Assembly (NCBI GenBank): GCA_029262415.1
Contig: JAJCZL010000058.1
Coordinates: forward strand, 62,001 to 126,000
Origin: Deltaproteobacteria bacterium
GTDB taxonomy: Bacteria; Desulfobacterota; Binatia; UBA1149; JAJCZL01
Direction of reading: 5' to 3'
Length of the DNA stretch: 64,000 nucleotides
In this document: positions 1 through 64,000 of the stretch, in pieces
Numbering within the stretch: the first letter of the stretch is position 1
Layout of the letters: each line of letters begins with the position of its first letter
The notes under the pieces: model-generated
The model's database searches: none
What the model was told of the DNA's origin: nothing
What the model saw: only the letters and a program-made list of their open reading frames with translations
Program-made: the position numbers and the translations under genes

Positions 1-445
1 TGCCGAACATTCGCTCGGCCACCGCCCCGCGGTCGGTATATTCAAGCGAGAGCACGTTGAATGAGTTCGGCGAGCCGAACGAGTGGCATAGGGTATTTGC
101 AAGCGTGATCGAGATACTGTCGGCGGCGTTCCCCCAATAGGTAGCGATCGCGCCGGGGCCGTGTTTATCGCGCAGCGCGCGAAGCTTCTGTCCTATCTCA
201 CTGGTCGCGCGCTCCCAGGGCACCGGTTCCCAGCCCGACGGACCGCGCTTTTCCGGATGTAACAAGCGGTCGGGGTCGTTTTGATAGTCGGCGACGTGCA
301 TGCCCTTGATGCAGGCGTAGCCTTGTGTGATTGGGTGCTTTGGGTCTGGACGCACCTCCACCATTCGTCCGTCTTCGACATCGACCTCGATGCCGCAGAA
401 CGGCTCGCATGCGCCGATTTTGCACGTGGTTCGATAGGTTTTCAC
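1..445 (-). CDS. Molybdopterin oxidoreductase, N-terminal part (3' end outside window)
   Basis: Own translation of minus strand from GTG at 445: VKTYRTTCKIGACEPFCGIEVDVEDGRMVEVRPDPKHPITQGYACIKGMHVADYQNDPDRLLHPEKR...; Cys-rich 4Fe-4S N-terminus then CIKG and DRLLxPxKR, typical of the Mo-bisPGD oxidoreductase family. Not in the ORF track because it is open at the edge. Confidence 0.85.
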   Translation of the reverse strand, partial: MKTYRTTCKIGACEPFCGIEVDVEDGRMVEVRPDPKHPITQGYACIKGMHVADYQNDPDRLLHPEKRGPSGWEPVPWERATSEIGQKLRALRDKHGPGAIATYWGNAADSISITLANTLCHSFGSPNSFNVLSLEYTDRGAVAERMFG

Positions 446-549
446 GCTAAGCCCTCCATCGAGTGGGCAAGCTTACACCATAGGGAGTTCTCACGGCTTG
501 AAGGGAATGGCTGTTTCGCGGCGGAGTATGGCAGTTTGTATGGCGGTAC

Positions 550-1383
550 TTGAAGCGAATGGCTGACAGCTGGACAGGCCGGGTGCTTATCTCCGTTACC
601 CGGGCGCTTTACGTGGGGCAGGCCTTCGATACCCACGTCCATACCCATCACGCGATTCAGATATCGGTTGCGCTGGACTCGCCTTTTGCTCTGCGTGAAG
701 GAGAAGATTGTGCATGGCGTAGTTACAATGCGGCGATCGTAGCGTCTAATGTTCGTCACCAGCTGGACGGACGTGGTGGACGTCATGCGCTGCTCCATAT
801 CGAGCCGGAGAGCGTTGACGGGCGGCGGATAAGCCGGGCGGCGGCGACCACGGGAATCGGAGAGTTGTCGGCCTCGGTCGTCGAGAAGGTAAGGGGCGCC
901 GTTGAGCGAGCCGAGTGCGAAGCGCCGAGCGCAGTGCGCGCGCGTGAGCTGTTCGTTGAGGTCTTCGATGCGGTAGATTTGGCGCCGCTCAGGAGATCCG
1001 CGCTTGATGACCGCATCGGCGCTGCCGTCAGGGAACTCCGTGCTGACCCGAACCGCTACGGCTCGATCCCGGCGCTTGCTGCCGGCGCGGGTCTCTCAGC
1101 AAGTCGCTTCCGGCATCTGTTCAAAGCCGAAATAGGAGTGAGTTGCCGCCGGTATCTTCTCTGGGTGCGCCTTTACAATGCCGTGCGTGAGCTCGCCGGC
1201 GGCGGATCGGTCACCGACGCTGCCCACGCGGTAGGCTTCGCCGATGCGGCGTATCTTACCCGCACCTTCCGGCGCATGTTCGGCATCGTACCGTCGGCGA
1301 TCAGCCGTTCGGTGCATCTGGTTGACGGTGACACCCAACCCGAGGTTGGTGATCATGGCCTCGACCGACGGGACGACCGCTGA
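550..1383 (+). CDS. AraC-family transcriptional regulator
   Basis: C-terminal double HTH: LAAGAGLSASRFRHLFKAEIGVSCRRYLLWVRL...VTDAAHAVGFADAAYLTRTFRRMFGIVPSAI. Confidence 0.9.
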   Translation: MKRMADSWTGRVLISVTRALYVGQAFDTHVHTHHAIQISVALDSPFALREGEDCAWRSYNAAIVASNVRHQLDGRGGRHALLHIEPESVDGRRISRAAATTGIGELSASVVEKVRGAVERAECEAPSAVRARELFVEVFDAVDLAPLRRSALDDRIGAAVRELRADPNRYGSIPALAAGAGLSASRFRHLFKAEIGVSCRRYLLWVRLYNAVRELAGGGSVTDAAHAVGFADAAYLTRTFRRMFGIVPSAISRSVHLVDGDTQPEVGDHGLDRRDDR

Positions 1384-1438
1384 TACCGACGCCGACGCGA
1401 ACGGTATCGACAAAACCGCCGGGTTTCGGCTTTCGTCA

Positions 1439-2293
1439 TCAGACCGGATCGACGTCTCGGGTCCGATCGAGATCGGGTGAGCCCGGCGGGAGCAACGTGT
1501 TCCCGTAGCGCCCGACTTGGGCGTGCTCGTAGGCCTTCGCGCACTTCAGGAACGCGTAGTAGCCGGCGTTGACGGATGTGACGAACCCCGCCCAGCCGTT
1601 CAGGAAATTGCGGTGCAGGAAGAACATGCGCAGAAAGTACAGCGGCGGATAGAACAACATCGCAAAAGGCGACGAGCTCTTGCCTCTCTGCAAGCGCTCG
1701 GCAACCAATCCAGTCGAATATTTGTTGAACTTTTCGGCGCGTCTGTGGATGTCGACGTCGCCAAAATGGTAAAAGCGATTGCGCAGTTTCAGCTTTGTGC
1801 CGCCGGGTATGATCGGCTCCGAGTGCACCGGCATGTCCTTGAGTCGCCCCTTCGTCTTGTCAAAGAGCCGTAGAAAATAAGTGAGATGCATACCCGGGTG
1901 GGCCATGCGCCAGTACATCAACTCTTGGCGCCGCATCTCATATCCGTCGGCTTTGGGACCGGCGCGCATGACGTCCTGGATCTCTTCGGCAAGTTCGGGC
2001 GTGAGCATCTCGTCCGCGTCGAGCAGCAGCACCCAGCGATGCTTGGTCATCTCCATCGCCAGCTGTTTTTGCTTGCCGTAACCGAGGAAACTGTGCTGAT
2101 GGAATACGCAACCGTAGCGTTCGGCGATTTGCGCGCACGCGTCGGTACTGAACGAGTCGAGAATCAAGATCTCGTCGGCCCACTTCACGCTTTCCAGGCA
2201 AGCCGACAGCGTGTCCGCGTTGTTAAACGTCGTGATGAACACCGACAGCGGCTCGGCTGTCGCTACAGAGTTGCTTGATATTTCTTTTGCCAT
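1439..2293 (-). CDS. Glycosyltransferase family 2 (WaaE/KdtX-like)
   Basis: LSVFITTFNNADTLSACLESVKWADEILILDSFSTD...WVLLLDADEML; start taken at MAKEISS inside the ORF. Confidence 0.85.
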   Translation of the reverse strand: MAKEISSNSVATAEPLSVFITTFNNADTLSACLESVKWADEILILDSFSTDACAQIAERYGCVFHQHSFLGYGKQKQLAMEMTKHRWVLLLDADEMLTPELAEEIQDVMRAGPKADGYEMRRQELMYWRMAHPGMHLTYFLRLFDKTKGRLKDMPVHSEPIIPGGTKLKLRNRFYHFGDVDIHRRAEKFNKYSTGLVAERLQRGKSSSPFAMLFYPPLYFLRMFFLHRNFLNGWAGFVTSVNAGYYAFLKCAKAYEHAQVGRYGNTLLPPGSPDLDRTRDVDPV

Positions 2294-4170
2294 GCTCCGA
2301 ACATCGCGAACGGCCACGCGAACTCAAGCCCGCGTTTGCTGTCGAGCAGTAACGCGCGCACACGATCGCGGTCCATCCAAGGCTCGATGCCCTCCGGGAC
2401 AAGAATCTCTTCGAGGCGCCCGCGCGACAGGCCGCGGAACCACTTTGTCATTGGTACCTGGAACCCGTGCTTCTTGCGATTGGCGAAACCCGGACCCATA
2501 CGCCGCGATAAGAGCTCGCGAAGCAGCGCCTTCGTGGTGCCGCCGTCTACGCGCATCGCCGGTGGAATTCTTGCGGCCAGTGCGATGGCGTCGAGATCGA
2601 GAAACGGCACCCGTACTTCCAACGACACACCCATGCTTGCACGGTCGGTCTTGGTCATGAGTTGCTCGGGCAAGTAGGCCGCCAAATCGAGACCTTGCAG
2701 GCGATCAAGAATGGATGCGCCCGCGGGTAACTGCTCGGCCAGCTCGCGCCACCAGCCGGGCGCGCCGGGTTGCGCACGGCTATATTCGCGCCCGCGCAAC
2801 ACCGCTGCGAACGAACTCTTGTAAAGCGACTGACGATGCGCCCACGGCAACGTGCACATCACGGCATCGTAACGGTCAACCAACCCGCGCGATGCCTGCT
2901 CGAGGGCGCCGCGACGCTTCCATGACGGTCTTATCGCAGCCACGCTACCGATGAGTTGCGTTCGAACCGCGCGCGGAATCCGATCCACCCACGCCATCTG
3001 GCGCTGGCGCAGGTAACGGCGATAACCCGCGTGGGTCTCGTCGCCGCCGTCTCCCGAAAGCGCAACGGTAACATGCTCGCGCGCGAGCGCGCTGACCATC
3101 AGCATCGGCAAACCCGCCGGATCGCAAAACGGCTCGTCGAACGGCTCGACCAACCGCGACACCATTTCGAGATCGTTCATGCCCATGACCAACTCGTGAT
3201 GGTCGGTAGAGTACCGATCGGCAACCGCGCGCGCATAGGGCAGTTCGTTGTACTTCTTCTCCTCAAATCCCACGCTGAACGTGCTTACCGGCTCAGAGGA
3301 GATTTCGGACAGGTAGGAAACGATCAAGCTCGAATCGGTTCCGCCCGACAAGAACGCCCCAAGGGGAACATCGCTTACCGTCTGGCGTTTCACCGCGGTG
3401 CGCAACGTCGCGTCGAGTTCGTCGAGAAGCTGCGCACGATCGCTGTGCGACTCTTCAACGCGGCCGAACGGTACTTGCCAGTAACGTTCGGCCGCAGGCA
3501 GTTCGTGGGTCGCGTCGGGCCCGAGATCAAACTCGATGCGATGCGCAGCCTCTAGTTTGCGCATACCTTTCCAGATCGCCCACGGCGCAGGCACGTAGCT
3601 ATGGTGAAAATAGAGATCGAGAGCCTCTGGATCCACGCGCCGCTCTACCCGCGGATCGGCGATGATCGCCTTGGCCTCGCTGGCCAAATACAGAGTGCCG
3701 TTCCAGATGCCGTAACAAAGAGGTTTGACGCCGCAATGGTCGCGCGCGGCGAACACCCGCCGCTCCTCGGCGTCCCACACGGCGAATGCGAAAATCCCGT
3801 TCAGATGATCAACGCAACTCTCGCCCCATTGCATAAACGCGGCCAGCAAGACCTCGGTATCGCCACGCGTGCGAAACGCGGATCCGTTACTCTCGAGTTC
3901 GTCGCGAAGCTCCCGGTAGTTGTAGATCTCGCCGTTGTAGACCAGATGGAAACGTCCGTCGGGCGAGGCGATTGGTTGGCGCGCGCCGGCTAGATCGATC
4001 ACGCTGAGTCGCCGATGCATGAGCGCGATGCGGCCCGCCGCATCGATCCAGGTTTCTCCGGCATCCGGACCTCGCGATCGCAGTGTGTCGCGCAGCCGGT
4101 CGAGCTCGCTTGGCCGGTGCGGAAGCGGTCGGTCCTCGTTCACCGAGGCCATCATGAGGAACCCGCACAC
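2263..4170 (-). CDS. asnB: Asparagine synthase (glutamine-hydrolysing)
   Basis: MCGFLMMASV N-terminal Cys glutaminase, YNGEIYNYRELRDEL, LSGGTDSSLIVSYL PP-loop. Confidence 0.95.
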   Translation of the reverse strand: MCGFLMMASVNEDRPLPHRPSELDRLRDTLRSRGPDAGETWIDAAGRIALMHRRLSVIDLAGARQPIASPDGRFHLVYNGEIYNYRELRDELESNGSAFRTRGDTEVLLAAFMQWGESCVDHLNGIFAFAVWDAEERRVFAARDHCGVKPLCYGIWNGTLYLASEAKAIIADPRVERRVDPEALDLYFHHSYVPAPWAIWKGMRKLEAAHRIEFDLGPDATHELPAAERYWQVPFGRVEESHSDRAQLLDELDATLRTAVKRQTVSDVPLGAFLSGGTDSSLIVSYLSEISSEPVSTFSVGFEEKKYNELPYARAVADRYSTDHHELVMGMNDLEMVSRLVEPFDEPFCDPAGLPMLMVSALAREHVTVALSGDGGDETHAGYRRYLRQRQMAWVDRIPRAVRTQLIGSVAAIRPSWKRRGALEQASRGLVDRYDAVMCTLPWAHRQSLYKSSFAAVLRGREYSRAQPGAPGWWRELAEQLPAGASILDRLQGLDLAAYLPEQLMTKTDRASMGVSLEVRVPFLDLDAIALAARIPPAMRVDGGTTKALLRELLSRRMGPGFANRKKHGFQVPMTKWFRGLSRGRLEEILVPEGIEPWMDRDRVRALLLDSKRGLEFAWPFAMFGAWQKKYQATL

Positions 4171-4253
4171 GGACGACGGTTAATCGTAGGCGGCGGCGCG
4201 GTCAACCAACCGACGTGCGTGCGGAGAACGAATCAATGTAATATGGGCCGGTC

Positions 4254-5348
4254 ATGAGCAGTGTGAGCCTAGGCGGGCAGGGCCGGGGAGATGCCTACTT
4301 TGGAGCCGGGGAGCCTCGGCGCTACTTACTTTACGCTTCGGAAGTCTACGCGCTGGCCATTCTTCGGCCTCTGCAAGCGGCGATTCGAGCGCGTGGCGGA
4401 CAGGCCGCGTGGTTCTTCGACGGACCCGGCGCCGAATACCTGCGCGATGACGAACAGCTGCTCGACACGGTGCGCGACGTGGCAGCGTTGGCACCGCACG
4501 CGGTTCTAGTGCCCGGCAACCGCGTACCTACGTTCTTCCCGGGGTTAAAAGTAGAAATTTTTCACGGCTTCAGCGTCGGTAAGCGTAGCCGATCGAAGGG
4601 ACATTTCCGGATTCGCGGTGCGTTCGACCTGTATTGCACGCAAGGGCCCGACACCACCGGGCCGTTCGAAGAGCTAGCCAAGGAACACGGCTATTTCGAA
4701 GTCGAGGAGACCGGCTGGCCGAAAATGGATCCGTTGTTTCGCAACGGTCCGGATGCCTACATCCAAGACTCGCGCCCGGTGGTGCTACTTACTTCGACCT
4801 TTACCGAATCACTAAGCGCTGCAAGGCCGCTGTTTGATACCGTGCGTGCGCTTGCTTCTAAGAGACATTGGCGGTGGCTGGCGAGCTTTCATCCAAAACT
4901 CGATCCGAGCACGATCGCGCTTTATCGCCGGCTGCCCAGCGAAGACTTGGAGTACGTTGAAACAGATGACGTGATTCCGCTACTCAAAGCGGCCGATGTG
5001 ATGGTTTCGGACACATCCTCGGTTGCATCGGAATTCCTGTTGCAGAACCGGCCGGTGGTCACGTTCCGGTGCAGGCAACCGGAGCCTCACTTACTCGATG
5101 TCAGCGACCCGAACCAGCTGGAAGCGGCGATCTCGCAGGCGCTGTCGCGGCCGTACGACCTGATGCAGCGCGTGCAGGCCTACGCCGATCGTATCCATCC
5201 GTGCCGCGACGGGCGATCCAGCGAGCGCGTGCTCGACGCCGTCGATGCCGCCTTGGCGCGTGGCCGCGATCATCTCAAGCCCAAGCCGCGCAACCTGTGG
5301 CGCAGCCTGCAGATGCGCCGGCGGTTGTCGTACTACAAGCCGCGGTAA
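4254..5348 (+). CDS. CDP-glycerol glycerophosphotransferase-like protein
   Basis: VEIFHGFSVGKRSRSKGHFRIRGAFDLYCTQGP...DVMVSDTSSVASEFLLQNRPVVTF motif typical of the TagF/TagB-like superfamily. Confidence 0.75.
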   Translation: MSSVSLGGQGRGDAYFGAGEPRRYLLYASEVYALAILRPLQAAIRARGGQAAWFFDGPGAEYLRDDEQLLDTVRDVAALAPHAVLVPGNRVPTFFPGLKVEIFHGFSVGKRSRSKGHFRIRGAFDLYCTQGPDTTGPFEELAKEHGYFEVEETGWPKMDPLFRNGPDAYIQDSRPVVLLTSTFTESLSAARPLFDTVRALASKRHWRWLASFHPKLDPSTIALYRRLPSEDLEYVETDDVIPLLKAADVMVSDTSSVASEFLLQNRPVVTFRCRQPEPHLLDVSDPNQLEAAISQALSRPYDLMQRVQAYADRIHPCRDGRSSERVLDAVDAALARGRDHLKPKPRNLWRSLQMRRRLSYYKPR

Positions 5349-5421
5349 GCCAGTCACCAAACCGAGGAGCGGACGTGAAGGAATCAATCGAACAACTAGA
5401 CGAACGGATCGCGTGTTCGGG

Positions 5422-7023
5422 TCAAAGACACAACGGACAATCAAGTGTCTTCGCAGGGTCTAGGGCTGCTTGGAGACCTAACAGCGCATCGCTGGCGGTT
5501 ACCAGCGCATTACCATCGGCGTCACAGACACACAACGCACACTGACGAGCGCCTACAGCACTTAGCAACGTCTGCATGGCATCGCCGGCATTGATCGAAC
5601 GATCGCCGTTGCTATCACCGCAAGTGGGATCGATCAGGAAACGGCGACCGTATACATCAACGTCCATCATGTCAGCCTGACCAACATCCCAAACCACCAC
5701 CACATTACCGAATTGATCGCCGGCACTGTCGATTCTCCCTACGAACCCCTCCGCGATCGTGTTTAGCTGGAACTCCGTTCCTACTGCGCCACCGCTGTTG
5801 TCAAAAAGCCGTACCCTCCCCGATACAAGGTCACCCTCTCCGAACCGAGCCGGAACTTCGGGTTCGTTCCGCCAGGCGACAAGAAAGCCGTCGTTGTGCA
5901 CACGGCTTATCGTAGGTTCAACCTGGCTGCTGGTCGTATAAGAGTTCACTTGGAACTCCGACCCTATATGGGTGCCATCACTCGAAACCATCTGCCCGAA
6001 AAGTCCCTGGGAGTCGCCGTCCTGACCAAGACTCTCCCAGACCACCACGAATCGATCAGCGCCTATCGCCTCTATGCTGGGGCCTCCCTGACGTCCCGTC
6101 GTATAGGTGTTGATCACGAACTCCGACCCGAGAAGCTCTCCGGTCTTCATGAACCTACGGCCGACAACGGCGTCTCCGCTACCGTCTTGGCCGAGCGCCT
6201 GGTACACAGCGATCCATTCATCAAACGCGGTTACGGCGATGTCGGGCCATATGGGGAGACCGACAACCGACTCGACAAGGGGAAACTCCTGGCCTTGTGC
6301 GATACCATCTGCTGAATAATGCCTCGCCATCGGAACCCTTCGGGCTTCAAACGGCACCGGCTCGAAGTACCAAGCGAGTACTACGTCGCCGTTGGGGGCT
6401 GAACGAGCCAGAAGTTTCCTTACGTCAATCTCCTCGCCCTCATAATTAGTTGGAGTTAGGATCGAGAAGTCCGGTTCTATGGGCGCACCTTCGTCGTCTA
6501 GGATACGCCCGAACAGGAGCCTCGATCCACGAGGGTCTAGGATCACCTTTTGCGTCCACACAACAAAGTGCTGCGAGAAGTTCCGTACGGCCAGAGCGGG
6601 CGAATTTAGGCTCAGCTGAGTGGGGCCAACGACGAATTCTCCGCCAACCGGGCGGCCATTCGGATCTAGCTTCGTCGTGATTATTGTTTGGCTAGGTAGG
6701 CCCGGCCCGGGGTCTGGATGAAAACCAATCCAGGCCGCCAGAAAGCCGCCGGAGTCATCAGCGACTACCCGCGGCCAATACTGCGAGCTAATCGTGTAAG
6801 TGTTTATGCGGAACTCGTCGGTGTCGGGAACTGCCTGGGCAACAGCGTACTCCGGGGCGCATACGCACCAGGAGACGAGCACGGCCAAGCCTGCGGTGTA
6901 GAGCCAACGTGTCGGCCGCCCCCAACACCTTCTTCCCAATCCTACGAGCACGCTAGCGTGCTCGTGTGCGCGACAACCCCTGTGCATCCGAACCCGACCC
7001 CACCACCCTATCAGCTTTCCCAA
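5422..7023 (-). CDS. Secreted repeat protein with C-terminal dockerin-like pair
   Basis: Repeats EFRINTYTISSQ.., EFVINTYTTGRQ.., EFQVNSYTTSSQ.., EFQLNTIAEG..; C-terminus CGDSNGDRSINAGDAMQTLLSAV...CDADGNALVTASDALLGLQAAL. Confidence 0.7.
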   Translation of the reverse strand: MGKLIGWWGRVRMHRGCRAHEHASVLVGLGRRCWGRPTRWLYTAGLAVLVSWCVCAPEYAVAQAVPDTDEFRINTYTISSQYWPRVVADDSGGFLAAWIGFHPDPGPGLPSQTIITTKLDPNGRPVGGEFVVGPTQLSLNSPALAVRNFSQHFVVWTQKVILDPRGSRLLFGRILDDEGAPIEPDFSILTPTNYEGEEIDVRKLLARSAPNGDVVLAWYFEPVPFEARRVPMARHYSADGIAQGQEFPLVESVVGLPIWPDIAVTAFDEWIAVYQALGQDGSGDAVVGRRFMKTGELLGSEFVINTYTTGRQGGPSIEAIGADRFVVVWESLGQDGDSQGLFGQMVSSDGTHIGSEFQVNSYTTSSQVEPTISRVHNDGFLVAWRNEPEVPARFGEGDLVSGRVRLFDNSGGAVGTEFQLNTIAEGFVGRIDSAGDQFGNVVVVWDVGQADMMDVDVYGRRFLIDPTCGDSNGDRSINAGDAMQTLLSAVGARQCALCVCDADGNALVTASDALLGLQAALDPAKTLDCPLCL

Positions 7024-7182
7024 CGGGCCGGGCAGAACCGCCCTGGGTTTCCCAAAGGCCCGTCGTTGCCGGAATCCGGCGGACCGCTAAGACGCGGATC
7101 GATCGAGATCCGGTTAGTGGCTGCTGTAGCGATAGCGCGGATGCTTCCGTGCATTCTCAGCAGTGTCGACATCAGGCGCGCG

Positions 7183-8016
7183 ATGGATATACCATTGCGC
7201 ACCGTGAGCCGAACAACCGAACGTTTACGCCTGCGCCAGGCCGTGATAGCCGCACACGACCTCGAGAACTCACTTGCCGACCTGCGTGCAGTACTCGATC
7301 TCCCCGAACCCTTCAACGACCCCGGTGTTGCAACCTTCGGGCTGGGAAACGGAGTGATGCCGGTTGGCGACACCTTTCTCGAAGTCGTGTCGCCCGCGCG
7401 CGAGAACACGACCGCAGGCCGCTTCTTGCAGCGACAAGGCGGTGACTCCGGCTACATGGTGATAGTCCAGGCCGAAGATCTCGAGCAAGAACGAGCCCGT
7501 CTCGAGAGCCTCGGCGTACGCATCGTCTGGCAGATCTCTCTCGACAATATCGCCACCTTACACCTGCATCCAGCCGACGTCGGCGGTGCGATCGTATCGA
7601 TCGATGCAGCCGAGCCTCCGCAATCGTGGGCCTGGGCCGGAGCGGCGTGGGAGTCGAAACCCCGCTCGCGCTTTGTCAGCGAGATCACCGGGGTCGAGAT
7701 CCACTGTGCGGACCCAATCGAGACCCAGCGACGCTGGTGCGAGGTCTTGGACGCCGAACCCGCAAGCGCCGGCTCCGGCAAGACCGCGGGCTGGAGACCG
7801 AGTAGCGACGATCAACCGCAAGATTCTTACGCGATCGCGCTCTCGCGGGGAACCATCCGTTTCACCACACCGCGCAAACCCGGCCGCGAAGGACTACGAA
7901 CGATTCGCTTCGCCGCAGTCGACGCACAGGCAGCTCTCGGCGTCGCGCGCGAGCGCGGACTGCCTTGCGGCGATGGGGCGGTCGAGGTCTGCGGCGTACG
8001 CCTCCTGCTGCGCTGA
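7183..8016 (+). CDS. VOC/glyoxalase-like domain protein
   Basis: LRQAVIAAHDLENSLADLRAVLDLPEPFNDPGVATFGLGNGVMPVGDTFLEVVSP...; start moved to ATG 7183 because the longer ORF (6718) overlaps the upstream divergent gene with low-complexity sequence. Confidence 0.75.
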   Translation: MDIPLRTVSRTTERLRLRQAVIAAHDLENSLADLRAVLDLPEPFNDPGVATFGLGNGVMPVGDTFLEVVSPARENTTAGRFLQRQGGDSGYMVIVQAEDLEQERARLESLGVRIVWQISLDNIATLHLHPADVGGAIVSIDAAEPPQSWAWAGAAWESKPRSRFVSEITGVEIHCADPIETQRRWCEVLDAEPASAGSGKTAGWRPSSDDQPQDSYAIALSRGTIRFTTPRKPGREGLRTIRFAAVDAQAALGVARERGLPCGDGAVEVCGVRLLLR

Positions 8017-8082
8017 ACCGGGCAAGCGCCGGCTCTGGGATTCACCACCGTTGTGTGACAGTTTTCGCGACTGGACAACGCA

Positions 8083-8847
8083 TTGCCTCTCGATCCCAGT
8101 CACGCCATGGCGGCCGACGCCGTCTTCGCATTGTTCGCGCTGTTCGTTGCGATCGCACTCACCACTGATGCAACGATCGGTTTCGGCAGCATGCTCATCG
8201 CCGTTACGCTCGGCGCGCACCTGTATCCCGTCGCGACACTGCTGCCGGTCCTGGTCTGTCAGAGCGTCATGCTCACGATGTACATGGTGGTAAGCAACCG
8301 CCACCTTGTTGCCTGGCGCGTACTACTGACACGGGTGCTACCCGGAATGTTCGCCGGCATGGCTCTAGGTTACGTAGTTTTCAGCAATGCCGACGACGAA
8401 GCCCTCAGGCTGTTCCTGGGTATTTTCGTCACCGGCGTAGCCTCGGTCGACCTTTTTCGCTTCATCCGGCAGAGCGGCGAACCACAGGCGCCGATGACAA
8501 CGTCGAGGTTTTCAGCCACCACACTGGCCGCCGGAATCGTCCACGGGATTACCGCCACCGGCGGTCCCATTCTGGTATACGGCATGGGCCGCTTCGGTCT
8601 CAGCAAGGGCGAGTTTCGCAGCACGCTGGCGGCGGTATGGTTGACGCTAAACAGCACTTGGGTGCTGGTGTTCCTGAGCAACGGACGCTTGGGGTCGTTC
8701 AATGCGCCATTCGTCGCCGCGCTGGTCCCCGTCCTGGTTGGATCGATCCTAGCCGGCAACTACCTGCACGGACGCTTAGACGAGCGCGCGTTCCGCATTG
8801 TCATGCTGGTGATGCTGCTGCTCGCCGGACTCGCGTTGATGATCTAA
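8083..8847 (+). CDS. TauE/SafE-family sulfite exporter-like membrane permease
   Basis: Multi-TM; TIGFGSMLIAVTLGAHLYPVATLLPVLV, GIVHGITATGGPILVYGMGRFGLSKGEFRSTLA. Confidence 0.85.
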   Translation: MPLDPSHAMAADAVFALFALFVAIALTTDATIGFGSMLIAVTLGAHLYPVATLLPVLVCQSVMLTMYMVVSNRHLVAWRVLLTRVLPGMFAGMALGYVVFSNADDEALRLFLGIFVTGVASVDLFRFIRQSGEPQAPMTTSRFSATTLAAGIVHGITATGGPILVYGMGRFGLSKGEFRSTLAAVWLTLNSTWVLVFLSNGRLGSFNAPFVAALVPVLVGSILAGNYLHGRLDERAFRIVMLVMLLLAGLALMI

Positions 8848-8856
8848 GCATCCAAG

Positions 8857-9666
8857 CTAGAGTCGGTATACCTTGCGGAAAACACGTTCGAACGCAGCTG
8901 ACCCGACCAGACGTTTGAGAAACGCAGCCGATTTTTGCACCGGCGCACCGACGAGGTAGCGAGGTTTGGGATTGGGCTGCAAAATAAGCCGCTCAACGAG
9001 CTTGGCCACCAACGCCGGATCCTCCCCGCCGCGCTCGTCACGCTCGTACTGCGCAATCGTCCGGCGCATACGCAACCCGTAGGCCTCAGAGTCGGCCTCG
9101 GCAATTGTTATCCGTTTGTCGGTCATCTCGGTGGCAAAGTCGCCGGGTTCGATGCAACAGACTTTGATACCGAACGGCGCGACTTCAAGACGTAACGCTT
9201 CTGTCAGTGCCTCGACCGCAAATTTACTCGCGCTGTAGAACGCTTGGAAAGGCAGTGAGATCAGTCCGCCGATCGAACTGATGTTGATGATCTTGCCGCT
9301 GCCTTGCGCGCGCATGTGCGGAAGTACCGACTGGGTGGCACGCACTACGCCGAAGAAATTCGTCTCCAGCTGGCGCTTGGCTTCGTCAATCGAGGTATCT
9401 TCTATCGAACCGGCGACCCCGATACCGGCATTGTTGACCAAGACGTCGATGCGTCCGGCATCCGCGATCACCTGCGCAACAGCCTCGGCAACGCTGGCGT
9501 CGTGATCGACGTCCATCTGCAACACAGTATAAGGAAGCACCTCGTTCGAGGGCTTACGGCTGGTGCCGAACACACGCATGCCGACGCCGGCCAGACGCAC
9601 GGCCGTATAACGCCCAAACCCCGACGATGTGCCGGTGATGAGCACAACTGGCGGCCCGGGCATCAT
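8857..9666 (-). CDS. Short-chain dehydrogenase/reductase
   Basis: VVLITGTSSGFGRYTAVRLA, VNNAGIGVAG, YSASKFAVEALTEALR; start at 9666 overlaps the upstream stop (ATGA). Confidence 0.9.
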   Translation of the reverse strand: MMPGPPVVLITGTSSGFGRYTAVRLAGVGMRVFGTSRKPSNEVLPYTVLQMDVDHDASVAEAVAQVIADAGRIDVLVNNAGIGVAGSIEDTSIDEAKRQLETNFFGVVRATQSVLPHMRAQGSGKIINISSIGGLISLPFQAFYSASKFAVEALTEALRLEVAPFGIKVCCIEPGDFATEMTDKRITIAEADSEAYGLRMRRTIAQYERDERGGEDPALVAKLVERLILQPNPKPRYLVGAPVQKSAAFLKRLVGSAAFERVFRKVYRL

Positions 9667-10934
9667 CCGATGTACTTCGCGAGGGCTGCGGCGGTGATCG
9701 TGCCTTCGCGCACACCCTTGCCGATCTCGCGCATGTCGTCCAGAAACATATCGACCGGAAGATCGCCGACCGGCTCGCCCGAGGGATGACAAAACATCGG
9801 ATCGAACGTCCCCCACGGAAAGTAGCCACGCTCGACCAGGCCGCCGAATACATTGAGCATGTCGAGGGTTTCAGATCGGAACGGGATCAGCAGCGATTCG
9901 TTCTTCAAACACCAGAAGTCTTCGATCGACTCGAGGCCCGCGACCAAACGATTCTTGACGTCGAATGCGCGCCGCGTGATATCGACGTAACCGTCCTCAC
10001 CGAGGTAGTTCATCACAGCCCAGGCCGCGGCAACGGCTGCGCCGGGGCGACTCCCGACCAGGCCGTGGGTTTTGTACATGCCCGACTGCCAGTTATCGAT
10101 CGCGACGCCGGTGAAGTGGTATTGCTGAAGTTCTTCGTCACGGAACGAAACCGTCGAGCACGGCTTGGCGCCGTATCCGTGCTTGTGAATATCGGCCGAG
10201 ACCGAACAAACGCCCTCTACGCGAAAATCGTAAGGCGCGATCTTCACGCCGAGCCGCTCCATAAAAGGAAGCAAGAACCCACCGACACAACAGTCGGTGT
10301 GCATCCAAAGCCCGTGTTCGCGTGCAAGCGCGGCAATTTCTTGAATCGGGTCGAGGAGTCCGAGCCCCCAACTCGGCGCCGAACCGACAACAATCGCGGT
10401 ATTCGGCCTGATCGCGTCGCGCATCGCCGCGACATCGGCGCGGTAGTCTGCGCCGGTGGGGACCCGCGTCATCTCCATGCCGAGATAGTGCGCAGCTTTG
10501 TCGAAGGCCGCGTGTGCGGTGCGCGGCATGACGATGCCGTAAGGCTCGCCCAGCTGCGGCTTGGTTGCGCGCGCCCACTCACGCGCGGCGTGCATCGCGC
10601 AAAAGATACTCTCGGAACCGCCCGAAGTTATGTTGGCGCACCCGGTGGTTCCGCCGCCGAGCAACGAGACGGTGAACGCCAGCACTTCCGCCTGCATCCG
10701 GCCGAGCCCCGGCTCCCAGTCGGCAGTGATACCGTTGGAATCGAAGTACATGTTGAAGGCCTGTTTGCGGACCTTCTCGACTTCTTCGTCACCTTTGTGA
10801 ATACCGGTCAGCAAGCGCATGTGCTGCGGATCGAGATCCATGGCCTGGAACTCGCACAGCCGCGCCTGGACCTGCTCCCACGACTGCCCAAACTTCGGCA
10901 GTTCGGTGTTCTCGGGCAGTGCGCTGCTATCCAT
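9663..10934 (-). CDS. PLP-dependent decarboxylase / sphingosine-1-phosphate lyase-like
   Basis: TTGCANITSGGSESIFCAMHAAREWA, MPRTAHAAFDKAAHYLGMEMTRVP, SADIHKHGYGAKPCSTVSFR (PLP lysine region). Confidence 0.8.
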   Translation of the reverse strand: MDSSALPENTELPKFGQSWEQVQARLCEFQAMDLDPQHMRLLTGIHKGDEEVEKVRKQAFNMYFDSNGITADWEPGLGRMQAEVLAFTVSLLGGGTTGCANITSGGSESIFCAMHAAREWARATKPQLGEPYGIVMPRTAHAAFDKAAHYLGMEMTRVPTGADYRADVAAMRDAIRPNTAIVVGSAPSWGLGLLDPIQEIAALAREHGLWMHTDCCVGGFLLPFMERLGVKIAPYDFRVEGVCSVSADIHKHGYGAKPCSTVSFRDEELQQYHFTGVAIDNWQSGMYKTHGLVGSRPGAAVAAAWAVMNYLGEDGYVDITRRAFDVKNRLVAGLESIEDFWCLKNESLLIPFRSETLDMLNVFGGLVERGYFPWGTFDPMFCHPSGEPVGDLPVDMFLDDMREIGKGVREGTITAAALAKYIG

Positions 10935-10982
10935 CGCGATATCTCCGGTTGTGCATGGAGCGGAGACTAGCGGCGGTCATCG

Positions 10983-11022
10983 GGCATGGGAAGCGGTCGC
11001 CGCCGCCGGCGCTTCCCATGCC
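10983..11022. repeat. 13-bp perfect inverted repeat (GGCATGGGAAGCG ... CGCTTCCCATGCC)
   Basis: Read directly; lies between divergent genes, so it is not an obvious terminator for either. Confidence 0.7.
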
Positions 11023-11099
11023 GCGAGTTCGCTACCCTATCGTACAGTCCGGTAACGGCCTCCTTTTCATCTCGTCGAGTCCTGTCACAATGTCTCGGC

Positions 11100-11435
11100 A
11101 TGAGAACCTTTAAGAGTTTGACGGTCTCTTTCTCTTTCTTTCTCACCATCGGCGTCGCCGCTAGCGCATACGCCGAGTCTAACAACAGTTACAGGCCCGA
11201 GCCTCCCAACCGCAGCACCGGGCACGCGGCCGATCGCGGTGCCGGACGCAATGTCGAAGGTGCATCGCCGCAGGGCCCAAGTAGCCGCGCCGAGGTTTTC
11301 ACAGAGCCGGAGTATCGCAGCACAATCGATCGTCTCGAGGATGAGCCCAGTCAACCAGTACCCGACAGTCACCACCCCGCCTCACCCATCGCCCCGCAAC
11401 CACCGCCTGGGGTAAAGCGCCGCGACCCTATCTGA
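11100..11435 (+). CDS. Small exported hypothetical protein
   Basis: MRTFKSLTVSFSFFLTIGVAASAYAESNN signal peptide, then low-complexity Pro/Arg-rich sequence. Confidence 0.5.
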   Translation: MRTFKSLTVSFSFFLTIGVAASAYAESNNSYRPEPPNRSTGHAADRGAGRNVEGASPQGPSSRAEVFTEPEYRSTIDRLEDEPSQPVPDSHHPASPIAPQPPPGVKRRDPI

Positions 11436-11450
11436 GTCCGGCGATATATC

Positions 11451-12230
11451 TCATGGGATACTCGCCAGAAAATCTTCGATGACCGCGTTGACGCGGTCGG
11501 GCTGGTCGAGATTAACGGCGTGGCCGGCACCTTCGATGACTTCGTAGCACGCACCGGGGATCTTTCCGGCCATGTACGCCATGCCGTCGAGAAACGGCTT
11601 GTCGTCTGCGCCCACCATCAAAAGCGTCGGCACGCTGATCGACGCCAGACCCTCGATGACGCGTGCGTCTTTTTGGGTGAGCATTCCGCGCGCGACGTGC
11701 GCGAGGCCCGCCAAAGTCTTGTGGTTCCCGGCGACGATCTCGTTGCTTTGGATCAATCCACCCCCGCCTTGGTCTTCGAGTGCACGCGCATTGTTCTCGG
11801 CGTAGACGTTCCATGCGGCGCGCGCGGCGTCGTTCTTGTAACCGGGCCCGGTGTCGAAAAGCATCAACGCACGCACGCGCTCCGGGTAAGTGAAGTAAAA
11901 CAACAGTGACATGAAGCCACCTAACGAAAGGCCGCCGATGACGGCGCGCTCGACCCCGCAGGCATCGAGCACCGCCGCCATGTCGGTGACCGTTTGCTGG
12001 TGGGAATACAAAGCGGGATCTTCCGGTGCGTCGCTTTGACCGTGGCCGCGCATATCCCAACGGATCAAGCGATGACGGTCTGCAAGCGCACTGACCTGCG
12101 GATCCCACATCCGCTCAGTTGCGGTAAAGCCGTGGGTCAGCAAGACCGGCTGACCGTGCCCTTGGTCTCTGTAATGCAGGCGCACACCGTCACGAGCCAC
12201 GACGTTTGCGGGTGGATACGTACTTGACAC
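11451..12230 (-). CDS. Alpha/beta hydrolase
   Basis: VLLTHGFTATERMWDPQVSALADRHRLIRWDMRGHGQSD, VIGGLSLGGFMSLLF nucleophile elbow. Confidence 0.9.
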   Translation of the reverse strand: MSSTYPPANVVARDGVRLHYRDQGHGQPVLLTHGFTATERMWDPQVSALADRHRLIRWDMRGHGQSDAPEDPALYSHQQTVTDMAAVLDACGVERAVIGGLSLGGFMSLLFYFTYPERVRALMLFDTGPGYKNDAARAAWNVYAENNARALEDQGGGGLIQSNEIVAGNHKTLAGLAHVARGMLTQKDARVIEGLASISVPTLLMVGADDKPFLDGMAYMAGKIPGACYEVIEGAGHAVNLDQPDRVNAVIEDFLASIP

Positions 12231-12534
12231 CCGTGCAGCTTGGACGTCGAGTACCGATATCGCAAGATCGAAGGATCCATCTTGGCACGAGAACCCGCAC
12301 TCATAACCGGAGCGCCGCTCGGCCTCGCGCTCAGAATCTCGCGACAGACGATGGAGAAGTAACCCCCCGTTTGGGCTTCGAGGGCGCGGCCGGAGTGCAC
12401 GCGTCGCGCGCGCGCACTATCGAGGCCGACGCGTCTACGTGAACAATCAGCTTGCCGTCCACTCTTTGGTTTGAGAGCATCAGCGTTCCCTGGTGCACCC
12501 CGACTGACGCGCACGTGTTCTTGTACAGCTGCGC

Positions 12535-14856
12535 ATGTATGCACCTCGACTGACAATAAAGCCCCGCTTACCGCGGGATAGAGGGCGACCAATGACCGCG
12601 ATCTCGACAACCTGCGCAAACGATAGAGAGCGCTTTTCCAAGCTGTTGATGAAGCGGTTACCCAGCGCCGCAGCCGTCGTTATCGCTTTTTCGGTCGCTT
12701 CGGCCGCCCAGGCCGTGCAGGCCCAAAGCGGCGGCCCGTTCATCTCAACCGACCCCAATGTGGTCTGCACAACCTTGAAAGTTGACGGTGACATCGCGCT
12801 GATCGAGGGCGACGTTGCGGTTGGATACTGCCGACAAAGCGGTGGACAGTGGACGTTCGAACCGAAGGGCTTCCTCGGCAATTCAGTATCGGGCAGCCAC
12901 CCGCGGGCTGGACTGCAAGACCCGACTTGGTTCGGCGCGATCATCCCATACGCGATCAGTTCGGGTTTGAGTGAGGCCAATGCTCCCGAAACCTACGCCG
13001 ACATCCAGCGGGCGATCCAGCACTGGAAGGACGTTGCCGGGATTCGCCTGGTACCCCGGACCACCGAGTCAGATTACGCCGAGTTCGTCCCGGGATCGGG
13101 CTGCTCGTCATTCATCGGCCGCATCGGTGGCCCGCAACCGATCACGCTAACGTCGAGCGGCACCTGCGGGTTCGGGGCCGCCGTGCATGAGATCGGTCAC
13201 GCACTCGGCTTCTACCACGAACAGTCGCGTCTGGACCGCGATACCTACGTCACTATCAACTTCGCGAACATCGAAGCGGGTAATGAGTTCAACTTCGATC
13301 AGTATTCCGCCGGGCAGGCGACCGACATCGGGCCCTATGACTACGGTTCGATAATGCACTACAGCCGCAGCGCGTTCAGCAACGGAGGCGGCGATACCAT
13401 CGATACCGTCGAGCCGCAGTTCGGCAACTGGCAAGCAATCTACGGAAACCTCGATATCGGCAACCGTGAGGGCCTCAGCGTGCTCGACGAAGCATCGACA
13501 AGCTTTTACCGTGACGTTTGCTACGACACGACCGCACCGGGAACTCCAACCTGGAAAACCGGTGAATGGACCCGATGTGTGTCCTCGTGTGCGACTCCCG
13601 GGCGAACCCGACTCGCCTACTGTGTCGATACCGGCGGCACCTGTACGGTCGATGGTGACTGCGTTGCAGGCAGCCGTCCGGCAGAGACCGATAGCTGCGC
13701 TGATCAGCTCGGCTGCGACTTCGAGGCCGATACCTGCGGTTGGGACCACCGCGACGTTGACGGCGACTTCGCCTGGGTGGTCGGCAAAGGCGCGACGCCC
13801 TCGTTTACTACCGGCCCGAGCTCGGACCATACACTTGGGACCGCCGCGGGCGGGTATTATTTCATGGAAGCCTCCGTACCACGCACGGCCGGCGAGCTCG
13901 CTCACCTTACCTCGATGCCGTTCGACGTGACCACCACCACCTCACTGACGTTCTGGTACCACAGCTTCGGTGCTTCGGTGCAGCCGATCGAATTACAGGC
14001 AATCGATTGCGCAACCTCAACACCGACGACGCTTTGGACCTCCGACGGTAGCAGCCAAGACCTGTGGCGGCACGCCTCGATCGTCTTACCGATCGCAATC
14101 GGTATCCGTCTGCGCTTCGTTGCGACAGTCGGGGCAGATTTCAGCAGCGACGTCGCAATCGACGACATCGGGTTCAATGAAGGAATCTGCGGGAACAATT
14201 TCCTCGAAGGTAGTGAGGAGTGCGACGGCACCGACGATACAGCGTGCCCCGGCGAGTGCATCGCGGCGGCAACGGCCAACGAATGCACGTGTCCGATCCC
14301 CCCGCCCAGCTGCGGCGCTGCGCCGACGCCGGGCTGTCTGCAGGCCGGCCAAGCCAAGCTCCAGTACATCGAGAAGGCGCCGGGCAAAGAGAAGATGAAG
14401 CTTCAATGGAAGCGCGTATCTTCGGCGACCACACTGAGTGGATTCGGAAACCCGGTCACCGGCTCGGCCATCGCGTTGATGTGCATCTACGATGATGCCG
14501 ACACCTTGGTGCAGCAGCTGAGCGTCGATCGCGCCGGCGACACCTGCGCAGGTAAGCCGTGCTGGAAGGTACGCGGGACGAAAGGCTACAAATACGCCGA
14601 CAAGGACAACACCTCCGACGGCATCTCCAAGCTCGGTTACTCCAGCGGCGATGTCGGCAAGGGTAAGGCCGATGGCAAAGGCAAGAATAACCTCGCCAAA
14701 GGCCAGACCACGCTGCCGACAGGCGTCGCGGCCGCACTGACCGGCAACTCTGCACCGACGATTGAGTTCCTGACCAGCAACGGCTTGTGCATCGGCGCGA
14801 CAATGACCGAGGTCGTCAAAGACACCGGCGATCAGTACAAGGCGCAAAAGAAGTAG
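12535..14856 (+). CDS. Secreted astacin (M12A) metalloprotease with TSP1-like, MAM-like and Cys-rich modules
   Basis: HEIGHALGFYHEQSRLDRDTYV zinc motif, YDYGSIMHYS Met-turn; CDFEADTCGWDHRDVDGDFAWVVGKG MAM start; CGNNFLEGSEECDG. Confidence 0.9.
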   Translation: MYAPRLTIKPRLPRDRGRPMTAISTTCANDRERFSKLLMKRLPSAAAVVIAFSVASAAQAVQAQSGGPFISTDPNVVCTTLKVDGDIALIEGDVAVGYCRQSGGQWTFEPKGFLGNSVSGSHPRAGLQDPTWFGAIIPYAISSGLSEANAPETYADIQRAIQHWKDVAGIRLVPRTTESDYAEFVPGSGCSSFIGRIGGPQPITLTSSGTCGFGAAVHEIGHALGFYHEQSRLDRDTYVTINFANIEAGNEFNFDQYSAGQATDIGPYDYGSIMHYSRSAFSNGGGDTIDTVEPQFGNWQAIYGNLDIGNREGLSVLDEASTSFYRDVCYDTTAPGTPTWKTGEWTRCVSSCATPGRTRLAYCVDTGGTCTVDGDCVAGSRPAETDSCADQLGCDFEADTCGWDHRDVDGDFAWVVGKGATPSFTTGPSSDHTLGTAAGGYYFMEASVPRTAGELAHLTSMPFDVTTTTSLTFWYHSFGASVQPIELQAIDCATSTPTTLWTSDGSSQDLWRHASIVLPIAIGIRLRFVATVGADFSSDVAIDDIGFNEGICGNNFLEGSEECDGTDDTACPGECIAAATANECTCPIPPPSCGAAPTPGCLQAGQAKLQYIEKAPGKEKMKLQWKRVSSATTLSGFGNPVTGSAIALMCIYDDADTLVQQLSVDRAGDTCAGKPCWKVRGTKGYKYADKDNTSDGISKLGYSSGDVGKGKADGKGKNNLAKGQTTLPTGVAAALTGNSAPTIEFLTSNGLCIGATMTEVVKDTGDQYKAQKK

Positions 14857-14858
14857 CC

Positions 14859-14895
14859 GTCGACATCGCAGCCAAGGCGTGGCCGCGATGTCGAC
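14859..14895. terminator. Hairpin downstream of astacin gene (no clear U-tract)
   Basis: GTCGACATCGC ... GCGATGTCGAC, 11-bp perfect arms with inner GCCA/TGGC. Confidence 0.55.
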
Positions 14896-14938
14896 AAGCG
14901 GCCTTGCGCCTGTCGTTTCCCGGGTTAAATATGCGCCT

Positions 14939-15991
14939 ATGTTCCCGACGCCGACCAGCGGCTCTCGCCGCCGCAGACCACCCAGCCCCAGCGTTACAAT
15001 CGTCGGGCTAGTCTCCCGTTTCGCTATAGCCATCGCGGTTGTGACCGCAGTGGTCGGCATTGTCACAACGCCTGTCGCGGCGAGCCACGGCCCCGGCACC
15101 TCCGGAGGAGGGGCAGAGACCGTATCGGGACAGACTCTCGGAGAGGGAAAGTACTCGCTTACGCTGCAAAGCTCGTTCACCGACTTTGAGCACGTTCCAC
15201 GCGCAGACGCTGAGGCGCAAGCCGCGATCAGCGGCGGCTTTGATGCTTTGGGCGAGGCGCTGGTGACGACCGCTTCATACGGTTTCGGCGTCACCGACAA
15301 CCTGCAGATCGGAGCCGACTTAGGCTACTACCGCGGCAACGACTTCGTAGAGGCTGCAATCGAAGAAGGGGGAACCGAGCCCGAGTCGCACATCGGCGAC
15401 CCCAAGGGCTTCACCGATCTTTCGCTGACCGCGAAATTACGCGTGATCCAAGGAAACCCCGCCCACGTCTCGCTGTTCGGCAGCGTCATAGTTCCAGTTG
15501 GCAAGGACAACGCCAGGCTCGACAACGGCGAATTGCTCGAAGCCTCGAGCCAGCCGGGCACCGGGGCATGGGGATACACAGCCGGGGTTGCCGCATCGTG
15601 GTTCCTCAGCGCAGCTACTACGGTCAACGCCAGTGCGGCCTACACCTATCGCGACGCGCACCGAGGTTTCCAGGTCGGCGACCGGGTGCAGGCGGGCACG
15701 GCGATCGCACACAGGTTCAGGCGGCTGCAACCAGGAGGACACAAGTTGCCGCGTATCGAGGCCTTCATCGAAGCTCTCGCCGTGTCGCTCGGGCGAGACA
15801 AGGAAGAAACCGCAAAGAATCCGAATAGCGGCGGGACAACCTTGTACGTAGGACCTGGTATCCGCGCCCGTTTGAGCGAGGCTTTTGAGGTCGTGGTTTC
15901 CCCTGCGTGGCCGGTCATGCAAAACTTGTCGGGTGCGCAGGTCGAGGCCGACTTTAAGGCCCGGGCTGCGCTGACTTGGTACTTCCAATGA
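14939..15991 (+). CDS. Outer-membrane/transporter-like beta-barrel protein
   Basis: Signal-like N-terminus; GKYSLTLQSSFTDF..., alternating hydrophobic strands, C-terminal aromatic ...ALTWYFQ; exact start uncertain (ORF from 14879). Confidence 0.55.
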   Translation: MFPTPTSGSRRRRPPSPSVTIVGLVSRFAIAIAVVTAVVGIVTTPVAASHGPGTSGGGAETVSGQTLGEGKYSLTLQSSFTDFEHVPRADAEAQAAISGGFDALGEALVTTASYGFGVTDNLQIGADLGYYRGNDFVEAAIEEGGTEPESHIGDPKGFTDLSLTAKLRVIQGNPAHVSLFGSVIVPVGKDNARLDNGELLEASSQPGTGAWGYTAGVAASWFLSAATTVNASAAYTYRDAHRGFQVGDRVQAGTAIAHRFRRLQPGGHKLPRIEAFIEALAVSLGRDKEETAKNPNSGGTTLYVGPGIRARLSEAFEVVVSPAWPVMQNLSGAQVEADFKARAALTWYFQ

Positions 15992-16332
15992 TCGTCTGCT
16001 GCCGAACAAGAAGACGACAGACGCCCGCCGCCCAAGTAACCGGCACGGCCGCGCTCCTTCTCGCGTGTGCGATACCGTGCGCTGCAACCGACACGAGCAC
16101 GAAAGCGGTTGTGACTGCTGAGACCCAGACCAGCACCGTCGAGGTCACATCCGCGCACGCCCGGTGCCCGGTTTGCCTGCACAATCGTGATCTCGGCTGC
16201 GTTGATGTCGACGTGACCAGTGAGACGCCGCGTGCCGAGTACGGCGATCGCACGTTCCATTTCTGCAGCGACGAATGTCGGCGCGAGTTCGAGCGCGCGC
16301 CCGAAAAGTACCGCCACGCCATAGCCGAATAG
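15976..16332 (+). CDS. Exported YHS/TRASH-like metal-binding domain protein
   Basis: ARCPVCLHNRDLGCVDV...AEYGDRTFHFCSDECRREFERAPEKYRHA. Confidence 0.75.
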   Translation: MVLPMIVCCRTRRRQTPAAQVTGTAALLLACAIPCAATDTSTKAVVTAETQTSTVEVTSAHARCPVCLHNRDLGCVDVDVTSETPRAEYGDRTFHFCSDECRREFERAPEKYRHAIAE

Positions 16333-16370
16333 TCCGACTACAGGCCCTCCGACCGGACAGAAGCAGCTAA

Positions 16371-16714
16371 GGAAGCTCTGCGCAAGTCTTTCAAAATGAG
16401 ATAAGTACGTAAGTCGAGCGACTCGTGATGAGGTCGGGCGATGGGTGAGCAGCCTAGGTTCGCGTCGGCGGCGTGGAGTCAGAAAGGAAAGGTAACGCGC
16501 CGGGAGCGGTTTCTCGCCGAGATGGACGCGGTGATACCACGGAAGGCGTTGCTCGAGTTGATTGAGCCGTAATAGCCGCAGGCCGGGTAGCGCCGGCCGA
16601 CTACCTTCCGCGAGTTGAAACCGCGCTACGTTCCGCACGGAATGTGCATAACTCGGCGCAAAGTACACCGGCGGCACGCTGATCGGTCCGCTCAATCACT
16701 TGTGCAGAACTTTC
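16371..16714 (+). mobile_element. MITE-like element copy 1 (344 bp), IS5-family derived
   Basis: TIRs GGAAGCTCTGCGCAAGT (16371-16387) and rc GAAAGTTCTGCACAAGT (16698-16714); flanks CTAA (16367-16370) and CTAG (16715-16718). Confidence 0.85.
16441..16572 (+). pseudogene. IS5-family transposase N-terminal remnant, 43 aa
   Basis: MGEQPRFASAAWSQKGKVTRRERFLAEMDAVIPRKALLELIEP* ; matches the IS5-family N-terminal pattern (K.TRRERFLAEMD.V.PW..L..LIEP.YP). Confidence 0.8.
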
Positions 16715-16759
16715 CTAGACACGTCCGCCCTTGGGATGAGAGGAGCGACAAGACCAAAG

Positions 16760-18145
16760 ATGGACACTACCCATGCCGAGGAGACCGTCTCCACAGAATT
16801 AACTCCCATCTGGGAAACGATTGAAACCCTCATGTCTCACGATGACCGCGAGGGACTCGCAAGCTTGCTATCCGCGGTTCCCGCATCCGACAGAGTTCAC
16901 GCGGTCTTCCACCTTAGCGAGGAAGATCAAGCGGCGCTGCTGCGCATGCTCCCCGCCGAACTCGCGGCAGATTTGATCGAGGACGTACCCGACTCGCACG
17001 CCGCCGAACTGATCGACGCACTACCGGTTCGGGAGGCCGCCGAGATCGTCAGCGAGCTTCCGAGTCATGAGCAGGCCGACCTGCTCTCTGAGCTCGACGA
17101 CGAAGACTGCGAGGCGATTCTCCAGTGCATGGACGCTGAGGATGCCGCCGATGCCCGCGACCTGATCGGCTACGACTCAGACGTCGCCGGCGGACTAATG
17201 ATGAAAGAGTTCGTCAGTTTCCCGGCGATAACACTGATATCGACGGTTTTGGCCGAACTGACCAGCCACGACGACGACTACGCACTTTACAACGCGCAAT
17301 ACACCTACGTCCTCTCCACCAAGACCAATCGCCTACTCGGAGTCGTTCGCTTGCGCGATCTCATCATGGCGGCCGACGGCGCGACCCTGCGCGACGTTGC
17401 GCGCAAAGCAGAGTGGGTGTCTGTAGATACCCCGGTGGAGGATCTAGCCGAACGGTTTCAGGCAACCGAAATGCGCACGCTGCCGGTGGTCAACAAGCGA
17501 CGCTTCCTGCTCGGAGTCGTCCGGCGAGACCAGGTTAACAACGCCCTGGCGGAGCGCGCCGAACAAGACCACTTAAAATCGCAAGGCATCATCAGCGGTG
17601 AAGAGCTGCGTTCGATGCCGGTCAGGATACGCGCCAAGCACCGACTCTCGTGGCTGACAGTGAACATCGGACTGAACATGCTCGCGGCGAGCGTAATTGC
17701 GGCCTTCGAAGGCACGCTTGAATCGGTGATCGCACTGGCGGTGTTCCTGCCAATCGTCTCTGACATGAGCGGCTGCTCTGGAAACCAGGCTGTCGCCGTG
17801 AGTATGCGCGAACTGACCTTGGGTATCGTAAAACCAGCGGATGCCTTGCGCGTCTGGGGCAAAGAGGCCGCCGTCGGGGCACTCAATGGTCTTGCGCTCG
17901 GCGTCCTGCTCGGCGCGGCTGCATGGGCCTGGAAGGGAAACCCATACCTCGGTCTGGTCGTAGGTGGAGCACTGACCCTCAACACCCTGATCGCGGTTTC
18001 GCTCGGCGGCACCATACCGTTGGCGCTCAAACGGTTCGGCGTCGACCCCGCAGTCGCCTCAGGCCCGGTCCTGACCACGGTAACCGACACGTGTGGATTC
18101 TTGCTGGTGCTGGGTTTCGCCACTCTCGCACTCCCGCTACTGTAG
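16760..18145 (+). CDS. mgtE: Magnesium transporter MgtE
   Basis: MgtE_N repeats (LLRMLPAELAADLIEDVPDSHAAELIDALP), CBS pair, TM domain PIVSDMSGCSGNQAVAVSMRELTLG; start at ATG 16760. Confidence 0.95.
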   Translation: MDTTHAEETVSTELTPIWETIETLMSHDDREGLASLLSAVPASDRVHAVFHLSEEDQAALLRMLPAELAADLIEDVPDSHAAELIDALPVREAAEIVSELPSHEQADLLSELDDEDCEAILQCMDAEDAADARDLIGYDSDVAGGLMMKEFVSFPAITLISTVLAELTSHDDDYALYNAQYTYVLSTKTNRLLGVVRLRDLIMAADGATLRDVARKAEWVSVDTPVEDLAERFQATEMRTLPVVNKRRFLLGVVRRDQVNNALAERAEQDHLKSQGIISGEELRSMPVRIRAKHRLSWLTVNIGLNMLAASVIAAFEGTLESVIALAVFLPIVSDMSGCSGNQAVAVSMRELTLGIVKPADALRVWGKEAAVGALNGLALGVLLGAAAWAWKGNPYLGLVVGGALTLNTLIAVSLGGTIPLALKRFGVDPAVASGPVLTTVTDTCGFLLVLGFATLALPLL

Positions 18146-18187
18146 GCGCAACGCTGATGACGCGGACCTTGGCGGAGGACAAAGAGA

Positions 18188-18718
18188 ATGGCCGAAAACA
18201 GCAGCGAGCATAAAATCTTCGAAATGATGCAGCAGGGCGGGATGGTTCCAACACACGGCAGGACCGCAGCGATGCACATCGGCGAGAACGACCTCCCCTT
18301 TGTCGACGCCGGCGACGGAACCCATTTACAAGTCTTGCAAATCGACCTTGCGCAGGGACTGTGGGTGGTGCGGACCAAGTTCGACCCCGGCCTCACGATC
18401 CCCAAGCACTTTCATACCGGGCCGGTGTTCGCCATCACCCTCGAGGGTAGTTGGTATTACCAAGAGTACCCCGAGGTCGTTAACACCAAGGGTTCTTACC
18501 TGTTCGAGCCCGCCGGCTCGGTTCATACATTGACGGTACCCGCCGACCAGGAAGGTCAAACCGACGTGTGGTTCGCAATCTACGGCGCGAACGTAAACAT
18601 AGATAAAGACGGCAATGTGATCTCCGTTATCGAAGCCGGCGGTGTTCTCGACGCCTACCGCTCGCTATGCGCGGCGTATGGACACCCGAAACCGAAAACC
18701 ATCGTGTTCGGCGAATAG
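18188..18718 (+). CDS. Cupin-domain protein (2,4'-dihydroxyacetophenone dioxygenase-like)
   Basis: PKHFHTGPVFAITLEGSWYYQEYPEVVNTKGSYLFEPAGSVHTL. Confidence 0.75.
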   Translation: MAENSSEHKIFEMMQQGGMVPTHGRTAAMHIGENDLPFVDAGDGTHLQVLQIDLAQGLWVVRTKFDPGLTIPKHFHTGPVFAITLEGSWYYQEYPEVVNTKGSYLFEPAGSVHTLTVPADQEGQTDVWFAIYGANVNIDKDGNVISVIEAGGVLDAYRSLCAAYGHPKPKTIVFGE

Positions 18719-18728
18719 GGCTTTTCAA

Positions 18729-19721
18729 ATGACGCGAATCCCCGAACCAATACTGGTCACCGGTGCCGGCGGCTTTATCGGCCGCCGCCTGGTTGAACAC
18801 TTACTCAACGACGGGTACCGGGTCGACGGCATGTTCCTGGACGCCGAACCGGTACCCAAGACGTGGAAAGACCGCGTGGGCGTGATCCGTGCCGACGTAC
18901 GCAACGGCGAAGACGTCCTCGGCGCCGTACGCGGCCACGGCACTGTGTTTCATCTGGCAGCGCTGCTCACCGGCGGGGCGAGCTTCGCCGACCACTGGGC
19001 GGTTACCGCCGAAGGCAGCCGCAACGTTTACCAAGCGGCGGCGGCTGAGAACGCGCGGGTCGTCGTGACAACTTCGATCTGCGCTTACGGCGACAAGATC
19101 GCACGCGAAACATGCCGTGAAGACGAGCCGCGCGGAGAGTTCCAAGGCGCATACGGACGCGCGAAACAGGCACAAGAGGACATCGCAGACGAGATCCGCA
19201 AAGCCACCGACCTCGACGTCCGGATCGTACGACCCGCCAATGTCTATGGGGCGGGCAGCGGCCCGTGGGTCGAGCTTCTCGGCGCCGGACTGCTGGCGGG
19301 CATGATCGCGGTGCCCGGCGACGGCAGCGGCAACGCCGGCCTGGTTCACGTTGAGAACGTCGTCGATGCACTCGTGTTAATCGCGGCAAGTGAGCAAGCG
19401 CGCGGCCGCACCTACAACGTTTGCGACGCGATGGACATAAGTTGGCGCCGGTATATGGACGACCTTGCGGCGATCGTCGGTGCCGAATCACCCGCCGACG
19501 TTGCTTTGGAGACTCTCCTCTCGGCTGCGCGCGCCAACGAGAACCCCGCGCAGCACGAAGACCAGAAAGACCCGGGCATCCTTTCGCTTGAAGCAATAAA
19601 CCTGATCGGCAGCGACAACCGTTTCGACACCTCGCGCATCACCAGTGAGCTCGGCTGGACGCCGCGGGTGAGCTACCAAGCAGCACTCCAAGAGATCAAA
19701 GACGCGTTCACATCGCGCTGA
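18729..19721 (+). CDS. NAD(P)-dependent epimerase/dehydratase
   Basis: PILVTGAGGFIGRRLVEHLL, VFHLAALLTGG, YGRAKQAQE. Confidence 0.9.
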   Translation: MTRIPEPILVTGAGGFIGRRLVEHLLNDGYRVDGMFLDAEPVPKTWKDRVGVIRADVRNGEDVLGAVRGHGTVFHLAALLTGGASFADHWAVTAEGSRNVYQAAAAENARVVVTTSICAYGDKIARETCREDEPRGEFQGAYGRAKQAQEDIADEIRKATDLDVRIVRPANVYGAGSGPWVELLGAGLLAGMIAVPGDGSGNAGLVHVENVVDALVLIAASEQARGRTYNVCDAMDISWRRYMDDLAAIVGAESPADVALETLLSAARANENPAQHEDQKDPGILSLEAINLIGSDNRFDTSRITSELGWTPRVSYQAALQEIKDAFTSR

Positions 19722-19742
19722 GCACGCGCGGATGTTGTTTCG

Positions 19743-20573
19743 TTGAGTTTCGTCACACGCTTCGCGCCGAGCCCGAACGGCTTCCTTCATCTCGGACACG
19801 CCTACTCGGCGCTGCGCGCGTTCGACGCCGCCCGCGAAGCGCAAGGCCGCTTTTTACTCAGGATTGAGGACATCGATACCGGGCGCGCCCGAGCGGATTT
19901 CGAGGCGGCTGTCTACCGAGACCTCGCGTGGCTCGGAATCACCTGGGAGCAGCCCGTACGACGCCAATCGGAACACTTTGCCGAGTACGCACGCGTGATT
20001 GACAGCCTCGAGGCGCGCGGTCTGGTCTATCCCTGCTACTGCACGCGCCGGGAAATTGAAACTTCGCTGAGCGCTCCGCACGGCCCCCAAGGCTACGTCT
20101 ATCCCGGCACTTGCCGTGGCCTGACCGATGCCGAAAGAGCGCGCAGAACCGGGAGCGGCGAAGCGTTCGTGCGCAGGCTCGACCTCAGTCTCGCGCTCAA
20201 ACAACCACAAGTGACGGCGGGCGCACCCCCACTTGACACGGACCGACTACGGGCTGTGATCGGCGACGTCGTCTTGGCGCGCAAAGACATCCTCGTCGGC
20301 TATCATATCGCTGCAGTCCACGACGACGCGCTGCAGGGCGTGACCGACGTCATCCGCGGCGATGACCTAGCATTCGCTGAACCGCTGCACCGGGTTTTGC
20401 AGCGCCTACTCGGATACCCTGAGCCGCGCTACGCGCATCACCGCTTGATTTTCGGATCCGACGGCCGGCGCCTGGCCAAACGCGACCTTGCGTCAACATT
20501 GCACGCTTTGCGCAAATCGGGCGTTACACCCGAACAGATTCGTGAACGCCTTGCGGCCGATGAGCCATCATGA
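19743..20573 (+). CDS. gluQ: Glutamyl-Q tRNA(Asp) synthetase
   Basis: TRFAPSPNGFLHLGHAYSAL, CYCTRREIE...YPGTCRGL zinc site, FGSDGRRLAKRD; truncated GluRS length. Confidence 0.9.
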   Translation: MSFVTRFAPSPNGFLHLGHAYSALRAFDAAREAQGRFLLRIEDIDTGRARADFEAAVYRDLAWLGITWEQPVRRQSEHFAEYARVIDSLEARGLVYPCYCTRREIETSLSAPHGPQGYVYPGTCRGLTDAERARRTGSGEAFVRRLDLSLALKQPQVTAGAPPLDTDRLRAVIGDVVLARKDILVGYHIAAVHDDALQGVTDVIRGDDLAFAEPLHRVLQRLLGYPEPRYAHHRLIFGSDGRRLAKRDLASTLHALRKSGVTPEQIRERLAADEPS

Positions 20574-21636
20574 GAGCACTCCCAACGGCATGAGCTACCC
20601 CGCGCACGACGCGATTTTGATCCTCTCTTTCGGCGGCCCCGAAGGCAGAGAAGACGTGGTTCCGTTTCTGCGTAACGTGACCCGCGGCCGCGATATTCCC
20701 GAGCGGCGACTTCGTGAAGTCGCCGAGCACTACTACCTTTTCGGCGGTAAGAGCCCGATCAACGGCCACTGCCGCGCTTTGATCGCCGCGCTCAAAGAGT
20801 CACTCCGTGAGAAAGGCCCCGAGCTGCCGGTGTATTGGGGCAACCGAAACTGGCACCCGATGCTCGTCGACACCGTTGCCCAAATGGCCGCCGACGGCAT
20901 AAAGCGCGCGGTCGCGGTCGCCACCTCTGCGTACAGTTCGTACTCGTCTTGCCGTCAGTACCTCGACGACATCGAGCGTGCACGCAAAGCGATCGGCCCG
21001 ACGGCGCCACGGATCGAGAAGATCCCGCCCTACTACAACCATCCAGGTTTTATCGAAACGATGGCACACAACACCCGAGTGGAATTGGACAAGCTCGGGC
21101 AATCCGATCACACCTCAACCCGGATTGTTTTCACGGCGCATTCGATCCCCGACGCTATGGCGCAGGGGTGCGACTACGAGCTGCAACTGCGTGAGGCCGC
21201 AGCGCTGATCACCGACCGAGTGGCTGTGCGGTCGGATCGACCTCCACACGGCTGGGATCTCGCCTACCAAAGTCGAAGCGGGCCACCTTCAGCTGCATGG
21301 CTTGAACCCGATATTTGCGACCACATCCGCGTTCTGGCTGCACAAGGGATTCGCAGCCTGGTAATAGCTCCGATCGGATTTGTGGCCGACCATATGGAAG
21401 TCATCTACGACCTGGATACCGAAGCCGCCGCGGTTTCAAAGGAGCTCGACGTGCGAATGCTGCGCGCCGCTACGGTCGGCGCAGCCCCGCTTTTCGTCGA
21501 AGCGCTGCGCGAACTGATCGATTGCCACACGGCGGGAAAGACCCCACCGAGCCTGGCGGCGAGCGGACCGCGCGCTTTTCCCTGTGCGCAGGAGTGCTGC
21601 GCGCGGTCAGTTTCTCCGGCCCTCGGCCACTTCTAA
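20560..21636 (+). CDS. hemH: Ferrochelatase
   Basis: ILILSFGGPEGREDVVPFLRNVTRGR, YYNHPGFIETMAHN, FTAHSIPDAM, IAPIGFVADHMEVIYDLDTEA. Confidence 0.93.
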   Translation: MSHHESTPNGMSYPAHDAILILSFGGPEGREDVVPFLRNVTRGRDIPERRLREVAEHYYLFGGKSPINGHCRALIAALKESLREKGPELPVYWGNRNWHPMLVDTVAQMAADGIKRAVAVATSAYSSYSSCRQYLDDIERARKAIGPTAPRIEKIPPYYNHPGFIETMAHNTRVELDKLGQSDHTSTRIVFTAHSIPDAMAQGCDYELQLREAAALITDRVAVRSDRPPHGWDLAYQSRSGPPSAAWLEPDICDHIRVLAAQGIRSLVIAPIGFVADHMEVIYDLDTEAAAVSKELDVRMLRAATVGAAPLFVEALRELIDCHTAGKTPPSLAASGPRAFPCAQECCARSVSPALGHF

Positions 21637-22302
21637 CGCTTGAACCTCGGCGATGATCCGGCGAGCCTCCGCGACGTCTCGAGCCACGGCTTCTTTTTCT
21701 GCGATGGCGGCGGTCTCAGCCTGCGCCAACTGCGCATCACGCGCCTCAGCGCAGATCCCGCTCGCCTCGGCCGCTGCACCGTGCCCACTCAGCCAGTGCC
21801 CCACCGCCATGCGTAACATCTTGGAACCGAGCGTCACCGGCGTACCAATCCAAACGAGCATCTTGACTCCGAAGGAAGGGTGGAGAACCAGGGCAAAACC
21901 AAGCGCGAGCGTGCATCCTGATACCAAGAAACAGAGAGCGGCTCCGAGCCACAACGTCGCCCAGGTGTTGAGCTTTGCGGTGGTCGGGTTGTCCTCGCGA
22001 TAGAGGATCTCGACACGGTCGGCAGCCGACAACAAGGCAATGATGCGCGGCATACCGAAAGCCGGAACCAACCGATAGCTGCGGCCGTCACGAGCCGTAA
22101 AGCTGTACGCCTTTGAGATCGGGCTCGCACGCTGTGTCGGCTTGCCGCTGCGAATGGTATGGTCGGGCGGCATCACGTGCCCGAAGGTACGTATAGAACT
22201 CGCGACAAAACGCTCTTGCTCACTTACGGCAACGCCGCCGAGAAGCGCGAACCCGCAGGCGGAGGAGGCGATGAGGACGCCCATTGGTCTTGCCCAATTC
22301 AA
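21607..22302 (-). CDS. DUF3592-like membrane protein
   Basis: KAYSFTARDGRSYRLVPAF...DRVEILYREDNPTTAKLNTW followed by TM helix. Confidence 0.6.
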   Translation of the reverse strand: MNWARPMGVLIASSACGFALLGGVAVSEQERFVASSIRTFGHVMPPDHTIRSGKPTQRASPISKAYSFTARDGRSYRLVPAFGMPRIIALLSAADRVEILYREDNPTTAKLNTWATLWLGAALCFLVSGCTLALGFALVLHPSFGVKMLVWIGTPVTLGSKMLRMAVGHWLSGHGAAAEASGICAEARDAQLAQAETAAIAEKEAVARDVAEARRIIAEVQALEVAEGRRN

Positions 22303-22555
22303 ATCGATGATCTCCGGTTAAGAACTCTTCCATTGTAAAGGGGCGCCATCGCCAGCGTCCGGTTTTCGCTCGGCGAGCGATAAAAAGCCCAGCTGATTTC
22401 CCTGCTACTCTCCCTTGCTTTGCCCAAAGCCGTGACGGGTGCGCTGTTGATGGCATCCCCGCCTGCGCTCCTACAACCCGCGGTCTGACCCTGCTATGGT
22501 ACGATCCGCAAACGCCTTGGGGGCCACTATACAACCGGGCAGAGGAGATTGGAGA

Positions 22556-23230
22556 ATGCGTAAGATGCTGTTTTTGAAGGCGGTCGCTGCGGGAGTCGTT
22601 GTAACGATGGTTGCCGGCTGCACGACCATCAACCCATACACACGAGACACCCAGACCTCGAAAGCGACCAAGGGAGCGGCAATCGGTGCCGCGACCGGCG
22701 CAGTTATCGGACTGCTTACCGGTGACAATAGCCACGAGCGCCGCAAGCGTGCTCTGATCGGTGCAGGCATCGGCGGACTAACCGGCGGCGGGATCGGCTA
22801 CTACATGGACGTCCAGGAAGCCAAGCTTCGCCAAAAGCTCGAAGGCACCGGCGTCAGCGTCACCCGCGTCGGCAACAACATCATCCTGAATATGCCGAGC
22901 AACGTGACCTTCAGGTTCGGTAGTGCGGATTTGAAGCCTGATTTCTTCGACGTGCTTGAATCGGTCGCGCTGGTCGCGAACGAATACCCGAAGACACTCA
23001 TTGACGTCGCGGGGCACACCGACTCGGTCGGAAGCGATGAGTTCAACCAGAATCTGTCAGACCAGCGCGCACAAACCGTAGCGCGTTACCTGATCTCGCA
23101 GCAGGTATCGCAGGCACGCTTCGAGATCGCCGGTTACGGCGAGCGCCACCCGGTCGCTTCTAACGAAACCGAGAGCGGACGCGCACAGAACCGTCGCGTC
23201 GAGCTGGCTCTAATCCCACTAACCGAGTAG
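22556..23230 (+). CDS. OmpA-family lipoprotein (YiaD-like)
   Basis: Lipobox VVTMVAGC, glycine-zipper region, VAGHTDSVGSDEFNQNLSDQRAQTVARYL...YGERHPVASNETESGRAQNRRVEL. Confidence 0.92.
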   Translation: MRKMLFLKAVAAGVVVTMVAGCTTINPYTRDTQTSKATKGAAIGAATGAVIGLLTGDNSHERRKRALIGAGIGGLTGGGIGYYMDVQEAKLRQKLEGTGVSVTRVGNNIILNMPSNVTFRFGSADLKPDFFDVLESVALVANEYPKTLIDVAGHTDSVGSDEFNQNLSDQRAQTVARYLISQQVSQARFEIAGYGERHPVASNETESGRAQNRRVELALIPLTE

Positions 23231-23243
23231 CCGATGCGTGCCG

Positions 23244-23280
23244 GGTGGGCGCGCCGCCAAAAGCCGGACGGCGCGCCACC
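23244..23280. terminator. GC-rich hairpin between convergent genes
   Basis: GGCGCGCCG (23248-23256) / CGGCGCGCC (23269-23277), with outer GGT/ACC pairing. Confidence 0.6.
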
Positions 23281-23324
23281 TGGACAGTAACCGAAGCTCC
23301 TCCGCGACCGGAGCCCCCAGTTCA

Positions 23325-23801
23325 CTAGTTCACTTTAATCAACTCGACGTCGAAGATGAGCGTCGCGTTCGGGCCGATAGTGGCGCCGGCACCACGGGCC
23401 CCGTAAGCGAGATCGGGCGGAATCGTCAGCTTGTACTTTGCGCCTTCCTTCATGAGTTGGAGCGCCTCGGTCCATCCTTTGATCACGCGGTTCACTTTGA
23501 ACGTAGCCGGAGCACCGCGGGTGTAGGAGCTGTCGAACACCGTCCCATCGGTAAGTGTTCCCTTGTAATGGACGGTGACGCTGTCGGTCGCTCCCGGGGT
23601 CTTGCCACTACCGGGTTCGACGACTTCGTACTGGAGCCCACTTGCTGTCGTGACCGGGCCCGTCGGTTGCGCGGGGGCGGCCTTTGCAACCTCGCCGCCC
23701 GCACCTGTCTCGCTCGAGCCGCCGCCTGAACACGCCGCTGGCACAGCGACGGCAACGCAGACCGCCAACAGCCCACAACCTTTCACCAAAAACTGTTTCA
23801 T
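23325..23801 (-). CDS. FKBP-type peptidyl-prolyl isomerase lipoprotein
   Basis: [60 protein letters not shown]. Confidence 0.93.
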
Positions 23802-23945
23802 TCTGCCTCCTCGCGTCATCTCGGGCGCGGCGAACGCCGTGCGCAGCGCCCGGCGACCCTGCCATCCGAGCGCAGCGAATACAACGCTGGGCCGAGAGAT
23901 CGTGTTGTAGAGGTCAGGGAATAGCGCAACGTAGGAATCCCCACG

Positions 23946-24665
23946 TCACACCAAACCGCCGTTGATGCCAATAACCTGTCCGGTGATGTACGCGGCGCCA
24001 TCGCTGGCCAGAAACGACACCAGAGCTGCAACTTCGTCGGGCCTCCCTAGACGCCGCATCGGAACTAGCTTGACCGCTTCGTCGGGAATACCCGCGGTCA
24101 TGTCGGTCTCGATCAATCCCGGCGCGACCGCGTTGACCGTAACGTTGCGCTTGGCGACTTCCTGGGCCAGCGAGCGCGTCGCACCGATGATACCGGCTTT
24201 TGCCGCCGAGTAGTTCACCTGGCCACGGTTCCCCCTCAAGCCGGAGACCGACGACATGTTGATGATTCGGCCCCATCTGCGACGCACCATATCCATGACG
24301 AGCGGGCGGGTGACATTGTAAAAACCGTCCAACGTCACACGGGTAACACTCTCCCAGTCGTCAGGCTTCATGACCGGAAACGGTGCGTCGGCGACTATCC
24401 CCGCGTTGTTGACGAGGACGCCGATAGGGGCGTCCGTATCGTTCAACGCCATAAGCGCGGCCTCGGCTGCATCACGGTCGGAAACATCGAACCGCGCCAG
24501 TTCTACCTGGTGTCCGGCGGCGCGAATCCCGGCTGCGGTTCGCTCAGCAGCCTCTTGATCGGCGCGGTAGTTAAGAATCACGGTGAAACCGTCGGCCGCC
24601 AGTCCGCGCGCGACAGCCGCGCCGATTCCCCTACTCGCGCCTGTTATCAGAGCTCGGACCGACAC
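23946..24665 (-). CDS. fabG: 3-oxoacyl-ACP reductase-like SDR
   Basis: ALITGASRGIGAAVARGLA, VNNAGIVAD, NYSAAKAGIIGATRSLAQEVAKRNVTVNAVAPGLIETDMT. Confidence 0.88.
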   Translation of the reverse strand: MSVRALITGASRGIGAAVARGLAADGFTVILNYRADQEAAERTAAGIRAAGHQVELARFDVSDRDAAEAALMALNDTDAPIGVLVNNAGIVADAPFPVMKPDDWESVTRVTLDGFYNVTRPLVMDMVRRRWGRIINMSSVSGLRGNRGQVNYSAAKAGIIGATRSLAQEVAKRNVTVNAVAPGLIETDMTAGIPDEAVKLVPMRRLGRPDEVAALVSFLASDGAAYITGQVIGINGGLV

Positions 24666-24836
24666 AACCTACGGACCTCCTCATGTTCCATCTGTATTAC
24701 GGCGAAGTCGCCCAGCGTGCGGCCGCTGCCGGCGTGGCGGCAGCGATCAGAAACGCCCCGGCCACAGCGGTCTTCGACTTTGGCCATGACTCCTCCTTAC
24801 GCGTAGCTTATGGTGCCTGACTTGGCCCGCCCCTAG

Positions 24837-25502
24837 ATGATCGGATACGAATATATCAAGAGAATCGGTAAACACCCAGCCGCATGGTTGTTTCGGACCG
24901 AACTCCACCCGGGCGACGAGTCGCTTCTGTCTTGCGCCGAACTAGCCAGAGCCGAACGTATTACCAACCAGCCGCGTCGCCGTGAGTTCGTCGCTGCGCG
25001 CTGCGCCGTCCGCCGCATACTCGCCGAGGTGACGGCGACCGAGCCGGGTTGCGTGCACCTCGCGACCGATGAGAGCGGACGGCCCTACATGACCGAAGAC
25101 AATCGGTACGACTTCAGCATCTCGCACAGCCACGATATGTGCGCGATCGCCGTGGGTCGCGACGTCAGAGTCGGTATCGACGTGGAGCGCGTCACAGATC
25201 GTCCGCGGCTCGATCGTATCGCCGAATTCATGTTCTCACCCGATGAGCTCACGGCATGGCGATGCACGGAGCCCGCACGGCGGGTCGCCGCGTTCTACCG
25301 GCTATGGACGCGCAAAGAGGCCTACCTAAAGGCACTGGGCATTGGCTTGAACGGGACACAGGCGCGTAGCACCTCGACGATCACCCTACCTCCGGAAAAC
25401 GCGCAATCAGCTTGGCACGCGCAAGTAGGATGGCATTGGACCGAACCCGAGGCTCCAGACGGCTACCAAGCCGCGCTTTGTTGGCGGCCTAGCGAACCGT
25501 AA
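24837..25502 (+). CDS. 4'-phosphopantetheinyl transferase superfamily protein
   Basis: FSISHSHDMCAIAVGRDVRVGIDVERV...FYRLWTRKEAYLKALGIGL. Confidence 0.9.
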   Translation: MIGYEYIKRIGKHPAAWLFRTELHPGDESLLSCAELARAERITNQPRRREFVAARCAVRRILAEVTATEPGCVHLATDESGRPYMTEDNRYDFSISHSHDMCAIAVGRDVRVGIDVERVTDRPRLDRIAEFMFSPDELTAWRCTEPARRVAAFYRLWTRKEAYLKALGIGLNGTQARSTSTITLPPENAQSAWHAQVGWHWTEPEAPDGYQAALCWRPSEP

Positions 25503-25587
25503 TCGCAGTAGGGTGCGAGTCACCGCCCAGTTTTGCACACAGGATGTTGTCATCCGCCGCAAGTGCCGCTAACATGTTGAGTTCATA

Positions 25588-26136
25588 GTGGTTCGGAGCC
25601 GGATTCGGCAAGATGTGAATCCAGCCTCGAGGAGGAAGAAGATGCGGAATGCGTTCGGAACGCGGATTATTCTCACAGCTACTCTACTTTCATTGGTGTC
25701 GGTATCCGGCGCAGTGGCCGGGCTTGACGCTTTTCTTGACCGCAGCGCCGGTTTCGAATCCGCAACCATAAAAGTCGCGGAACCTCTCGGGATTACCTCG
25801 GTCGCAGCGTCGATACGCGGAGAGGTCGCGCGCGCGTCGTTTACCACGGCGATCATCGATCGTGAGCCTCAGGACACCGTGAGCGCGATCGGTCCGGGTC
25901 ACGAAAAGGTCTATTATTTCACTGAGTTGGCCAACATGTCCGGCCGTCGTGTCATCCACCGCTGGGAGTACCAGGGGCGCGTGGTTGCCGAGGTCCCCTT
26001 TGATGTCAATGGTCCCCGTTGGCGGGTGTACTCGATCAAAACGCTGCCGCAAGGCGCGATCGGAGAGTGGACGGCATCGACGGTGGATGAAGACGGTCGA
26101 ACCCTCACGCTCAACACTCTGGAGTTTCACCCCTAA
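25588..26136 (+). CDS. DUF2914-domain exported protein
   Basis: YYFTELANMSGRRVIHRWEYQGRVVAEVPFDVNGPRWRVYSIKTLPQGAIGEWTASTVDEDG. Confidence 0.7.
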   Translation: MVRSRIRQDVNPASRRKKMRNAFGTRIILTATLLSLVSVSGAVAGLDAFLDRSAGFESATIKVAEPLGITSVAASIRGEVARASFTTAIIDREPQDTVSAIGPGHEKVYYFTELANMSGRRVIHRWEYQGRVVAEVPFDVNGPRWRVYSIKTLPQGAIGEWTASTVDEDGRTLTLNTLEFHP

Positions 26137-26187
26137 GCCATTTTCGGACTCCTTTTCTATGCCCGGCCGTTCTGACACGGTCCGGGC

Positions 26188-26649
26188 ATGGCAAAGTTTC
26201 CCACTCAAGCCGAAGTCACCGTGCAAGTAGCCGCATCGCGCGAGAAGACCTATGCGTTCCTATGGGACGTCGTCGGTTCGTCCAAGTGCATACCGGGTCT
26301 TGCCGGTTGCACCCCGGCCGGTGACGACACATACAAGTTCGTCTTCGAAGAACGTTCGGCGGGTCCGGTCAGCCTAACCGTACAGTACACCGCCGGCTAC
26401 AGCGGTAACGGAAAAGACGAGATTCGCTTCGTATCGACGGAGACTGAAGGCGACAACACCGACATCGACGGCTTGATCAAGTTACGTGAGAGCGCAACCG
26501 GAACCGAGATCGTGTTGACCCAAACGGTCGCGCCGGACACGCCGGTTCCGCGCCTGGTCCAAGGGCTGATCAAGTCGTTCGTTGAAGCCGAGACAAAAAA
26601 GTCGCTCGAAGACTACCTCGGTAACGTTAAGACGGAACTCGACCGCTGA
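26188..26649 (+). CDS. SRPBCC-fold (CoxG/polyketide-cyclase-like) protein
   Basis: VQVAASREKTYAFLWDVVGSSKCIPGLAGCTPAGDDTYKFVF. Confidence 0.7.
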   Translation: MAKFPTQAEVTVQVAASREKTYAFLWDVVGSSKCIPGLAGCTPAGDDTYKFVFEERSAGPVSLTVQYTAGYSGNGKDEIRFVSTETEGDNTDIDGLIKLRESATGTEIVLTQTVAPDTPVPRLVQGLIKSFVEAETKKSLEDYLGNVKTELDR

Positions 26650-26655
26650 AGCAGA

Positions 26656-27192
26656 TCAAGCGTCACGCACTGACAGATCTTTGCGCATCATGACACGCGG
26701 TGAGGCATCCAATCCGATCGCACGCTCCGCGGCTTCAATGCCTACCATGTCCGGTCCCCACGCCCCGCGATCGAGAACGTGGAACCCGAGTTTGGTATAC
26801 CACGGCATATTCCACGGGACATCGACGTAGGTCGAGAGCGTGACAGCTGCGTAGCCCGCGCCACGGGCCCATGTGCAAAGCGCATCAACAAGTGCGGTGC
26901 CAAGCCCACGGCGTCCGTGCGCGGGATGGACACCAAGCTCGTCTAGATGAGGGATTCCGTCGTACAACTCGGCAAACGCGAAACCTACGGGTGCGCCGCC
27001 CGGTATCGCAGCAACCCACAGCAAGCCTTGCCCACATGCACGTGTAAAGTCCTCGACCGAAGTGCTGTCGTTCGCCGCCGCGTCGCCTAGACCGACGCCT
27101 GCATAGAGCTCGGCTGCGGCAGCTTCAATGCCGGGCAGCACTTCAACCTCGTCCTGGCGGGCATGCCGAATCTCGTATGTGCTTGGGGGCAC
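26656..27192 (-). CDS. GNAT-family N-acetyltransferase
   Basis: PHLDELGVHPAHGRRGLGTALVDALCTWARGAGYAAVTLSTYVDVPWNMPWYTKLGF. Confidence 0.88.
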   Translation of the reverse strand: MPPSTYEIRHARQDEVEVLPGIEAAAAELYAGVGLGDAAANDSTSVEDFTRACGQGLLWVAAIPGGAPVGFAFAELYDGIPHLDELGVHPAHGRRGLGTALVDALCTWARGAGYAAVTLSTYVDVPWNMPWYTKLGFHVLDRGAWGPDMVGIEAAERAIGLDASPRVMMRKDLSVRDA

Positions 27193-27367
27193 CGGCTCAG
27201 TTTAGCCCGCGCAGCGGTCACTCCAAAAATTGTGGGGGACGCGGATGCCTTGTAAGGACAACCGTGCTTGAATACGCGTTGTCATGGGCCGGCAACCCGC
27301 TTGCCCTGGCACCCGAGCGATGAAAAAGGACGGGACGTCCGCGCGAACAGAACCCGGAGGTATACGG

Positions 27368-27916
27368 ATGAGAGCCAAGGATTGCGTCTTGTACAGCGGA
27401 GGCCTGAAGGGTGCCGAGTCTGCGTTCGGTGCGGCGGCTGAACGCCACGGGATGCGTGAGGTGAACTTCACCTTTCAGGGCCGCCATCCGGAACGGTCCC
27501 GCGGACTCAGCATCCTCGGCGAGGCGCAACTCAACCACGGCGATGTAAGCTTAGCGTACGTCTCCAAGCTGATGAACCGCACCTACCCGAACACCGAGTA
27601 CATCAAACGCGTACTGCAGACGATATGGCACCAGATCAACAACGCGCGTGAGATCTTCGTGGTGGGCACGATCCTAGCCGACAATACCGTCCAAGGTGGG
27701 ACCGGCTGGGGGGCGGAGTTCGCAAAGCTTTGCAACAAGCCACTCTACGTTTTCGATCAGGAAAAGGACGGCTGGCGGCACTGGGTAGACTCGCGCTGGG
27801 AAGGAACCACGCCGTTTATTCGCCACCCGCATATCGCCGGTACCGGCACGCGCTTTCTTGCAGATAACGGCGAAGCAGCGGTGAACGATCTCTTCGACAG
27901 AAGCTTCAGCGATTGA
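27368..27916 (+). CDS. SLOG/Rossmann-like nucleotide-binding hypothetical protein
   Basis: CVLYSGGLKGAESAFGAAAERHG...QGGTGWGAEFAKLCNKPLYVFDQEKDGW. Confidence 0.5.
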   Translation: MRAKDCVLYSGGLKGAESAFGAAAERHGMREVNFTFQGRHPERSRGLSILGEAQLNHGDVSLAYVSKLMNRTYPNTEYIKRVLQTIWHQINNAREIFVVGTILADNTVQGGTGWGAEFAKLCNKPLYVFDQEKDGWRHWVDSRWEGTTPFIRHPHIAGTGTRFLADNGEAAVNDLFDRSFSD

Positions 27917-27952
27917 GTCAGCGACTCAGGGTGACCACAAACGGCGTCGTCC

Positions 27953-29104
27953 TCAAGTGCCGCCCTGCACGTCCTTGATGCGTTGCAAAAGCTCACCTGC
28001 CTTGCCTGGATCTACTTCTTTGACGATCTCATACTGCCCAAGCGCGGCGTTCACTTGCCCCAAACGCAGGTAGGCATCGGCAAGCGCAATGAAGGGTGTC
28101 ACCGAGTGACGCTCATGCACGACGGCGCGCTCAAACGCGGCGACCGCCTCGTCATCGTTACCGAGTTCGGCCTGCACTAAACCGACGTTATAGTGGGTGG
28201 TGGCGCTCTTGGGGTCGAGTAGAATCGCGCGGTCGAGCATCAACAGAGCCTGGTCGTAGTCTTCCATCTGCCTGTAGACGACACCGATGTTGTAGAACAA
28301 GCGCGCGCTTCGAGTAGGATCGGTTTGGCTGACGCCGAGCCGGGCTGCTTCGTAGTAGGCAGCCAGAGCCTCACCAAACAAACCCAGATAGGCCGCACGG
28401 TCACCGAGTGCAGCATAACTCGACCAGTCCTCGGGCCGCAGCGCTACTCGGTCGCGTAGCGGCTGAAGGTTTTTGGCGAGAGCCACGCGCAGCTCGTCAG
28501 TCGTTCGCTTCAGTTCGTGCTCATCGGGGCGCAGAGCAACGGCCTTGTCCCAGGCCCTGAGCGCCTCCGGAAAGTCTTGGAGATGCGCAGCGGAAACTCC
28601 GAGGCCGTGTAACGCATCGAAGTAGTCGGGCCGCAAGCTCAAGGCGTTCTCGAGTGAGGCCCGTGCCGGGCCCCATTGGTCCAGGTTCAGATAGGCCCAC
28701 CCCAGGGCGAAATGGGCGTCTGCACGCTGCGGGTCGGAGTGTAGGCCACGACGTGCCGCGCTCATGGAATGGCCAAACTCGGCGACGTTGGCGTAGGCAA
28801 GCGCGAGGACAATCCAGCCGTCAGCCGAATCGGTATCGGTCTCCACCGCGAGCTTGGCCTGATCGATGGCGTAGCGCCATTCGCCTCGGGCTGCGTAGGC
28901 CTTGGCCAGTTCGACGCGGACCGCGACGCTGGACGGATCGGTAACAAGTGCCGCTTGGTACTCTGAAACCCGGCGCAAAGCTCCGGCGGCCGGCCATTCA
29001 CCAACGATAGGGATCTTCGGATCTGACTGCTGTTGCGCGCTGCAGGCCGCGCAAAGCACGACCACCGCGAGAACAGGCACCATATGCCTCGAAACCATCT
29101 TCAC
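27953..29104 (-). CDS. TPR-repeat lipoprotein
   Basis: VVVLCAACSA lipobox; repeated TPRs such as ADAHFALGWAYLNLDQWGPARASLENALSLRPDYFDAL. Confidence 0.85.
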   Translation of the reverse strand: MKMVSRHMVPVLAVVVLCAACSAQQQSDPKIPIVGEWPAAGALRRVSEYQAALVTDPSSVAVRVELAKAYAARGEWRYAIDQAKLAVETDTDSADGWIVLALAYANVAEFGHSMSAARRGLHSDPQRADAHFALGWAYLNLDQWGPARASLENALSLRPDYFDALHGLGVSAAHLQDFPEALRAWDKAVALRPDEHELKRTTDELRVALAKNLQPLRDRVALRPEDWSSYAALGDRAAYLGLFGEALAAYYEAARLGVSQTDPTRSARLFYNIGVVYRQMEDYDQALLMLDRAILLDPKSATTHYNVGLVQAELGNDDEAVAAFERAVVHERHSVTPFIALADAYLRLGQVNAALGQYEIVKEVDPGKAGELLQRIKDVQGGT

Positions 29105-29233
29105 ACCACCTTGGGACGGCGCACGCCAAACGGCGCCGGACCTAACCAGGCATTATAGTACACACGCCGCCGGCACGCAGAACCCGGTGATGGTTTTGTT
29201 TTGCGGTGCAGCCTGGTGTGTTATGCGCCTCGC

Positions 29234-30175
29234 ATGCCTATAGAGACGATCGGCACGCCGGCACTTTGGCTCGGTTTTTCGACCCTGGTGCTTGGCTGCC
29301 TGGCGCTCGACCTCGGGGTCTTCCAGCGCGAGGCCCACGTGGTCGGCAACCGCGAAGCTCTCCGCTGGAGCGTTTTCTGGATAAGCCTTGCCATGGCTTT
29401 CAACATTTTCGTCTACTTCCGTTTCGGCCGCCAGGTCGCCCTTGAGTTTCTAACGGGATTCCTCATCGAGAAGGCGCTCTCGGTCGACAACCTATTCGTT
29501 TTTGTGCTGATCTTCTCGGCGTTCTCGGTACCACCGCGCCTCTACCACCGCGTGTTGTTCTGGGGGATCCTGGGCGCCTTCGTGATGCGCGGCATCTTCA
29601 TCGGGATGGGCGCAGCGTTGGTGCAGAATTTCGCATGGATTCTCTACGTATTCGGCGCCTTCCTGGTCATCACCGGGCTGCGTATGTTCGTCCACGACGA
29701 CGAGGACATGCATCCCGACAACAATCCAATGGTGCGAATGTTTCGCCGTTTCATTCCGGTCACCACCGACTTCCACGAGACCAGCTTCGTGACCCGCCAC
29801 AACGGCCGTGTCCACGCCACCCCGTTGCTCGTGGTGCTGGTCGCGATCGAGGCGAGCGACGTCATCTTCGCGGTCGATTCGATCCCCGCGGTGTTCGCAA
29901 TCACCGACGACCCTTTCATCGTATATACGTCCAACGTCTTCGCGATTCTCGGGTTGCGAGCGCTCTATTTCCTGCTCGCCAACTCTATCTCACAGTTCCA
30001 CTACCTGCGCTACGGGCTGGCCGCGGTGTTGACCTTCATCGGCGCGAAGATGCTGGCCGAACACTACGTGCAGGTATCGATCGGCGTCTCGCTCGGCATC
30101 GTCGCGGTGTTAATCACCGGTTCGGTCCTGGCCTCGCTGGCGCTCGACCGCGCCGATGAGCGCGGAGCGGACTGA
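29234..30175 (+). CDS. TerC-family integral membrane protein
   Basis: FLIEKALSVDNLFVFVLIFSAF...IEASDVIFAVDSIPAVFAITDDPFIVYTSNVFAILGLRALYF. Confidence 0.95.
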   Translation: MPIETIGTPALWLGFSTLVLGCLALDLGVFQREAHVVGNREALRWSVFWISLAMAFNIFVYFRFGRQVALEFLTGFLIEKALSVDNLFVFVLIFSAFSVPPRLYHRVLFWGILGAFVMRGIFIGMGAALVQNFAWILYVFGAFLVITGLRMFVHDDEDMHPDNNPMVRMFRRFIPVTTDFHETSFVTRHNGRVHATPLLVVLVAIEASDVIFAVDSIPAVFAITDDPFIVYTSNVFAILGLRALYFLLANSISQFHYLRYGLAAVLTFIGAKMLAEHYVQVSIGVSLGIVAVLITGSVLASLALDRADERGAD

Positions 30176-31014
30176 TGGATTTTGACGCCGAGACTATCGG
30201 TGAGGCCGCCCGCGCCTGCCTGGCTGCGCGCGAGCCCGACGAAAAGATCGCCCTGACCCGCGGCACGCTCAAGGCATGGGGGCACGGCAAGTTGCGACTC
30301 GACACCCGGCCGGTCGCGCCGCCGCCACCGGGAATCCCGGCAGCACTCGAGTTAGTCGCCCCCGGCAAGGTGCCAAGGCGACGCGGGCGCGGACCACGCG
30401 CGATGGGCGCGCTGGTGCACGCGGTCGCCCACATCGAATACAACGCGATAAATCTCGCGTGGGATTGCGTCGCACGTTTTTCTGGCCTGCCGCGGGCGTT
30501 TTACGAAGACTGGGTACGAGTCGCCGGCGAAGAAGGCCGCCACTTCGAAATGCTGTCGGCGCGGCTGCGCGACCTCGACATGAACTACGGCGACCTCCCC
30601 GCCCACGGCGAGCTCTGGGTGATGGCCGAGAAGACCGCCCACGACCTCGCGGCGCGCATGGCGATGGTACCGCGGGTTCTCGAGGCACGCGGACTTGACG
30701 TAACGCCTGCGATGATCGAGCGGGTACGCGCCGCTGGAGACGAGATCACTGTCGGGATACTCGAAATCATCCTGCGCGAAGAGATCGGACACGTTGCGGC
30801 GGGCAGCCGCTGGTTCCGTTTCGCCTGCGAGCGGTCGGGGCTCAACCCGGACGAAACCTTCGCCGACCTGGTCGGACGCTACCTGGCCGGCCCACCAAAG
30901 CGGCCCTTTTCTATCGAATATCGGCGACTTGCGGGATTCAGTGAGGCCGAACTCAGCTTTCTTGAAACGGCCGCGGACAAGGCCGCAAACGTGCCGGCGG
31001 CTCCACTGCGCTGA
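30175..31014 (+). CDS. DUF455 ferritin-like protein
   Basis: MGALVHAVAHIEYNAINLAWDCVARF...DWVRVAGEEGRHFEMLSARL...EEIGHVAAGSRWF (carboxylate/His pattern). Confidence 0.85.
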   Translation: MDFDAETIGEAARACLAAREPDEKIALTRGTLKAWGHGKLRLDTRPVAPPPPGIPAALELVAPGKVPRRRGRGPRAMGALVHAVAHIEYNAINLAWDCVARFSGLPRAFYEDWVRVAGEEGRHFEMLSARLRDLDMNYGDLPAHGELWVMAEKTAHDLAARMAMVPRVLEARGLDVTPAMIERVRAAGDEITVGILEIILREEIGHVAAGSRWFRFACERSGLNPDETFADLVGRYLAGPPKRPFSIEYRRLAGFSEAELSFLETAADKAANVPAAPLR

Positions 31015-31029
31015 TCACGTCGTAAGCGC

Positions 31030-31063
31030 CTCGCCTGCGGCGGCCGGGGCCGCCGCAGGCGAG
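31030..31063. terminator. Very strong perfect 16-bp hairpin after the DUF455 gene
   Basis: CTCGCCTGCGGCGGCC-GG-GGCCGCCGCAGGCGAG; 16 bp downstream of stop; no U-tract. Confidence 0.7.
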
Positions 31064-31164
31064 TTCGGCTACATATGACCAGGGCTTCGCACCTCCACAA
31101 AGACTGCTAATCTCCGATTTTAATCCTTCGAATAGTCGGTTTTGATTCGCCCGGCATCGCTGCC

Positions 31165-31905
31165 ATGAATAGGCCTCCGCGTGTCGCAGGGCGCACGTTC
31201 TGTAAAGGCGAGCTTCCAGGGGAGGCAAGAGATCAGACATTGAACGCATTGACACGGATTCTGAATTCACCGGTCGGGCGCAAAGTGACCATGGCGGTTA
31301 GCGGGTTGCTACTGCTCGGTTTCCTGGTCGCCCACCTTACCGGCAACATGCTGATCCTGGTCAGCAAAGAGACCTTCAACCACTACGGGCACACGTTGAT
31401 CTCCAACCCTATGATCTACCTGGCTGAGGCGGGACTACTAGGGTTGTTCGTCATGCACTTTACCACGGGCCTGTACCTGACCCGCAAGAACCGCGCCGCG
31501 CGTCCCCAGGCCTACGAGCGCAACGAGCGCGCCGGCTACGCAAGCCGCAAAACCCTCGCCTCCACGACGATGATTTTTTCGGGGCTCGTCGTCCTCGTAT
31601 TCGTTCCCCTGCACATCTGGGGCTTCAAGTTCGGCGCTTACTACGAATCGGCCGAGCCGGGTGTGCGCGACCTGCACCGGCTGGTGATCGAGACATTCCA
31701 ACAGCCGGCGTGGGTCATCTGGTACGTCGCCGTCATGACGATCGTCGGGTTCCATCTTTGGCACGGCTTCGGCAGCGGCTTTGAGTCGCTCGGCCTCAGC
31801 TATCGAAAAGGCCTGCGCAGATTCGGGCAGTTTCTCGCTGTCGTCATCGCCGGCGGGTTCCTGCTGATACCGGTTCTCATCTATATGATCGGAGACAAAC
31901 TGTGA
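31165..31905 (+). CDS. sdhC: Succinate dehydrogenase cytochrome b subunit
   Basis: [38 protein letters not shown]..., [22 protein letters not shown]; true start probably downstream near 31240. Confidence 0.9.
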
Positions 31906-33815
31906 TTCTCGACGGACAGGTACCCGGCGGCCCGATCGCCGACAAGTGGAGCAAACACAAGAGCGACATGTCGCTCGTCAATCCAGCCAACCGCCGCAAG
32001 TACGACGTTATCGTCGTCGGCACGGGATTGGCGGGTGCGTCGGCCGCAGCAAGTCTGGGCGAGATGGGCTACAACGTTAAGGCGTTCACGATTCTGGACA
32101 GCCCCCGCCGCGCACACTCGATCGCCGCGCAAGGCGGCATCAACGCTGCAAAGAATTACAAAAACGACGGCGACTCGGTCCACAGGCTTTTCTACGACAC
32201 AGTCAAGGGCGGTGACTACCGGGCGCGGGAATCTAACGTTCACCGTCTGGCCGAACTCAGCGTAAACATCATCGACCAAGCCGCAGCCCAAGGTGTACCG
32301 TTCGCGCGCGAATACGGCGGTATGCTGGATAACCGAAGTTTTGGTGGTGCTCAGGTCTCTCGTACGTTCTACGCGCGCGGTCAGACCGGCCAGCAGCTCT
32401 TGATCGGTGCTTACCAAGCGATGATGCGTCAGGTCGATAGCGGCCAGGTCAAGTTGTTCACGCGACGCGAGATGCTCGATCTCGTCGTTGTTGACGGCAA
32501 AGCACGCGGCATCATCGCCCGCAACCTGTTGAACGGTGAACTCGAACACTACGCGGCGCACGCTGTCCTGCTGTGTACCGGCGGCTACGGCAACGTGTAC
32601 TTCCTCTCGACCAATGCCGGCAACTCGAACGTCAGCGCAGGCTGGCGCTGCGCAAAGCGCGGAGCCTTGTTCGCCAACCCCTGTTACACGCAGATCCACC
32701 CGACCTGTATCCCTGAATCCGGCGAGTATCAGGCCAAGCTAACGCTGATGAGCGAAAGCTTGCGCAACGATGGGCGCGTTTGGGTACCGCAAAAGGACGG
32801 AGACAATCGTCCGCCCGAGCTGATCCCGGAAAATGAACGCGACTTTTTCCTGGAGCGCAAGTATCCAAGTTTCGGCAACCTCGTTCCACGTGATGTCGCG
32901 TCGCGTAACGTCAAAGAGGCCTGCGATGCGGGCCGCGGCGTCGGCCTAACCGGACGTGCGGTGTACTTGGATTTCGCCGATTCGGTACGGCGTCTCGGCT
33001 CCGATGTCATCGCTGATCGTTACGGCAACCTGTTCGACATGTACTACAAGATCACCAACGAGAACCCTTACGAGGTTCCGATGAAGATCTATCCGGCTAT
33101 CCATTACACGATGGGCGGAACGTGGGTCGACTATCATTTGATGAGCAGCGTTCCAGGGCTGTTCGTGCTGGGAGAGGCCAACTTCTCCGATCATGGCGCT
33201 AACCGCCTTGGGGCCAGTGCGCTGATGCAGGGCCTTGCCGACGGATACTTCGTGATCCCGGCAACGCTCCCAAACTATCTCGCAAACGAGACGTTCGGCG
33301 ACGCACCAACCCACAGCGACCCGTTCAAAGAGGCAAGGAACTCCGTACAGTCACGTATCGAAACATTGTCGATGATCAACGGTTCCAGGACAGTACTCGA
33401 GTTCCACCGCGAACTCGGGGGTATCATGTGGAACCAAGTCGGCATGGCACGCAACGAAGCCGGCCTCAAAGACGCGCTCGTAAAGGTTCGCGAGCTGCGC
33501 GAGCAGTACTGGCAGGATGTCAAGGTGGTCGGCCACACCGAAGACTTGAATAAGCAACTCGAGTTCGGTTTGCGCGTCGCCGATTACATGGAGTTCTCCG
33601 AACTCTTGATTCGCGACGCACTGGCACGGCGCGAATCCTGCGGTGGTCACTTCCGCGAGGAGTACCAGACCGAAGAGGGCGAGGCCAAGCGCGACGACGA
33701 GAACTTCTCGTACGTCGCCGCGTGGGAAACCCACGGCAACGACCGCGAGCCCGAATTGCACAAAGAGCAGCTCAGCTTCGAGAACGTCGAAGTCAAGATG
33801 CGCAGCTACAAGTAA
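31902..33815 (+). CDS. sdhA: Succinate dehydrogenase flavoprotein subunit
   Basis: [73 protein letters not shown]. Confidence 0.97.
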
Positions 33816-33826
33816 CGGAGACCCGA

Positions 33827-34591
33827 ATGAGCGAGATGACCTTCAATCTGCGCGTGTGGCGCCAGGCCAACAGCGAATCCTCCGGCCGGCTCGTCGACTA
33901 CACGGCCGAGCGGATCTCGGAACACATGTCGTTTCTCGAGATGCTCGACATCGTCAACGACAAGATAATTTTGGAAGGCGACGACCCCATCGCGTACGAC
34001 TTCGATTGCCGCGAAGGGATCTGCGGGTCCTGCGGTATAGTGATCAACGGGGTTCCGCACGGTCCGAATCCCGGCACCACCTCCTGCCAGCTCTTCATGC
34101 GGCATTTCAAAGCCGACGAAACCATCACCATCGAGCCGTGGCGGGCCAAGAGTTTTCCGCTCATCAAAGACCTGGTCGTCGACCGCTCGTCTTTCGACCG
34201 TATCATCGCCACCGGCGGGTACATCTCCTGCAACACCGGCGCGGCTCCCGAAGCGAATAATACGCCTATTCCGAAGGACATCGCAGACGAGGCCTTCGAC
34301 GCCGCAGCGTGCATCGGTTGTGGTGCATGCGTGGCTGCATGCAAAAACGCATCGGCCGTGTTGTTCGTCGGCGCCAAACTCCAGCACCTCGCCTTGATGC
34401 CCCAGGGGCAAGCCGAGCGTGACCGACGAGCCCTTCGCATGGTCGATCAGATGGAAGCCGAAGGCTTCGGCGCCTGCTCAAACGAGGGCGAGTGCGAGGC
34501 AGTCTGCCCCAAGGAGATCAGCACCAAACATATTGCACGCCTCAACCGCGACTATATGCGCGCAGCCGTCAAGCAGGCCTTGCGCCCCTGA
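33827..34591 (+). CDS. sdhB: Succinate dehydrogenase iron-sulfur subunit
   Basis: [56 protein letters not shown]. Confidence 0.96.
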
Positions 34592-35670
34592 TCGAGATCG
34601 GCTTCCAAACCGTCGGCGCACGGCGCACGGCGATCTGCACGGCTATTGTAACGGCGGTGCTGGTGGCCGCGTGCACAACATCACCGCTGGGTTCATGGGA
34701 GTCTTCGTTCGGCAAACACCACACCCTGAGCGGCAAGGTCTACGACGTCGCAGCGCGAGAGTTCGTCACCACCGAGGCACTGACAACCCGTCTGCAAGCC
34801 GCCGACTACATCCTGCTCGGTGAGAGCCACGACAACCCCGACCATCACCGTCTGCAGGATTGGGCGCTCCAACGCGTCGTCGATTCCGGACGCAAACCGG
34901 CGCTGGTGTTGGAAATGCTCGACCCGAGCGACGCTCCGAGTGTGAAGACCTACTTAGATGCCGGCCCCACCGACGCCTCCGGTTTTGGGCGTGCGGTCAA
35001 TTGGGAAAAGAAGGGCTGGCCGGACTACCGCATGTACATGCCGATAATGCGTACGGCGATCACACGAAAGCTGCCGGTTGTTGCAGGCAATATCACGCAA
35101 GACGAGCTCAACGACTTGCGACTGTTCAGCATCGGCGCGATAGGCGCAGAGGTGTTGTCAAAGCTCGGCATCGATTCGCCGCTGCCGGTGAGCGTCCGGG
35201 TTTCAATGGAAGAATATATCATCCGCGCACACTGCGGCTACGCGCCGAGCCATTATCTGTCGACGATGGTCATGGTTCAGCGTGCACGCGACACCCGCAT
35301 GGCGCGCTCGATGCTCGAGCACGATAGCGCCGTCTTGATCGCGGGCGGCGAACACACACGGAGCGATCGTGGTGCGGCCGAGCTGCTTGTCGCCGAAGGC
35401 GGCGACCGCGACGTGCTTACCCTCGCCTTCGTCGAGATCGACGAAGGCGCGAACAAAGCCGGCGACTACGTCGGCCGTTTCGGAGCCGAACGCCTACCCT
35501 TCGATTTCGTTTGGTTCACGCCGCGCTCAACCGACGGCGACCCATGCGAGGTCTATAAGGACCAGCTCAAGGAGAAACTGAGGGAGAAGCGTCGTCAGCA
35601 CCCGCCCGTAACACCCGATGGACGACCTTTGCCTCCAGCTGTCGGGCTTTCTTTTACCCCGACAGGCTAG
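34492..35670 (+). CDS. ChaN-family (haem-regulated) lipoprotein; N-terminus uncertain
   Basis: LVAACTTS lipobox, [45 protein letters not shown]; first ~35 aa overlap sdhB and are probably not translated. Confidence 0.8.
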
Positions 35671-35671
35671 C

Positions 35672-37232
35672 TCAGCGCAACGCGTACACGAGCGATCGAT
35701 CGTCTTCGAACACCTTACGTAGACGGCGTTGCCCACGCAGCGCATTGCCCAACGCGCCGTTCTTTTCGGCGACGACTAGGGTGGCCGCGGCCACGGCTTT
35801 GGTAGCGTCTTCGGAGCCCGATTCGACATCTACACCGTCCAGTCTCCAGGTCAGGAATCCCGCCCATTGCTCGGACGCCGTTACCGTCCCCCTATAACCT
35901 GTCTTCTCGACGGCCACGGCCGCCGACGACGGGAAATCCATGGCTATACCAGCTTCGAGGTCGGCCTCTGCGGTCTCCGCGTATAACCAAGCGCCGGTGA
36001 CGAATACGCTTGCCAGTGCGACTGCCCTAGCAGTGCGGACCACAACAGGTGCTCCGAACCGGGGCTTGACGAAGTACAAACCACTGTCGGCGATCAGTGC
36101 GCCACCTACCAGCGCTAGGCACCATGACTCCCGCACCGCATGGAACGACGCGAACGCCGCTCCGACCAGCAGCAACAAGTTGAAGGGACGCAGTTCACCG
36201 CGTTTGCCAAGCCCATAGGCACCACCGATACCAAGCGTTAGCACCAGCCAATCGAATACCGAGCGGAACTCAGGCGCGCCCGTCCAAACCGAACCGCTCG
36301 CGGCAAAGGCTTCGAACATCCGCAGTTTGACCGCGGGATAGAGCGCCGTACCGAGTGGAGTCGCCAGGGTGGCGGCAACAGAGACCAGGAAGGCGGGAAT
36401 GATCCACGAAGATCGGAAGCCATTACGCTCAACAAACCATTCTCGATTACGGCACACTCGATCGTGGATCGACTCGATGACGGCGAAGCAGAGGATGCCG
36501 ATCCCGAGCACGAAATGAAAACTTAAGTTCGACCACAGCGCAAACAGCAGGGGCAGAGCCAGCAGCGGCTTGTTGTGCCCGGTGCGCGCGGCCCAGAGTA
36601 TATTGAGTTCGGTTGCGACCAATCCGAGCGTCAACAGATGAACGCTCGCTCCTAGGTATCGCCAGGCAACGGTAACGACAGCGGCACTCAGCAACACCGA
36701 GACGGCGAAGTGCGGGTTGAGGCGGCGAAACAACGTAAACACGGCGGCGGTCGTCGCCAACGAAATAAGCAGCGCAGCAGCCACCAGCCCGCGCAGACCC
36801 AACACCGCGTAGATTTTGAAGACGGCCGCGCTGAACAGCCAACCTTCGGCACCGACGGTGGCCGGCGCGGCCTCCTCGGCCAGCGCACGTCCCGCCGCCA
36901 GATGTGTCCATAGCGCAGGATCCTTCACAGTCAGCCCACCAAGGATCAGCACCATAGCGGGGGCCGCAAACACCAATGCTGCCAATAGCGCACGCACAAA
37001 CGTTGCCGCCGTCTCGTACGCACAGTCGGGCCTTCGTGTCGGTCCGGCGGCCTGGTGCTGGGGAACAGCGGACGCAGACTCACCGCCCGCACGCGCGATG
37101 AGCGAACCCGAGGAGGCGCGGCGCGCCTGTCCAGTATTCGGTGAGGGGCGCTTGCGACCGCCCGCTGCAGCAGTCTTCTTGGGTCCCGGCTTAGAACCCG
37201 CGGCTATCCGATCCATCATCGAAGGCATACCC
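35672..37232 (-). CDS. Polytopic membrane protein of unknown function
   Basis: About 10 hydrophobic segments; basic low-complexity N-terminus (KPGPKKTAAAGGRKRPSP); start uncertain. Confidence 0.55.
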
Positions 37233-37380
37233 ATCAATGATACAGGCGTGCAAGGGTCCACGGTTGAGACAACGTGCCCGCAAACCGTATCGCAGATGCC
37301 ATGCACACCCGCCGGCGATACCAAGAGGCCGGGGCTATCGGCCACGCACGAATGCGCTGCGACAGCTCCGGAGAGCCGGC

Positions 37381-38901
37381 TTAGAGCAAGAAATCGATCG
37401 GCGTGTAACCCGTATAGTTGCGACCGTCATCGTCCAACGTCGGAGTCAGCGGGAAGACAAACGAGCTACCGTTGCCCGCAATCTCGCCGGCGGGCACCCC
37501 TAACCAACGGTTGATGATAGTCCCGAAGAAGTCGCGAACATCATGCTCATAACGCAGATCGTTGTCATGACCGGCAGGTGGGTTGTCGAGCTTCGGATAG
37601 GTTCCGAAGATGCCACCCTGGACCGCACCACCGAGCACCATTTGCGCCGCACTGGCCGCGTGGTCGGTGCCCGCCTCGTTGGCGCCGCTGGCATTCTGAG
37701 CCATCGTCCGACCAAACTCAGAGAACGTCACGATCACCGCGTCGTTGATCAGGTTACCGGTCTTGTACGGGTGCGATCCGTAGCCGCCGCTGCCCGGCAA
37801 GGTCACGCTCTGGTCGAGTTCTTCGTAGAACGCACCGACCGCTTCACTAAGCGTGTGCAACAACCCCGCGTGGAACAACGATTTCGCTTGGCCTGAGTGG
37901 CTATCGAAGCCGCCGATGTCAACGTGAAAGTAACACGCACCTACGTCGGCGCGAATGATCGCCGCCACGTGACGAAGGTCGCGCGCCAGCCGGCTCGAGA
38001 CCCCGTTCAACGGCGAGGTGTAAACCAAGTCGTTGTTGGCGCTGTAGGAACCGCTCCCGTTGAGCAGCAGTGCCTCGACCGGCCCGGCGTTGCCCGAGTC
38101 GGGGAAGCCGTTACCGCTCTTGTAGTACTCCTCCATCTTGGTGATGGTCGCCTGGCCGGTCTGACCGATCTTTGAGAGTTCGGGATACGTGACGGAGCTG
38201 AGCGCGGCGGAATCCCCGTGCATGGCAAGCACCGCGTCCCGCTTTGCGTTCGTCTCACCGTTAGCGGGGAATTGCAGTTGGTTGAGTCTGGTGATCGCGA
38301 AGAGACTCGCTGTCGTGGGTGTGTAGACGGGGTTCAGCGAACCATCCATGATCACTACCGGCACTTGGGTGGGACCGAAGGCCAGCTTGTCGAGCGTCTT
38401 GCCGAACCACCCCTGGCCGCCGTTGCCGATCGGGTCGCCGGTGTACCAGATCACTTCGCTGCGGAAATGAGAGTGGTTCGAATGCGGGTAGTGCACGCCG
38501 GGCGAGATCGCCAGCTTGCCGGCCTGCGAAATCGCATGCAGCCGCGTCATCGTCGGATGCAACGCGTACTCTTCGAGGTCGTCGTCGAGCCCGACCGACA
38601 AGACGGCTGTCGAGTCCGGGAATGCACCGGAATACTTACTCGCGACAGCGACATCGCTATCGGGCTCTTGGAGAGTCGGCCGGATCGATTCATAGATAGA
38701 TCGCTGGGTTCCGGAGAGCGGATAAATCGTGCCGAGTCCGTCGTTGCCGCCGTTCATTTGAACGACAACTACAATCTTGTTGCCCGGTCCTGCCGCCCAA
38801 GCCACGTTGGTGCCCGGCACCATCCGCATGTACGGGCTTGCCGCAACTCCCGCCGTTGCCAACGCGCCGCGCTTGATGAACTGTCTTCTGGTTATCGCCA
38901 T
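37381..38901 (-). CDS. DUF1501 protein (Tat-type signal)
   Basis: MAITRRQFIKRGALATAGVAASP, VQMNGGNDGL, VTFSEFGRTMAQNASGANEAGTDHAASAAQMVLGGAVQGG. Confidence 0.93.
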   Translation of the reverse strand: MAITRRQFIKRGALATAGVAASPYMRMVPGTNVAWAAGPGNKIVVVVQMNGGNDGLGTIYPLSGTQRSIYESIRPTLQEPDSDVAVASKYSGAFPDSTAVLSVGLDDDLEEYALHPTMTRLHAISQAGKLAISPGVHYPHSNHSHFRSEVIWYTGDPIGNGGQGWFGKTLDKLAFGPTQVPVVIMDGSLNPVYTPTTASLFAITRLNQLQFPANGETNAKRDAVLAMHGDSAALSSVTYPELSKIGQTGQATITKMEEYYKSGNGFPDSGNAGPVEALLLNGSGSYSANNDLVYTSPLNGVSSRLARDLRHVAAIIRADVGACYFHVDIGGFDSHSGQAKSLFHAGLLHTLSEAVGAFYEELDQSVTLPGSGGYGSHPYKTGNLINDAVIVTFSEFGRTMAQNASGANEAGTDHAASAAQMVLGGAVQGGIFGTYPKLDNPPAGHDNDLRYEHDVRDFFGTIINRWLGVPAGEIAGNGSSFVFPLTPTLDDDGRNYTGYTPIDFLL

Positions 38902-38912
38902 TATCGCTTTCC

Positions 38913-40472
38913 TCAGTGCACTTGGCTCTCGGCCGTCTGGTACAAGAGCGAGATCAAGCCACGCACCTTGGTTTCAACATCGCCGGTGAACTCGCTGCTC
39001 AGATCGAGCGTTGCAGCGGGATTACCGTCACCCGCGTAGTTGATCAGCGCGTCACGCTGCACGGTACTGAGCGGCACCGGACCGAGATCGAACCCACCTT
39101 GCTCGATCACCGCGTCAACGACATCGGTGACCACGACGGCCGCGTTGCCGAGCAGCGGTGCGATTTTACTCATCTTCTTGAACCTCAGACGGCTGCTTCC
39201 GAAATCGGAGCCGCCGAAATCCTTGGCGAAATCCATACGCTCGAGCAGCGTGCCCGCGTTGATCCACGCCAGGCCGCCGGGCCAGCCGGCAACATTGGGC
39301 GGCTCAAACAGACGCATCCCCATATCGTCGAGCACGCGGCCTAGATCGTTGCTGTCGCCGACGTTCTTACCGTTGGTCTTGACGCTGAACGCGCGCAGCA
39401 TCTGCACCACGTACTCCGCCGGGCTTTTAACCGTACGGCTCTTTGCCTCGGCACTGTAGAACTCATCAGAGGTCAGGATCGCACGAATCAAAGACTTGAT
39501 CTCGAAGCCGGCGTTCACGAACTCCAGAGCGAAGGTCGCGAACATGGCCTTCATGTTCGCGTGCGCTGAACCAAGCGCCGCGAAATCAACCGAAGGCGGC
39601 GGGAACGCGTACCACGTCCACAACTTGGACGCTAAGAACATGCCGACCTGGTTGTTACCGCCGTCGTCGGTCTTCTCAAAGATGTACTTGAGCGCGTCGT
39701 CGACGGTGTCCGCGACACCCTCATCGAAGCGGAGGTTCTGACCGCTGTATGCGAACCCGCCGATACCGTCATCGAAGAGTTCGATCGGCGCCGGGTTGCC
39801 CGGGTTGTTGTCGGCGTCGTACTCTCCGATCTCGAAGACGCCGATATACTGGCCCTTGTTGTTCTGGAATTCACCGACCCAACCGCTGCTTGCGCGTGCG
39901 AGGTTTTGCACGTCGGATTCGCTGTAGTTCTCCTTGGCAGGATCGGGCGCACCATCATCGCCGATTTGAAAAACGCCAAGACAGAAAAGCTCCATGACCT
40001 CGCGGCCCCAGTTTTCGTTGATGTTGTTTTTGCGGTTGATGATCCCGTCAAGATAAATGAGGTTGGCGGGATCACGGTTGAACTCGCGCATCAAAGTCTT
40101 GAAGCTTCCGCCGCCGATGTTGCGGAACAGGCGGTTCTGGTAGGACAACCAGCGGTACTCGTCGAACTTGTCAGCGCCACTGACAAGGTGGTCGTGCAGG
40201 AAAAGCACGAACTTTTCCCGAGCGGCGTCCGAGGGGCGCTTGGATTTTACCATGCGCTTGATCCACCAGCGTTGCATCGAGCGGAGCGAAGCCGTGCTGT
40301 CGTCTTTCTTCGCCGGAGGTTTGCTCTTCTTACCTTTGAAGCTGAGCATCGAGTCGACAGCCTCTTCGACGCTGGCGAAGTCGTCGAGAAAATCCTGTAT
40401 CTTATCAGGCGGCGCGCCGAACCCCGCTCTCTTGAGCAGATGGGCTGCGTTCTCATAATTCCAAACTGCCAT
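38913..40472 (-). CDS. DUF1800 protein
   Basis: AAHLLKRAGFGAPPDKI, FVLFLHDHLVSG, NENWGREVMELFCLGVF, PPNVAGWPGGLAWINAGTLLERM. Confidence 0.93.
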   Translation of the reverse strand: MAVWNYENAAHLLKRAGFGAPPDKIQDFLDDFASVEEAVDSMLSFKGKKSKPPAKKDDSTASLRSMQRWWIKRMVKSKRPSDAAREKFVLFLHDHLVSGADKFDEYRWLSYQNRLFRNIGGGSFKTLMREFNRDPANLIYLDGIINRKNNINENWGREVMELFCLGVFQIGDDGAPDPAKENYSESDVQNLARASSGWVGEFQNNKGQYIGVFEIGEYDADNNPGNPAPIELFDDGIGGFAYSGQNLRFDEGVADTVDDALKYIFEKTDDGGNNQVGMFLASKLWTWYAFPPPSVDFAALGSAHANMKAMFATFALEFVNAGFEIKSLIRAILTSDEFYSAEAKSRTVKSPAEYVVQMLRAFSVKTNGKNVGDSNDLGRVLDDMGMRLFEPPNVAGWPGGLAWINAGTLLERMDFAKDFGGSDFGSSRLRFKKMSKIAPLLGNAAVVVTDVVDAVIEQGGFDLGPVPLSTVQRDALINYAGDGNPAATLDLSSEFTGDVETKVRGLISLLYQTAESQVH

Positions 40473-40574
40473 TACTTGCTCCCTTTATTTATTCGCTGTC
40501 TCGGTTGCGGCCTCGCGCCGCAGTGGTCAATCAGTCGCGCAGGCGCCGCTTCAATCGGCGCGAAACGCGAAAAT

Positions 40575-41639
40575 TCACTCCCCGGTAGTTCCCGCAACCC
40601 AGCCGGTTTGAGGGGCTGGACCGGTGAGGCCGTCGCCGAGGATCCACAGGCGGATCAGATCGATGATTTCTGGATCAAGCGGCGCGAGGCCAAACGGCAT
40701 TTGGCTGCCGTAAGCGGCCAAGAGATCGCCGGTGATCTTTCGGTACAAAAAGCTGTTATCGAAATCGCCGCTGCCGTCGACCCGTAACAGCCCGTCACCA
40801 GCAGCCGCGGCGTTAAACGGCGCAACACCGACCAACTGCCCGTAAGCATTGATCGGCAAGAGATTGAGCCCACCGGCGTTGCTCTCGTCGTCGTGACAGG
40901 CTGAGACCGCGCACGAAGCAGCGAACACCTGTTGACCGATCCGGTCGAATGTTCCGTCGTAAAGATCGAGCGGTAGATAGACCCTATCGCCTTCGGCACG
41001 GCACTTGAACTTGATTTTGTCCCTGTCGGTCTTGCTTCGGCTTGTCGCCGTGCCGTCGGACTCCATGCGCAGGACCTTCTTATTGTTGCTCATCTTGTTC
41101 GCGCCGTTCGGTCCCTTGAGGCGAACCGTGATCGAACTGACAAGCGTGCAATCGTTGAGGTTCAGGTTGTCAGGAAACTCAAGAAGGTTCACCCGTTGCT
41201 GCAGAGCCTGGAATTCTGTGTCGAACTTAGGGTCGCCATTGTCCTCGGCATGATCGATCACGACCTCGTCGACGAATTCCGGCGTGCAGTCGGGAATGAA
41301 GCTGTCCGAGTTCAGGCAAATCGAGACGTCGAACACGCATCGCCCGTTGCGCTCACCATCGATATCGCAGGCGAGATCACCGTCCACGCAGTCAACGTGC
41401 TTTGGCGCTTTCGGGGGGGCCGGCTTATTCGCCGAGGGCACGTCGAACACCGAGATGCAGTCGGACTTCTTACTGCCACCCCCACGGACCAGCTCCGCGT
41501 CGACAGTCGAAGCCGACACAAAAAAGGCAAACACCGCCACATAGGTACAAATTAACTCTCGCAATCCGGGCATCTCGCCTCTACTCTCCCTAGTTCCACA
41601 AGTCGGCTCCGCCGCCAGCGCCGTAGCGTCTCGTAGCAA
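40575..41639 (-). CDS. Secreted protein with cytochrome-c-like domain
   Basis: QQVFAASCAVSACHDDESNAGGLNLL...DNSFLYRKITGDLLAAYGSQMPFGLAPLDPEIIDLIRLWILGDG. Confidence 0.7.
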   Translation of the reverse strand: MLRDATALAAEPTCGTRESRGEMPGLRELICTYVAVFAFFVSASTVDAELVRGGGSKKSDCISVFDVPSANKPAPPKAPKHVDCVDGDLACDIDGERNGRCVFDVSICLNSDSFIPDCTPEFVDEVVIDHAEDNGDPKFDTEFQALQQRVNLLEFPDNLNLNDCTLVSSITVRLKGPNGANKMSNNKKVLRMESDGTATSRSKTDRDKIKFKCRAEGDRVYLPLDLYDGTFDRIGQQVFAASCAVSACHDDESNAGGLNLLPINAYGQLVGVAPFNAAAAGDGLLRVDGSGDFDNSFLYRKITGDLLAAYGSQMPFGLAPLDPEIIDLIRLWILGDGLTGPAPQTGWVAGTTGE

Positions 41640-41778
41640 GCGTTAGGCTATCGAAGCTTCACCCGCAGCGTCAAGCCCGAAATCCCGGATGGGGACACGC
41701 GCCCGCCGTTGCTCCGGGTTGCAAAACGGCAGTCGGGGTCGTAGTTTTCGACCGCCCGACAGCGGGCTGGATCGGTCG

Positions 41779-42057
41779 ATGGGCACAAACGGCAGCACTT
41801 CTAGCCAATATTGGCGTGCAAACGTGAGATTAATGCTCGGATTGCTCGCGGTCTGGGCTTTCGCCGGACTCGGCTGCGGTGTCTTGTTTGCCGATACGCT
41901 GGCCGACCTACGCTTTTGGGGCTTCCCGCTCGGGTTCTGGTTTGCACAGCAGGGCGCGATCGTCGTTTTCGTTGCGTTGATTCTCGTCTACGCTATCGCA
42001 CTTAACCGTCTTGATGCTCGGCACGCGATTGGGCGCGCGCAAAAGCCGCAGGTCTGA
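41779..42057 (+). CDS. DUF4212 sodium/substrate symporter small subunit
   Basis: LGLLAVWAFAGLGCGVLFADTLADLRFWGFPLGFWFAQQGAIVVFVALILVYAIALNRLD, directly upstream of a symporter. Confidence 0.85.
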   Translation: MGTNGSTSSQYWRANVRLMLGLLAVWAFAGLGCGVLFADTLADLRFWGFPLGFWFAQQGAIVVFVALILVYAIALNRLDARHAIGRAQKPQV

Positions 42058-42078
42058 ACTCGCCGGAGATCTCTCGTC

Positions 42079-43956
42079 ATGTCGGTCAAAGCCTGGACAT
42101 ACCTGTTCGTCGGCCTGAGTTTCTGCCTCTATATGTTCATCGCGTGGCGAAGCCGCGTTCGCGACACCGGCGGATTCTATGTTGCCGGCCGAGGCGTCCC
42201 TGCTATCGCAAACGGCATGGCCACCGCCGCCGACTGGATGAGCGCCGCCTCTTTCATCTCGATGGCCGGCCTGATCTCGACGATGGGCTACTCCGGCGGC
42301 GTGTACTTGATGGGCTGGACGGGCGGCTACGTTCTGCTCGCACTGTTGCTCGCACCTTATCTGCGCAAGTTCGGCCAATTCACAGTCCCTGATTTCATCG
42401 GCGACCGCTACGAATCCGCTATCGCGCGACTGGTAGCGGTGCTTTGCGCGGTCTTTATCAGCTTCGTCTATGTCGCCGGACAAATGCGCGGCGTCGGCGT
42501 GGTCTTCTCTCGCTTCCTCGAGGTCGATATCAACGTCGGTGTCATCATCGGCATGGCGATCGTGTTCGTATACGCGACGCTCGGCGGCATGAAGGGAATT
42601 ACCTGGACCCAAGTCGCACAGTATTGGGTATTGATAACCGCGTTTCTGATCCCCGCCATCGCGATCAGCATCAAACTGACCGGGCAACCCTTGCCGCAGA
42701 TCGGCATGGGCAGCCCTTTGGTCGGCGACGTCGCGGGATCGGGCATGTACCTGCTCGACAAACTCAACCTGATCAACGCAGACCTCGGCTTCGCCAGCTA
42801 CACCGAACCGTTCACCAGCCCGAAGTGGGGCAAACTCAACGTATTCTGCGTCACTCTGGCACTTATGGTCGGAACCGCGGGACTACCCCACGTTATCGTC
42901 CGCTTCTACACCGTAAAGACGGTCGCGGCGGCGCGCTGGAGTGCGTTCTGGGCACTCTTATTCATCTCGGCGCTCTATCTGACCGCCCCCGCGACTGCGG
43001 CCTTCGCACGCTACTACATGATCGAAAGCATTCAGGGACGCAGCAGCGAACAGCTGCCGCAATGGTTTGCCAACTGGGAAGAAACCGGACTGATCCTGTG
43101 GCTCGATGACGGTGACGGCAAGCTCCGTTACAGCGCACGTAACGACAACGAAGTTTTCAGGAGTGGTCCGCTCTCGCGTGCCGAGATCGCCGAACTTGCC
43201 TCCGCTCACCAGCTCTGGATCAACTCGGGGGCATCCTCGGTCGATCCACGCAACCGCGGGAAGGCTGCAACTACGTCCGGTGCAGACGGACGGCTGGCGC
43301 TGCGCAAGAAAGGTTTGTCGGGTCCCGATCGCGACATCATCGTGCTCGCTACGCCCGAGATGGCAGAGCTTTCCGGCTGGATCGTCGCGCTGATTGCGGC
43401 GGGTGGTCTGGCCGCGGCGCTGTCGACTGCGAGTGGGCTGTTGCTGGTCATATCCTCAGGCGTCGCACACGATCTCTACTTTCGACTGATCAACCCTGCG
43501 GCGAGCGAAGCGCGCCGACTTGCGGTCAGTCGCGCAACCATCGGCGTGGCGGTGGTTGTTGCCGGGATTTTTGGAATCTACCCACCGGGTTTTGTCGCTG
43601 AGGTAGTCGCGTTCGCGTTCGGGCTCGCCGCTTCAAGTTTCTTCCCGATCCTGGTGCTCGGCATCTTCTCGAAGCGCGTCGGCACGATTCCCGCTGTCAG
43701 CGGAATGCTGGCAGGCATAGGCTTTACCGCCGCCTACATTATCGGAAACCGGTTCTTCGGCATGCCCGCGTGGTGCTTCGGCATCAGTGCTCAAGGAATC
43801 GGTACCGTCGGCATGATCGTCAACTTCGCAGTTACACTCGGACTCACTCCGTTTTTCTCACCACCGAGCACGCAAGTTCAAGATATGATCGACCGTATCC
43901 GTGAACCCGAAGACGCCCCGCCGGCGGTCGCGATCGAAACGGCATCAGAGCATTGA
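42079..43956 (+). CDS. Sodium:solute symporter (ActP/VC_2705-like)
   Basis: DTGGFYVAGRGVPAIANGMATAADWMSAASFISMAGLISTMGYSGGVYLMGWTGGYVLLALLLAPYLRKFGQFTVPDFIGDRY. Confidence 0.95.
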   Translation: MSVKAWTYLFVGLSFCLYMFIAWRSRVRDTGGFYVAGRGVPAIANGMATAADWMSAASFISMAGLISTMGYSGGVYLMGWTGGYVLLALLLAPYLRKFGQFTVPDFIGDRYESAIARLVAVLCAVFISFVYVAGQMRGVGVVFSRFLEVDINVGVIIGMAIVFVYATLGGMKGITWTQVAQYWVLITAFLIPAIAISIKLTGQPLPQIGMGSPLVGDVAGSGMYLLDKLNLINADLGFASYTEPFTSPKWGKLNVFCVTLALMVGTAGLPHVIVRFYTVKTVAAARWSAFWALLFISALYLTAPATAAFARYYMIESIQGRSSEQLPQWFANWEETGLILWLDDGDGKLRYSARNDNEVFRSGPLSRAEIAELASAHQLWINSGASSVDPRNRGKAATTSGADGRLALRKKGLSGPDRDIIVLATPEMAELSGWIVALIAAGGLAAALSTASGLLLVISSGVAHDLYFRLINPAASEARRLAVSRATIGVAVVVAGIFGIYPPGFVAEVVAFAFGLAASSFFPILVLGIFSKRVGTIPAVSGMLAGIGFTAAYIIGNRFFGMPAWCFGISAQGIGTVGMIVNFAVTLGLTPFFSPPSTQVQDMIDRIREPEDAPPAVAIETASEH

Positions 43957-44723
43957 GCGATCAAGTCCGTAACGCCAAGTTCGACCACGTGGGCTTCGGT
44001 GTCTATGACCATGAAGGACCTCACGCTTTCTTTGCCGGAACCCTTGGCGGCTCGCCGTACATGGGCGGCCCGACGCCGACGTTCTTCGGTGCGCAGTGGG
44101 AATTTCGCGACGGTGCACGCTTGGAGGCCATCGCGCCTAACGGCCCGCGCGACGGCTTCCTATACCGATTCCTCGACCAACGAGGCGCCGGCATTCACCA
44201 CGTAACCTTCAAAGTCGACAACATCCACCAAGCCTGCGACGCCGCACGCTCGCACGGCCTGGACATCGTCGGCTTCGACGACTCGAACGCCGGCTGGAAA
44301 GAAGCCTTCATTCACCCCAAGCAGGCGCAGAGCGTTGTCGTGCAGTTCGCCGAATCACATCCGGAACTCGACGAAGACTGGGATACCTCTTTCCGCTTTC
44401 CCGATGACCCTCCACGCAAACCCGCAACTGCGGCGCGCGTCCTCGGTTTGCGTATCTGTGCTCATGACTCCGCGTGCTGCCGTGCGCTTTGGACAAACCT
44501 GATCGGTGGCGCCTGCGCACAAACCGGTGACGAGTTGGTCTTTACTTGGAAAGACAGTCCCATGCGCATCGCCGCGACAATCAACCGGGGACACCCCGAA
44601 GGTGCTGCCGGCATCGAGGTCGAGAGATCGGCGGAACACGCTCTCGGCGAACAACCGATCGCTGTGCTCGGCACACGCTTCGTCACCGAGGGCACTGTTC
44701 TCGTCCCCGTCGGGCGGATATGA
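43953..44723 (+). CDS. VOC-superfamily protein
   Basis: FDHVGFGVYDHEGPHAFFAGTLGGSP...RGAGIHHVTFKVDNIHQACDAARSHGLDIVGF. Confidence 0.85.
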   Translation: MSDQVRNAKFDHVGFGVYDHEGPHAFFAGTLGGSPYMGGPTPTFFGAQWEFRDGARLEAIAPNGPRDGFLYRFLDQRGAGIHHVTFKVDNIHQACDAARSHGLDIVGFDDSNAGWKEAFIHPKQAQSVVVQFAESHPELDEDWDTSFRFPDDPPRKPATAARVLGLRICAHDSACCRALWTNLIGGACAQTGDELVFTWKDSPMRIAATINRGHPEGAAGIEVERSAEHALGEQPIAVLGTRFVTEGTVLVPVGRI

Positions 44724-45511
44724 GGCGAGGCATGGCAGACCTTTGGGATCCGCAACGCTACGAGCGCTTCGAAGAAGAACGCAGCCGCCCTTTCTTCGAC
44801 CTTCTCAGCTACGTCCACCCAGTCGCCGACATGCGTATCCTCGATCTCGGGTGCGGCACCGCGAAACTCACCGTCGCGGCACACCAACGCTTCGGCGCGT
44901 GTTCAACTTTGGGAGTTGATGCTTCCGCGGCAATGCTTGCCAAAGCCACCGACCCGCCGCCCGCGGGCTTCAGGACTCGTCTAATACGAATCGAAGACTT
45001 CGATCCGGGCAGAGAACGCTACGACCTCGTACTTTCAAATGCGGCGCTCCATTGGGTAGAGAACCACGAGGCATTATTTACGCGTATCTGCGGTTGGGTC
45101 CGGCCCGGCGGACACCTCGCGGTGCAGATGCCGGCCAACGAACCGCACGCGTCGCACAGCGTCGCGGATTCCGTCGCCGGCGAAGAGCCTTTCGCCTCTG
45201 CACTCGGCGGCTACGCGCGCAAGACGCCCGTCCTCGCACCCGAGGCGTACGTACGCATTCTGAAGAAAGCGGGCATGAAGGTGCCTGCGTCAGAGTATCG
45301 CACCTACTACCACCAACTAGCCTCCAGTGCGGCAATCGTCGAATGGGTGCGCGGCACGCTGCTCACCGACTACCAAAGGCGAATGCGGCCGGATATACAC
45401 GACCGCTTTATTGCGCGCTACACGGAACGGCTGGTCAAGGAAGTCGGAGATGTTGCTCCTTATGAGTTCGCATTCAGACGCCTGTTCGTCACCGCTCGTA
45501 AGTCTCGCTGA
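44720..45511 (+). CDS. SAM-dependent methyltransferase (trans-aconitate methyltransferase-like)
   Basis: MRILDLGCGTAKLTVAAHQRFGACSTLGVDASAAMLAKA...LVLSNAALHWVENHEALF; ATGA coupling to upstream gene. Confidence 0.88.
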   Translation: MRRGMADLWDPQRYERFEEERSRPFFDLLSYVHPVADMRILDLGCGTAKLTVAAHQRFGACSTLGVDASAAMLAKATDPPPAGFRTRLIRIEDFDPGRERYDLVLSNAALHWVENHEALFTRICGWVRPGGHLAVQMPANEPHASHSVADSVAGEEPFASALGGYARKTPVLAPEAYVRILKKAGMKVPASEYRTYYHQLASSAAIVEWVRGTLLTDYQRRMRPDIHDRFIARYTERLVKEVGDVAPYEFAFRRLFVTARKSR

Positions 45512-45683
45512 ATTCGCTGCCGCATAGCGGATGCGCAGGCGTACAGCCAAGCCGAGGGGGTTAAACAAACCAATAGGAACGGAGATCCGACCGCTGTCTC
45601 CCCGCCGGGGGGTCGGGTGCGTTGCAAGATCTCGGGATGGCGTTTAGCTAGGTAGTAGACCGCGCTTCCCGGAGTCCACGCAC

Positions 45684-46406
45684 ATGATGTATCTCGCCGT
45701 ATTCGTTCTCCTCAGCTTCTTCATTCTCGTCCACGAGTTCGGCCATTTTTACGTAGCCAAGCGCGCTGGGATTCCGATCTCCAGGTTCTCAGTAGGAGTC
45801 GGGCCGGCGCTGTTGTCACGCACGTTCGCAGGTACCGAGTACCGGCTCTCGGCGGTCCCCATTGGTGGTTACGTGATGCTCGACCTGCAAAGCAACGACG
45901 GGTTTTTCGACCTTCCGATCTCAAAGAGGATAGCGTTCGCACTAGGTGGTCCGGCAGCGAACCTGCTCGCCGCATGTGCGGCGTTTGCGGCCTTCAACTG
46001 TGCGACGCAAGGCGCGAGCCTCTACGGGATATTTATCGCTCCGATCGAACAGACGGGGCACGCGCTCGCCACGGTGATGGTGACGATTCCGCAGATCGTC
46101 CTGAACACCGGTCAGCTGTCCGGCGTCGTCGGCTTAGTTGCAGAAGGCGGCGACTTCGTCGCTGGTTCTTTGGTTCGCGCGCTCCAGCTTTCAGTCGTGG
46201 TAAATCTCAACCTCGCAGTGATCAACATGCTGCCGATCCCGCCTCTGGATGGCGGTAAGGTCGTTCTCTACCTGCTCGAAAAAATGCACGCCGGGCTCGC
46301 ACGTTTGCACGTGCCGCTGAGCGCGGCCGGATGGATCCTCGTTCTCGGTGCGCTCGCCTACATTACGCTCCAGGACATTCGCCGGCTCATCATCGGCTTC
46401 GTCTGA
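45684..46406 (+). CDS. M50-family (site-2-like) metalloprotease without PDZ
   Basis: HEFGHFYVAKRAGIPISRFSVGVGP...ALGGPAANL...NLAVINMLPIPPLDGGKVV. Confidence 0.9.
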   Translation: MMYLAVFVLLSFFILVHEFGHFYVAKRAGIPISRFSVGVGPALLSRTFAGTEYRLSAVPIGGYVMLDLQSNDGFFDLPISKRIAFALGGPAANLLAACAAFAAFNCATQGASLYGIFIAPIEQTGHALATVMVTIPQIVLNTGQLSGVVGLVAEGGDFVAGSLVRALQLSVVVNLNLAVINMLPIPPLDGGKVVLYLLEKMHAGLARLHVPLSAAGWILVLGALAYITLQDIRRLIIGFV

Positions 46407-46420
46407 GCGAGGATCGGCGA

Positions 46421-47215
46421 TCAGCCGGCCGTAATATCTTCGCCGCCGTCCACGCCGAGCACGTTGCCCGAGATCCACGCAGCTCCCGGCTCGACCAACA
46501 AGGCGACTGCCTTCGCCACGTCTTCGGGAACCGTCAGTCTCCCGCGCGGGTTAATCGCACGGGCGTGATCTTTGATCGCGTCCGATCCCGGGATCTTTTG
46601 CAGCGCAGCAGTGTCGGTCACACCGGCACGTATCGTGTTTGCGGTGATCCCCCGCGGTGCAAGTTCGACAGCAAGCTGGCGGATGTAGGCCTCCAGAGCC
46701 GCCTTAGCCGCAGAAACCATACCGTAGCCCTTCGCAGCCCGCGTCGAGCCTGCCGAGGACATCGCGAGCACGCGACCGCCCTCGCCCAGCAACCCGCGCC
46801 ATACTAAGTCTTGGGTCCAGAACACCAGCGAACTGGCCATCACGTCTAGGGTCATCGCAGCCTGAGACGGCCGCGCGGAACCTTTGCGATCATCATCGAC
46901 TAAGGGAACCAGTGAGCCGAACGCGAGCGAGTGAAACAGCAGGCAGACCGAGCCGGATACCGCCTGCGCAGCCAGTGCATCGACGACCTCGGTTCGCTTG
47001 TCGGCATCGGCCGCGTTGGTGTTGAAAAAGAGCGCTTTCGCACCGGCCGCTTCGATCGCGGCTCTGGTTTTCTCGGCGGCCGCTATCGTCGAGCGCCGGT
47101 CGAGGTGCACACCGCAGATGTTGATCCCCTTATGTGCCAGTTCTACGGCGACCGCTGCACCGAAACCGCTCGAAACTCCCAGTACCACCGCCCACCGATC
47201 AGTAACCTCGTTCAT
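46421..47215 (-). CDS. SDR-family enoyl-ACP-reductase-like protein
   Basis: WAVVLGVSSGFGAAVAVELA, YGMVSAAKAALEAYIRQLAVELAPRGITANTIRAGVTDTAALQKIPG. Confidence 0.75.
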   Translation of the reverse strand: MNEVTDRWAVVLGVSSGFGAAVAVELAHKGINICGVHLDRRSTIAAAEKTRAAIEAAGAKALFFNTNAADADKRTEVVDALAAQAVSGSVCLLFHSLAFGSLVPLVDDDRKGSARPSQAAMTLDVMASSLVFWTQDLVWRGLLGEGGRVLAMSSAGSTRAAKGYGMVSAAKAALEAYIRQLAVELAPRGITANTIRAGVTDTAALQKIPGSDAIKDHARAINPRGRLTVPEDVAKAVALLVEPGAAWISGNVLGVDGGEDITAG

Positions 47216-47384
47216 GGCGCGGACGATAGTCGCAGCCCCTACGCTCCGCAACCATAGGGCGGTCCCAGCTGCAACCCCGGTACTGGTCAAGGATAAAAGC
47301 GCCGGCATGGACGTAGGGTGCTGAGTTTGCTAGGTTCACGGCGCCCCCGGGGGTACCCGCTTTAATTTAAGGAAAGGAGAAACC

Positions 47385-47669
47385 ATGGCTCAACAAAAAG
47401 GTGCTGAAAAGGAGCTTCACGACGCAGCGTGGGTGTGGGCCGGACGGCTGGTGCTGGCCGCAGGTCTGGTCGGTGCCGGGGTATTCGGCGGCTACATGAA
47501 ATGGGGAGACGCCACCGAACTCCGCGGGACCGTAGGCGAACTCCAGGATAGCATCGTGAAGCTCAAGAACGCCCGCGAGACCGAGTCCACCAAGAAGGCG
47601 CGCGTCGAGCGCGACAAAGAAGTTTGCGAACGCGAACTCAAGGAAATGAAGAAGAAACTCCCCAAGTAG
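47385..47669 (+). CDS. Small single-TM hypothetical protein
   Basis: RBS GGAAAGGAG upstream; one TM then charged coiled-coil-like tail. Confidence 0.65.
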   Translation: MAQQKGAEKELHDAAWVWAGRLVLAAGLVGAGVFGGYMKWGDATELRGTVGELQDSIVKLKNARETESTKKARVERDKEVCERELKEMKKKLPK

Positions 47670-47719
47670 TTCTCCTTTGATCGATGCGGAGGTCGACTTT
47701 GCGACGGCCTCCGCTCTCT

Positions 47720-47992
47720 CTACAAGAAGCTGACGAAGTTCCCGACAGCGCCCATCAGTGCGGTCACGTTCGGGAACTCCTCGCACATATCGATCACGGT
47801 TTGGTGATAGGCCGCGATTCGCCCCCGGTCTTGGTCGGCCTCCGAGAGCGCCAGCGCGCCTTGAAGCTCCCTGATCATCGGCTGAACCTCGAGCTTTAGT
47901 TTCACCGGCATCTCCTCATCGACGGCGATCACCAACTTGACGCGTTCAAGGAGGCGGTCGATCATCTCAGCATCACTGCGTGCTTCGGCCAT
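47720..47992 (-). CDS. Small helical hypothetical protein
   Basis: 90-aa ORF immediately followed on the same strand by nothing else; co-directional with the upstream TPR gene. Confidence 0.55.
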   Translation of the reverse strand: MAEARSDAEMIDRLLERVKLVIAVDEEMPVKLKLEVQPMIRELQGALALSEADQDRGRIAAYHQTVIDMCEEFPNVTALMGAVGNFVSFL

Positions 47993-48002
47993 TGCTTGTC
48001 TC

Positions 48003-48407
48003 CTAGCGCTCCTTGCCGGGCAGCTTCACGGGCCCTTCGGGTGGCGGTCCGACCGCATCGCCCTCGGCCAGCTGCCGCTTCCAATCAAGAACGCGAGCCT
48101 TGGCACCCGCCTCTTCGGCGGGCTCGATCATCCCGGCGCGTTGATAAAACATCGATAGGTTCGTGTACGAGAGCACATCCTCTGGATCGATCTCCACCAG
48201 CCGTTGTCCGAGCTCTATCGCCCGTTGGTAGTCTTCCATGGCTAAATAGCACATGGCCTTGCCGAGAATCGCGTCTTTGTACTCACTGTCACGCGCAAGG
48301 CAGCGGTCAAAAACCTCGATTGCCTCGATGTGTTTGCCCTCCCCGTGGAGGTCGGCACCCGCGTAAAAGAACTCTTCTAACTCGGAAATCTCCTCGTCCT
48401 CTGGCAT
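48003..48407 (-). CDS. TPR-repeat protein
   Basis: AIEVFDRCLARDSEYKDAILGKAMCYLAMEDYQRAIELGQRLVEIDPEDVLSYTNLSMFYQRAG. Confidence 0.8.
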   Translation of the reverse strand: MPEDEEISELEEFFYAGADLHGEGKHIEAIEVFDRCLARDSEYKDAILGKAMCYLAMEDYQRAIELGQRLVEIDPEDVLSYTNLSMFYQRAGMIEPAEEAGAKARVLDWKRQLAEGDAVGPPPEGPVKLPGKER

Positions 48408-48454
48408 ACCCGAGAGTAGCGCCTGGCCGGAGTAGCTCCAAACCGCGGCCGGCG

Positions 48455-49624
48455 GTGGTTTTTGACGTGTCGCAGAACCTCGAACAAGAAATACTTACCT
48501 TCATCGCAGCGCGGGGGACGGACATGGACTTTGATGCGCTCGCGCTCAAGGTCTTCGCCTATCAGTTCGAGCACGTCGAGGTCTACAGGAAGTTCTGCGA
48601 GCGACGCGGTGTCTTGCCTGGTCAGGCTGCATCTTGGAGGCATATCCCGGCCCTGCCGGTCGACGCGTTCAAGCGGAACATGGGGCTCCCCGGCAAACGA
48701 GCGATACGATTCGCGAGCAGCGGCACCACGCAAGGGGCGTCACGGCGCAGCACTCACCAGCTGCGCAACACTCAGACCTATCGTGCCTCGGCGCTCGCAC
48801 ACTTTACCGATATGGTCGTCCCCGATGATCCCGGCGCGATGACCTGCCTTGTTCTGGGACCGACCTTGGCAACGCATCCGGAGTCTTCACTCGGGCAAAT
48901 GTTTACGTGGTGCGCGCAAGAGTACACGGTGAGGACCGACAGCCGAGCGCCGACACCGGCCGGCAACACCACCGTCTGCTTTGCCGCCGACGGAAGCGCG
49001 GATCTTGATGCAGCGGTCAAATGGCTCACCCAGGCCGCATCCGCCGCTAAGCCGGTTTTGATCTTGGCTATCAGTTCGGCGTTGAGCGGCCTATTTGCCG
49101 AACTGCGCAAACGTCGTCTGATGTTGCGATTGCCTGCCGACAGCAGGATCGTCGATACCGGAGGGAGCAAGGGCGCCGCAGGTGTGCTCTCCGCGCGCGG
49201 GATGCTCAAGGCCGCGTGGCGCTACCTACACGTCGCCGCGTACTCGTGCGTCAACCAATACGGAATGACGGAGATGCTCTCGCAATTCTACGACGACGCG
49301 CTGATCTCGCGGGTCGAGGGATCGCTCGCCCCGCGCAGCAAACGCGGCCCGGTTTGGGTGAGGACAAGTGTCGTACATCCGGCTACACTGGCGCCCGTGA
49401 GCGCTGGTGAAACAGGGATTTTAAGACACGTTGATCTGGCCAACTGGGACACCGTCAGCGCGCTACAGACGCTCGACACAGGCCACACACTCGGCCGCGG
49501 TTTCGCGCTGACCGGCCGCGCCCCCCTTGCTGAGGCACGCGGATGCTCACAGCTCATGGCGGTCCTCGACCAGGGCGGACTCGCCAAAGCGGCCAGCGAC
49601 ACCGACAGGGAGCCGAGTCAATGA
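48455..49624 (+). CDS. LuxE-like acyl-protein synthetase
   Basis: FRFASSGTTQGASRRSTHQL-type motif (IRFASSGTTQGASRRS), AYSCVNQYGMTEMLSQFYDD; start GTG 48455 chosen, track ORF extends upstream into antisense of TPR gene. Confidence 0.85.
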   Translation: MVFDVSQNLEQEILTFIAARGTDMDFDALALKVFAYQFEHVEVYRKFCERRGVLPGQAASWRHIPALPVDAFKRNMGLPGKRAIRFASSGTTQGASRRSTHQLRNTQTYRASALAHFTDMVVPDDPGAMTCLVLGPTLATHPESSLGQMFTWCAQEYTVRTDSRAPTPAGNTTVCFAADGSADLDAAVKWLTQAASAAKPVLILAISSALSGLFAELRKRRLMLRLPADSRIVDTGGSKGAAGVLSARGMLKAAWRYLHVAAYSCVNQYGMTEMLSQFYDDALISRVEGSLAPRSKRGPVWVRTSVVHPATLAPVSAGETGILRHVDLANWDTVSALQTLDTGHTLGRGFALTGRAPLAEARGCSQLMAVLDQGGLAKAASDTDREPSQ

Positions 49625-51003
49625 GCGGCACACTCGGAGGCCGCGGCGGGCCCGGCAAAACTTCCGCTCGTGGAGAAACGTCCGATCGGCCCCACAAGGC
49701 CAACGCGGGCGACAGTCTGCGACGCCGGCTCGCACAAAGCCTCGACAGCGCACTCGCGGCTCGCACCCAAGCGCTACGGCGCTTCACCAACGACGCGCTG
49801 GTAGCCTCGCTTGCCGGCGTGGCGACGCGCTGGACGCAAGACGATTACGCCCCACGCAAGTACGTGATCGCCGAACTCAGCGAGATGCTCGCCATCGACC
49901 CTGCAATGATGCGACGCGGTCTCGACAACATTTTCTCGGTTCTCAACGCCGATGCGCTTACCGAGCTCGTTCACAACGAAGCGCCGACCCCCGATGGCAT
50001 GGAGCGCGCGCACACTTTGCCCAGCGGAACGCAGGCGCGCCTACTCGGTCCGCGCGTGGTTTACTACGGTCTGGCAGGCAACGTACCCGGGCTCGCGATA
50101 CCGGCGATCGTCGCAGGTCTGCTCGCACGCTCGGTGGTGATCGTGCGCGACAGCATACGGCAGCCGATCCTTACCGAGTTGTTCCTGGATACGCTGGCCG
50201 AGGAGGTGCCGCCGCTTGCAGAAATGGTCATCCCGGTTGGCTGGGACGCAAACAACATCGAGATGGAAGCTCTCGCGATCAGCGCATCGGGTCGTGCCGA
50301 GGTCTACGGAAGCGACAAGACTGTCAGCGAAATCGCAGCCCGCCATCAAGACCGTGTCATGCACACCCACGGCACCAGAGTCAGCATCGGACTAGTGCCC
50401 GGCAGTTCAGACACCGATCAGTGGGCTGACGGCTTCGCCGAAGACATGTGTATGTACGAGGGGCGCGGCTGCCTCTCGCCGAAAATACTCTACGTCGTCG
50501 GGCCTCGTGCCCGCGCCGAGCGATTGGCCCGCCGCATGGGCATCGCACTTCGGCGTGTCGACAAACTGTGGCCACGTCGAACCCAAACGCTGGACGACGA
50601 ACTCGCGCGACGCAGCTTCATGGATAACGCCGAGCTCACCGCCTCGCGTGACCAGGGGAACACCGTGGAATTCGGCCGCGAGGGCAGCTGGTGTGTGCAC
50701 CTCAGCGACGCCGTGGCTGTGGATGCGGCGCCCGGGCTGCGCTGCATTACGGTTGTTGCCGCCAGTGACGAGAAAAGCGTGGCTGAGGCCGTCGAAGCCT
50801 CGCCTATTCCCGTAGCGGCTGTCGGCCTTGCCATGCATCCTCGGCAGGACAACTACCACGCGCTTGCAGAGTCACTCAGAGCTGCCGGGACAACGCTGGT
50901 ATGCGCACCGGGCTCCATGCAGGCACCGCCGATTTCCTGGAACCCCGACGGCGGCAAGCGCCTCGGTGATCTTTTGCAATGGCGCCCAATCGATCAGGAC
51001 TGA
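49621..51003 (+). CDS. LuxC-like acyl-CoA/acyl reductase
   Basis: VVYYGLAGNVPGLAIPAIVAGLLARSVVIVRDSIRQPILTELFLDTLAE, MYEGRGCLSPKILYVVG (ALDH-like Cys region); ATGA coupling to luxE-like gene. Confidence 0.87.
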   Translation: MSGTLGGRGGPGKTSARGETSDRPHKANAGDSLRRRLAQSLDSALAARTQALRRFTNDALVASLAGVATRWTQDDYAPRKYVIAELSEMLAIDPAMMRRGLDNIFSVLNADALTELVHNEAPTPDGMERAHTLPSGTQARLLGPRVVYYGLAGNVPGLAIPAIVAGLLARSVVIVRDSIRQPILTELFLDTLAEEVPPLAEMVIPVGWDANNIEMEALAISASGRAEVYGSDKTVSEIAARHQDRVMHTHGTRVSIGLVPGSSDTDQWADGFAEDMCMYEGRGCLSPKILYVVGPRARAERLARRMGIALRRVDKLWPRRTQTLDDELARRSFMDNAELTASRDQGNTVEFGREGSWCVHLSDAVAVDAAPGLRCITVVAASDEKSVAEAVEASPIPVAAVGLAMHPRQDNYHALAESLRAAGTTLVCAPGSMQAPPISWNPDGGKRLGDLLQWRPIDQD

Positions 51004-52220
51004 AACCTCCGGGCGCGGACGACTGGGTTCGTGAGCGGTTCCGCCGCGCGCTGACGCCGACGTCCGGCTCGCCTATGGGCATTATCGTAGGCGAAGCGCG
51101 CGGCTGCACTGTACGCGACACCGACGGTGTCGAACACATCGACTTGCTCGCCGGCATCGGCGTTGCGGCCACGGGACACGGCGATCCACGTATCCTAGCC
51201 GCGATCGACGAGCAGATGCAGCGCCATCTGCACGTGATGGTTTACGGTGAGTTTGTGCAAGAGACTCAACTGCTACTCGCCGAGCGCTTGCTTTCGTTGC
51301 TGCCCGAGCCACTTTCGAGCCTCTACTTTACCAACTCGGGAACCGAAGCGGTCGAAGGCGCACTGAAGCTCGTGCGTAAGGCGACCGGACGGACTCGGCT
51401 GGTCTCCTTTCACGGAGGGTTTCACGGCGACACACTCGGTTCGGTGTCGGTTGGTGGAAACCCACTGTATCGCCATCCATTTATGCCCTTGCTGCCCGAT
51501 GTCGTCTTCGCGCGCTTCAACGACACGGCCTCACTCGACGTTATCGATACCTCGGTTGCAGGAGTCATCGTCGAACCCGTGCAAGCCGAAGCCGGCGTGG
51601 TTTTGCCCGACGATGGGTTTCTGCAAGAGCTGCGCGAGCGCTGCACGCGTGTAGGCGCGCTGTTGATTTTTGACGAAGTCATCACCGGGTTTGGGCGCAC
51701 AGGATCGTTGTTCGCGCTGCAGCGATACGGCGTCGTTCCTGATGTGCTGGTGCTCGCCAAGGCGTTGGGCGGCGGACTCCCACTTGGTGCATTTGTGAGC
51801 CCTCGCAACACCGCCGGTGTGTTTTCGGAGAATCCGCCACTCGGACACGTAACTACGTTCGGTGGTCATCCGCTCTCGTGCGCCGCCGGACTCGCATCGC
51901 TCGAGATTATTTTAGAAGACGGCCTCGCCGAAGCCGCCGAAACCACCGGCGCGCATTTAGAGTCGCTGCTGCGTGCGCGGCTCGCCCACGACAGCGTCCG
52001 GGAGATCCGCAGAGCCGGGCTCTTGATCGGCATTCAAATGGATACTGCAACGCACGTCGCGGCGTTTAGCGAAGAGTGTCGGCGCGAACGACTGATCCTG
52101 GGCTGGACCTTACACGACGATACCGTCGTAAGACTCGCGCCTCCTCTGGTGATCACTGAAGTCGAGGTCGACGAGGCCGTAGGCCGAATGCATCGTGCGC
52201 TTGAAAAAACCGTCGGCTGA
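50979..52220 (+). CDS. Class III aminotransferase
   Basis: DLLAGIGVAATGHGDPRIL, LYFTNSGTEAVEGALKLVRKATGRTRLVSFHGGFHGDT, LIFDEVITGFGRTGSLFAL, DVLVLAKALGGGLPLGAFV. Confidence 0.95.
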   Translation: MAPNRSGLKPPGADDWVRERFRRALTPTSGSPMGIIVGEARGCTVRDTDGVEHIDLLAGIGVAATGHGDPRILAAIDEQMQRHLHVMVYGEFVQETQLLLAERLLSLLPEPLSSLYFTNSGTEAVEGALKLVRKATGRTRLVSFHGGFHGDTLGSVSVGGNPLYRHPFMPLLPDVVFARFNDTASLDVIDTSVAGVIVEPVQAEAGVVLPDDGFLQELRERCTRVGALLIFDEVITGFGRTGSLFALQRYGVVPDVLVLAKALGGGLPLGAFVSPRNTAGVFSENPPLGHVTTFGGHPLSCAAGLASLEIILEDGLAEAAETTGAHLESLLRARLAHDSVREIRRAGLLIGIQMDTATHVAAFSEECRRERLILGWTLHDDTVVRLAPPLVITEVEVDEAVGRMHRALEKTVG

Positions 52221-52228
52221 AGAGTCTG

Positions 52229-53336
52229 CTAGGCCGACTCGCTCATTAGAAAGGCACGGATAAACGGATCGATGTCGCCGTCAAGCACCGCGTCGGCGTT
52301 GCCGACTTCCTGACCCGTACGCGTGTCCTTTACCAAACGGTAAGGGTGCAGCACGTAGTTACGAATCTGCGACCCGAACGCGTTGTCCATCTTGCTGGGC
52401 CCGATCGAGTCGAGTTTCTCGCGCTGTTTCAGCCGCTCGAGTTCGTAGAGCTTCGAGCGCAGAATCTTCATCGCCGTGGCTTTGTTCTTGTGTTGCGAAC
52501 GTTCGTTCTGACAGGCGACGACCATCCCGGTGGGGAGGTGGGTCAGGCGCACTGCAGAGTCGGTCTTATTGACGTGCTGTCCACCGGCACCGCTCGACCG
52601 GTAGGTATCGATTCGTAGATCGTCGGTGTCGATATCGACAACAATCGTGTCATCGATCTCCGGGGCGACATGTACGGCACAAAAACTCGTATGCCGTCTC
52701 TTGGCGCTGTCGAACGGAGAGATCCGCACCAGGCGATGAATCCCAGCCTCCGAGCGCGTGTAACCGTAGGCGTACTCGCCTTCGATGGTGAAGATCGCCG
52801 ACTTCAGTCCCGCGCCGTCACCAGGTGTGTACTCGATCACGTCGACCTTGAACCCGCGGCGTTCCGCCCAGCGCAGATACATTCGAAACAACATGTCACC
52901 GAAGTCTTGCGACTCGGTGCCGCCGGCACCCGGGTGAATTGTCACGATCGCGTTGGAGTCGTCGTACTCGCCCGACAACATGCGCCGCAGCTCTGCGTCG
53001 TCGGCCATCGCCTCGGCTTTGTCGAGCAGGGCGAGAAGCTCGCCGCCGGCGTCTTTGTCGCCCTCGCCGGCCAACTCGACGTAGACCCCCATATCCGAGA
53101 GGGCCTCCTGTAGGGCACGATGGCCTAGGATCTTCGCCTCGAGCGAGGCGTGCTCACGGGTTACTTCTTTGGCTTTGTCTTGGTTGTTCCAGAGATCCGG
53201 ATCAGCACGCATCGAGTCGAGCTCGGCAAAGCGGGTTTCGAGGGCCTCGAAGTCAAAGATGCCTCCCGAGAAGAGCAATCCTCTCCTCTAGCGCCGCCAC
53301 CCGCGCTTTGGCATCCGAAAGTACGTCCATCTCCAT
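52229..53336 (-). CDS. prfB: Peptide chain release factor 2, with programmed +1 frameshift (in-frame TGA at 53255-53253)
   Basis: GGQHVNKTDSAVRLTHLPTG; upstream frame MEMDVLSDAKARVAALEERIALLGRHL* then CTT-T-GAC shift into DFEALETRFAEL... Confidence 0.95.
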
Positions 53337-53380
53337 GGCTGCAGAATTCCACTTGTAGGGACAGGGATCAACGCAGGCCC

Positions 53381-53482
53381 GACGTGATCCACATTGCCGT
53401 GATGCAACTTGGCGAGATCGATACAGTTCTCACGTTCGATACCGGGTTCGACCGCATCCCGGTGGTTCATCCTCGACTGCAA
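53381..53482 (+). pseudogene. PIN-domain (VapC-like) C-terminal remnant
   Basis: DVIHIAVMQLGEIDTVLTFDTGFDRIPVVHPRLQ resembles the PIN C-terminus (D.lHlA.a...id.ivtfD.gF.rip); no start or N-terminal acidic residue found. Confidence 0.6.
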
Positions 53483-53605
53483 AACCGCCAAACCGCTTGC
53501 CTCGCCATAACCCCGTTTGCTACAACAGGCACCATGCCGGCCCGTCGATCATATCCGTGTAAGTTCACGTCGATTGAGACGCCGAATAGAAGTTAGGCGG
53601 CAAGA

Positions 53606-54274
53606 ATGCAGTTCGTGCAACTTTCCACACTTCTCTCTCCAGAGAAGCTCCCGTATCCAAGCGGTGTCGAGCGCCTTGCCGACGGGGTTCTGCACGTCGC
53701 TGTTCTAACTCGTATGCCCGACGTCTCGCCCAGGATGATCGAATGGTGGTTCAGCGAGTACATGGAGACGACCGAGCACTACAAGCGATGGCACCCGCGA
53801 GACCACCTCTGGATGTCGTGGGAAGACAAGCAGCCCCATACCCACGTTGGCGCCAAGCACCTGGTTCACGAGCGCATAGGAGGCAAACTCAACAAACTCC
53901 GCATTACCTTCGTACCGCCGGAGGAGTACTTCCGCGATGCACTGGAGGAGGTTCCAGGCGCCGTTGCAATTTGTGCGCGTGCCGGCCTGCTCGAACGCCC
54001 AGTTGACCTCGGACGCATGGTTCATCTCGCCCTGCCCCGGCGTTGGGGCTGCGAGCTCCACAGTAGGTTCTGGCTTGGGTATGTCAGCTCGCGGTCCGGA
54101 ACTCGCCTCGTCGAGACAATGGGTAATCTCCCATGGATACGACGTTCTCAAGCGCGAATCTCAAGCGGTCGCGCGCTTCTGGTGCATTGCCACGAAGAGA
54201 TGACGACTCTCGCCGGGTTCCTTCCTGACCTCTACGCGTCCGAATCGAGAACTAGGGAAACTCTGCACAAGTGA
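53606..54274 (+). CDS. DAPG-hydrolase (PhlG)-like protein; last codons supplied by MITE copy 2
   Basis: MIEWWFSEYMETTEHYKRWHPRDHLWMSWEDK...LVHCHEEMTTLAGFLPDLY; the C-terminal ...ETLHK* lies in the MITE TIR. Confidence 0.65.
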   Translation: MQFVQLSTLLSPEKLPYPSGVERLADGVLHVAVLTRMPDVSPRMIEWWFSEYMETTEHYKRWHPRDHLWMSWEDKQPHTHVGAKHLVHERIGGKLNKLRITFVPPEEYFRDALEEVPGAVAICARAGLLERPVDLGRMVHLALPRRWGCELHSRFWLGYVSSRSGTRLVETMGNLPWIRRSQARISSGRALLVHCHEEMTTLAGFLPDLYASESRTRETLHK

Positions 54275-54528
54275 CTGAGCGGACCGATCATCGTGCCGCC
54301 GGTGTACTTTGCGCCGAGTTATCCACATTCCGCGCGGAATGTAGCGCGGTTTCAGCTCGCGAAAGGTAGCCCGCCGGCACTACCCGGCCTGTCTTGCGGC
54401 TTCACAACCGGCACGGCACCCCCTTCTGAAGTAGCTGACGGCTACGCTGCTCACCCATCGCCCAGCCCCCTCACGAGTCGCTCGACTTACATACTTATCT
54501 CATTTTGAAAGACTTGCGCAGAGCTTCC
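54256..54528 (-). mobile_element. MITE-like element copy 2 (273 bp), inverted relative to copy 1
   Basis: TIRs GGAAACTCTGCACAAGT (54256-54272) and rc GGAAGCTCTGCGCAAGTC (54511-54528); perfect CTAG duplications at 54252-54255 and 54529-54532. Confidence 0.9.
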
Positions 54529-54661
54529 CTAGCTAGTTGTGTGTGTGATAATTGGTCCTGCTTGTGCCGTAGGCGAGGAAAGCGGGCTGCCCTCTCCATA
54601 TGCGGATGCGCTGGACCTGTCGGATCAGTAAGGTCGCTGCAGCGATCAATACAGAGGAAGC

Positions 54662-55153
54662 ATGGCAGGACATCTACGAATAGAGAAGGGTGAGAGGGGT
54701 GAGACTGTGTACCGCCTGACCTCTCACCGAAGAACCATCACGGAGACCGACATCGTGACCTTCGTAAACCTGGTCGGGCTTCATGAGCCGCCCTTCATCG
54801 ACATGGAATGGGTAAATAGGGAGATGCCGGGAATCCATAACAAGAGGTTCGCACCGGCTCCGTTTTTGATCTCCTTGGGAATGGGGTTGATGGCGACCTC
54901 AATCATGGAGGTTATGGATGCCATCGTCGCACAAGAGAACCTCGGACCGTTTCACGGAATGGTCGGCGTCGAAGCGAAGGTACACAACCCCGCCTTCCCC
55001 GGTGATACCCTCAGCGTGGATCTAGAGGCCGGCGTTGATCGACGGACAAAGAACGGGCAGACGCTGGTCGACCTAAGGCACGTCCTCAAGAATCAAAGAG
55101 GCGAAACGGTTGTCAGCTTTACCGAGAAGATCATTTTTGACCCGCCGGTATAG
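54662..55153 (+). CDS. MaoC-like hotdog-fold dehydratase
   Basis: RTITETDIVTFVNLVGLHEPPFIDMEW...RFAPAPFLISLGMGLM...NPAFPGDTLSVDLEAG. Confidence 0.75.
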   Translation: MAGHLRIEKGERGETVYRLTSHRRTITETDIVTFVNLVGLHEPPFIDMEWVNREMPGIHNKRFAPAPFLISLGMGLMATSIMEVMDAIVAQENLGPFHGMVGVEAKVHNPAFPGDTLSVDLEAGVDRRTKNGQTLVDLRHVLKNQRGETVVSFTEKIIFDPPV

Positions 55154-55172
55154 ACAGTCGGCGAGCAGTCTT

Positions 55173-56741
55173 CTAACCGCGCGACTGGCGTCCCAGGCGC
55201 AGGCGAAAGTACACCAACACCCCGAGCCCGGCCATACAAAGATAAGCGAAAGCGTCTCCGATCCACGCGTATAAGCCTTTGCCACGGCGAATCTCAACGT
55301 CATCGACAACCACCGCCTCGACGAACAGTTCGGTTGCACCGCGAACGTTTCCGGTACGGTCGATGAGCGCAGTGACCCCGGTGTTAGTAGCACGGATCAC
55401 CGGCACGCGGTTCTCGATCGCGCGCATCGCGACCATTGCGAGGTGTTGGGTCGGCGCCGAAGTGTCGCCGTACCACGCGTCGTTCGAGATGTTGACGAGC
55501 ATGCGTGCGCCGTCAACTACGAAGCGCCGGGTGATGTTCGGAAAGATCCCCTCGTAGCAGATCAAAGCACCGAACTTGGCGCGGCGTGCGCCGTCGCCGG
55601 CACCGAATGCACCATCGAGCGCCGGGCCCTCAAACACCGTGAAGCGATCGCCGCGGCCGAATTGTCCGACCGACTCGGTCGCCAGCGGAATCGAACCGAA
55701 CAGCCACGAAAACGGGATGTACTCGCCAAACGGGACGAGCTGAATCTTGTCGTAGAAGTCGCTGAGGCCCTTGCCGGGCTCGATAAGCCAGGCCTGATTG
55801 TAGGAACGCGCCACGCCGTCGGGTTCGCGTTTCTCCCAACCGGGAGCGCCAACCAACAACGTTGTTCCGGTACGGTCAGAGAAGTCGGTAAGCCGCCGTT
55901 GGCGCTCGTCGATCAACAACAAGAACGGCACTGCCGCTTCGGGCCATACGATCAGCTCGGCACCGTCGGCGGCGGCTTTCTCGCTGAGCCGCAGGTAGGT
56001 ATCGATGGTTTTGTCCTGTAGCGCGGGGTCCCACTTGAGGTGTTGTGCGATATTGCCCTGCACGAGTCCGACGCGGAGTGCGCCCACATCAGGATCGTTG
56101 GAAAGCGTGGCCAGCCGCGCAACGCCGAACACCACTACCAGTGCGAACGCCGTAACCGATGCGGCGACAAGCCGCCGGTGGCGTGCAAACCCGCCGGTGG
56201 CGAGCTCGGCAATCGTTGCGTTGACGAATACCAAGAGCGCCGATATCCCGTAGACGCCGGTGAGTTCGGCGAGTTGGTTGACCGGTACGAAGCCGTGCTG
56301 TGAGTAACCAAGCGATGCCCAGGGGAACCCCGCGACAAAGAAAGTGCGTGCCCATTCGAGCACAGCCCAAACAAGTGGAAACGCTATGACGCGGCTGATT
56401 CCGGCCGCTGCCAACCACTCGCCGACCATCGCGATCGGCGCAAAGGTATGGAAGAACGAAACCGCTGAGGCCATCAAGACGAGAAGAAAGGTCGCGGTGT
56501 AAGGATCGATGCGCGTGAAGTTCGAGACGGTAGCGGGGATCCAGTAGAGCACGATCGCGAAACACACCAGGCCGGTCACGAACCCATAGCCAAACGCGAC
56601 GCCCGGACGCCGTCCACGTACGGCGAGCATCCACGGAACCAAGCCGACCCACGCGAGCGGCCAGATCCCGGCGTCGGGGAACGACAGTGCGACCAATACG
56701 CCTGAGGCGGCCGCGTAGGTGAGAGCGCGACGACTCTTCAC
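55173..56741 (-). CDS. lnt: Apolipoprotein N-acyltransferase
   Basis: VGLVQGNIAQHLKWDPALQDKTIDTYLRLSE, VWPEAAVPF, LICYEGIFPNITRRFV, NISNDAWYGDTSAPTQHL. Confidence 0.95.
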   Translation of the reverse strand: MKSRRALTYAAASGVLVALSFPDAGIWPLAWVGLVPWMLAVRGRRPGVAFGYGFVTGLVCFAIVLYWIPATVSNFTRIDPYTATFLLVLMASAVSFFHTFAPIAMVGEWLAAAGISRVIAFPLVWAVLEWARTFFVAGFPWASLGYSQHGFVPVNQLAELTGVYGISALLVFVNATIAELATGGFARHRRLVAASVTAFALVVVFGVARLATLSNDPDVGALRVGLVQGNIAQHLKWDPALQDKTIDTYLRLSEKAAADGAELIVWPEAAVPFLLLIDERQRRLTDFSDRTGTTLLVGAPGWEKREPDGVARSYNQAWLIEPGKGLSDFYDKIQLVPFGEYIPFSWLFGSIPLATESVGQFGRGDRFTVFEGPALDGAFGAGDGARRAKFGALICYEGIFPNITRRFVVDGARMLVNISNDAWYGDTSAPTQHLAMVAMRAIENRVPVIRATNTGVTALIDRTGNVRGATELFVEAVVVDDVEIRRGKGLYAWIGDAFAYLCMAGLGVLVYFRLRLGRQSRG

Positions 56742-57238
56742 GTCAAATCCTCACTCGCACACCCGAAGCCCGCGGCTTTCAGTTCGCGCGCGACGCGAGC
56801 CTCCTCGGCTTTCATGCGACGTTCATCTTCACCACCTCGCTCGTGCTCGTGGCCGAGCAGATGCAGCACGCCATGCACCAGCAGTCGATTCACTTCTTCC
56901 TCGAGAGGCCAGCCGCCCTCGTCGGCTTGACGCGCGGCAGTCTCGAGCGAAATCACCACGTCACCAAGCGCTCGCGGAGGTGAACCCAGGCTTACGGAAT
57001 CCCTCGGGTCGCGCGCGCGACTGGGCTCATCGTCGAGTTGCGAGAACGAGAGGACATCGGTGCTGAGATCGAGATCGCGGTAGTCACGGTTGAGCGCGCG
57101 TATCGCCTGGTCATCGACTACAGCGAGGGATAGTTCGTCAGCCGCGCACCCGAGCACGCCAAGAACACACTCTGCGGCCCGCTCGACGCGCTCGAGGTCG
57201 AGGCCTTCCTCGCTCGATGCAGTAACGTCGACAGGCAT
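56738..57238 (-). CDS. ybeY: Endoribonuclease YbeY
   Basis: LNRDYRDLDLSTDVLSF, LLVHGVLHLLGHEHE (H-x3-H-x5-H). Confidence 0.95.
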   Translation of the reverse strand: MPVDVTASSEEGLDLERVERAAECVLGVLGCAADELSLAVVDDQAIRALNRDYRDLDLSTDVLSFSQLDDEPSRARDPRDSVSLGSPPRALGDVVISLETAARQADEGGWPLEEEVNRLLVHGVLHLLGHEHERGGEDERRMKAEEARVARELKAAGFGCASEDLT

Positions 57239-57242
57239 GGGG

Positions 57243-58289
57243 TCAGGACCGCGTGCCGGTTCTGTCGTAAGCGCCGATGATGCTCTTGATCAGCGGATGG
57301 CGGACGACATCGGACTCATCGAAGTGAATGAAGGCGATGCCGGCGATGCCGGCGAGGACGTCACGTGCGTCGCGCAGGCCTGAGACCTGCCCGCTGGGTA
57401 GGTCAACCTGCGTGATGTCACCGGTGACAATGATCTTTGAGTCGTAGCCCATCCGCGTCAACAGCATTTTCATCTGTTCGCGGGTGGTGTTCTGTGCCTC
57501 ATCGAGGATTATCACCGCGCGGCTGAGCGTTCTGCCGCGCATGAACGCGAGCGGCGCGACCTCGACAGTCTCGCGTTCGATCATCTGCGCGACCTTGTCG
57601 ACTCCCGCAAGATCGTACAACGCGTCGTAGAGCGGTCGCAGATAGGGGTTGACCTTCTCGGCCAGGTCGCCGGGCAGGAATCCGAGTTTCTCGCCCGCCT
57701 CGACCGCCGGTCGGGTCAGGATGATCCGCTCGTATCTATTGGCGAACAGTTCGGCGCAAGCCATCGCCATCGCGAGATATGTTTTGCCGGTCCCTGCCGG
57801 ACCGATCGCAAAGACGATGTCGTGGGCTCGGATCGCATCAACGTAGGCGCGCTGGTTGACCGTCTTGGGCAGGATCTGCGAACGACCGCCGGTGACCACA
57901 ACCGGCGACAGGAACAAATCTTTCAGCCTCGCCTTGCCGTTCTTACTGAGCGCTTCGACGGCACGCGGCACGTCTTCGGGCTGTAGGGTTAGGCCGCCGC
58001 CGACCAAGTCGTAGAGTTCTTTCAAGACCCGACCGGCAACAATGCAATCATGCTCGTCGCCGCTTATTGAGACTCCGGTGTCGGTGACCGACACCGTCAC
58101 GCCCAAAGCTGCTTCGAGCGCGCGGATATTCGCGTCGTGGCTGCCGAACACCTCGTGCAGCCGGCGCGCGTCGTCGAATTCGATGTGGTTAGATGAGGAG
58201 TTCGTTGGCTTTCTCCAGCAGCGCGTCGATTCCGTCCGGGTTTTTACCGCCGGCCTGGGCGAAGTCGGGTTTTCCGCCGCCGCGTCCAT
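57243..58289 (-). CDS. ybeZ: PhoH-family ATPase; true start probably near 58190
   Basis: AIRAHDIVFAIGPAGTGKTYLAMAMA, RAVIILDEAQNTTREQMKMLLTRMGYDSKIIVTGDITQVDLP. Confidence 0.93.
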   Translation of the reverse strand: MDAAAENPTSPRPAVKTRTESTRCWRKPTNSSSNHIEFDDARRLHEVFGSHDANIRALEAALGVTVSVTDTGVSISGDEHDCIVAGRVLKELYDLVGGGLTLQPEDVPRAVEALSKNGKARLKDLFLSPVVVTGGRSQILPKTVNQRAYVDAIRAHDIVFAIGPAGTGKTYLAMAMACAELFANRYERIILTRPAVEAGEKLGFLPGDLAEKVNPYLRPLYDALYDLAGVDKVAQMIERETVEVAPLAFMRGRTLSRAVIILDEAQNTTREQMKMLLTRMGYDSKIIVTGDITQVDLPSGQVSGLRDARDVLAGIAGIAFIHFDESDVVRHPLIKSIIGAYDRTGTRS

Positions 58290-60825
58290 CGACGATCGGC
58301 GCGAGTTGCTTGATTAGGTCGCCGGCTCTGAACCGACACGTGTGATCTTTGGTTACCGCAGCGGTGAGCGAAACGCCCGAGGCGTTCTCCGAGGCCAGAA
58401 CAACCACACCTGAACCGATCCGGTCGCGGACTTGGTCGCTGAGCGAGCGTAACTGTTTTCCGTCCAGCCCCTGCACGCGTGCAACGACGACCTTGGCCCC
58501 GTCGATGTCACGTGCCCCCCGCATAACGTCGGAGAGCACGTCCTTCGCTCCGCTTGACCGTGTCTTTTCGAGTTCTTTTTCCAACGCGTGCTGGCGCGCA
58601 AGGAGCTTCTCGACCTTGCTGACAGTGTCTCCTTCACTGCCGCGCAAAAGCTGCGCGAGTTCGGCGAGAATGCGGTCGCGCTGCTTAACGATGTCATATG
58701 CACCGGCACCCGTCGCCGCCTCCGCGCGGCGGACGCCGGCAGCAACACCGGTCTCGCTGTTCAAGCGGAACATGCCTATATCGCCGGTGCGAGCGACGTG
58801 GGTTCCTCCGCACAACTCAACCGAATAGTCTCCCATCGCGAGCACACGGACAGTGTCACCGTACTTATCGCCGAAGAACGCGATCGCGCCCATCGCGATC
58901 GCGTCATCGTAGGCCATCTCTTCGGCACGGACCTCGAGGTTCGCGCGAATCACGTCGTTGACCTCACGTTCAATGGTCTCGAGTTTGGCGTCGTCAACGC
59001 GGCCGTCGTGAGTAAAGTCAAAACGCATGCGGCGTTCGTCGACGAGCTGTCCAGCCTGGCGCGTCCGCTCACCCAAGTGGTTGCGAAGCGCCGCATGCAA
59101 CAGGTGCGCTGCCGAGTGGTTGAGCCGCACCGCCTCGCGGCGGGCGCTATCGAGAAACAAACGCGCACCCTCACCGACCGCTACTTCGCCGGCCTTCACC
59201 ACGCCGCGATGAACGATGACATCCGGCGCGGGTTTTTGCGTATCAGCGATCTCGATCAACGCTCCGCTCTGGGTGGTCAAGCGCCCGGTGTCGCCGATTT
59301 GGCCGCCGGACTCTCCGTAAAACGGCGTCTCGCTGACAACTACGTCGACTGCATCGCCCTGGCGGGCTCTGTCGGCAAGCTCACCGGCTATCGCCATCGC
59401 TGCGACTTTGGATTCGACTTCAGTATCAAACTGTCCGGTAAAGCGAGACCCGCCCTGGGCGCGTGCCGCGGCGATAATGTTCGTGTAGTCCGCACCCTTT
59501 TTCGCGGCCTGTGCCTCGCGACCGCGGCCGCGCTGCGCTTCCATCGCGTCGTGGAAGCCTTCGCGATCCACCGCCACACCCTTACCGCGCAGGATGTCCT
59601 CGGTCATGTCGAGCGGGAACCCGTAGGTATCGTACAACCGAAACGCTACGTCGCCGGGCAACACCGGCCCCCCCCCTATCTTACCGATCGCTTCGTCCAA
59701 GTGGACGAGCCCACGGTCCAGAGTCACCGCAAACTTCTCTTCCTCGCCACGGACGGTTTCAACCACGCGCGTGCGTGCTTGGTCGAGCTCCGGGAAGGCA
59801 AGGCGCATGTCGTCCATTGCCTGCTCGCAGATCTTCCAGAAAAAGTCGCCGTGCAATCCTAGCGATTTTCCGTGACGCGCGGCGCGGCGCAACAACCGAC
59901 GCAGTACGTATCCGCGTCCTTCGTTGGACGGCTCGATGCCGTCAGTGACCATGAACATAACCGCACGACTGTGGTCGGCGAGCACGCGCATTGAGACGTC
60001 ATCCTCGAGGTCGGCGCCGTACTTCTTACCGCTGAGTCCTTCGGCGCGGCGGATGATCCCGCGCAACAACGTGCCTTCGTAGTTATTGGCAACGCCTTCG
60101 AGCACCGCAGCGACACGCTCGAGACCCATCCCGGTATCGACGTGCTTGGAAGGAAGCTCGGTCAGTTTCTGCGACTCATCGCGCATGTACTGAATGAACA
60201 CGAGGTTCCACAGTTCAATGTAGCGCGCACACCCGGCGTTAACGGCGCATACATGACCGGCAACATTCTGCATGTCGCAGGCCCCGTCGCCACGGTCGAT
60301 GTGAATCTCCGAGCAAGGCCCACACGGGCCGGTCTCGCCCATCTCCCAGAAGTTGTCCTTCTCGTTGAAGCGCATGATGCGGTCGTGTCCAATGTCGGTA
60401 TTCGTTTTCCAAAGCTGCTCCGCCTCATCGTCGGTGTGGTAGACGGTAGCGTAGAGCTTGTCTTTGGGCAGGCCCCAGACATCGGTCAATAGCTCCCACG
60501 CCCAGGTGATGGCCTCTTCCTTATAGTAGTCACCGAACGACCAGTTGCCGAGCATCTCGAACAACGTGTGATGGTAGGTATCGCGGCCGACTTCTTCTAA
60601 GTCGTTGTGCTTGCCTGAGATGCGCAAGCAGCGCTGCGTGTCGGCGATGCGAGGGTGCGCAGGGTGAGCGTTGCCTAGGAACACATCCTTGAACTGGACC
60701 ATGCCGGCGTTGGTAAACATCAACGTCGGATCAGCGGTCGGCACGATAGACGCGCTCGGAACGATCAAGTGATCCTTGGATTTGAAGAAATCGAGGAAAC
60801 TTTGGCGGACTTCGGCTCCGGTCAT
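58189..60825 (-). CDS. alaS: Alanyl-tRNA synthetase
   Basis: VRQSFLDFFKSKDHLIVPSASIVP, MFTNAGMVQFKDVFLG, HTLFEMLGNWSFGDYYKEEAI, ELCGGTHVARTGDIG. Confidence 0.98.
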   Translation of the reverse strand: MTGAEVRQSFLDFFKSKDHLIVPSASIVPTADPTLMFTNAGMVQFKDVFLGNAHPAHPRIADTQRCLRISGKHNDLEEVGRDTYHHTLFEMLGNWSFGDYYKEEAITWAWELLTDVWGLPKDKLYATVYHTDDEAEQLWKTNTDIGHDRIMRFNEKDNFWEMGETGPCGPCSEIHIDRGDGACDMQNVAGHVCAVNAGCARYIELWNLVFIQYMRDESQKLTELPSKHVDTGMGLERVAAVLEGVANNYEGTLLRGIIRRAEGLSGKKYGADLEDDVSMRVLADHSRAVMFMVTDGIEPSNEGRGYVLRRLLRRAARHGKSLGLHGDFFWKICEQAMDDMRLAFPELDQARTRVVETVRGEEEKFAVTLDRGLVHLDEAIGKIGGGPVLPGDVAFRLYDTYGFPLDMTEDILRGKGVAVDREGFHDAMEAQRGRGREAQAAKKGADYTNIIAAARAQGGSRFTGQFDTEVESKVAAMAIAGELADRARQGDAVDVVVSETPFYGESGGQIGDTGRLTTQSGALIEIADTQKPAPDVIVHRGVVKAGEVAVGEGARLFLDSARREAVRLNHSAAHLLHAALRNHLGERTRQAGQLVDERRMRFDFTHDGRVDDAKLETIEREVNDVIRANLEVRAEEMAYDDAIAMGAIAFFGDKYGDTVRVLAMGDYSVELCGGTHVARTGDIGMFRLNSETGVAAGVRRAEAATGAGAYDIVKQRDRILAELAQLLRGSEGDTVSKVEKLLARQHALEKELEKTRSSGAKDVLSDVMRGARDIDGAKVVVARVQGLDGKQLRSLSDQVRDRIGSGVVVLASENASGVSLTAAVTKDHTCRFRAGDLIKQLAPIVDGRGGGKPDFAQAGGKNPDGIDALLEKANELLI

Positions 60826-60961
60826 TGCATAGTGGGGCGGCTGCTCGGGGCGCCGACCGCAGGATAACTAACCGGATTCACGGACGAAGTCACGTTGATA
60901 GAGAAAGGGCCGGCTATCACTGCCCGGCAACGACGTATCCGGGAGAAGGCTCGCCGCCGAC

Positions 60962-61489
60962 TCAGCCAACTGCCTCGGGAAACGTGCGCAGAACCTGGGC
61001 GACAATCTCGTCAGAAAACCCGCGCGATCGTAAGTGCGTATAGGCGGCTTGGCGCAGCTCACGGCCCTCTTTGCGAGCCCGGCGCAGATAGCGGGCCAGC
61101 GTAGTCTCGGCTTGGGCGTATTCTTCTTCGACGCCGACCCCATCGGCCACCGCCTCGCCCACCATATCGCGCGGCAGCCCCTCGGCGAGCAAAGCGCTCT
61201 CGATCGTGTGACGCCCATGGCGTCCTTGTCTCATCTTGTCACGCACGAAGGCATCGGCGTAGTCGCGATCGTCGAGCAGGCGCAGCTCGGTCAACCGCAC
61301 AATGACGGCTTCGTAATCGAGGTCCGTGTTCTTGAACTTCTCCACGAGTTTCTTGCGCAGGCGCGGCGTCGAGTAGCGACGCCGCCCCAGCATAGCCAGG
61401 GCGGCGTCCATCATCTCGCGGTAATGATCGCGTGGCGCCTTACTTTCCGCCACGTGCCTTTTTAGCGGGGCTTTTCTTCGGGTCGCCAC
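60962..61489 (-). CDS. recX: RecX regulatory protein; start may be downstream
   Basis: [21 protein letters not shown]...[37 protein letters not shown], downstream of recA. Confidence 0.88.
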
Positions 61490-62615
61490 TCACCGGAGCT
61501 TCTTCCACCTTCGCAGCGGCAGCCGACGCGCCGGTAATAGCGCCGACGGCCCCAGCCTTGACCCCTGACTTGTCCTTATCACCTGAACCACCCTCGACCA
61601 CTTTCAACTTCGGACCTGGACCCGGCAAGCCGACTGCCTCGCGCACCTTGGCTTCGATATCGGCGTACAGCTTCGGGTTCTCGCGCAAGTACTCACACGA
61701 GTTGTCGCGGCCCTGGCCGATCCGTTCGCCTGCATAGCTGTACCAAGAACCGGACTTCTCCACGATGCCCATCTCGACACCGAGGTCGATAATTTCGCCG
61801 GCTTTGTTGATGCCCATGCCGTATAAGATATCGAACTCGGTCTCGCGAAAAGGCGGTGCGAGCTTGTTTTTAACGACACGACAGCGCGTTCGGTTACCAA
61901 TTACCTGCTCTCCCGCCTTGATCGCACCGATGCGACGAATATCGATCCGCAACGAGGCGTAGAACTTGAGCGCGTTACCGCCGGTCGTCGTCTCGGGATT
62001 GCCGAACATAACGCCGATCTTCATGCGGATCTGGTTGATGAAGACTACGATCGTCTTCGAACGCGAGATCGTACCGGTAAGCTTACGCAACGCCTGCGAC
62101 ATCAAGCGCGCCTGCAGACCCATGTGCGAATCGCCCATCTCGCCTTCGATTTCGGCACGCGGTACGAGTGCGGCCACGGAGTCGATAACGACGATATCGA
62201 TTGCACCGCTGCGTACCAGCGTTTCAGTGATCTCGAGCGCCTGCTCGCCGTTATCGGGCTGCGAGACAAGCAGATCAGTCGTCTTAACGCCCAATTTGCG
62301 GGCATAGCCGACGTCGAGTGCGTGCTCTGCGTCGATAAACGCCGCCACGCCGCCTTTCTTTTGCGCCTCAGCGATAGCTTGCAACGCCAGCGTTGTTTTA
62401 CCCGAGGACTCCGGGCCGTAGATCTCAACTACGCGACCTTCAGGCAAACCGCCCACTCCGAGTGCCACGTCCAGGCCGAGCGACCCTGTGGGGATGGTGG
62501 GGACGTCGAGTGTCCCGGCATCGTCGCCGAGCCGCATCACCGAGCCCTTTCCGAACTGCTTCTCAATCTGGCCTACGGCCAACTCTAACGCTCTATCCCT
62601 CTCCTGCACTGACAT
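61440..62615 (-). CDS. recA: Recombinase RecA
   Basis: [86 protein letters not shown]; start at MSVQERD. Confidence 0.98.
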
Positions 62616-62664
62616 GTTTCCATCCTCCTCCGGGAGTTTAACTCCGCTTCGATGCCTAAGTTCT

Positions 62665-62686
62665 CGACGACAATTTAGAGTCGTCG
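62665..62686. promoter_or_regulatory. Palindrome CGACGAC-N8-GTCGTCG upstream of recA
   Basis: Perfect 7-bp arms, 50 bp upstream of recA start; possible SOS operator or structured leader. Confidence 0.45.
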
Positions 62687-62709
62687 CTCGTATGGGTTCC
62701 GGCGTGCGT

Positions 62710-64000
62710 TCAACGTCCGCGCCCGACGCGCCGCCCGAACTGCAGTTCGAGCGGGTCCAAGCCGAGCAAATGTCGGCGGATCCAATCAAGCGCCACCTGG
62801 GACGCTAAAGTCTTTATCCATTCGCGGGTACCGCGTAGCTGGTACATCGTCGCCACAGCACCGGAGGGAATGTCTGCAGCCGAGATCGCAACCGCGACCG
62901 TACCAACGGGCTTATCGTCGCTGCCACCACCCGGACCCGCGACGCCGGTTGTGGCAACGCCGATATCGGCACCAATCATACGGCGGACCCCTGCGGCCAT
63001 CTCACAGGCCGTTTCCTCGCTAACTGCTCCAAACATCGCCAAGGTCGTGGGGCTCACGCCCAGCACTTTTTCTTTCACATCGTTGCTGTAGGCGACAAGA
63101 CCACCCATGTAATAATGAGAGCTCCCCGGTACATCGGTCAGGCGGGCGCCGACCAAACCACCCGTGCACGACTCGGCGGTGGCTAGGGTACGACCATCGG
63201 CGGCGAGTAGCCGACCTACGGTTGCTTCCATCGTGGTGTTGCCCTCGGCAAAAATCGCTCCACCCAAACGGCCGCGCACTTTGGCCGACAGTTTGTCCAA
63301 ACGGGACTCGGCCTCGCCGGTCTCACCGAGGACCATCACCCGCGCGGAGATCTGCGGAAAGCTCGCGCGAAAAGAGAGCCTGCCCTCGGACTCGTCGACC
63401 AAACCGGCCAGCGATTCATCCAAGGCCGACTCGCTCAAGCCGAAAGTTTGAAACGTGCGCGCGAAGTAACGACGCTTGTCACTGCGTTGCGAGACGATCC
63501 AAGGAAGGACCGTTTCTTCGAGCATCGGCATCATCTCGCGGGGGACACCCGGCAACACGATGGCAGTCGGCCGCCGGTCGCCGGTCGGAATCGTCAGGCG
63601 GTAGCCCGGTGCGGTGCCCAACTGGTTAGGGATCACCACGCCGCCGACCGGAATCAAGGCTTGCCGCAGGTTGTTCTCGGGCATCGATCGGCCCATCGTC
63701 GCGAAGATGTCGCGGATACGCTGGGCCTGCTCTTCGTCGAGTTCGGCCTCGACGCCGGCCACACCAGACAAGGTCTCAGTGGTCAGATCGTCGGCAGTCG
63801 GGCCGAGCCCGCCGGTGGAGATCACGACGTCGGCATTGGCCAGCGAGTCGCGCCACGCCCACGCAATGCGTTCAGGATAGTCGCCGACGGTGATCACCGA
63901 CGTGACCTCCAGACCCGTCGAAAGCAGCTTGTCGGCGATATACGAGGAGTTGGTGTCGACAGTGCGGCCCTGCACCAGCTCGTCTCCGGTTGAGATGACG
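62710..64000 (-). CDS. cinA: CinA-like competence/damage-inducible protein (5' end outside window)
   Basis: [25 protein letters not shown] read through edge, [55 protein letters not shown]. Confidence 0.95.

Follow-up and report, generated by a model that had tools for sequence, protein, structure and literature searches.

Antibiotic biosynthesis includes known routes that convert carboxylic acids, by way of an aldehyde, to primary amines. In tambjamine YP1 formation, TamA and TamH turn a C12 acid into a C12 amine with L-glutamate by proven chemistry, namely acid adenylation, formation of an acyl thioester, reduction to the aldehyde and class III transamination; TamA carries an acyl carrier protein (ACP), and TamH is a fused aminotransferase and reductase, the latter of the acyl-ACP-reductase type (PMC9594044). 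PigE of the prodigiosin pathway, for which the same chemistry has been proposed with evidence, joins an N-terminal thioester reductase of the AAR/GluTR type to a C-terminal class III aminotransferase and has no LuxE partner (PMC8341465). Both systems sit in antibiotic clusters, and both use a reductase family other than LuxC. In luminous bacteria, LuxC and LuxE themselves are encoded by adjacent genes and make up a fatty acid reductase (PDB 7xc6) that acts on long-chain acids of about C14, each protein having a catalytic cysteine. A luxE–luxC pair without luciferase lies in the Aeromonas flagellar glycosylation island beside an ACP, an AMP-dependent synthetase and glycosyltransferases, with no class III aminotransferase described as coupled to it (PMC7874193). 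A class-conserved acid-to-amine system based on LuxE and LuxC was not found in the literature searched; the LuxE mention in a paper on solanimycin proved to be a name match in its reference list only.

Here we describe a unit of LuxE-like, LuxC-like and class III aminotransferase genes that very probably encodes an undescribed pathway of this kind, as judged from sequence. It lies in the window (the whole 64,000-nucleotide stretch of DNA that was analysed) of a genome of the class Binatia, whose assembly is 96.8% complete. Open reading frame coordinates and Pfam domains confirmed the three overlapping, same-strand genes of the original prediction (Table 1). With a divergent tetratricopeptide repeat (TPR) gene upstream and a convergent prfB downstream, the unit consists of exactly three genes.

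Table 1 Features of the LuxE–LuxC–aminotransferase locus, in window coordinates
Feature	Position	Strand	Evidence or detail
TPR gene, divergent upstream neighbour outside the pathway	48003–48407	−	Pfam TPR
LuxE-like acyl-protein synthetase (ANL/PaaK-type adenylating enzyme)	48455–49624	+	Pfam, PDB profile match, AF2/Foldseek
LuxE-like start GTG	48455		Alternative GTG 48467; residue 1 = codon 48458
LuxE-like stop TGA	49622–49624		
LuxE-like C363 (RGC motif)	49544–49546	+	Codon
ATGA stop/start overlap, LuxE–LuxC	49621–49624	+	Sequence
LuxC-like acyl-protein/acyl-CoA reductase	49621–51003	+	ATG 49621, TGA ending 51003
LuxC-like C284	50470–50472	+	Codon
25-bp overlap, LuxC end with aminotransferase start	50979–51003	+	Sequence
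Class III PLP aminotransferase, distinct clade	50979–52220	+	ATG 50979, TGA ending 52220
Aminotransferase D151	51429–51431		Codon
Aminotransferase K261	51759–51761		Codon
Aminotransferase R385	52131–52133		Codon
prfB (release factor 2), convergent downstream neighbour	52229–53278	−	NCBIfam prfB 487 bits, above cut-off

The LuxE-like protein scored 24.9 bits against Pfam LuxE, exactly at the cut-off. A profile of its relatives matched the LuxE chain 7xc6_E over almost its full length (E = 1.3e-29) and placed C363 opposite the C-terminal cysteine of LuxE; the low Pfam score is thus a sign of remote kinship and not of chance. The open reading frame holds a LuxE/ANL domain only, with no ACP fusion, and keeps the canonical ANL motif YGMTE intact, in which it differs from the luminous enzyme. 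The LuxC-like protein was recognized by Pfam LuxC (PF05893, 160.6 bits) and by the LuxC chain 7xc6_A (E = 8e-12), with C284 aligned to the active cysteine region. The catalytic residues on which the original prediction depended were checked by alignment of Binatia sequences: C363 was invariant in 61/61 LuxE-like proteins, and C284 in 60/60 LuxC-like proteins, as was N154 (60/60). LuxC was the least conserved member of the trio (mean identity 31%). Both proteins fell far below the NCBIfam equivalog cut-offs (30 of 550 bits for LuxE and 64 of 750 for LuxC), and chain-length preference is therefore not transferable from the known enzymes. The trio thus shares with the luminous system two enzyme families, both catalytic cysteines and gene adjacency, but no luciferase was seen alongside it, LuxD (PF02273) had no match in the genome in a profile search run without a positive control, and the aldehyde apparently goes to an aminotransferase.

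The three genes are coupled physically and in evolution. Among 152 Binatia genomes, 103 held all three, 41 held none and only 8 held some of them, joint absence being spread over several separate lineages. Lack of conservation in relatives would have counted against the original prediction, but the trio proved conserved: at 71 of 71 Binatia loci holding all three genes, the order LuxE–LuxC–aminotransferase was kept on one strand (63 of them contiguous), an adjacency far beyond chance. Gene fusions, which together with this conserved layout rule out chance adjacency, were of two kinds, LuxE–LuxC in family f6 and LuxC–aminotransferase in family f13, each with both Pfam domains and no intervening stop. 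Genes inserted between trio members differed among loci or sat on the opposite strand. A fourth conserved partner was sought at the Binatia trio loci and none was found: the TPR gene neighbours many, not all, of them, and the TPR, prfB and SDR genes are common chromosomal neighbours that are missing in families f6 and f8–f12. Nothing of the trio followed prfB in the trio-free genomes G083 and G111, and the contig of G147 ended next to prfB. Aminotransferase–LuxE–LuxC loci also occur in Myxococcota and Bdellovibrionota, where the neighbourhoods listed did not reveal the product. Across Binatia, then, the genes stay side by side, fuse in some families and disappear as a set, which argues that they very probably serve one pathway from acid to amine.

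The aminotransferase (Pfam Aminotran_3, 332 bits) keeps the PLP lysine K261 and the Glu–Arg pair, E204 and R385 (the latter in 55/55 aligned Binatia sequences), for 2-oxoglutarate/glutamate. Its best NCBIfam match was acetylornithine transaminase (362 bits) and it is 39% identical to the ArgD of the same genome, which would suit an acetylornithine, ornithine or GABA aminotransferase that merely stands beside a LuxE–LuxC pair. However, it scored under every ArgD cut-off checked (PRK03244, 362 versus 457 bits; TIGR00707, 338.6 versus 410), whereas the genome's own ArgD was above both (470.6 and 479 bits). Clustering with ornithine/GABA enzymes, raised as a possibility in the original prediction, was checked in a tree and not seen: the aminotransferase formed its own clade (support 100/100) apart from ArgD, AstC, GabT, PuuE and BioA, and also from the genome's own ArgD. 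An arginine grips the substrate carboxylate in AcOAT, OAT and GABA-AT (R180 in OAT; PMC4244111). The equivalent position is here Asp151, invariant, like K261 and E204, in 57/57 sequences. On cut-offs, tree and Asp151, and as far as sequence goes, we rejected this assignment; the LuxC–aminotransferase fusions and joint loss also speak against it, and we consider it highly improbable. HpnO of aminohopanoid synthesis is likewise a class III aminotransferase that acts on a carboxylate-free hydrophobic aldehyde. A role of the HpnO type is nevertheless scarcely credible, as squalene–hopene cyclase (PF13243) was found neither in this genome nor in sampled members of its order, nearly all of which hold the trio, and hopanoid genes were not adjacent to the trio; with the cyclase missing from a 96.8% complete assembly, this candidate was rejected for the source genome. 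By structure as well as by sequence, the aminotransferase was matched best by the putrescine aminotransferase PatA/YgjG (PDB 4uox), which also lacks the carboxylate-binding arginine but has a lysine there (Lys183) instead of Asp, occupies a separate tree branch, is catabolic and has no link to LuxE or LuxC.

We propose a relay in which the LuxE-like enzyme would adenylate a free carboxylic acid, carry the acyl group on Cys363 and hand it to Cys284 of the LuxC-like enzyme; NAD(P)H reduction would release an aldehyde, and the aminotransferase would turn this into a primary amine, for which glutamate is the likeliest amino donor. The existence of a family with LuxC–aminotransferase fusions makes direct hand-over of the aldehyde between the two enzymes probable. 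The likeliest substrate is a hydrophobic acid, perhaps a fatty one, that bears a single carboxylate. Taken as a whole, with glutamate as donor and a hydrophobic substrate, the relay is in our view probable. The opposite direction, in which the aminotransferase deaminates amines and LuxC and LuxE process the resulting aldehydes, perhaps for detoxification, would draw on the reversibility in principle of the aminotransferase and LuxC reactions and on the catabolic roles of YgjG and GabT. It is very unlikely, since an ATP-dependent LuxE with intact YGMTE and both acyl-carrying cysteines fits acid activation only, and a detoxifying route would require an ordinary aldehyde dehydrogenase. The same forward relay might instead start from an acid that is small or not fatty (an aromatic, hydroxy- or amino-acid-like one), with a product such as a diamine or a building block of the aryl or alkyl amine type. 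The AF2 model of the LuxE-like protein (pLDDT 87) had PaaK-type ligases as its top Foldseek matches, among its neighbours phenylacetate and 2-hydroxyisobutyrate ligases and the phenazine biosynthesis protein EhpF; the closeness of the aminotransferase to YgjG, an Asp151 that would also suit a cationic substrate, and presence in most of the class, as for a primary metabolite, point the same way. EhpF has a partner, EhpG, annotated as an aldehyde dehydrogenase; the likeness to EhpF is a caution on substrate only. On the other hand, characterized LuxE and LuxC enzymes use long-chain acyl groups, the profile likeness spans the whole of LuxE, and the occurrence of the arginine decarboxylase SpeA showed neither a complementary pattern nor a correlation with that of the trio, which led us to reject the trio as a simple substitute for arginine-decarboxylase putrescine synthesis. 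A small-acid substrate is, on balance, rather unlikely.

The acid–aldehyde–amine coupling of the original prediction thus gained good support: gene order is conserved, fusions are of two kinds, the genes are mostly present or absent as a set, the catalytic residues are invariant and the separate aminotransferase clade lacks the carboxylate-gripping arginine. Its 'long-chain or hydrophobic amine' is still an inference, given the small- and aromatic-acid ligases among the LuxE folds, the cation-compatible Asp, and the finding that no ACP, amine consumer or acid-origin gene was linked to the unit. Its description of an undescribed system holds for the reductase family but not for the chemistry, which has precedents, proven in TamA/TamH and proposed in PigE. 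The fused LuxC–aminotransferase of family f13 resembles TamH, although TamH has its aminotransferase ahead of the reductase and belongs, with TamA, to one antibiotic cluster (PMC9594044), unlike the class-wide trio. Its domain order is that of PigE (PMC8341465), although the Binatia aminotransferase reached only 287 bits against the NCBIfam PigE cut-off of 850.

Such a relay would give the reductase families associated with luciferase a second role, separate from luminescence and tied to a definite reaction, and the natural LuxE–LuxC and LuxC–aminotransferase fusions are candidates for one-pot acid-to-amine biocatalysis. The trio occurs in about 70% of the sampled genomes of Binatia, an uncultured class known from metagenomes only. 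If its product is another amine, it would represent a new acid-to-amine route; if a fatty amine, an unrecognized class of lipid or biomarker, in which the amine might serve as a head or tail group. Tentatively, non-luminous LuxE and LuxC with a dedicated aminotransferase may supply long-chain primary amines as a core envelope or lipid constituent in most Binatia, where fatty amines would then be primary metabolites and not antibiotic tails.

Re-examination of the reading frames and sequence bore out the coordinates predicted for the three genes of the trio, which overlap by ATGA (LuxE–LuxC) and by 25 bp (LuxC–aminotransferase). As the upstream TPR gene is divergent and the downstream prfB convergent, the unit comprises exactly three genes. 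Their GC3 is close to that of neighbouring housekeeping genes (somewhat lower for the aminotransferase), and so gives no strong sign of recent arrival.

Genes of the trio, other genes noted in the window, and LuxE–LuxC loci elsewhere that adjoin an aminotransferase of a second clade
Feature	Position	Strand	Remarks
LuxE-like ORF	GTG 48455 or GTG 48467 to TGA 49622-49624	+	Pfam LuxE
LuxC-like ORF	ATG 49621 to 51003	+	Pfam LuxC, 160.6 bits
Class III aminotransferase	ATG 50979 to 52220	+	Pfam Aminotran_3, 332 bits
DUF1800-DUF1501 gene pair	37381-40472	-	
Third large ORF	40575-41639		adjoins the DUF1800-DUF1501 pair
DAPG hydrolase PhiG domain gene	53606-54274		PF18089, 142 bits
FAS1-dehydratase-region (hotdog-like) protein	54662-55153		follows the PhiG-domain gene
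Second-clade locus L110	1793-5108		
Second-clade locus L122	6574-10063		
Second-clade locus L125	6784-10567		
Second-clade locus L126	6766-12253		
Second-clade locus L175	273-3661		

The source genome is placed in class Binatia, the locus of one class member searched (G013) being the same as that of a record named 'Candidatus Binatia' (L101). Searching each trio protein against 152 Binatia genomes recovered LuxE in 108/152, LuxC in 109/152 and the aminotransferase ortholog, at a strict threshold, in 106/152; with the three lists combined, 103 genomes had all three genes, 41 none and 8 only some, most of the last being fragmented assemblies. The three genes were placeable in 71 of 82 Binatia loci, and every one of the 71 had the order LuxE–LuxC–aminotransferase on one strand (contiguous in 63), establishing that the trio is conserved in relatives. 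It was intact amid quite different surrounding genes in several families, and locus comparison found no fourth gene conserved alongside it throughout Binatia. LuxE–LuxC fusions occurred in Binatia family f6 (loci L058, L061, L066, L233, L235 and L236) and LuxC–aminotransferase fusions in family f13 (L080-L086 and L092, and the related record L104), both Pfam domains lying in single uninterrupted reading frames. Because fusions join each neighbouring pair, these sequences are strong evidence that product would pass from LuxE to LuxC to the aminotransferase.

The LuxE-like protein scored exactly at the Pfam LuxE cut-off, which reflects distance, since the Binatia LuxE profile matched the LuxE chain of the solved LuxC–LuxE complex (7xc6) over nearly its full length (E 1.3e-29). 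Structural matches of its AlphaFold2 model (mean pLDDT 87) were PaaK-type adenylating enzymes. The expected catalytic residues were present on alignment of 57 to 61 sequences: the C-terminal cysteine of LuxE (C363, RGC motif) and C284 and N154 of LuxC were invariant, and both cysteines aligned with the corresponding region of solved LuxE and LuxC. Trio LuxE also retains YGMTE, a motif characteristic of adenylating enzymes that luminous LuxE has lost. With this and the conserved cysteines, it is plausible that the acid is activated, its acyl group handed on and then reduced to an aldehyde. Mean identity across Binatia was 31% for LuxC, much below LuxE (43%) and the aminotransferase (57%), with the LuxC catalytic cysteine unchanging.

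In a 40-row tree the trio aminotransferases formed one clade (support 100/100), apart from E. coli ArgD, AstC, GabT, PuuE, BioA and PatA and from the source genome's other class III enzymes. The aminotransferase of the window fell below the ArgD cut-offs (362 versus 457 and 338.6 versus 410 bits) that the source genome's own, separate ArgD passes (470.6 versus 457 and 479 versus 410 bits). The nearest solved structures were YgjG and ArgD, as expected for any enzyme of this fold. The PLP lysine K261, Glu204 and Arg385 were invariant (57 to 61 sequences). In acetylornithine, ornithine and GABA aminotransferases an arginine salt-bridges the substrate carboxylate, and a Glu–Arg pair serves 2-oxoglutarate (YgjG structure paper, PMC4244111). 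The position of that arginine is Asp151 in 57/57 trio sequences, while the Glu–Arg pair (E204, R385) is retained; on these residues, the simplest reading is a glutamate donor and an acceptor aldehyde without a second carboxylate. Asp151 could also bind a positive charge, allowing a cationic substrate.

Given the observed families, residues and coupling, and with direction, donor, cofactor and substrate as we infer them, the most likely course is that an acid and ATP would yield acyl-AMP and then acyl-Cys363 on LuxE, that the acyl group would move to Cys284 of LuxC and be reduced with NAD(P)H to an aldehyde, and that the aminotransferase would convert this with glutamate to a primary amine. Conserved order, fusions, residues and the separate aminotransferase clade all favour the acid-to-aldehyde-to-amine scheme of the original prediction, which withstood each of the three refuting outcomes named with it; its long-chain product is another matter. 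A fatty acid is a candidate substrate and a long-chain amine a candidate product. Precedent within the LuxE/LuxC families and the missing carboxylate-binding arginine of the aminotransferase speak for a fatty acid, but LuxE and LuxC score far under the luminous equivalog cut-offs, and LuxE fold neighbours include EhpF and ligases of small or aromatic acids. Co-occurrence tests excluded an aminohopanoid role for the source genome, which has no squalene-hopene cyclase, and gave no support for the idea that the trio stands in for putrescine synthesis by arginine decarboxylase.

For tambjamine TamA/TamH all three steps have been demonstrated, a C12 acid being converted to a C12 amine with L-Glu (PMC9594044), and PigE unites thioester reductase and aminotransferase in a single protein (PMC8341465). 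Their reductase is of the acyl-ACP-reductase type whereas that of the trio is LuxC, so the trio resembles them in working but stands outside their family. We found no description of a LuxE–LuxC–aminotransferase system in open-licence PubMed Central literature, and the main Binatota genome paper mentions neither aminotransferases nor Lux proteins.

Gemmatimonadota, Paenibacillus, Verrucomicrobiota and further lineages of the window's phylum have related LuxE–LuxC pairs (ARRANGEMENTS) without an adjacent aminotransferase. In the last (loci L211-L220) the pair is preceded by a conserved pyridine nucleotide-disulphide (FAD/NAD) oxidoreductase and followed by a U32 peptidase family protein, class III aminotransferases being absent; these pairs are another luciferase-free use of LuxE/LuxC. 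Gemmatimonadota loci L111-L124 have LuxE–LuxC followed by a conserved pair predicted from sequence as an ABC-type ATPase and permease, and no aminotransferase. A second clade of class III aminotransferases, without Arg385 and with HGL in place of HGD, adjoins LuxE–LuxC in Myxococcota, Bdellovibrionota and Vulcanimicrobiota, mostly as aminotransferase–LuxE–LuxC. The same activities were apparently coupled there independently, which lends extra weight to the acid-to-amine reading. Trio members form a single clade in the aminotransferase tree, unlike in the LuxE and LuxC trees, where they form no strict clade; this is consistent with an older LuxE–LuxC pair to which the trio aminotransferase was added once. 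The aminotransferase of the sole non-Binatia trio (L103, labelled Nitrospirota) falls inside the trio clade.

The 41 trio-free Binatia genomes include families f14-f16 and single members of otherwise trio-bearing families (G083, G038/G039 and G147); genome G091 is also among them. These scattered absences suggest joint loss of the trio genes on more than one occasion, with contig ends limiting confirmation of individual absences. Differences in gene content between trio-free Binatia and their close trio-bearing relatives could point to the gene that acts downstream in the pathway.
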